In this document: in pieces, positions 1 to 64,000 of the stretch
Layout of the letters: each line of letters starts with the position of its first letter
Numbering within the stretch: the first letter of the stretch is position 1
NCBI RefSeq assembly: GCF_964204865.1
Contig: NC_135250.1
Coordinates: 24,047,395-24,111,394 of the forward strand
From: Styela clava
Lineage: Eukaryota > Chordata > Ascidiacea > Stolidobranchia > Styelidae
Direction of reading: 5' to 3'
Length of the DNA stretch: 64,000 nucleotides
Position numbers and translations under genes: made by a program
Notes under the pieces: generated by a model
What the model was told of the DNA's origin: nothing
Seen by the model: only the letters and a program-made list of their open reading frames with translations
Database searches by the model: none

Positions 1-1945
1 TAAATGATGTGAATATATATTTTCATTTGCAAATGCCATAATATATAGCAAATAATGAAACATATTGTTTACTACATTTCTAACAAACTAGGAGCCGCAA
101 ATATCCACTCAACGTAACATAAATATTGCGGTCGACATATAAAAACATATCTTCATAAAAACATGACCCACAGAGAAGGCTACACTTGCAAAACAAACTT
201 TGGAACATCTTACGACATGGGTCATGTAAAAATGATGATTGCCTTTTTGAAAACTCTTTGATTATTTCTTAGTAAGACTTGGCCCATGTTCAAAATTGGA
301 AAAATAAATAGGAGGATCAAAAAAATTTACTTCATATATAGTTGAAATATAAAAATATCGAATTCTTCTACGGCATGAACAATGTTTCAAAATTGACATG
401 ATACATGAAAGCGGGATTAAGCCACCGCAAAATCAGAAACATTATCTTGTGATGTTTGAATCGTTTTGAAAGTCATAGACCTCCCGTATTTGTTGCTATT
501 CTGTCTCCGGTTAGTCCAAATAATTCAGAGGATTAGTGCATTTACCGTGAAAACCCTTTTCTAGATCTGGGGTTTTGTCACGCAATTGAATAGGATTGTC
601 ATTTACTGTTGCCTTTTTGAATGATTCGTTTTACGAATTGATGAGACAAAATATTTCATAAGAATGAGGGTGAAATATGATATAACTGCGATATATTATA
701 TTTAAAAATAAATTTGAAGCGATGTGGACAGGTGGAGAAGTCAGATTTGCAAAAACAAATTTTATTTCTTCTTATTTATATAATGTAATGCACTAATTAC
801 CAATCTTTTATACTTTTGTTTTCAATCAAAATTGTACCTGATTCTGTTTCTATTGGCGATTTTCATCGAAATCAATCGACAGATACTTTAGCACCATCTA
901 ACGGATCCATCGCCAATCTCTTTTTGCCTAACTAGCGGCGTTTAAACAAAGGTGTTTACAAAAGCAGGGTGATGATTCTGGTCATAAATTTGTTCAATAT
1001 TTTGAACAAATTTCGTTTGCATTTGCATACTCCCGAATGAACATGAATGGTTTAATAATGTTAACGAGTTTGTGAAAAAGACTCCATTTTATTTTCTACA
1101 AATCTATTGATATTAATACCATATCCATTATTTTGAAACATAATCAAAGTTGCATTAAAATGGCCGTTGGCAATTTTGATGCAATACTTTCGTTTCACCT
1201 CGGTTGCTCACACTTATAAATTAGGTTTAAGCCTTTTCCACATCCGGCCTATGAGCGACCTTACCATAAACTGGGGCCGCTTAGTTTGGTAATTAAAACA
1301 ATCATAATCAAAGGGAAGTCCTTTTATAATCCTCCCAATCTTTCGCCCGATTTCAGAATATCCAATTGTGTTGTTTCACTAGTGGTCAATGTGACAAGAC
1401 GAGATTGTCATGTGGTACATTAATTACTCATGTATCACTTCATTGGATTTTTTTCTAAATTTATGTTCTGTGTGTTTGTCTTGTTTATTGTAATAATTTT
1501 ATAACAAAATGGATTTCAAAATAAATTATATATCGCTTATATCTGCATTTCCTTTTGCGCCACGGTGACTATTTTTTCTACGTGGACATACGTGCCTACT
1601 GCGGTTCATATTCGAGAGAATTCGTTTTTTCCTTTAACGTTGTTTTGCACAAATTAAGGACTGATTGATCTGAAGCGAACATGCGTACGTTTGCAAACAG
1701 TGCAAAAACACATGAAGGAAATTTTGCAATGAATTGAAATGCCATAGGCTATGTCGTTGCAGTCGAGTAATCACACAGGAGGCAGTCTCTCTATTAGTAA
1801 ATTATTTTATGTATGCGAGGTACAAATGCTAATGAGAAGTCATGCTATTAGTCATTGGCTTAGTGAGCTTGTTGAATTTATGTTTAAGTTAATTAGTCCT
1901 ATGTGAACAAGAACAGATAGGGTATATTCAATCTCTCTTCGTTCA
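1..1945. other. Upstream flank, no gene seen
   Basis: AT-rich sequence upstream of the P450 gene. I find no open frame with coding character, no exon-like segment and no recognisable RNA gene. Several short homopolymer runs are present but no clear repeat family. Confidence 0.5.
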
Positions 1946-2092
1946 TCTTGATTTTGACCCCCGCATTTACTTCTTGGACATCAACAAAAAGTTTTATGAG
2001 TTTAGCAGGAAAAGCTAAGCCTAAAGGCTTTAATCATGGCAAATAAGTTTCAATCTCACAGCGTTCATTTTATAATTTTATTTTGACCTCTG
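1946..2092. promoter_or_regulatory. Paired TTTTGACC half-sites upstream of the P450
   Basis: Two partly similar segments (about 1929-1972 and 2050-2100) each hold a run like caatctc..gttcat..ttttgacc followed by a cgcatttact or tgcgtttact tail. The core TGACC, read on the other strand as GGTCA, is a nuclear-receptor half-site. At 1949-1962 it lies next to a poor second half-site with one-base spacing (DR1-like). Promoters of CYP2 genes are often driven by nuclear receptors, so these are candidate response elements. This is inference from motif and position. Confidence 0.25.
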
Positions 2093-2163
2093 CGTTTACT
2101 GCCCTTCGCGCTGGTCAGCTGCAAACATTTCATGAACACAGCAAACAAAGCAGAGGGTCTCAG

Positions 2164-2170
2164 TTATATA
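2164..2170 (+). promoter_or_regulatory. Candidate TATA box of the P450 gene
   Basis: TTATATA lies 56 bases before the ATG at 2226, a sensible distance for a short 5' untranslated leader. No other TATA-like run stands nearer the start. Transcription start is not otherwise supported. Confidence 0.3.
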
Positions 2171-2225
2171 GACAGCGGTATTACTGAGAACAGTTTGACT
2201 GGAAATAGTGTAATAAGGAAAATAC

Positions 2226-5200
2226 ATGTCGTGGACGGATTCCTGTGATTGCCTAACAGTCATTTTTGGCTTGCTAGTACCGGTACTCGGCTTATGCTGG
2301 TATATTTTAAAGAGGCCGAAAAACTTTCCACCAGGGCCGTATGGACTACCTTTAGTTGGTTATGCACCGTTTTTGGAGAATAATCTTGCAGATGATTTCA
2401 TGAAAATGAAGAAAAAATATGGTTCCGTCATGTCTGTTCAAATTGGACGTAAAGACTGGGTGATACTGAATGATTTCGACACCATAAATGAGGTAAAAAG
2501 AATATTTTTACAACATAGGCCCAGTTGAAGATAGTTGTCCGTTTACCACAAAAGGGTAACGCTTTAAAAAATCTCTCAGGCTTTCATGACTATGTCACAG
2601 TACAAGTCATGTTATTGGCCTAAGGTCTTCTGGTAACTATACGCGTGTGTTATAGAAAGACGATGCGATATGCTGTCAAATTAGGTCATTCATACTGTAT
2701 GCTTTATTGAACACGAAATGCCTCCAATAATGTTACTATATTGAACAATTTTCTTCCAAGGAACACGAAATGGACCTATGGATCGTTTTGTTATTATGTT
2801 GTTGTTCTTGTCAGTAATATCTTCCTTTTCTAGTTGTTGCGAAAAAAGACTGTTTTCCTACTGGGCCAGTTGTTTTGAAATTTAACGATTTAACAATTTT
2901 TTTTTAATCTAATTTAACGATTGTTGTTGTCGCTAGAGGGCTATTACTTTTAAATTTTCAAACATTTCCGTAGGCTATATGAAATACGTTTTTCCATTCG
3001 AAGTTTTGTGTGATGACGCCATCAAAATAAAAATATTGCGCACCATGTGGCGGTTCCACGATCGCAGCGATCTGTTGGTTAGGTCAAGTATGAAAGTCTA
3101 CGGTCTTGATGCTGCAAAAGATTTGATGTTACATCGTTTTAGCGTTCGTGTCCATATTTATTGAAGCATTACTCTCATGTTTTTATAGGATGCTGATCAT
3201 CTATGGGGAAACTTAAATCTGTAAAATCTCCGCCAAATGTTGCTATATTTAACAATTTTCTTTCAAGGCATTTTTGAAGCAAGGAGAAGCGTTTTCAGGT
3301 CGACCGAATAACTTTTTCTTAAAATAATCGCACAAGGACGAGGTGTTGTCGCAAGAGATTATGGGCCGGGAGTGAAAATCTTACGAAAATTTGGACTAAT
3401 GACTCTGCGAGGGTAAATATGTAATTAAATATTCAACAGTGAAACAAAATGTATAGCCGAACACAGGCGTGCATTGGTTCGTTTTTTTATATCAGTAATC
3501 GCTGAATATATATGAAGAATTTTATATCGTGTTTCGATTTCAGGTTCAGCTCGGATTCCTAGCCTCGGTTTTTAAATGAACAAGATTCAAGTTATCATTT
3601 CATACAAACCAAATGATCATACGCTTTCAAAATTAATTAAACTGTTTTGATTGGATGAGCTTTCTTGACCCTATGAAACTGGAAATTAGTTTCATATTGG
3701 ATTGTGGCACAAACCTGTTCCCCGTAGGAAAACGATGTTTCGTAATTTGCATTTAATGAAGAATATTTTGGACCTTATCTGTCTTAGTTTTATTTCGCAA
3801 AAATACAAATGCTACAAATTTATTGTGTTTTCATTTCTCCCTTCAGATTTGGTGTCGGAAAGAAAGGAATGGAAAGAAATGTGGTTGAAGAAACTGAATT
3901 GTTGGTAGAAAGTCTGACTTCGAAAAACAATAATAGCCTGCATGTATGTAAATGACTCATTTTTTATTGTTCACGTTGGTTGCATGTCTTACCCATCTTT
4001 TCCTACCGAGTCAAACTTTCAGTTTACCTATTGTTGGACACGAAATGGGCCTATGGATCGTTTAGTTATTGTGTTGTTGTTGGCGGTATTTATTTTTTTG
4101 TTGTTCTGTGAAAAACTTCCGTACCAATTGCTTTGAATTTCCAGTGGTTTAAAATTTTATTTGTTACTAGAGGGCTATTAGTTTCATTCATTTCAAATTT
4201 CTGTGGATCCTATGGGATTCGGTCTTCACTTGTAAATATTGTCTAGTGACGTCATTAAAATAACTTGTCATGTGCGATGCCATCATCGCCACAGGAGCTG
4301 GGAAATCAAAGCCAGTTCGTGTATCGGTACAGGAACTGCTAAATTGCGGTAGCTGTTACACAGTTCCAACTTCGTTCGTTCGATTTTTTGGGGAACTTCT
4401 GCGTAAAATGTTTCGTTTTGGTCGTCGTTTCCATATATTTGAGCATTGCTATCCTTTTTGTTGTTCAGAGTAAAATTACTTTGGCTGTATCTAACATCAT
4501 TTGTCGAATTGTATTCGGATCAAGATTTGAATATGAAGACAAGAAGTTTCACCGTATGCTGGAAATTTTAGCAATGTTGTAAGTTTAACCGTTATTGACT
4601 TCCCATCATATTTTAATGCATTGTAACTATTTGACCAAATCAGGGCAGCAGAGTTTTATATATATGTGTTTTTCTAATAAAAAAATCGGAGATATATTCG
4701 CAATTACAAAGTCTTCGGAGTCGTAATTTGAGAGTCGGAGTTTCAATTTCAGACTTTTATTGGCGAAAAGTCGTAACTTCCGACATAAAATCCAAAACCA
4801 TTAGGTTCACTCAGTATTCCAATCGCAAACGTTTTTGCTATCAAAATTTAATTTTTACGGATTTTTGAGATGCAGTCGAAAGTCAGAATTTTTGTCGAAG
4901 TCGTTTGCTTCTAGTTTGGAGTCGTAGCGAACTGCGTCGTCGCAAAATTCACGTATTCCGGCTCACATAATAACCCTTTACGGGATTTGAACCTGCAAAT
5001 TCAAACAGTGTAACAACCATTGGGGCAATAGCTAATAATTACAAGCTTGTTGCCAACATTCAACTCAGCATCTTCCATTAGTAACTCGTATTCAGTAGAT
5101 TGAAAAATATTGATCTGATTTCCCATAAATGTGGTTTTGTGTTTTTCAATTATCAATTTTCCAGCTTTGCGAACACATCCGACGCTAAAATGTTAGCTGT

Positions 5201-8200
5201 GATGTCAATCCCTCCCATACTCCGATTTATACCACCGTTTCGTGGAGCATTGAAGCGTGCTATGGATGGCGTCGATGAACTTACAGGTGATATATATTGC
5301 TAGTATTGAGTTTTTATTTATTTATACCGACTTATTATCATATATATAATTCAGTTATAATCCGAAACCAGAGTTTCCCAACTCACCTGCTGAAGGGTCA
5401 CAAACAAATTTGGATGTGGTCCGCTTTAGGAAAGCGAGCCTACGTTTACCGAACACTTCTATGATGGTTGATGGAATGCATATTTCTAGTTGAAAATTCA
5501 CTGTTCAACACGTAGTGACGCAACATTGGAGTTGAAGTACACTTCGTACACCTGTTGTGTTGGTATGGGTGACTAAAAATCGGAACCCATAAATTTCTCA
5601 ATTCTATGAAACTGAAGATAATTTATAAAATAAAATTTTCTTGTCAACTTCTGTTTGTGTATGTTGCTGAAAGTTTTAGTAATCAAGAATGCTTCTTAAA
5701 AAAGTTTTGTTCTGTCTGAAACGTTTTCCAAATCGGCGCTGAGGACAGTTGTGCACCCATTGCGCCAAATTTTTACGATAATCGACGGTAAGTTTTAGTC
5801 GATGGTTCGGGACCTCTTTTTGAGTAAACATACATGAAATACTATTCTATAAGTACTACACATGTATTCATCAATTGACTCGTTGTAAATATCAAATTTT
5901 CAGCTCTTTAGGTAAATATGCATAAAATACTGTTACAGGATATATACGTGAAATCATCGAAGAACACAAATCGAGCTTTGATGAAAATGATATTCGAGAT
6001 TTTATTGACGCTTTTCTCAAAGAAATGAGGTCAAGAGATAGGAATGACCCAAATTTTAATGTAAGTGTAGTACTCCGGCATATTTATAAGGAATATTGTC
6101 AATGATTCTAAAAATTTTAATCTTGTATTCTTGGGTAAGATAAATATTTTAAATATATATTGAATGGTATTTTGCCTATATTTCCAAATAATAAAAATTC
6201 TCTTTTTTAACGTAACCATTTACTTTTTTCACTCTCAAAGCCATTCAAAGATACTCATCCGTTACAAAAAATTTTTTTACTTGTCAGTAAAAGTAAAACT
6301 AAATTCTACTGCACGGTTAATCTCAAATAGATGATGTCGTATTTTCTAATACATTCTTTTTTTTTTCAATAGTTTTCGAAAATGTGTCTTTTGAACCTGA
6401 GCTATCATAAAATGTAGTATTTTGTACACTGACCTTGAAGATAATTGAATATACGAAAGGATTAATGCTGGGGTTAACGATATTTTTTGATATCTTGATT
6501 TTTGGTCATTTTAAAACGTTTATTATCAGAATATCCAGCTAATCCAATATATCCGGGATTTATTCGAAGCTGGAACGGGAACAACAACGAATACTTTACG
6601 TTGGGCAATTTTGTGCTTTGCCAATTATCCAGAATACCAAGAAAAAATTGCAAAGGAGATTGAGAACGTTTTGGGTGAGATTAATGGTCGTAAAGCACCG
6701 AATCTGTATATAGAATGGGTGTATTAGAAAATGTAACTTTGTTTATTACTGTATATAAGCAGCCAATGCGCACTCCATTTCTCGGTGATATAAGATAGGA
6801 TTTTCATTTTCTTTCGTGGGGGAACCAACGGACATCTCTGTAAATTGTAAAAATGAGAACCTCGGTGGTTACCAGTCTATGTCGAGTAACAGTTACACAG
6901 GTATTTGTTTCCAATATGAACCTCTTGCAGAGGAAGCCGTAGCCGGTCGATGTTCACGTTAATCACCCTATGCTTGCGCGTACTCATCCCTCGTGGAATT
7001 CGAACTTGCGAAACCCCGCAGGACAATTAGAAATTAGGGATAGGACTAGTCCGGCATTACAGAGATTCGACGAATCCGAGTAATAGGTCAAGGACTCGAA
7101 TCGAATCTGCCGAGTCCGTGACGTCATAATGGAAACGCAGAAAAACGTGTTTTTGACCATGCTACAGCATCGTGCGCTCACAAACATACGTCGTAGCTCA
7201 TATTTTTTGCCTAATGATTCGGCAGATAGCTGTTGAATCATTTTAAATATATAATTTTTCTCTTTTTGGCGGCCATAATACAAACGTAAAGGTGGGTCAA
7301 TGTGCGCCTTGGCTGTGAACTGGATTTTCAGCCCACCTTGCGTCAATTCTGGGCGGCTATTCAGAAATTCTTACATGTCAATATGAACAATAAAAAGCTT
7401 TCGACTACAATGCTTTCCCATAATTCCAGATATTTCTAACCGTAAATTTACTATGTCATGTGCGCATATGGTAGAGAAATGCCACTCGTCGTCAATACAA
7501 TGTGGTACATCTGCTTGCAATTTAGTAGATCATGTAAACGTTCTAAAACTCTCCATGCTTTCCATTGCCATTTTAGCGAAAGGATTGCACGCAATAAACT
7601 TGATTTAAGAAGTATTGATGAGATTGTGGATCCAGAGCATGTTCCATTTTTACGCGAATCAAAAACTCAAAAATATTGCAATAACACATATTTTATTGTG
7701 TACCACGTGTATACCAAAAAGAATAGATAGTTTGAAGGCGACTGGCGCAACATCATTGTTATAAGCGATCAATAGTTTTTAACTTGCCTCTTATATTATC
7801 TAGATATCTGTCGTCGTTTTATTAGGAGTGTTTATAATGCACACGATGCACAGGTACATGTAGTGGGATTTCTAGAGGCAAAAGTACAAACATAGGCGTA
7901 AATTAGTAAAAACAGAATTGATTATGGACTCGGTAAAAATGACGTGGACTCGAAATCGCATCGAGTCCAAAAAATGCGTGGATTCGACTCGAATCCGAGT
8001 CCGGATCCGAATCCCGGCCCATCCCTGTTAGAAATGCGTTAACAAATGCGCCAACCGCTTACTATAATTTTTTTTTTGTCCAAGCCGGAAAGAATATTTA
8101 CAAATTATCACGATTTGCGGTAGATTGACAAACCAAGTCAGCAAATTGTATAGAAATATTCAACTATATAATATATGTATATCAGAAAATACATCAGGTA

Positions 8201-9502
8201 TATATATATATCGGTATATATACCATTGCATAATGTCAAATAATATATAGAATTCATTATTGTACTGTTCGTATTGTATTTACCCTTTGATCTATCCATT
8301 AGGAGAAGATGGAATTCCGTCCATGAAGCACAGAGATGATATGCCGTACACTTGTGCATTTATACAAGAACTTATGCGACATCGAACTCTGATACCTTTG
8401 AGTGTATTTCATAAAACAAACGAGGATGCGACGTTAAAAGGTTATAATATCCCTAAAAATACAACGGTGAGTTTCGTTAATGATTTACGTTAAAGCTAGT
8501 GTTTTAGTCGAACACAATTCGACAGGAAGATATGTGATCAGGTCTTTTTCATGCCTTGCATGTGCAATCAATGTAAACAAATTCAGTACTGGTGCGGTAA
8601 TTCTCGTATGTGCGGTAATTTGTGTATCAACTCCGAGGCAACATAGAACTGTTTGTTTTCATCTTGTTGGACACCAAGTGGACTTATGGATCGTTTTTTA
8701 TTATGTTGTTGGTATTCTTGATATTTTTAGCTTTTCTTCTTATTGTTATTGTTGTTTAGAAAAATTAGCCTGTCTCTAGAGGACTATTACTTTTATTTTT
8801 TAAACATTTTTTGGAGCTCTATCTATGGGATTCATTTTGCATCTACACGTTTTGTGTAATGACGTAGCATATCAATTTTTTCACTCACCACGCCAATTAA
8901 AAATACTCATCGGTTTTTGAACAAATTTTTTCTTTGTCTGTATTAGAAAAACTAATTTTTATTGCATGGTCAATCTCAAATAGGTAGTGCCTTTTTTTTA
9001 ATAAATTCCTTTTTTTAAACAATTGAGCATAACAAATTGCGCGATCGGGTGGTCTGCTATGTCGCGAGTTTTTGTTACGGAAGACTGGTGCTGTAAAGAT
9101 TTGATACTACTTCTATTTTGCCTCATAGTCCATAAATTCAAGCATTGCTCTCTTGTATACATGTAATTCCGATTTTGTGTTTAGGTATGTTCGAACATTT
9201 GGTCAGTTCATTTTGACCCTTGTCAATTTGAAAATCCGAGAGAATTTCGTCCCGAGAGATTTCTCGACCGTGACGGAAAATTCAACAAATCAAATCACGT
9301 GATACCATTTTCCATCGGCCCTCGACATTGCCTGGGGGAACAACTGGCAAGGATGGAGGTGTTTATATTTTTAACAGGAATTGTTCAGAAACTAAGAGTT
9401 GCACGCAAACCTAACGAGACCCTCCCGCCTTTTGATGTTGGTGTGTTCAAAGTTATAACGTACAAAGCCCAAGATTTTGAGGTGAATTTTGAAAAACGCT
9501 AA
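2226..9502 (+). CDS. Cytochrome P450, CYP2-family-like, nine exons, one apparent frameshift
   Basis: Microsomal haem-thiolate monooxygenase of the CYP2 clan. Exons: 2226-2492, 3268-3412, 3847-3943, 4469-4578, 5165-5286, 5939-6060, 6530-6674, 8303-8466, 9185-9502; the nine-exon plan is that of vertebrate CYP2 genes. The predicted product is about 496 residues, the normal family size. Residues 1-30 form a hydrophobic signal anchor, followed by the proline-rich hinge (NFPPGPYGLPLVGY). The ExxR motif is E359-L-M-R362, the PERF motif is at 414-417, and the haem loop FSIGPRHCLG puts the cysteine ligand at 440. All exon phases join except inside exon 2, where the frame breaks by one base near 3313-3322. 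The C-helix WxxxR tryptophan is Val (residue 125 after allowing for the break) and the I-helix AGxETT acid is Gly305. Substrate unknown. It may be a recent pseudogene, or the break may be a homopolymer sequencing error; the rest of the gene has no stop. Confidence 0.88.
2730..2760 (+). repeat. Direct repeat of the exon 2 splice-acceptor segment
   Basis: These 31 bases match 3237-3267, the tract and AG that precede P450 exon 2, with three differences by eye. The pair brackets a copy of dispersed repeat A. The upstream copy is a potential decoy acceptor in intron 1. Confidence 0.55.
2761..3180 (+). repeat. Dispersed repeat family A, copy 1
   Basis: Shares, in the same order, blocks with 4034-4455, 8665-9165 and 27945-28225: acacgaaatggnccta-tggatcgtttt, a gttgttgtt stretch, ctagagggctatta, a gtgtgatgacgccatcaaaat block and a final tcgtttt..cgtgtccatatatt..agcattgct end. 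No coding capacity. Lies in P450 intron 1. Confidence 0.6.
4034..4455 (+). repeat. Dispersed repeat family A, copy 2
   Basis: Same block order as copy 1, ending about 14 bases before P450 exon 4. The open frames over this stretch are incidental. Confidence 0.6.
4983..5034 (-). repeat. tRNA-derived SINE head (box A and box B), minus strand
   Basis: On the minus strand, 4993-4983 reads GGTTCAAATCC, an exact box B (GGTTCRANTCC), and 5034-5017 reads TAGCTATTGCCCCAATGG, a box A-like stretch at a fitting distance. There is no fold into a full cloverleaf that I trust and no clear acceptor stem. A SINE head is therefore more likely than a working tRNA. The full extent of the element is unclear. Confidence 0.35.
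6228..6372 (+). repeat. Dispersed repeat family D, copy 1
   Basis: The run from tcactctcaaagcc through ctactgcacggttaatctcaaatag matches 8880-9022 in order with scattered differences. Non-coding. Lies in P450 intron 6. Confidence 0.45.
6940..7026 (-). repeat. tRNA-derived SINE, box B side, split by a hAT insertion
   Basis: Minus strand 7006-6995 reads AGTTCGAATTCC, close to box B. With the 993-bp element at 7035-8027 and one target copy removed, this joins to a head at 8060-8041 that reads AAGCGGTTGGCGCATTTGTT, box A-like. The whole looks like one tRNA-derived SINE interrupted later. The 3' body runs leftward for an unknown length. Confidence 0.4.
7035..8027. mobile_element. hAT-like non-autonomous element, 993 bp, with 8-bp target duplication
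   Basis: The element is flanked by TTAGAAAT at 7027-7034 and 8028-8035. Its ends are imperfect inverted repeats: left tagggataggac, right ggcccatccctg (reverse complement cagggatgggcc). An 8-bp duplication with CAGGGAT-type ends fits the hAT superfamily. Internal stretches carry repeated gactcg/gaatccgag motifs. The open frames at 7458-7730 (+) and 6984-7346 (-) show no transposase motif I recognise. It sits in P450 intron 7, inside an older SINE. Confidence 0.75.
8665..9165 (+). repeat. Dispersed repeat family A, copy 3, with a family D copy inside
   Basis: Begins with ttggacaccaagtggacttatggatcg and ends with aagcattgctctcttg, matching copies 1 and 2. The middle (about 8880-9022) is instead a copy of repeat D, so it appears to be a nested insertion. 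Lies in P450 intron 8, just before exon 9. Confidence 0.5.
8880..9022 (+). repeat. Dispersed repeat family D, copy 2
   Basis: Matches 6228-6372, with blocks aaatactcatccg/tcgg, a run of T, and gcatggtcaatctcaaatag shared in order. Confidence 0.45.
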
Positions 9503-9550
9503 TTGGTGAATTACTTTGCATTGAGATTAATTAAATACATCATTGACTTG

Positions 9551-9556
9551 AATAAA
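9551..9556 (+). terminator. Poly(A) signal of the P450 gene
   Basis: AATAAA 48 bases after the TAA stop at 9500-9502, the first canonical hexamer downstream. Confidence 0.55.
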
Positions 9557-12500
9557 ATCATGAGTTTCAATCTATGATATTTATAGACTTCGGTTTATAT
9601 GAGGATTATTCTGGAACTGGCTTCAACTCCCGGAAACACTGCGCTTAGTCAGTTTAACATTTCAATTTTATACACAAAAATATTAGTTTCATTCATTAGT
9701 TTCATTAGTCACATGCACATGGTCTTGCAGAATGATTTAAATCTGCCATCTGGAGTATAGCCGTATTTGCTCACTGCAAAATCCATAACTGCAACTGGAA
9801 AGTAAAATTATTGGTGAAGATCATATGTCTTCATTAATTGGTTACGTATTCAGTATGGTTTCCTGGACTTCACTGGTGCAAATTGGATCTAGCTTCGGCT
9901 TGAGACTTATATAACTCTTCAATCTCGACAAGACAAAATTTCAATTTGAAAGCATTTGCCTGGCGTTGTCGAGCATTCTATTATAAAATTTCAAAGTTTG
10001 AAATCCTGAGTACGGTGAAATTATGATTTTGATACTGACTTTTGAAACATTTAAAAACACGGCTACAGCACCAACTCAACATAACTAGTTCAAATCGTGC
10101 ATTTTTAATCCAGCACCGAGCGTAGGTCAATTTAGATATATACAGAAGTATCAGTGTTGCAGGCGTTCGTAGGTAGGTAGGTACATAAGTAGACTGAAAA
10201 ACTTAATCAACACGTACATAGAGTTATAGATGAATCCTTGGTATTAACATAAAACAGATAGCATGAAGAAATGAATTCGCATTCTCCAGCAACAACCATC
10301 AATTTTGTTATAGTTCTGAATTTTAAAGCTTAATTCAAATATTATCGAAAGATTTTATATATCTCAACTTATGATCTAAAAAAAAAAAAAAGTTACGTAC
10401 AAGGCATGCTTTCAAAGGTACTTCCGAAGTATCTGAACCAAGATGGCGGACACCGGAACATAGTATGTGTACCAGGCTAGGCCATAATTTCAGGTACAAG
10501 TACTACGGAAGTCACTTGGCTATTCCCCGAACTCGTAATAGAACTAAAATAAGGGAAATTGGAATGAAATTATAGCCTAACCTGGTACACATACTACGTT
10601 CCGGTGTCCGCCATCTCGGTACTTCGGCAGTACCTTTTTAAAGTAAGCGGTCACTTAGAGGTGTAGTTCCCAAAAAATTCGACACTCTCCAACGGTATAA
10701 AAATCAAATTAGTATATTTTGAAAACTTGATATAGTTTTGCAATATTATCCAATACTTTCGGTCCAAAATGGACAATTTATTTATGCATAAATGTTCTGG
10801 CATCATATTACATTAGTGTTTCTCGCATGTCACAACATCGGCTTGTGACATTTGACACGAGTCAAGCCGATAATGCTAACCTAATTGCAGCGACGCAATG
10901 GACTGAAAGAAATTGTGGGCTTGCACATAATTATTCATAGAATGCGGTACCCGGAAAATAATAAAAGAAGAGAAGCGAAACAAGCACAAGTAATATGACG
11001 ATAAGGTTATTCCTAGTTTAACCAAACAGTTAGTGTACTTTCGTTTACACAGTAGCTTGTACATACGTTGAAAAACTTAAATCAGTACTTCCGCTATACG
11101 GCGTAAGTAAGTCATCATAGCAAAAATGTGTTTGGTGGTGAACAGAGAAAGAAATGTTTACCGACCATCAGAATTATTTACATGTAAATAGCACTTTTAA
11201 TTGTTTCGGAAACTTGTGAGTGTGTGTGCCAAAACGGTTATCCCATGATAAACCATCGGAAAGGGGTCAGTTTTCTGGCGTTGCCGCTTTGAAAAAAGTC
11301 GTTAGTGATTTGCAGCCTAACAAAATGCACCAGAAGTTTAAGAGATAAATAGTGAAGATTGCACTAATCGTGTTAGAGATTGTTTTTCCGTGATTGCGAC
11401 TCTTTTTCAGTAGATTCACGAAGTGGTAATTTTATAAAATAACTCAAATAAAAATGACTTTTACCCATAAAATTTACGCTACATACATTCTCTTTTCACC
11501 TAAGTTTGGTTGAAGCAATTCTTCTTAGCGAAGAGAAATCGCTGATAATCTAGTCAGATATAACCACTGATGCAAAAACTGCTTCTCATATGTTTACCTA
11601 AGCACTAGGTATGCAGAAAGAAAGTACAAATTACGAAGTACAAAGCGAGACTTGAAAAGAATATAGCACTGCACAGTGGACACCTAGGTAACTATTTTAC
11701 AATACCGACTTTTTCATAAAGAAAAATATTTCGTCATAGAAATTTCTCTAAAAATGAGAGAATATATTCAGTGTGTGGTTATCATGTAACCCTAATTTGG
11801 TGGGGCAAAGGGCAAAAAAAATAGACTATGTGTAGGATCTATGAAAAAAAAAGCTACGCGTGTGGCGTGTAAGATGTGTAACGTTTTTAGTAGTTTTTCA
11901 ACATATTCATTATCATAAATCGTTTGTAACGTTTAACGTGAACTGCTTATTCCTAAATATTGGCCTGCTATACGTCAGAATATTTCTATCTCTCTGTAAG
12001 AAATTTTGTTTAACTAATGAGGTAATGACACTGTCCATCGAATGTAATTCTCGATAGGGTTATTACAAGAATTAAAAACACAACAAAAATATGGTATACT
12101 TTATCCACAAAAATACTGGTTTTTGTTCTTGTATTTAGTATATTGTCACTCAATCACCTTTGTGGTTGGAGTCACTGACGTAGCTTATAGTGCCATTAAA
12201 CAAGAAAAAGAGTAATCCAGTAAGCTTATCAAAGATACTCGAGAATCGTGCAATATCCATTTTTATTCTTGTATATTTATACATTAATTCAACATTCAGC
12301 GCAAAAATTGATAAGTAGGGAATCGAATTTTTGATTTTATCCAAAGTCTCTACCGACAACCATTCATAGAGAGAATGACGTACAAATAAAATTAAAAAAA
12401 AGGTTGACGTAAAAGAGCGACACCATTTATAAACGATTTGATTCATCACGAGTCGTTATTGTATGCTGTAATCCGTCTTACGCCGTTTCAATAGGGACTT

Positions 12501-13100
12501 GTCATTCGATAGTGCAGGTCATGGAATTCCGTCGTAGTTGAGCCCGGTTCGTCAAGTTCGGTCAATGGAAATGCGCAATCATTTCTATATTTGTCGGATT
12601 ATAGAGGAAGACTTACACGAAGAATTCGACATTTTAGTGATCTTTGTATATACCTTCAGTTTCGTGATAGTGTGCATATGCACAGAATATTAGCCCAGTT
12701 GTGGTGTTTGTAATATATATTACTTAGAAACATAGGGAAAGTGGAGCAATAGACATCACGTTGGTGACTGCTACCTGCTGCTAAGTATGAACCTTGTAGT
12801 GAGCGTTTATGCTGCAATACTGCTATTTCAGACCATCCTATGTAACTAATTAGATCGATCAGACCTGAGTTATACCATGCATAGCATCGCGTCACACCAT
12901 AACGCTGTTTGGCAAGGATTCGGCTTTACGAGAGAAAATTGAGAAAATAAATATGTTCACATTATGTTTTATATCTTGTTAAGAATTTACGAATTTACGA
13001 CATGATTTCTCAATAAATTTAACGTAATTCGAATAGTTTAAAAGTGTCAAAGGACCAAAAAGTACATTGGTCCCCTACATCCTCATTTTGGCCAGCCAAC
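9557..13100. other. Intergenic, P450 to prostanoid receptor
   Basis: About 3.5 kb without a gene I can support. It holds a palindromic MITE (10417-10636), a 14-base A run near 10378 and AT-rich unique sequence. The minus-strand open frame 12150-12449 has no recognisable motif and no splice context. The receptor promoter presumably lies in the last kilobase, but no TATA box stands out. Confidence 0.5.
10417..10636. mobile_element. Palindromic MITE family B, copy 1
   Basis: The two ends are long inverted repeats: ggtacttccgaagtatctgaaccaa at the left and its near complement at the right, enclosing aagatggcggacaccggaac and its mirror. The centre (gaactcgtaatagaactaaaataagg) is shared with MITE family C. 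Confidence 0.7.
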
Positions 13101-16100
13101 ATGGAAGCTAACGCTACTGAAGATAAGGTTACAGAATCGTGGGCTTCTGAAACGGTGAGTGTCATGGCGATTCTAATATATGCATGCGATTGGAACTCTC
13201 TGACTCTGTCTTTCTGATTCAAATTACCCTAGGTCCCAATAAAAGATAAAATGAGTTAATAGCGTACTTTCTCTGTTTGGCGATAGTATGTCATGAGTTA
13301 TGCATTATATTGCCCTAATACTAACATTTAACATATCCTATATGACTTTTCATATGGACTATAGTTATTATCTTCAAGTGTACGAGGACACTTCATATGG
13401 TCACACTATATATATGTACGAAACTGAACCTTCGCTCATACAATTTCAGAGAAACAGAATCGTTGCAAAATCTGTAATGGATGTTGGATCTGGAACTCTT
13501 TTTGTACCGTCTTATACAGACGTTTACAGTAATAGCACTTCCAACGAAACAACAGTGACGAGGCTAGAATGCATACTTCGGAATGCTGAGGGAAATCCAA
13601 TGGTTAACATGACAATACCAGTCACAACTTTCACTATTTGTTTACTGGGAAATTTATTTGCAATTGTGTTTCTATGGAAGAGTAATCAAAGATCGGATAA
13701 TAAGGTGCATACCTAGTTTTTGTGTCAGCCTAAAAGTTATTGTTGCTTTTTTCAAACGACATTAGTCTAATACTAAACCATTATTCTATTGTTTATTCTT
13801 GATTATATAAAAAAGTATTCGAATCTTAGATGTGTTAGATTTGAGCTATCATTTGATCATTTTATATTGTCGTTTATGCAAGGCAGATTGTTGATAACTT
13901 TGGAACGAGATTTCAATTGAGAGAATTTCGACTGAGACTAAAACTAGTAGAAAATTATGGTCTTGTAGCAACTTGGACGTATAGGAAAAATTCAAATTCG
14001 GCTCACTATATAACAATGCCTAATCATATCACCCCATATTTACCACTTATCCCAGGATATAATAAAGTTCGTAGATAATAACTGAATAAATGGAGCCGTG
14101 TTCTTCAGGAACGTTTCTTTATGTAGAGTTTGACGTAAAAGATAAAATAAAATACCAAATAAATTTGACGTCTATAGGTTAATGAAATCACATTTTGTGA
14201 CAAATTTGAGATTGTGAAATGATACTGTAATAAACAAATTATAATAGTATCATTATCTAGTTTTTTGTCGATTCGTGATTCGCATTGAAGTATATAAATG
14301 AGGTCTTAATGGAGAAAACAATGAAATTATCTTCAAATTAAACATTCATTTTGTCTTTCAGCAACACATCTTTTACACACTCGTGATGACATTGGCATGC
14401 TGTGATTTTGTCAGCGCTATATTGACGTCACCACTAACATTTGTAGCTTATATGAGTGGAAGATGTGTGAGTTTTTTTCTTCTTTATGTTTTAATACCTT
14501 TGTAAACCCAAATTGAATTATCCTTTGTAGTACACGTAAGTGAAGTAGGAAAAATCATTCATATTTGAGATGTTCTACTTTCTCAAAGACTACGTTGACA
14601 TTGGAGACTTTTTAATTCGGTTTGGCGGTTGCGTATTGTGAAGAGGTATAACAAATAGAAAATGCGACTATTTTATGGTAATATAAACCCCACAGCCAAA
14701 AATATCCGATGTATCTCTGATAACTGTAGTTATCAACTGTACAAAAATACTAGATTTAATCTTCGAAATTACAATTAATTTTACGTATTAGTTTTTCTTC
14801 TGTTATTGTCTGGAAAATAATAATCTGTATTGGATTGTGCGTCATAGTTTAATCCTAGGTTAAGAATTGAAAAATTACTGCATAAATTTCTCCATAGTTA
14901 TACGACAGTTTCCGGCAGTGTAAGATAAATCAAAATAATGACTAAAATCTTTTCACCGACAGGACAAAATATCAGCCACTATAGTCGAAATATTTTGTCC
15001 CGAAAATGACTGCGTCATCGGGTTTGCTTACACTTTGGCGGCAATTAGAAATGGAATAACTACTAATTTTGGGATTTTTTGGCGTTGAGTAGGTAGCGTT
15101 TATAGACTTATAAATGATATGTAATTTCGCATTGCCATTTTTCTACTGTCGATGCCTTACACACAACAATAGAAACTTTCTGCATTCGTTGCGGCTAAAC
15201 TTGGGGCTTTGGATAAAATTATGGACTAGTTATGAGTGAACGCTCACGTATGTTTTTATTCCAAACCGGTTGTGGCAATAAAAAAATGAAACTGTTTTGA
15301 CAGGTCTTTATGTTTCAAATACATTTTTTTTATAATATTATGAATATGAATATTTTTTTTCGGAGAAATATTTGATTTCACCTAATTATACTTATAATTC
15401 AAAATCTTGTTGGGTTTGCCCAAGATTGCGTAACCAAGTAAATGGAAAATGAGAAAAATATTATTGAGCAAATTAACAATTATCATCGATCAACACAGAC
15501 GTTATTCGATCTCATTGTATCGCGATGTTTGTCCCAAACTATACATTACCAAGTTCTTTTGTACGCGGCTTTTTTAAACGATAATTAATAAGGATGCGCG
15601 ACATAGTTTCAATATTTGAAGCTACATGATCTGATGATTACTCAAAAGATGTCTGCTTCCACTACCACAAAAATTGCAATTGGAAAAACGGTAAAAACTG
15701 AAATTTGAATGAATTTAATTTTATTGTAATCGCTTATATTTATCCGCTTTATCATAAATAACCAAGCACTATGCCATTTCCATGCTTGGTCATAGTTCAG
15801 TACAGTGATTAAAAGTGTGGTGGCTGAACTGCAAAATTTTAAGAGCAAAAGTTAAGTCATGACTATATAGAGAAATGAATGGTCCAACCTTGTCGTGATC
15901 GTTCCGTACGCCAATCTTTCGTTACCTTGAGTAAGTTACTAATTAAATTAGAGACGCGCAGACGCGTCTTTGGCATTTGTTTCCCTTGAATTGACTGTCT
16001 GTGATTTCTTGATCATATGGCCTAATTCTATCAACACTTGTGCTACGATGGCGTGTATCTGTCTCTGTGACGACTTGTGGTTGGATAGGAATGAATCCTC

Positions 16101-19100
16101 ACTCTCCTGTGATGTTTTTCTGCACATAAATATGATTATTTTGATACTGCCTGTTCAGCAAACCATGAAATCTCCCAATTAAGTGTTGACAATAGTATTT
16201 GTATTGGAAATGTAACTTAGAAGTTGAAAGTATTTTGTGGATGTAAAAGACACCCATGAAAAGTTCTTCGTTGTTGCTATGCGCAGCGTTATTTTAACAA
16301 AAAAAGCTTTATTTTTATTAAAAGGCAGCACATTTTATTACGGATTACTGGACCCCCTCCATTCCCGTACATTTCTTAACCAAACTAGATGGTCTTAGAA
16401 CTCCCCTGCACATTGCCGATGCGCAAATTGCGTGTCCATATATTTGAGCATTGCTCTATTCTCATACATTAATTAAGGTCACCCCACACGCCTAAAAGGT
16501 TGCGACTTATAATATTTTTCAAGATGTGAACAAATTGAATGGTGAATTTAAATGCCCATGCGTATTATTTGTATTACTTGACAAAACGTCAACCCATTCA
16601 ACTTACTGTTAAATTTCTCCAACTAGAAATTTATATTAGTGTTAGATCATTCCGTACCATATTTTCAGTTTTTCATGTTAAAAATTGTCGCTTGGCTCCA
16701 CCAGTTCCTTAGGGAAATTTCATAACTTGAATTGAATAACAATTAATAAATAGCCACAAATCATCTACAGATCGAGATTGAAATGCAGATACAAACTAGG
16801 ACCAATAGTTGGGTGGACTAAAAACGGAGTTGCATGAAAGTGCAATTTGAAGTTAATCAGAATTTTCATGGAAGTGCTTCAAAAATTTTTTCAATATTTT
16901 TCCGAAAGCACATTTTTCATAATTCCAGAAAGTGCTGTATTATTAAAATTTTTATTAATTTCCTTACACTTGTTACAGGTTACTGAACTTGGCGGCGTGG
17001 CACTTTGTAGATATTCTGGTTTTACAATGATCTTTTTTGGCATCGGATCTGTTGCGATTGTATTTGCAATGTCTTTGGAAAGATTCATCGCGATTCGATA
17101 TACAATGTTCTATCAGGTGAAAATCTGCTGATTTTATTTATCTGGTTGGTATACTCTGCATTTGCAATTTCAATTCTCTACCAGAACCGATATCTGTGGG
17201 GTTGGTAAAAAAAACTTACACAAGACTGCTTTCCGACTCCAAGAAAAAAAAATTTAAAATCCGAGTTTGACTTCAATGTCAGAAAAAATTGCCGGCTTCG
17301 GCGCCGCAATCACGAATCAAATGCCTTTGCATCTTCCTCAGTTATCACCCTGTATATTTGGGTTCGAAAAATGTGGTAATTGTCATCAACACTGACTTAT
17401 ATTTGCCCGTACCTTGGGTCGTTTTTACCAAATGTAAGCACCAACGAAATACACTTAAATTCCGTCTACTCTACGCATAATTTTATCGATAATATCTTAC
17501 TTTTCAGAGAACGATGACCACCCACAAAACCCGAGTTTTTCTAATTGTAATTATGATTGGATTAATTATTCTCTCTTCGCTACCATTACTTGGATTCGGG
17601 GATGTCGCTCAACAATTTCCTGGTTCCTGGTGCTTTTTAGATTGGAAGTCAAGAGACCCACATCATCAAGTAGGTTATTTAAAATTTATTCTGTCGGAAT
17701 TCGTTTATAATTTATAAATTTATGAATCTCATACAGAATATTATGGCGATGTTCAAAAATTTGCTTTCGATTTCTTTAGGAGTGCGATGCATCAATATCT
17801 TTATCGCATTTGGTTAAATTAACATGCTGAGAGTCTCCTTTTCTTTTAAAATGCAACGAATTAAGATGGATTGTGCATGAAAATGCTATATCGTATGATT
17901 ACCCATCACAAATGGACGTTCAAAAAGGGATTTTGTTAGCGCTTTGTAGGTAAAGCATCCCATTTGAACTCATAGCGAGTCATAGAAATACAATGTTTTC
18001 AATATTGAATACGAACAGATATTACCGATATTAAGTGAAACATAGACCAAGAAAAATTCAATACTTCAGTGCTTCGATTGCATTTGCCCGACACTGTAAT
18101 GAGTGCGAACAGATTCTCGTCACGTACACATATCGAGCTTTTGGAATGACTAGATACATCAGGAATCGTTTGAAACTTGATTTAAAATAAGAACGTGAAT
18201 TTCTAATGATAATTATTTTGAATAGAAATTTGTACAAATTAAATCAAAAATTACGTCACAGCTTTCACAGAATCACGAAGCGACTGCACTAATTGATTTG
18301 CTTTACGACAGGGGTCGGGAAACTTTTGTCGCTCACGGGCCAAAAGTAAGGGTTGTAAGTCATTGGCGGCCGCATATATTTTTAGAAAGTTGAAAACCGA
18401 ACGAATGATACTTTTTATAATAAAAATCAAGCAGTGATACATCTCTCGAAAAGAATATAGATTTATTTCCTCATTGAACTGAATCTCAAAAAATCTCATT
18501 TGAATATTTTTGGCGCCATTGAACCCTTTGCACTTAGCATCAACTTTTCTCCGTGTTGTTGCCATTTATCTAATTATAATTAAATTATAGGCTTATTAAA
18601 CGAGTAATTGTGAATTGTATACTTGTTAGATTATAATAGAATTTAGTCTACACATTTAGTCTCACAATAAATTCTGATACGTGAAGAATGTAATAGTCAA
18701 AACAGCTGTTTTGCTACTATAATTCAGTGAAGCGTCGCGGGCCGGATTATATTATTCCGCGGGCCGGATCCGGCCCGCGGGCCGTTGTTTGCCGATCCCT
18801 GCTTTACGACATGTTTTTCTAGAAATGTTAATACAATTTCAGCTTATTTTAGTGTTAGCTCAAATCATTCAGTATTTTTCTATTTGAAATCAATTTAACA
18901 TTGATTAAACAGCATTTACTGACCAGAAGTAGCCACTACATACGTCAAATCGTTCAAATGTTATTCAACGTGTTGTTCAACGTGTTTACAAATTGCAATT
19001 TCAATTAAATTATTGAGAGTGAATTATAAGTTGAATTAAATTACAAAATATTGAAATGCGAAGTATTCTAAAAATGGAAATAAGATGTTCAAATGGTATT

Positions 19101-22100
19101 CAGGCTACGTACCAGATTGTTCAAAAACGTCGACAATCATTTCCCAATAATATAAGTTTTTCAACTCTAGTAATGATAGAATAAATATAACAAAATTTAA
19201 AAATCCTCCGTGACGTGCGTCATTTGTGCGTGTGAGCTAGTTTAAAAATTGTTTATTGCAAGTAACATAGTGCATGTAGAGTGAAACGTGAAAACAAAGT
19301 AATCATTTTTGCTGTTTCGGTATTTATTTTCCACTTTCTTTGAATGAATAAATATGAAATAAGAAACGACATCTCACGGGAGCAATCAGTTCTAGCTATT
19401 GGGAACTTGAAAGACCATGTTGCCGAGCCCGTGGTTTAGTGTCTGTAAAGATGAATTCCTGTGGATGTCTAACAAGTTAACAACATAAAATTTGTTGCTT
19501 ACCAAGTATGATCGTCACTAATAAAATTTCGTTCATCGTTGGCCCATATTCCTACGCTATGTGAATTGGCAAATGTATTTTGTTGTTTCATATTGGCGTT
19601 TTTCTATCAATTAATCATAAATAGGCGTTAGCCATTTCGATAATATGTGATGTACTAGGGTTTGTGTACTGAACTGCAAGTATTTTCTCCGTGTTCATTT
19701 TCTCATTATTTGCTGTTTATTAAGCCATACCTTGTTTCATCTGCAGAAGACTATGATCCAACGGAAGCTTATAAATAAACTTACTATTTCGTGGAAAGAG
19801 ATTATGTTATTCACATTTTGATAAGTTCTGAAATTATAAATGTTCATAATTGCGTCAATTTATATATTTGTTCGTAAGACAATTCTCTATTTCTGATACT
19901 CACGAGATAAGGGAGTAGTTTATCAAGGATTTGACTAATAATTAGACTTATGGTCATGTTAATAATTGTTCATTTCATCTTTACTGATAGGCAATGAAGT
20001 TGGTGTCTTCTATTTCTTCCTATATATTTATTTTTTAATTTGAAGCATTTTATGGTGACCTAGCATAACATTTATATATTTAGCACGACAATATTTTTGA
20101 AATCACAATTTTCTTCAGGGGTTCAACTTTCTTGTTGCATGCCTTGGAATTTTACTGATGTTGGCAACTATCATTTGTAACTTGATTGTTGTTGGGACGG
20201 TAACGGCGGCTAGAAGGTCAGAATTTAAAATTTATTTACAGCCAAAATTTGCGATTTACCGTTATTTTAACTGGGAAAAATACCATAATGCTGGAGCAAA
20301 TTTTCTAGACTATCAACCTTCAAAAAATTAATTACTTTCCAAATGTAATTCGTCTTTTCAATTTTATGATTTTCAAGAGAAAGTGCACAAATTCGAAGTA
20401 AAATATGATTGAATATAAACTTTATCAGTGCCTTCTACTATTCGCCACCGTGTTCGAATATTTGTATAGCAACAACATATAAAAAAGTTCTAAACATTGA
20501 TACTGAATTTGCGTTTAATATCATTCTTCTTCATACTTTAGCTCAAAGCGTCTGCAAACGTTTTTAAAATCATTTTCAAAAACGTACGAATGTTCTACAA
20601 TTTGCACCAATTTATCATAAATATAAGTCGTCCATTCTTTTTTAAAGGCGAATGAAGGATCGAAACTCCTCCCATAATCTCGTGTCGAAATCAAAAAGAA
20701 AGAAAATGGCACAACAAGAAAATCAGATGATGGTTTTGCTCGGCGTGATGACGACTGTATTTGTTGTGTGTTATCTACCAATTTTGGTATGTAGTCATAA
20801 TCAGCAAATCTTTTTGATCCAGATTTAGATTTCTTCGCTTCCCATTATCAACGCTTATTATATATTAGAGTAACCAATTGAATGCCTTACACAATGATAA
20901 TGATTTTGTGATTTTATACTAGTAAGTTATAAATTATAGTAATAAGGTAGGAATGTTCACACAGAAACGAGCGTAAAATTGATTTTCATAAGATAACTTT
21001 GATCAAAGTAATGTTCCTTTGAATAAAAATTCCCATGTGTGAAACTTTAGTACGGAATAATAGACAATAATACGGAATAATAGACAAAATTTAACAACCA
21101 TTTCTACGTTTTGTTACATTTTTTTCGTTGAGTGCCATTTTTCTTTAAAGTTTTACACGTATTTCGCTCCTAGCAAAGCCCTGTTCATGCATCCAGTTAT
21201 GCGTAAGAAGGTATGTTTTGAACTGTATTTCGAAAGTTTATTCTTTTCGGTTTAGTACCTTATTTTTTGACATGTGATTTGAACCCAAGATTTTATACTT
21301 TCTGTTCTACCGTAGACTAGTTTAACATTTGGCGCTCCAGAAGTGTATGTACCAATATGGAGGTAACTAATTTTGTTCGCCTATTTTATACATCAAGTTG
21401 TATAAAGGGACTTAAACCTATGGGGAGGGGGTATATTCATTTGCATGGCTAACACAGACAGTTCCCGAACTGGTAATAGATTCAAAATAAGGAAAATCAG
21501 AATAAAATTATAGCCTAACACTAACCTGGTACTTATACTACGGGAGTTTCCAACTTTTACCATACTTTCGGTTTTTATCAATCAAGTCTAGATCCACTCT
21601 ATTTCCATATTATCATATATTGGAATATTGTTTTGTTTCTATTTGAACCTAAAACATTTTGAGGAGTTCACACTTCAAAGTCATTGCCCAATTTCAACAT
21701 TTCAACAATTCACCGACGAACATAAGCATACTTAAAACATATTTCAAGTTCGGATTATCGCATGTGTTAAACAACATTTAACACTCGTGTGCACGCTACA
21801 AAATCTCGTGAATAATTTACCCCACATCTACAGTATAGAGCTCAACTCAGCGCAATTAATATATTGGAAATTTATATAATAATCACCCGTTTTTGCAATA
21901 ATTTTCAGCTGTAGTTCAAAAATTTACTCGATGTTTGTGTCGAAATATTAGTCCAAATAGTTCAAATATTTTTTTGTAATATTGAGTTTATGATGAATTG
22001 GTAGGACTGGTAGACAACAAGGTAGCACTGAAGTTATAGTAATCTTTACGGTATCATTGCAAGTGCACGTCAATGGAATGACCTCTGTAGCGATCCAGAC

Positions 22101-24547
22101 TGTTTTCAATTTTCTAAAGCTATTGACTCATATTCACACCACTAACTTTTATTATCAAACTCAATTTCGAAATATTCATATCCCAAAAATCAATAATTTT
22201 CATTTGAAGTTTAAAATTCAATATTTCTCGACTGTAGAAATGGCCAAACCGTGTTGAGACGTCAACGTTAATACGAATACTTTATCTTTAATTAGCGGAA
22301 AATCACCGTATCATTGCGGATCATAAGATGTATAATTTATACCTTTGCTGTTTCATACGAACGTAGATTATAGGTATTAAAGCCAGGTCTTGCTTATTAT
22401 GTATTTATGTTACATTGTATGAATTTTTGGAATATTTGTTACAATTTGATTTGATTGTATTTCGGCCATTATTTGCAATTTGTTTCAATTATAAACAAAG
22501 AGTGTTTGTTTATATTGGAATACACTTATATCAAAACTATTAGTCAATCTTATGTTTTCTGTCCAAATACCATAATTTAAGGAAATTATTACAACATAGT
22601 TTTTATCGAAAACTTTTTGATGAAAAGTCAAGTGATAATTATACAAAATCACATACCATGCAAGAGATATAGGAACGAAAAAAATTTTTTTTTTGTGCTT
22701 CCCATATAAATGCGACTGAATCTGAAAAACTGTTCACTATATATTCTGAAATTATACGTAATTCAATTTCGACCTTCGGTACTCCCGAAGTATGTGAACC
22801 AAGATGACGGACACCGAAACGTAATATGTATACCAGGTTAGGGTGAGACCATAACATTATTACAATTTTTCATATTTTAGTTCTATTACGAGTTCGACGA
22901 CTAGCCAAGTGACTATTGTAGTATTTGTATCTGAGATTATGGCCTAATCCTAACCTGGTGCACATACTACATTCCGCTGTCCGCCATCTTGGTTCACATA
23001 CTTCGGGAGCACCTTCAATCTAATTCAATATTCTGCATTAATATAATCTTACTCTCTACAGCTTCGAATCATCGTAAACCAAGTATTGAGCATATATTCA
23101 GAAGAATTCGCCAAAACAAATTTGTCAAGCTGGGATCTGTTTGCTGTCAGGATGGCGTCTATCAATCCCATCATCGATCCATGGGTAAGTAAGTCAGTTT
23201 TTGTATGAATGAAACGTGCTGTTTGCAGGTCAAAAAGTTATTTTCTATAAGGACATAACCTTTTGCACGCTTGTGGAAAAAAGAAAACAATTGGAGGTCA
23301 AAGTTTAATATTTACTTTTCCATTATATTCTAAAACACCAAACAATGCCAGCCGATTAGATCTTTATTGTTTATAGTAAACAAAAAATTTGGAAAACGCC
23401 AGCCATCAATACTTTAGTTTTGTTAGTCATGGATTTTATCGCTTGAATAAATGCCCCTTTATCTTCTTAAGCAATGGACAAAACCCATAGACGCTCTTTG
23501 TTAACTGGTATTATTCTGTGCAAACAACATAAGCACATTCACATTCTGTATTCAGTTGGTGGCTTACTTGTTTTTTCAACATCTTGCCTAAAGTGTTTAT
23601 ATGTTGTTTCAATGAGAAGCTTCAAAATTTTTCTACTTCACTGTTTATCGAACTTGCAACTTTTCCAATATGTGCCTAAAACGTCCCTCGGTTTTTCCGG
23701 TGAACCTGTCTTATACACATATTGGAGGGAATAAATATTTCGTCACAAAATAATGAAACTGCGATAAAGTAAAGCCCTGAAATTGACTGTTTGAATGTAA
23801 ACCAAGCAACAATTAAAATAAAAAAAGAACTCTCATGTGCCACCATGTGTCATTACTGATCTATTCAATCTGAAACAGAAGTTTGTGTTTTTAGGTTTAC
23901 ATTCTGTGTCGTCGTTCCATTCTGACGAAAAGTTTCCGAATTTTAAAACTACTGTTTTTGTGTCGATGTGATAAAGGAGAATTTCAAGAAATTTGTTTGA
24001 GCAGCAGAGAATTTAGGAGGTAAAAATACAAAATACATTACAGTTATGTCGTCTACTTTGTTATGTTAAAAGGGAGTTGTAAGGTAAATCTTCTGCGTGC
24101 GAATTCCAAAACGCAATGCTCTTTTAGTTTAGCAAAAAAAAAAGGTTCAGTTCAGTGGAACAAACTGACAGCAATAAACATCTTTGTTAGATATGTAGCA
24201 AATATTATTACCACTCTGTTTCCTTTGCTTTTCCAATACATCTCTCTTGCCAACAACAAATATTATTATACAGAAGGCGAAGTACAATGAGTCAAAGGTC
24301 CGTTACGTCTGGTGTTGCACGGATGGCAAGTGTGACTAACACAAATGGAAGAAAGTCATCCCCAAATGCAACTCAAGCAAAGTATCACTCGACTTACAAA
24401 GAGTCTGTACCACTGTCTAACCGCGAGGACGAAAAGATATGCGCCACAAGTGGCGATAAAGCACTGTGGGGGAATTGTACAGACAAATCTGAAGCTGACG
24501 CAATTTTAAAGAAGTCAGAAATGAACAAACAAATGCCTATACCATGA
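13101..24547 (+). CDS. Prostaglandin E2 receptor, EP4-like GPCR, ten exons
   Basis: Seven-transmembrane receptor for a prostanoid at the plasma membrane. Coding exons: 13101-13154, 13450-13704, 14362-14466, 16979-17116, 17508-17669, 20119-20216, 20648-20786, 23062-23184, 23895-24019, 24274-24547; all phases join to 490 residues, close to human EP4 length. The N terminus has glycosylation sites at N4, N46, N50 and N71. TM1 is about 74-94, TM2 107-128, TM3 150-172. C148 and C226 can form the usual disulphide; C226 lies in the second-loop motif QFPGSWCFLDW, a prostanoid hallmark. TM7 holds R347 in AVRMASINPIIDPW, the arginine that pairs with the ligand carboxylate in this family. The DRY position reads E172-R-F. 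EP4-type features also appear around TM2 (FYTLV) and TM6-7 (VNQ). The intron after TM6 (residue 317) fits the conserved prostanoid-receptor site. EP2/EP4 receptors couple to Gs; coupling here is inferred. The start has a fair context (gccaacATGG). Confidence 0.9.
14962..15000. repeat. Perfect 11-bp inverted repeat in receptor intron 3
   Basis: GGACAAAATAT (14962-14972) and ATATTTTGTCC (14990-15000) are exact complements around a 17-base loop. It may be part of a decayed element; nothing ties it to a function. Confidence 0.4.
16340..16475 (+). repeat. Fragment of dispersed repeat family A
   Basis: The right end reads gcgtgtccatatatttgagcattgctctattctcatac, the same terminal block as the other family A copies. 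Only this end is clear. Lies in receptor intron 3. Confidence 0.4.
18309..18801. mobile_element. hAT-like MITE, 493 bp, with 8-bp target duplication
   Basis: Flanked by CTTTACGA at 18301-18308 and 18802-18809. The left end reads CAGGGGTCGGGAAAC and the right end GCCGATCCCTG, so the termini are inverted repeats (CAGGGRTCGG). Just inside lie cgggcc-rich runs (18738-18785). The CAGGGGTCGGCAAAC type of end with ggcccgcgg runs is well known from hAT/Charlie-type elements in animal genomes. It sits in receptor intron 5. A minus-strand open frame of 104 codons crosses its left end and looks incidental. Confidence 0.8.
21331..21547. mobile_element. MITE family C, copy 1
   Basis: Starts ggcgctccagaagtg, continues through ttttgttcgcctattt, gtataaagggactt and a block shared with MITE B (gtaatagattcaaaataagg...cctggtac), ending ctacgggagt. 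Lies in receptor intron 7. Confidence 0.6.
22779..23013. mobile_element. Palindromic MITE family B, copy 2
   Basis: Left end ggtactcccgaagtatgtgaacc, right end ggttcacatacttcgggagcacc, near-perfect inverted repeats of more than 20 bases. The next segment gacggacaccgaaacgtaatatgt also has its mirror. Ends 48 bases before receptor exon 8. Confidence 0.75.
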
Positions 24548-24883
24548 TATGGTTCTTCGTTGTTACTGTATTATATTTACTTTCAATTTCATATTCTCTT
24601 TACCTTTGTTTTGTTTGATAGATTGTTGTATTTATAGTGTTGTATAACAACCTGGCATCTTATCAAGGTGAACTAGCATATTTTTCAATTATTCTCGAAT
24701 AGGTATTCATGAAGTTGTACCCGGTATTATAAACAGCCAATTTTCACGTCAATAACTATATTTTAAAACTTTTATGCTTTATATCTTGTTCTAGGGCCCA
24801 CGGGGTTCGCGGTATTTTAAATTTTTTTTTTCAATATCCGACAATATTGGTATATCAGTTCAAAAATACGATTTTATCAAAAT

Positions 24884-24889
24884 AATAAA
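24884..24889 (+). terminator. Candidate poly(A) signal of the receptor gene
   Basis: AATAAA about 340 bases after the TGA stop; the first canonical hexamer I find downstream. Confidence 0.35.
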
Positions 24890-25409
24890 CACTATCGGTA
24901 AATTATACTAATGATATTTCAGCCAGAATTTCAGTAATTTTTATTTTTAAAACTGATTTATAAATTTATAGAAATTCATATACAAACAGTATTTATATTT
25001 TCTTTAGTGTTCTAAGTTTTGTGACATGATATGTGGAAGCTGTAGATGTAGTTCTAAAAGTGTTACAATTTTTTGTGTTTATATTCAATATTCAACATTT
25101 CATTTATCTGTACTACTGTAGTTTTACTATAAATAGAGATGAAAATTGGTGCAAACTTTAGTTAAACTTATGATTTTATTGAATAATAAAATGAAAAAAG
25201 TACAGTAGTATTGTTGAAATACTAAAAATAATATTGAAGTAAAGTGATACAAAACAAACAAAATAAAACGAGGGAAAGAAAAAAAGTGAATCAAAAAAAA
25301 TGGTAGGGTTGAAGAAAAGCAGATGGTGAGAGTAATCAAAATAATACTAAAAATTATATACATATTCACATAAAAAGTAATGCGACAAAAGCAATACCAT
25401 AACTTTTTC

Positions 25410-25623
25410 GGCGCTCCGGAAGTGTTTGGGAGGTAATATGGAGGAAACTAATTTTGTTCGCCTATTTTACATCAAGTTGTGTAAAGGGACTGAAAGTTAT
25501 GGGTGGGAAGTATATTCAATTGGCTAACACAGACAGTTCACGAACTCGTAATAGAACCAAAATAAGGAAAATCGGAATAAAATTATGGCCTGACCTTAAC
25601 CTGGTACACACACTACAGGAGTA
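25410..25623. mobile_element. MITE family C, copy 2
   Basis: Starts ggcgctccggaagtg and ends cacactacaggagta. Matches copy 1 along its length, including the core cacgaactcgtaatagaacc. Confidence 0.6.
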
Positions 25624-26544
25624 ACTCTTTTTCTGCTAAAATGTTTAGATTGTAGATAAATCTTTGGCTAATTATTGTCAATGGGCAGATTCAGTTGGTT
25701 CACGAGAAACAAACTCTTGGGTAACATGCTGTTTGAAATGTCAATAAAATACAGTCCAAATACTCATATGTGTTTATCAAAGTAAATATTGTATAGTAAT
25801 AAGAATCATATAAATATAGTGAGATATCAGCATATCGGTGGGTTCATTTAAATTCCAAACATTTTTTTCAATTAATATGGATATCATACTATCACAGAAA
25901 ATTTGTAAATGAATATGCAAGCATTCCTATTAGAATTTTATGACCTTCAATAGACTTAATATGTATCGTCATATACAAAATACAATACAAAATTGTTTTT
26001 CCAAGTTTATAAGACCCAAAATGGTATACTTATTTTTAACACGGGTAGATAGTACATAATAATTTTTATTAAATCTAATTTTATCACGCTTTTGAGGTAT
26101 CAAGTTTAAATGTTTTTCACAATGTTTATCTGAAAAATATCATGTGATATTTGATTTAAACTTCGTAACCGAACCGAGGAAATATCACTTTAGGGACAGG
26201 AGTGGGAGGAGGAGAAGTAGGGAGGGTGAGGTGTGAGAAATACTAAAAATGGGTTCGTTGTTTTACGTTTTGTTTGAAACAGAATACTTATGCTTATAAA
26301 AGCGATAATAAACAGTGATTGTAGTACCGAAAGAGTTGTAAACAAAAGAAAATTCTGAAGATAACGAGCAGGAACATAAACACAGCTTAAGGTTGAAGAA
26401 AACAATTCAAACCTCAGAAATTTCTTATATCATTTGCCTAGATCTTCTGAGCAAGGATAAAAGTCATTGCAAACTTATAATATTTTGCAACTGTTAAACG
26501 TCTATTCCGAGGAACTCATGACTCATTGAACTTTGGCAAATTGG

Positions 26545-44091
<17,547 letters not shown>

Positions 44092-47000
44092 AATAGATAA
44101 TCGTTGACTATATCACTAGAATGACTTGTGAAAGCAAAGAATAGTTTATTTCTGCGCTAGGAACAAGATATTCATTGTAAATTATTTTATACCACAACAA
44201 GAGTTTATCAGGTCTTGTATCTCGTACAGAGGCACCTTAGAAAGAAATCTCAAGTTCATTGACCAATGTAACGACCTTGAAGCAACGACCAATAGCTTTA
44301 CATCAATCATTTCTTATATTAAAATATACTGGCAATGCAAGTGTGATATTCAGAGCGTTCTAAATATACAGTGAAAAATTGCTGTTTCATTGAAACGTCT
44401 GGCTTCCTCCACGATTTGGCGCCTCGTCTTGAAGTAAAAATAGGAAAGATAAGACCTTACAACATGCATTACGATATATCAGCTAAATAGTCCGCAAAAC
44501 TTGGTAACATTTCTGATTATTTACCATGTCCACGCGAGAAATACCCTAAATGATTGTCGACACTGGTTATTGCGGACGGCTTTCACATGTCGCGAATATT
44601 TGATATTACGCAGAGCTAGTATCACAATTATGTCTGTTCTAAAGTACAGTACTAAACCATACTATAACTATACTATCAGATTCTGCTATTCTAAATCCTT
44701 CTGCTAAACTTAAACACTGCCTGAATTATTCCACGAATGCAACTGTCTACAAATGAAATCAACTATGAAATAGATTGAAGTCACTAAAAATATTCCCTCG
44801 CCATTTCAGTCTGCCAAGATTTATTTTGAACATATGTAGCACTAAACAACGTGTCGGCCTTTCACGCTGTTCGCTATTTAAACCAGGAAATCCTCGCTAA
44901 ACACTGATTTAAAGACCTTTTCATGTCTGTTGAACGAACAGGAACCTTTTTCTCTTTCTTATTTGATCGCCAGACATTAATATTCATTATTTCGGACAAT
45001 GGGAATCGGAAGTGCATGACTGATGCCATCGATCACGCGTGGCGTCTTATTCGAAGGCACGCGTGACCCATTACCATGCCTGGGCGATACTTAGAGACCA
45101 ATATGACCATATATGAGAAATTCCTTCGCTCCTTTATACATATATGAAGAGCATTCAACAATTACAGAAAGAGGCAACACATGGTGAGTGAGATGGAATA
45201 TAATAATACGAGAGAATAAATATGGATGAGTGAGAGAAAACATTCGCAAATCAGCTGTGAAAAGTGGAAAACATATTGTCAATAGGCGCACAATATAAAA
45301 TAAAGAAACATAAAACAACATTCGCACGCCCGACGTCTGGCGCGACGTGACGTAGTTACGTAAAGTGAGAAACATCGTGCGTAAGGTTCAATAAACTGTC
45401 AGAGTAAACATGCCCGAATGTAGTTTTGCAGTTTAAATAGCTGAATTAATCCAATTTGAGCGTTATACGTCAAACTGACACAATTATCGATGGGCTAGGC
45501 TTGTCCGTAATATCGAAATAGCACAGTTAACTCGTGGTGCAGCAGTTGGAAAATCATATTCCACCATACCACACTTCTAAACGATCATTTATTGGAATCA
45601 TCTGAGAAGTGAACGTAAGACTCCTCTTTTCCGCAGGACACCCAGTTACGGGTAGGCCTACTTCCGTTTGAGATGTACACGGTCATTCCCATAACGAACC
45701 TGGACAGGATGGCCTGTCTCGACGGCTTTGAAATAAATACATAATTATAAAATATGTTCATTCCTCAAGTTTAATTACATTAATAGCAAATGAGTGATTG
45801 TCTCATTAATTATCGGACATTTTCTGTCGTAGTGGGAGACCACTTTTAGAATGTCCTAATCATTCGAGTGATACATGAAACCTCATTCTTCGAATTAATA
45901 ATGAAAACGTGAAGAAATGAAATTTGTAAGAACGAAAAGTCGAAATTCAAGTCTGTTGGGAATTCGGACACGGTGTTTCGAAATCCAAAAATCGAACAGA
46001 TCAAGAATATCCCTGTTACAACGTACTATCACGGCCTAGCCTTGGCCTTCAATAATGTGACTATCTATACGTTTGGCTAAGCTTGGCAATATTTTTAAGC
46101 AATGTTTTGTGTTGTGTCATTATTGCACTTTCCATTGAACATTTTGAATGAAAATTGCAAATTTCAAATATAATTACACAAAAAATTGAGAAAAATTAGA
46201 TTGTTTGTACAAACAATATATCCGTATTAAAATAAATTAAAATAACAAAACTAAATTTTTATTCTACAAGTAAAGGATTTGTGATTTTTTGCATTTCAAA
46301 ATTGTTTTGAGTTGAATATTCATCTTGTCGACGATAGATTAAAGCTTTTCTCGCGTCCTATGGGAGTTGGTAAATTGAAAAGCACCGAAGTGGTCTGGTA
46401 GGTCGTGATCTGTAGCGGGAATACTATTTTGACAAATACAAGAATTTCTTTCAAGGAAAAATCAATTGTGATTTCTCGAGGGTATACAAAATGCTGATTT
46501 TTTATGTTCGGACACAAAGCGAAAATTTTTAAAGAAACATCAGATTCACGTGCCTCTAATTGTCAAAATTGCTTCATTATTTGGACGCCGGTATTAATCT
46601 CTTGAGCGAACGCGTGGGCAGAGAATCAAAGTCGATTAAATTTACAAAACCGCAGAATGCACCCTCAGACACAGCCTTCAGCAATTTCACCATATTTAAA
46701 TTTTTCTCTGGGCTATAATGTATAGTTGTCAACTTCATTTAAAATGCACGCAATGAATATTTTCCGATACATAAAGCATATCAAAATGTGTTAAACAGCT
46801 GCGACATGTTTTAATTTTCAATTCGGACATTAGTTAGATGTATATAACAAGTCAAATTGAAATCAACCATTTTTGAATTAGTTACATTGAGCAATTTAAT
46901 AATCAAACGCATGCCAAGCGATTAAACATTTATAGTCTGTTACTGGCAAATTCGTGGTGACTGTTCAGTCGTTTAGTGTATTGTGGACAATTGTCAACAA

Positions 47001-48380
47001 CCGAACTTTACAAACGAATCTATGATCCATATAGACCACATTTGGTTCAGAAACAAAAAGTATTATGTTATTTACACCTGTACAGTATAACTTAAATTCT
47101 ATTGAAATAGATACAACAAACAGGTGAACCAGAGCAAATTCTAATTTTTGACATCATAGTTGCCCTGGTTTAGAAATAATCATAATCATCACCGGGATTA
47201 GATTCTCGTGTAACCGAATCGTGCGTGCATCCCTTTCCGGATATAACAATTCAAAGCAAAATGTCTGATTAGTAATTACATTGACGACGTTTATTCCACA
47301 CCTGCTTCAGGGATATCAAGTTGAACTGTGTCAATACTGTACGCAAAAACTGTAAATTTAAATGTAAATTTCACGTAAAATTACAGACATCAAAATAATG
47401 AGATTGAGTTGAATAATTGAAAATGTTTGCTTCTGCTAATATACAATATATTATATCAGACTCTGATAGTGGCAATTCATAAATGTGTTTCATAAATTTA
47501 TAGTTAGATATAACGATTAATGATTGTTCTGACATAATGCTTATAATATTATTATAAAAATATAAGTTTAAATGTGGTAAATTTTGTTTTTGAGCAGTTT
47601 GTAATTGCGTACAAATCAAGTCTGAAAATTCAGAATACAAGGGACTCCAATAATTCAAGTTATATTTTACCTAGCATTGGTTTCCTAATTGCTGGTGCAA
47701 CAGTTTGATTTCATTATTCAACAAATTATTCAAAAGGAATATTTTCTGAATATATTTAATCTTAATATCCCTCACACAAAAAGGTTTTCTTATCAGCCTA
47801 CTTCCCGCCATGTAATTGTCTCAGGCGCGTATTGTTGTTTACTAATCCCCAAAATGGAAGTCCTGGTCTCTTTGTTTTCCGTCGCTATATTAGTCTTATC
47901 TTTGCGTGCCTTCCGCAAATAATTCAAAGCCGATCTAGATTAAGTAAATCGGGGAGAGGATGTTGATTAAAACAGCTGAGATAGGAAGCTACCTATGGTG
48001 AAATTGTAAGTGAGTTAATTAACCAGAATATTGATACCATGGAGCATATGAAGAATCGTATGTTGCTGGATTATTTTGACGTTGGATATTATGAATCTTA
48101 ACTTAGACATTGAAACATAATTTATTTTAAAGGATAAGTCAATTTAATCCTATGCTCATAGATTTATATATTTTTATTCTCGCGAATGAATGTAATTTTC
48201 GACATGAAAAAACTAAATAGCAATGCTTGAATACATGGACACGAAGGTTCCATTGGTACCACAAGTAGACCTTAGCTGAAAAAAGATTGGCGGACAAAAG
48301 TGACGGAATGAAACCATCCTATTTTTTAATAAAGTATTCCAATGCATTAAATGAAAGCAGCACAATGTTGGGTGCCATAT
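44092..48380. other. ZSWIM upstream region and spacer to the tandem array
   Basis: About 4.3 kb with no gene I can support. The part next to the ZSWIM start presumably holds its promoter and 5' leader; it is slightly richer in CpG (for example around 45030-45060 and 45325-45360) than the surroundings. The minus-strand open frame 47371-47658 (95 codons, AT-rich, no motif, no signal peptide) is not convincing. Confidence 0.4.
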
Positions 48381-49533
48381 TGGGTTTCATAATAATACTT
48401 ATCTAGTGATTTTTTCCATCTTTAAGTATTAACAATTTTATATCCGTTGCCCATTAGTTGAAATGATACATTTGTTTCAACAACAACAACAAAAATTTAG
48501 CAAAACATTTCACATGTTCACATCGTGTGCAACAAGGTTTTTCTGCAGTTGTCCTTTTGTTTTTGTGCCCATTTGGTGTAAAACAAATCCGTTGTACATT
48601 TTACCGCTTAGCGGTTTTACCCTATTTTTATCTCAATGTACGTTGTATTTAGACGCACATTAATCCATAAAATATGGTTATTCCAACCTAGTCAAATTTG
48701 ACCGACAAAACTTAATTCGATTCTGCCACACCAGTCAGAACTTATATATATATGATATAACACACCGTATTAAATATCCAAAATAAAAAAATAAAAAAAA
48801 TACTGGCCTGTGCCACAAATCCCAAGCTTTACCATGTAAAATGCTTTGAATACAAATTAATTCATACCCGAATAGTCTTATGAAAATACCAATATTAATC
48901 GAAACTCTAGCTCGTTTACGAGTAAATCAAACAATTCTGAAATCCATAGATACAAACTTAACAATCTTGCCGATTATGCAAAAATCTTTGGCGCTATCTA
49001 CCGATTAGCTCAAATATTGAATTCACAACGCTTTCCGGCACGGTGCAACTTAAACTTCTCGCTGCGAAAACCTTTAGATATCTTTTTAGGAAGAAACATG
49101 CTTGCTTTGCATTGAGTTTTTAGTATATGTATCTGACGCAAAGTAGGTAATACGAACTCAAAGTTGAATAAATAAATCTGTATTTTTCATCAATAGCTGA
49201 AATTTTAAATAGTTACTAGTATAAGCCCGATAACAAACTCTTCATGCACCGGCCGCAGCCAGCGGGCCTTTATTTGCCGACTCTTGAATTCGATTATTCT
49301 TTAATGGAGTGACAATAAGCAGATAACAAACCTAATAAATGATGAAATCGGGGAAATAATTTCAAGCGCACCAAACGACTCATAGACTGCACCACAAAAT
49401 TTTGACTATGTATATAATCATCCTCATCATCAACTCTATTCTGTCCAAAATTGTTATTTTTAGCCAAGTCGTTTCAGCCAGTTTCATATCTAACTGATGT
49501 CTAGCTCATGACATAAACCAGTATTCAGTATTT

Positions 49534-49707
49534 GGCGCTTCTGAAGTTTGTGTGTACCAATATGGAGTTAACTAATTTTGTTCGCCTACTTTACATCAAG
49601 TTGTGTGAGGGGACTGAAACAATCTCGAACTCGTACTAGAACTGAAATAGGGAAAATCGGGATAAAGTTATATGACCCAACCTTAACATGGTACACACAC
49701 TAAGGAG
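49534..49707. mobile_element. MITE family C, copy 3 (in unit 1)
   Basis: Starts ggcgcttctgaagt, shares ttttgttcgcctactttacatc with the other copies and ends acacactaaggag. It has lost about 30 bases of the middle (after gggactgaaac) relative to copy 4. Confidence 0.65.
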
Positions 49708-50100
49708 AATACACATTATTTCACATGGCAACTATTCAAATAAACCCATAAGAATTATTTGAACTCTGCTGAAAATGTATGTATTCAATCAATTCGTAAT
49801 TTTAACAATGTTATTTTAAATTTTCAGACTGAAAAAGACAACGGGCACATTTACAAAGCATTTCATACATAAAACACAGTAAGTACGCTGAATTATCCGG
49901 TATCATCAACCTACGCGAAAAATGTTGTTAATTATTATAAAATACATAAACTTCGTACTCCCAATCGAACGTAAAAATGGTTTACTTTTTGGAAACTTGG
50001 AACACAAAATATAAGATTATTATTAGAAGTCCTGATATAGTTTTGAAAAGTGGAAATAATCAACTATTAAAATGAAGTTTCATATTTTAACAGTGAGGCA

Positions 50101-50106
50101 TTTATT
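50101..50106 (-). terminator. Candidate poly(A) signal of peptide gene 1
   Basis: AATAAA on the minus strand, about 135 bases after the stop codon. A matching hexamer occurs at 54053-54058 in unit 2; the same place in unit 3 reads AGTAAA. Confidence 0.4.
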
Positions 50107-50240
50107 ATACAAAATCAGTGATTAAATTTTTACTGAATGAAAAGGCTATTTCAGAGCTTCATGAAATATATTTAGTCTGTTCTATGTTAGAAAAATAATA
50201 AATTCAGAACTGAATAGATATTTTAAGAAGACATGTTGCT

Positions 50241-50913
50241 TCATTCGAACCAATCAGTCTCTTTGTTGTTATCAATGATATCGTCGTTCTCCGGATATCC
50301 TGCCGAAATATATGAAAAGGTTTTGTTTACCTATTGCATTTACTCAAAACTTTTATTTATGTATTGAAATTTATTAATAATAGTAGAATTCGTAACACAC
50401 ATGTGTATTGGTAAGATATTCCATATGTCCTTTTCATAACACAAAAAAGCCGCAATAATCATATTTTAATATGTTCATTATCTTACCTAGTAACGGGAGA
50501 AACGTTTTCGGCCATCTTCTGGATCTTCGAAATGTAGTGTGCTTCTCAATTTTTCCGGGTATCTGATCACCACAACTATGAACAGTAATAAAATTTTACA
50601 TTTTAGTATTAATTTAATTCTAATCAATAGTGCTTATAATCGATTTCGATAATTATATAAACAAAAAAATGGAATATTATTATAAAATATTGAGATGCTT
50701 CCCTTTTAATAATTTCAATACCGAAATAAGTAATTGGTATCCTAATTCGAAACGTCTGGTTCCAAACGACCATGTGTAGAGACGTCTGGAAGTCTCGATT
50801 CTAAATACGAAATTTGTAACAAAATTTGATAAAAGGAAAACTCACTCTGCCCTTGTTCCTGTGCATCCAATCACCAGAATTACAAATAGACATGCAACAA
50901 TTTTCAAGTTCAT
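50241..50913 (-). CDS. Small secreted peptide precursor, array member 1 (71 aa)
   Basis: Family not recognised. Exons 50913-50846, 50575-50487, 50299-50241, with clean GT..AG introns and phases that join (68+89+59 = 72 codons). Residues 1-22 are a signal peptide (MNLKIVACLFVILVIGCTG, cleavage likely after T-R-A). The mature part opens D-C-G-D-Q-I-P-G and continues with a basic stretch holding RRSRRWPK, then a hydrophobic FLPLL. The third exon is acidic (GYPENDDIIDNN...). There is one cysteine after the signal, so a disulphide dimer is possible. The core has a net positive charge by count, unlike members 2 and 3. Arg-Arg pairs could be cleaved by a prohormone convertase. Layout (signal, variable core, acidic tail) is like ascidian antimicrobial precursors; a peptide hormone or a recognition ligand are alternatives. 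Confidence 0.8.
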
Positions 50914-51643
50914 TTTTTGAGATTCGATTTTGTGATTAGAATTTACTAAGTAAACTGTTAAAACCAAATCAATTTGTTATATTAGAATATTTGGTTTCCA
51001 CCTGGGGTTCCACAGTACAGTACAGGGGTTCACCAAATTACCATTTGAATCCGAGAGTCTATGTTAATATAAGAATATTTATTTTTTGTTACAATTATAT
51101 ATATACTTATTACTTGCCACTATAATTTTAATCTTGCTACACAATAAAGTTATTTTTTTTTAGTATCAAGTTTTTTTTTGTTTATATATATTGTTAGTTT
51201 ATAAAATCTAGATATATACAAATATTTTCGACGATTTTTTATCAATCACAAACTCTTTAAAAAAAAATAAACTAATTCCAACTTTTAGGTCTCAATCTAG
51301 CATTTTTATGCTTTGACTAAGCATATACCAGGCCGGGTGTCTAAAAAGTCGGCTTTTTGTTCAGAACTGTCACCAAGCTCAGAGTGTCGATAACTACTGA
51401 TTTACGTCGTCTGCGATCACAATATATATATGTTTAATTTTAGAAAATGTAAAAAGAATTTAGTTCATTTTTCATGCTTAAAAAAATGCATTGAAAGAAT
51501 CGGAAGTAGGCGCTAAATTTTTCAATACTTTTGTATACAAAATACACCATTTCCACAATTCGTGTATACAGTCAAAATACTTTACCCATTTCTATGAACT
51601 AATGATTCAATAGATCTAGATCGTTGCGTTCTAAATTTCTATA

Positions 51644-51769
51644 GTGATTTTCCTACTGTTTCCTGCAAACCCAAAACAAAATGAAAGTTTGAATAAAGCT
51701 TTTGTGAAAAGGGAAATGGAAGTGGAAATTACACATTACGGGCCAAACATTCATCAGGATAACGATGCA
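51644..51769 (+). other. Conserved open segment in unit 1, + strand, coding-like
   Basis: Preceded by TATAG, it reads open for 42 codons with LFPANPKQNESLNKAF and later EVEITHYGPNIHQ. The unit 2 copy (55565-55687) reads the same frame with changes that are partly at third positions (ACA/ACT, TAC/TAT, GGG/GGA). The unit 3 copy has two stops. I do not recognise the protein. It may be an exon of another gene caught up in the duplication, now decaying. Confidence 0.35.
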
Positions 51770-53478
51770 AAAAATTCGAAATATTTATCTTTCATTATTA
51801 TTAGTAGTATTTATTCTCAATACTTTTTAACAAATTATCTTGTGAAATTATAAAAATATAAATATGAAAAAAATATATTAGATCTTCAATTCCTTCCCAT
51901 TGGCACCTAGAATAAACGTTTCTTTTATGTTGGTTATTTTAGCATTCTGTAGACATAATATAGAATTTTTCTAATTGATTTTGGTAAATATATATTTATC
52001 ACATTGAAATGTTGTGTAACTTTAATGGCGCTTTTTGTCAATACTCCACAAACTGCGAAGCTATGCTCAGTACAGCGTCCTAAACCTCGATTTGAAAGAC
52101 GAATCGACTCACAAGGCATCTAATTCGTCACTCGAGTTTGAGTTTCACCAAATTTTCAATAAATATGGATATACTCGGTTTCATAATATTAGGAAAACAA
52201 ATAGTATGTTTCTAATAATATTTTCCATTTTCAGGTATTAAAACTTTGATATCTGTTAGCCCATTAGCTGAAATAAGGCATTTTTCTAACAACATATCAA
52301 AAACAACTGTAACATTCAATATGTTTCCACCGTGTGGAAATAATGTTTTTTTGTTGTATTTGTCTTTTGGTTTTATGTCCATTTGGTGTAAAACAAATCC
52401 AGAAAACCTTTTTCCCGCTTGGCGGTGTTTCTCTGTTTCCACCCTATTGTAAGATGTATTTATACATGTAGAAGCACATAAATCTACGAAATATGGTTAA
52501 ATTTGGTCAAATACCTCGTTAAATTTGTCCGACCATGTCAAATTTGACTCGAGTCTGGCACACTAGTCTGAACTTACGGTATATGAAATAACAAAAGAAA
52601 GAAAAAGAATCTCTGACCTGTGCCACAAATCCCGAACTGTACCGTGTAAAATGATTTGAATACCAATCAACTCAAAACTTTTGCTCTTTTACAAGTAAAT
52701 CTAACAAGTTTTCGACAATAAAACGACAAACCGTGTGTAATTAAATTTTCAAGTATATTTTTTCAAAGACGGAATGACTTTTTTGAATTTTGGTAAGTAA
52801 TAATAAAAATCAGTAGATTAAGTCATCTCAACTTGTATCTAAGATATTCATTTAGTGATGAAAGTCGTACAATTGTAGCATTTCGAACACAACTTGTAAT
52901 GTTTTATTGTTCAGCAAGCATGACAAAAATCTTTGGCGGTCACCAGCGATCAGCTAAAACATTGAATTCACTCCGCTTTCCTGCGAAGTGCAACTAAAAT
53001 TTCTATCTGCAAAAAACCTCATTCTTTTTTTGTCAGGAAGAAACATGCTTGCTTTTGAGAATATGTGTTTGACATAATGTAGTAAATTCGAATTCAAAAT
53101 ATTTAAATAAATATATCTGTACTTTTTATCAATCATTAAATTTTAAATAGTTGTTAGTGTAAGCCCGATAACAAACTCTTCATGCACCGGCAGCGGCCAG
53201 AGGGCCTGTACTTGCCGACCCTTGAATTCGATCATTATTCAATGGAGTGGCAATAAGTAGATAACAAACCTAATAAATGATGAAATCGGGGAAATAATTT
53301 CAAGCGCACGAAATGACTCATAGACTGCACCACAAAATTTGGACTATGTATATAATCATCCTCATCATCAACTCTATTCTGTCCATATTTTTTTTTATTT
53401 TTCAGCCAAGTAGTTTTAGCCACTCTTATAACAAAGAGATGTCTAACTCATGACATCCACATACACCAGTCAGTATTT

Positions 53479-53686
53479 GGCGCTTCTGAATTGTGTGTAT
53501 CAATATTGAAGTAATTCATTTTGTTCGCCTACTTTACATCAAGTTGTGCAAAGGGACTGAAATCTATTGGCAGGGGGTGTATTCATTTGGTTAACACATA
53601 CAGAACTCGTAGTAGAACTAAAATAAGGAAAATCGGAATAAAATCATATGACCTAACCCAAACCTGGTACACACACTGCGGAAATA
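53479..53686. mobile_element. MITE family C, copy 4 (in unit 2)
   Basis: Occupies the same place in the unit as copy 3 (after cagtattt, before tatttcacgtggcaac), so it was duplicated with the unit. Ends acacactgcggaaatac. Confidence 0.65.
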
Positions 53687-54193
53687 CCCATTATTTCACG
53701 TGGCAACTATTCAAATAAACCCATAAGAAATAATCGAACTCTGCTGAAAAAGTGTATGTATTCAATCAATTCGTGATTTTAACAATGTTTGTTCAAATTT
53801 TCAAACTGAAAAAGAAAACTGGCACAAATACAAAGCATTTCATACATAAAACACAGTAAGTACGCTGAATTATCCGGTATCATCAACCTACGCGAAAAAT
53901 GTTGTTATTAATTATTTCAAAATACATAAACTTCGTACTCCCAATCGAACGTAAATATGGTTTACTTTTTTGAAACTTAGAACACAAAATATAAGGTTAT
54001 TATTAGAAGCCCTGAAATAGCTTTGAAACCTGGAACTGGACTAATTTAGTCATTTATTATAGAAAATCAGTGATTTAGTTTTTACCGGATGAAAAGGCTA
54101 TTTCAGAGCTTCATAAAAGTTTATTTAGTTTGTTTCATGCCCAAAAAATAATGAATTCAGAACTGAATAGATATTTGATTAAGACCTGTTACT

Positions 54194-54945
54194 TCATTCT
54201 AATAAATCAGCCTCGTCGATGTTATCAATGATATCGTCGTTCTCCGGATATCCTGCCAAAATATATGCAAACTTTTTGTTTTCTCAACACTTTTACTTTT
54301 ATTGATATAATGAAAAATATTATCAATAGTAAAATTCGTAACACACATAAATTTGATGTTATATCCCATATTATTTTTCTATAACACAAGTAAATTTTTG
54401 AAACTATCTTTTTTTAATATGTTCATTCTCCCACCTGACAATCGGATATCCGGCGACCAGGGTTTATTTCTTTTATATGTAGTGTCCTTCATACTTTCTC
54501 CGGGTATCTGATCACAACTATGAACAGTATAAAAAGTGTTACTAGCAAACAAATATTTACATTTTAGTAATAAGTTAATCCGATTTTCGAGTTTTGTACC
54601 CTCTGTGCTTCAAAAGAATTTATTCATTTTATCTACAAACTTTCAATTTCATCCTAATCAAAAATGCTTTTAATCGATTTGGAAAATTGTAATAATTAAA
54701 AATTGAATAATATTAAATAATAATGAAATGCTTCATTCCCACTAATTTAAATAACGAAATAAATAATTGGTATTTTATGACGAAGCGTCTGGTTCAAAAC
54801 GACCATGTGTAGGGACGTCTTGAAGTCCCGATTCTTCATTCGAAATTTGCAATAAAAGTCAAAAAGAAAAAACTCACTCTGCCCTTATTCTTGCGCACCC
54901 AATCACCAGAAGTACAAATAGACATTCACCAATTTTCAGATTCAT
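54194..54945 (-). CDS. Small secreted peptide precursor, array member 2 (69 aa)
   Basis: Paralogue of the genes on either side. Exons 54945-54878, 54517-54435, 54252-54194 (68+83+59 = 70 codons). The signal peptide MNLKIGECLFVLLVIGCARIRA carries V-A to G-E at residues 6-7 and is a little weaker than in the other two. The mature part opens D-C-D-Q-I-P-G, lacking the Gly of member 1 by an exact 3-base deletion, then ESMKDTTYKRNKPW and SPDIRLS. The acidic tail GYPENDDIIDNIDEADLLE is almost that of member 3. A single Lys-Arg pair lies mid-core. A possible poly(A) signal is at 54058-54053. Reading frame and splice sites are intact. Confidence 0.78.
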
Positions 54946-55564
54946 TATTTGAGATTCGATTTTTTGATTAGCACTTACTGTTAAAATCAAATTAATCTGT
55001 TATATTGAAATATTTCAAAATATATAGGCCGGTGGTGTCCAACTGGGGTTCCGGAGTACAGTACAGAGGTTCGCAAAATTTTCATTGAAATCCGAGAAGC
55101 TATATTGATATATGTATAAATATAATTAAATACTTATCAATTTTGCCGGTATAATTTTAAACTTGCTACCCTTTAAAATTTTTTTTTTTTTAACTTGGGT
55201 TTTTAGGTGTCAATTTAGCATTTTTATGCTTTGACTATATACCAAGACCGGTTTCTAAAAAGTCGGCTTTTTGTTCAGAACTGTCATCAAGCTCTGGACG
55301 TCGCTGACAACTGATTTACGTCGTCTGCGATCACAATATATATATGTGTAATTTTCAAAAATGTGAAATATGTCCGTTTTCTTCAATGTTCTGCATAAAA
55401 AAATGCATTGAATGAATTGGAAGTAGGCGCTAAATTTCCGAATACTTTTGTATACAAAATACACCATTTTCACAATTCGTGTATACAGTCAAAATACTTT
55501 ACCCATTTCTTATAAACTAATGATTCAATAGACCTAAGTTAATGCGTTTCAAATTTCTATAGGG

Positions 55565-55687
55565 ATTTTCATACTGTTTCCTGCAAACCCAAAACAAAAT
55601 GAATGTTTGAATAAAGCTTTTGTGAAAAGGGAAATGGAAGTGGAAATTACTCATTATGGACCAAACATTTATCAGGAAAACGATGCA
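55565..55687 (+). other. Conserved open segment in unit 2, + strand, coding-like
   Basis: Counterpart of 51644-51769 in the same frame, again after TATAG, reading ILFPANPKQNECLNKAF and EITHYGPNIYQENDA. No stop within it. Not recognised. Confidence 0.35.
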
Positions 55688-57559
55688 AAATTTTCAAATT
55701 TGAAAATAATAAATTGAAATATTTATCTTTCATTATTGCTAATAGTATTTATTCTCAATACTTTTCCACAAATTACATTGAAATTATTAATAAATATGAA
55801 AATAATATTAAATCTTTACTTGACACCAAGTTGCGACCCAAAATAAACGTTTCTTGTATGATGACTATTTTTACAATTCTGTACAAATAATATGGAATTT
55901 TTTTGAATGATAAATATTCTTTACATTGAAATATTGTGTAACTTTAATGGCGCTTTTTTGCCAAAACAAGCTATCAAACAAGCTGCAAAGCTATGCTCAG
56001 TAAAGCTTACTAAATCTCGACTTGATGGACGAATCGAGTCACAAGGCATCTCAGTCGTCACTCGAGTCTGAGTTTCACCAAATTTTTAATAAATATGGAT
56101 ATATTTGGTTTCATAATATTAGGAAAATGAATAGTTGTTTTCTAATAATTTTTTCCATTTTTATGTATTGAAATTGGTTATCTGTTGGACCAATAGTTGA
56201 AATGAGGCATTTTTTTCCAAAAACATATCTAAAATTGAGCAAAACATTTAATATGTTTCCACCGTGTGGAAATAATGTTTTTTTGTATTTGTCCTCTTGT
56301 TTTTATGCCTATTTTGTGCAAAACAAACAAACGAACCCAGAAAACAGTTTTCACGGCCTGGGGTGTTTCTCTATTTTTACTCTATTGCAGGGTGTATTTA
56401 GACACGACATAATAAAAAACCAAAAGAAGAATAAAAATCACTGACATGTGCCACAAATCCCAAGTTGGACGGCGTGAGAAGCTTTAAATACGAATCAACC
56501 TATACCCGAACTGACCTTTGAAATTATCGTTATTTAGCTGGACTTTGGCTCATTTACAAGTATATCAAATAAGTTTTTGACAGCAAAACGACAAACCGTG
56601 TGTTCTTGAATTTCAGAACTTTAGTGAATATTTTTCCAAACAGTGAATGACTTGAGTGTTGGTTAGGTAATATTGAAAATGAGGTCAACTTATATCCGTG
56701 CTATTTCTTAAGTGACGATAGTTGCTAGTATAAGCACGATGACAAACTCTTTATGCACCGGCAGCGGGTCTGTATTTACCGACTCTTGAATTCGACTATT
56801 CTTAATTTGAGTGACAATAGGTAGGAAACGCACCCAATGAATAATACCATCGGGGAAACTGTTAGCGCATGAAACGACTCACCAACTGCATCACATTACC
56901 AAATTTTGACTATACATATGATCTTCCTCATCATGAACTCTATTATGTCCATTATTGTAAATTATAGACCATGGTTTTTGGCCAAGTAGCTGTGGCCAAT
57001 TTTATATCTAACTGATGTATAAAACATCAAATTCACACAAACCAGTGTTCAGTATTTCATATGGCAACTATCTAAATAAACCCAAAAAGATTAATTGAAC
57101 TCTACTCAAAATGTATGTATTTGATCAAGTCATCATATTAACAACATTCAAACCGAAAAAGCACATATACAGAGCACATTTCATACATAAGCACAGTAAA
57201 TACTCCAAATTATCCGATATCATCAACATATCCTAAAAATGTTGTTAATTATTTTAAAATAAATATGCTTCGTATACTCCCAATCGAACGTAAAAATGGT
57301 TTACTTTTCGGAAACTTTGAACACAAAATATAAGATTATTATTAGAAGCCCTGAAATAGCTTTGAAAACTGGAATTAATCAATTATATAACGTTTTAAAT
57401 TTTAACAGTGAAGCATTTACTATAGAAAATCAGTGATTTAATTTTTACTGGATACAAAGGCTATTTCAGAGCTTCATAAGAATATATTTAGTTTGTTCTA
57501 TGTTCGAAAAATAATAAATTCAGAACTAAATAGATATTTCATTAAGACAGGTTGCTTCA

Positions 57560-58325
57560 TTAAAATAAATCAGCCTCGTCGTTGTTATCAATGATATCGT
57601 CGTTCTCCGGATATTCTGCCAAAATATAGGCAAGTGATTTGTTTGCTTATTACATTTACTCAAAACTTTTATTTATGTATTGAAATTTAATATTATTAGT
57701 AGAATTCGTATCACACATGTGTATTTGTATTATATTCCTTATGGTTTTTCTATAACACAACTAAATTTCAAAATCCATAATTTTTTTAATAAGTATATAT
57801 TTCATTCTCCTACCTAGCCAATGGAGAGACTGCGTCGTCCATTTTATGGGATTTTGATATGTAGTGTCCTTCTTAGTTTCTCCTGGTATCTGATCACAAC
57901 TATGAACGGTATAAAAATGTCATAAAAATTTTACATTCAGTAAATAAACTTACATTTTAATAATAAAAGAACTCGGGTACCAGCTTTGCTCAATTTGCCA
58001 TTTTGTCCACTAACTTTAAATTTAATCTTAATCAAGAATGCTTATGAACGATTTTGAAAATTTCAATATTTAAAACTTTAATATTAGTGTAAAATAATGA
58101 AATGCTTCATATTCACTAATTTCAATAACAAAATAAGTAATTAATTCGGCATCTTAGGCCGAAACGTATGGTTCCAAACGACCTTGTGTAGAGACGTCTG
58201 GAAGTCCCGATTCAGCATTCGGAATTTGTAACAAAATTTGATTAAAGAAAAACTCACTCTGCCCTTATTCCCGTGCATCCAATCACCAGAAGTACAAATA
58301 GACATGCAACAATTTTCAGGTTCAT
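57560..58325 (-). CDS. Small secreted peptide precursor, array member 3 (69 aa)
   Basis: Exons 58325-58258, 57899-57814, 57615-57560 (68+86+56 = 70 codons). Signal peptide MNLKIVACLFVLLVIGCTGIRA. The mature part opens D-C-D-Q-I-P-G like member 2, continues ETKKDTTYQNPIKW, then TTQSLHWL, and ends in the acidic tail EYPENDDIIDNNDEADLF. The stop is two codons' worth earlier than in member 1. Net charge of the core is near neutral, so the strongly basic character of member 1 is not shared. Only the Asp-Cys start, an ACTACAT-encoded TT(Y/F) and one Trp are held through the variable part of exon 2. Function unknown. Confidence 0.8.
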
Positions 58326-59089
58326 TTTTTGAAATTCGATTTTGTGATTAGGATTTACTATAAGTAAACTGTTGAAATCAAATTGATCTGTTATCTTTGA
58401 ATATTTTAGAATACATAGACCAGTGGTTTCTAACTGGGGTTCCAAAAAAAGTTCTGCAAATTTTCTTCCAAATCCTAGAGTATATATTAATACAATATAT
58501 TATTTATTATAATTATATATATACTTATTACCTGCCCCTATAATTTTAAACTTGCGACACAATAAAGTTATTTATTTTTCCGTATTAAGTTTGTTTTATA
58601 TACATACGATATATTGATAGTTTATACAATTTAGATACAATAATTTTCACAGCGTCAACGACTTTTTTATCAATCACAAACTTTTTTCAAAATAATATAT
58701 TAATTCCGACTTTTAGGTTATAATCTAGCATTTTTAGGCTTTGACTAAGCATTTACCAAGCCGGTGTATAAAAAGTCGGCTTTTTGTTCAGAAATGTCAC
58801 TAAGCTCAGAATGTCATTGGCAACTGATTTACGTCGCCTGCGATCACAATATATATATAAATATGTGTAATTTTCAAAAAAATTGAAATAAGTTCATTTT
58901 CTGCAATGTTTTAATTAAATAAAAAAAAAAAACATGCACTGAATAAATCGGTAACTGACGCTAAATTTTTGAATACTTTCACAAAAACACCATTTCCACA
59001 ATTCGTGTATACAGTCAGAATACTTTACCCATTTCCATGAACTAATGATTGAATAGACCTAGATCGTTGCATTCTAAATTTTTATAGTG

Positions 59090-59200
59090 ATTTTATAACT
59101 GTTTCCTGCAAACCCCAAATAAAATGAAAGTTTGAATAAAGCTTTTGTGAAAAAGGAAATGGAAGTGGAAATTGCTCATTACGGCCCAAACATTCGTCAG
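59090..59200 (+). pseudogene. Decayed copy of the coding-like segment in unit 3
   Basis: Counterpart of 51644-51769. Two in-frame stops (TTATAA near 59095 and CAA to TAA in the PK-Q-NE stretch) close the frame. The EIAHYGPNIRQ end is retained. Confidence 0.35.
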
Positions 59201-59563
59201 GTCAGAGTTTTTAAATTGAAAATTGATTCGAAATATTTATCCTTCATTATTATTAGTAGTATTTATTCACAATACTTTTCACAAATTACCTTTAAATTAT
59301 GAAAATAGAGTTGTAAAAAAAGTATCAGATCTTTATTACCCAGTTGGCACCTAAAATGAACGTTTCTTGCATGATGGCTACTTTACTATTACTCATAATG
59401 TGGGATTTTTTTGATTGATATTTTGGTACATAAATATGCATTACATGTTTTTTGTGTAACTTTAATGCTACTATTTTGTCCATACAAGCTATCAAACAAG
59501 CTGCAAAGCTATGCTTGGTACAGCTTCATAAACCTCGATTTGATGGACGAATCGACTCACAAG

Positions 59564-60090
59564 AAGGGATGTAAGTTTCGAATATTTTATTTTCGAATCG
59601 AATTTCGAATCAGAACGCTCCGATTCGAATAATTCCGGATCTGATTCTATTTAATATTTCCTAAAGCCTAGAAGAATTTATTTTAAATATGAGTAATAAT
59701 GACAAACTATAAATATGGATGCAATGAAGTGTTAATAGATATATATATCATATTTTGCTAAACTAAATAATGTCCACATATTAGTAAAAATATCTAAAAA
59801 TTTCAAATAGTAAAAAAATTAGGCAAAACCGTAGGTGCCTTTATAGCTGTGACTCTTAAACCAAGGTTTATTACGATTTTGGAAATCGGTATCCTCGATG
59901 TACAAAATCGGAGAACCACTTAATCGGTGTTGTAACAACGCCTCTCCGTCATTCCATTGCTTCATATTATAGTGATTAATACTATTTTTTAAATAGAATC
60001 ACGCCTTATTTTCTAAAATTGCTTCGAATCGATTCAAATTGACGTTAATTCGAATTGCTTAGATTCGAAATTCTAAAAGCTACATCCCTT
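59564..60090. mobile_element. hAT-like MITE, 527 bp, with 8-bp target duplication, in unit 3
   Basis: CTCACAAG stands at 59556-59563 and 60091-60098; units 1 and 2 have a single copy at the matching site (gactcacaaggcatc), giving a true empty site. Ends AAGGGATGTA and TACATCCCTT are an exact 10-bp inverted repeat, followed by ttcgaa-rich subterminal sequence on both sides. No coding capacity. Confidence 0.9.
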
Positions 60091-60142
60091 CTCACAAGGC
60101 ATCTCAGTCGTCACTCGAGTCTGAGTTTCACCAAATTTTCAA

Positions 60143-63100
60143 TAAAAATAGATCGGCACAGATAAAGTTATCTTCGCTATCGTTTCGAGTGATAGGTCAC
60201 GTTAGATTTGATTTTATTCGCTTTTACCAATCGAACGAAATAATCAAACATCTTTATTATGTATGAGCTTAACAGGGAATAGTAAACGTAAGAGAAAAAC
60301 AAACAGAAAAACTGGTAAAAATTGTCTCAGCACAGAATTCGGGTTCTAAACTTCTGTTGTCTTATTCTGGTGGTAATCTAGTTTTTGTTTTACGTACATC
60401 CCCATCATTTTATCGTACTCATCACATTCTTGGATTACACGCATAGGGCAGAGAAAATAAGATTGGTAAAATTGTTACTAAATAGCTTTTTGATAAAAGA
60501 AAACACTTGAAGAGGTAAACTTTGTTTCTATTTACATTTTTAATACATCGAAAATCAAATCCTTTATTTTCAGTCTGATTTACATATTTTAGTCACTTTC
60601 ACTAGTTTATCTAATGTTAATGGGAATTTTAATGACAATGTTGCATTTTCATGCCACGATAACCGCAAGTAGGCAGGAAATTAATCATAGTTCATCATGA
60701 TCGCCGCGTAGCAATTTATATGAACTATGTAAAAACAGAAACACACTGGGCTTTCCACTTCCGCTCTGAAAATAGTTTCATAACAATTCCCTATCTTATG
60801 TTACATGCATGGCACGGTGATTGAGCTATATGAACGTTTTTATTACCAAGTGGTTTTTAGAGGTTTCAACTTTTGGTTTGATTCTGAGATTCTGGCAAAA
60901 AAATCTATTATCAATTGAGTTGAGTTAATAATATCACAGTTGTATTTATGTCTTCCTTGATGCTTAATATTAAATCCTCGCTAATTCACACTTTGAATAA
61001 TGAAGTAGGCTAAATTTGAAGAAAACCTTCACATTGCAATGTAACAATTTATCAATGCCACGACGAGCGTATTCTCTCGTTTGATTATACTTGCGCTTGC
61101 CTCGCGACGAAGACTTGTTTATTGCACCGTTTTTAACATTATTCGACTTTACTACCTAGTCAGCATTTTATAATAATTATTGATGCCGATTTATTGACGT
61201 TATTCCGATTACCATGCTTCATTTTACATTAAATCATTTCGCGGCCTAAATGTTGTAACATTATTTGCGACAAATTTAGATCAAATATTAATTATTTGCG
61301 CATAATTTAAATACCGTACTTATATGACATGGCTTTTCCGAAAATACAAAGTTATATCGCAAAAAAATGCATATTGTGACATTTATTTTGCACTCACGAA
61401 AAAATTAACTTATATTTCTAACTCAAGTCGACGATCCTAACGGCCAAGACTGACACAAATTTGGTCGAGTGTCGGTGGTATTCAAGAATCTAAATAAGTT
61501 GCCGCATTTGGTGAAGACAGTTAATCATATTTAGCCGAAATATTGCGAGGCATTGTGGAAAATATATTGAGCAAGGACAAGTCCGGACTGATGTGTAGCT
61601 AACGGCGTGACTAACTTTACTGATTTAATTCCCCGCATTCTCAGTGCATTTTTTGAGGGAGAGGGGGGGGGGGGGGGGTTCTATCGGTTCTAGAGATACA
61701 ATCGTAAATTTATACATTAGCGGACGCCGAAAACTACCCATAGCCCTGCATTAATATCTCGCGCTCAAGATGACGAGAGGAAACCCTTCTACACTAGATC
61801 GACAGTAACTTGTCAATACATCAAATTAATCTAAAAAATGCACCCATTCATTTGTTGTCGTGGCATCGAAATACCAACCCAAATACAAATAAATTTTGAA
61901 ATGATGTTACTTTTTTTTAATTTTTGTTGCATCCAAATTATTGGAAAAAAATAAAAATACCCTTGTATCTAAGTATGCAAGTATATGGGTTGTAAATTTT
62001 AAGTGAGCTCCACGCATACCTAAATCCTGATTCAACTGAATAATAAGAAAAAAAAGTAAAAAGTTTGCGATATTCTGGAACGTTGAGACGAAATGCTTTT
62101 TATTGTTGGTTGACTCATTCAAAAGATTTGTTAACGTCGACTTCCTTTGCTAGTTCGTAGAAAATATCTGGACAATAATAAATTGATTTTAATAAATTCC
62201 AATATAAAAGATATTAACAAATTTTCAAATGATGATTTGTATTATGTATGTTTGTATTACTAAATATATCTTGAAACTAAAATTTTGATATTTTACAAAT
62301 GCAGAAGCCAATCACATATTATAGTATTATTCTCATTTCCTACCAGCGATGCTTTCCATATCCGGATTCCATGTGCGAGGTGGTTTATTTTCCGCTCTTG
62401 AGTTTACGTATTGATAAGCTCTGTGAAAGAGGCAAAGTTGAATGCAAGATAAAATTGTATAAAAAATACGAGATGTTTTGAAAAAAATTTGTTACTATGA
62501 TTTAACGACGTTTTCTCATCCAATCATATTAGTAACCATCACGATAATAAAATTTGGGAGTATGATACAGATTATTCAAGAAGGAGTATTGATCAGTTGA
62601 TTCCCAAGTGGGAAATAGTTTCAGAAATATGATGTTTTTGTGGTTAATTTGCAAGCTGTCTGACAGGTTGAAATATTTCATTTTCACAAGTTTTAACCCT
62701 TTTACTAAAAGTCGCAGGGCGCGCCGTCATTTAGATAAGTGGAATGGGTTAAAATAGCTCTTCGTAATCGTTATTTCATTCAAAAAGATTTAGTGTCAGT
62801 CAGATTTCATCCTAGAAAGACAATTTACATTCTACAAAGCAATACTTATTTGTGTTGTGTGGGTGAACATCCTATTGCAAGCAAATCAATCAGGGTGACA
62901 AAATAAGTCTATTTTTATTGTCAAAATTTTATATTGTTCCATCCAAAGTCATAATGTATGCTCATGTTTGAAGTCAATAAACGTCAGCAGCCATCATTAG
63001 GACTGGACATTTCGAATCGAATATTGAATAATAAATTATTCGAATCCGTTTGAACAAAAATTTAAAATTGCCGCCATCTTGTTTTCTTATTTTACCGACA

Positions 63101-64000
63101 AAGATCGAGGTGAATTCCTCAATTTTTATAAAAGTCATATTTTCACGTTTCTTATTGTGTGTGAACGCTCAGCAAACTATCTGAAACATGTTCTCGATAA
63201 TATAGGCGTCCCATCACAATGAAATAGTCACATACAATTGAATATATTTCAAGTATTCAAGATTCTATTCGAAACAAATATTGGATTGGATTTTGATATT
63301 ATCAGATTTTCGAAAATGCCCAGTTTCACTTATAATTTGGAAGGACGTTCGATCTCTACTACCTTAAGAAACTTGAATCAAGCTGCGACTGAGAAAACTT
63401 TATCGAGTGGAGGCATATTATAATTTTACTTATAAACAGTGAAGTTGTGCCCTCAATTGCACTTTAAATACAAACTGAACGCAAAATTAAATATGTTTGT
63501 ATCAGTTGTAGATAATTAAAAAAAATGTATGTAGTGTTCAAATATTCACGGAAATCGTGGATGTTTTTGTCATTTCCACTAAAGTTACAACGTGGCAAAG
63601 GCCCATTGTAAATCAGTTGAATTTCCACGTTTTTAGTTGAAATGCGGGCATGAAAAAAACGCGTGCTTATCTGATCAATGAGGGCAACAAAGGAGTGACC
63701 AAAATAAAAGATTTTGAAAACAAAACCAAATAATACGGGAAATCCATTTCAAGCAAAGGTCGCTACAGTCCCTGTATTGTTCTATAGCAGCCAATTCCGA
63801 TTTCGCGCGATTTTAGCAATGCCTTGTGCAAAGCCCATATTATATTTAATACAATACATGAGGAAACTAGGTTAATTGAGTCCAAATTCTTTTGAAAATA
63901 CGCAGACGGTTTGCAAAGCAAATTAGCCAGTCATTCCGCTAGGTTTTCAAATTCAGTAAATATGCAAAGTGAAATATATTTTGTAGCCCACCTTAAAAGC
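60143..64000. other. Right flank, no gene seen
   Basis: About 3.9 kb beyond the array. I find no exon-like segment joined by phase to another, no copy of the peptide gene and no defined mobile element. A G16 tract lies at 61663. A tcgaatcgaatattgaataataa stretch near 63013 resembles the subterminal part of the hAT-like MITE in unit 3. Confidence 0.45.
61663..61678. repeat. G16 homopolymer
   Basis: Sixteen G in a row after gagggaga, unusual in this AT-rich setting. Length may be unreliable in the assembly. Confidence 0.8.

Follow-up and report, generated by a model that had tools for sequence, protein, structure and literature searches.

A tandem trio of orphan genes for small precursors, predicted to be secreted, in the ascidian Styela clava

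Small secreted peptides of ascidians and the Styela clava trio

Styela clava has been described as the source of the clavanins and the styelins. The genome considered here encodes clavanin C exactly, and a search with the clavanin A core identified two places on C1, neither of them in the window (the whole stretch of 64,000 nucleotides that was analysed). In two clavanin genes of this genome (L036 and L037), the signal is encoded by exon 1, exon 2 has a length of 20 nt, and core and tail lie together in exon 3. A 20-residue partial styelin sequence containing X (PMC8719109), which is too poor a query to be decisive, gave no match. Among the peptides of other ascidians, the linear cationic peptides of Ciona (MAM-A, PAP-A and the candidates of Table 1 in that work) are made from secreted precursors of 50-100 residues, in many of which a cationic segment is followed by an anionic one. 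They were chosen for the absence of cysteine and the presence of a cationic amphipathic helix, in a screen that excluded cysteine-containing peptides (PMC7387483). Halocidin and dicynthaurin from Halocynthia are described as alpha-helical dimers from haemocytes, with one cysteine per chain. CiEMa of Ciona is presented as a 14-residue amidated haemocyte peptide from an orphan precursor, with an unusual cleavage at a glycine that is followed by a region of acidic residues (PMC10888236).

The genes discussed here form a trio on the minus strand, at about 48.4-60.1 kb of the window. Like the two clavanin genes, they have three exons and encode short, putatively secreted precursors with the signal in exon 1 and an acidic C-terminal tail after a glycine (in the trio, in U1 and U2 only), their intron phases are 2 and then 1, and clavanin, too, has at least two copies on one chromosome. 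In contrast to clavanin, where core and tail share exon 3, the trio has a separate core exon. The clavanin core is rich in histidine and phenylalanine and lacks cysteine, whereas the trio core has one cysteine and is followed by a different tail. The possibility that the trio genes are clavanin paralogues was therefore rejected on sequence and exon content, despite the agreement of the intron phases. The Ciona linear cationic peptides share the size and layout of the precursor, but all three trio precursors contain cysteine, and only one of the three cores is of the cationic amphipathic type. With halocidin and dicynthaurin, the trio has in common the small size, the ascidian origin and the one cysteine per chain; this is a likeness of description, and dimers of the trio peptides are hypothetical. 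CiEMa is also derived from an orphan ascidian secreted precursor; as described in the available text, it has 14 residues and no cysteine, and no motif in common with the trio is apparent by eye.

Architecture and coding status of the array

The combination of blastn searches and a three-way unit alignment resolves three direct tandem units, each with one intact three-exon gene on the minus strand: U1 (48391..52200), U2 (52200..56130) and U3 (56130..60150), all limits being approximate. Blocks shared between units are spaced by 3.3-4.1 kb, start to start. The array is best explained by the triplication, in tandem, of a single intact orphan gene of Styela clava, which encodes a small precursor predicted to be secreted. 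A first-pass annotation of the DNA had already proposed an ascidian origin and a three-member array of intact genes with frames and splice sites kept throughout, and the unit alignment, exon models and frames agree with it. The end that it gave to the array, on the U3 side, takes in a 527-bp transposon-like insertion, which is also included in the U3 limits above. Over the next 30 kb rightwards, only four short matches to the units were found (30-56 bp). The window also contains a CYP2 gene, with S. clava as its best match, and has no tRNAs and no Rfam matches at the gathering score.

In U1, exon 1 (50846..50913, 68 nt) encodes the predicted signal peptide and is followed by a phase 2 intron, exon 2 (50487..50575, 89 nt) encodes the core and is followed by a phase 1 intron, and exon 3 (50241..50299, 59 nt) encodes the acidic tail and the stop. 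According to the exon models and the enumeration described below, the corresponding minus-strand exons are 54878..54945 (68 nt), 54435..54517 (83 nt) and 54194..54252 (59 nt) in U2, and 58258..58325 (68 nt), 57814..57899 (86 nt) and 57560..57615 (56 nt) in U3. All six donors are GT and all six acceptors AG. The precursors have 71 (U1), 69 (U2) and 69 (U3) residues, within the 69-71 expected from the first reading of the sequence. The predicted layout of signal, core and acidic tail also stands: exon 1 encodes a hydrophobic start in every copy, as judged by hydropathy alone, the core exon consists of D-C-(G)-D-Q-I-P-G and a variable stretch, and YPENDDIIDN is identical in all three tails. A single cysteine is present in the predicted mature part of each copy, as had been claimed.

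The family had been called unrecognisable, and this description holds. No homologues of the precursors were found in a protein database that includes S. clava proteins, none of the three precursors matched a Pfam or NCBIfam family at E values up to 10, no PDB sequence matched, and four short peptide strings of the family had no match in the literature searched. A known larger protein containing the frames, which would have contradicted the first reading, was looked for and is rejected, as there was no Pfam, NCBIfam, PDB or homologous-protein match. A larger family elsewhere in the 376.6-Mb genome is likewise rejected: searches with U1, U3 and 1.5 kb of U3 DNA gave no copy outside the window, and one match on C17 had an E value of 1.0.

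Without relatives, the frames could in principle be chance frames in a repeated non-coding segment, or belong to decaying copies. The failure of the searches to provide a protein or transcript-derived relative would fit, as would the lack of a third-position bias in exons 1 and 3 in the three-copy alignment, and several non-coding blocks of the units are more conserved than these two exons, whose variability is only a little below that of non-coding columns (P 0.027 and 0.048). Nevertheless, this explanation is highly improbable. When three-exon models with a hydrophobic start were enumerated, on condition that every unit retained the ATG, the splice sites and the frame, one model was obtained on the gene strand, and none on the other strand or in either of two control orientations. 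Neutral evolution was simulated with the rates of the introns, leaving out gaps of at least 60 nt (4000 runs for each of three starting sequences). The frame survived in every copy in 0, 1 and 1 runs, and in none when the splice sites were also required. The gaps in exon 2 are all of 3 nt, whereas 3 of the 22 pairwise intron gaps are divisible by three. The trio genes are thus very probably real and coding.

Uneven divergence of signal, core and tail

The later part of the core changes faster than the introns, whereas signal and tail do not. For the three pairs of copies, intron K is 0.31, 0.24 and 0.27. The signal has dN values of 0.13, 0.04 and 0.09, and the tail of 0.14, 0.12 and 0.07. For core residues 31-52, dN is 0.65, 0.49 and 0.54, in excess of intron K with P 0.007, 0.032 and 0.016, for pairs that share copies and for a variable part with limits set after the alignment was seen. 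Exon 2 as a whole shows no excess of dN over intron K (P 0.13-0.26). In the variable part, dS (0.75) exceeds dN for the U1-U2 pair. This part has 59 aligned columns, of which 7 differ in all three copies, a number reached by none of 2079 non-coding windows. By total variable columns, it is equalled by 29 of the 2079, and the list of windows by variability is headed by two non-coding ones. A relaxed core would give a partly similar pattern.

Possible roles of the peptides

It had been suggested that the trio encodes antimicrobial precursors or, alternatively, a peptide hormone or recognition ligand. In the first case, the core, once freed of the acidic tail and amidated, would disrupt membranes. 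The layout does fit, with tail charges of -6, -8 and -7, a glycine in front of the tail in U1 and U2, and acidic propieces having been described for such precursors; the species being the source of clavanins and styelins also speaks for it. However, core charges of +4, 0 and -2 for U1, U2 and U3, together with maximal helical moments of 0.57, 0.26 and 0.32, mean that U1 alone is similar to a cationic amphipathic peptide, its moment being inside the 0.53-0.74 range of five ascidian yardsticks. The objection of low charge is countered by clavanin A, which itself reaches only +1 when counted in this way. Each core also has two to three prolines, U3 has glutamate instead of glycine before the tail, the cysteine is of the kind that the Ciona screen left out (PMC7387483), and the exon content differs from that of the clavanin genes. 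Cationic antimicrobial precursors are therefore a partly supported but unlikely explanation, and an acidic tail alone is not sufficient to call a precursor antimicrobial.

A hormone or neuropeptide precursor, with cleavage at a dibasic pair and amidation at the glycine before the tail, is very unlikely. Such processing would suit U1 and U2, which have RR and KR in the same aligned columns as well as the glycine, and CiEMa, as described, provides a precedent for an amidated peptide from an orphan precursor cut at glycine (PMC10888236). It would not suit U3, which has QN in these columns and no glycine. Moreover, conservation in the precursor alignment is lowest in the stretch that follows the pair, which hormones usually conserve.

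In the reading that we consider best, the trio is a family of secreted peptides that is restricted to its lineage and has a diversifying core, and a role in defence or recognition is a tentative suggestion with slightly less than even chances. The precursor would enter the secretory pathway, with the signal cut between A and D. The acidic exon 3 tail may be a conserved propiece, or may be retained in the mature peptide, and two chains may be linked through the single cysteine. The partner of the variable core may itself be changing, whether it is a microbe, a symbiont or a polymorphic component of the host, and if so, the copies would be divergent versions of a peptide for defence or recognition. 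More specifically, though this is quite unlikely, the trio may represent a Styela-specific system, in which constant signal and acidic-tail exons surround one hypervariable core exon, one cysteine allows homo- or heterodimers, and a few tandem genes supply a small defence or recognition repertoire under diversifying selection.

Short secreted orphan genes are easily overlooked by annotation and homology searches. Comparison of the three paralogues shows which parts are constant and which are variable, and thus points to residues that are worth testing. If expressed, the trio would be a further, previously unrecognised family of the species where the clavanins and styelins were discovered.

Three tandem gene models and the case against chance

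Between 48.0 and 61.5 kb the minus strand of the window was read, and repeats were mapped. The three-way alignment delimits three tandem units, U1 (~48.39-52.2 kb), U2 (approximately 52.2-56.1 kb) and U3 (approximately 56.1-60.15 kb), which blastn and this alignment show to be mutually alignable along most of their length. Each contains one gene of three exons, and the precursors read have 71 (U1), 69 (U2) and 69 (U3) residues, in agreement with the three-exon genes for 69-71-residue precursors claimed in the first-pass annotation. Identity to the U1 precursor is 62% for U2 and 68% for U3. Intron 1 is in phase 2, and its position likely coincides with the signal cleavage site (between A and D); intron 2 is in phase 1 and separates core from tail.

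Gene models were enumerated over the three-way alignment. A model had to open with an ATG and a hydrophobic start, use GT[AG] at both donors and AG at both acceptors, each acceptor preceded by 12 bases of which 6 or more are pyrimidines, and keep a similar length and the same frame across copies. The gene strand yielded one conserved model, the opposite strand none, and the reversed and complement-only controls none either. In neutral simulations at intron rates, 4000 runs from each of three starting sequences left the frame intact in all copies 0, 1 and 1 times, and never when splice sites were also required. The earlier claim that frame and splice sites are kept in all three copies thus stands, with a sole enumerated model and a neutral expectation of at most 1 in 4000. 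All four pairwise gaps in exon 2 are 3 nt long, and 3 of the 22 intron gaps are divisible by three. Judged from sequence, this looks like a real trio of secreted-peptide genes in Styela clava.

Unequal change along the genes and units

Intron divergence K is 0.31 (U1-U2), 0.24 (U1-U3) and 0.27 (U2-U3). Against these values, and in the same order of pairs, dN is 0.13, 0.04 and 0.09 in the signal; in the tail it is 0.14, 0.12 and 0.07. The DC(G)DQIPG motif differs by one codon indel, its amino acids being otherwise unchanged. For core residues 31-52, dN exceeds intron K in all pairs (0.65, 0.49 and 0.54; P 0.007, 0.032 and 0.016), in tests whose pairs have copies in common and whose limits were chosen after the alignment had been seen. 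For U1-U2, dS in these residues (0.75) is higher still than dN, and for the whole of exon 2 there is no significant excess of dN over intron K (P 0.13-0.26). Columns that differ in all three copies number 7 of 59 in the variable part versus 40 of 2311 in non-coding sequence, and none of 2079 non-coding windows of 59 columns has at least 7. The count of variable columns is matched by 29 of these 2079, and the two most variable windows are non-coding. The core of the precursors appears to be diversifying.

Third-position bias is absent from exons 1 and 3, and both vary more than several of the non-coding blocks. The longest run identical in the three copies (32 nt) lies within exon 3 and encodes the tail motif YPENDDIIDN. 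A non-coding block at 51540-51758, with counterparts in U2 and U3, lies 0.6-0.85 kb upstream of the ATG. Some windows in it are only 6.7% variable among the units, below the exons, and it is a possible candidate promoter or enhancer.

U1 and U2 share sites in three stretches (near 49.0-49.9 kb, around 51.6 kb and at about 52.0-52.2 kb), U1 and U3 around the gene (50.0-51.2 kb), and U2 and U3 at the low end of the unit. Because the pairing switches along the unit, sequence exchange between copies is suggested. U3 also carries a 527-bp insertion (59564-60090; 59556-60098 with flanks) that is absent from the equivalent sites of U1 and U2 in the alignment. The insertion is flanked on both sides by the 8-mer CTCACAAG, and its termini are inverted (AAGGGATGTA...TACATCCCTT). 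We take it to resemble a non-autonomous hAT-type element.

Relatives and neighbours

In a protein database that includes S. clava proteins, neither U1 alone (one candidate) nor the three-sequence alignment (513 candidates) gave a match at E up to 1, and the precursors matched nothing in Pfam, NCBIfam or PDB; distant relatives could escape, because these searches and those of the genome are word-based and only the best candidates are scored. The family, which the first reading could not place, was not placed by profile or sequence searches either. In the 376.6-Mb genome, U1 found 7 matches, all inside the window, and U3 found 9, namely 8 in the window and one on another contig (E 1.0). A 1.5-kb U3 DNA query gave 17 matches, 4 of them in the three units and 13 elsewhere, on eight contigs (68-84% identity). 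The 13 all fall on query bases 58-251, an interspersed repeat (58450-58643) that lies 125-318 bp before the start codon of U3. The trio is apparently restricted to its lineage.

Neither flank has a gene that accounts for the array. To the left are a minus-strand exon with a ZSWIM4-8 C-terminal domain (26953-27261) and a plus-strand CYP2-type gene (2217-9502), whose best database match is an S. clava protein and whose exons are 94-97% identical to the best among the tblastn matches listed. The 30 kb to the right of the window (L008-L010) contain another CYP (P450) gene and exons matching core-2/I-branching enzyme, with two of the four matches passing the Pfam cut-off.

Possible roles of the peptides

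A clavanin A search gave two matches on the contig of the window, where clavanin genes lie near 10.57 Mb (L036) and 10.54 Mb (L037). The L037 product is exactly clavanin C as printed in PMC8719109. With the CYP2 match, this is taken to mark the genome as that of Styela clava. The clavanin genes resemble the trio in their intron phases (2 and 1) but differ in exon contents: they have exons of 47 nt (signal) and 20 nt, and the last exon holds core and tail together.

Core charges are +4 (U1), 0 (U2) and -2 (U3), with tails of -6, -8 and -7; clavanin A is +1 by the same count. The core helical moment is 0.57, 0.26 and 0.32, respectively, and five ascidian yardstick peptides, clavanin A among them, span 0.53-0.74. 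A possible amide-donor Gly is present in U1 and U2 and missing from U3. A dibasic pair stands in matching alignment columns of U1 (RR) and U2 (KR), where U3 has QN. Therefore, the ascidian antimicrobial layout that had been proposed is present, but its chemistry (charge and moment) is found in one of the three copies. The suggested fit to a peptide hormone is likewise partial, since the Gly and the dibasic columns give hormone-like processing signs in two of the three copies, but not in U3. Linked single-Cys peptides are described in Halocynthia, and because of this, Cys-mediated pairing of the trio peptides would be possible by analogy.

A hormone role is thus possible for two copies, and an antimicrobial role plausible for U1. 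Among the roles considered for the trio peptides, defence or recognition ranks first and appears the likeliest.
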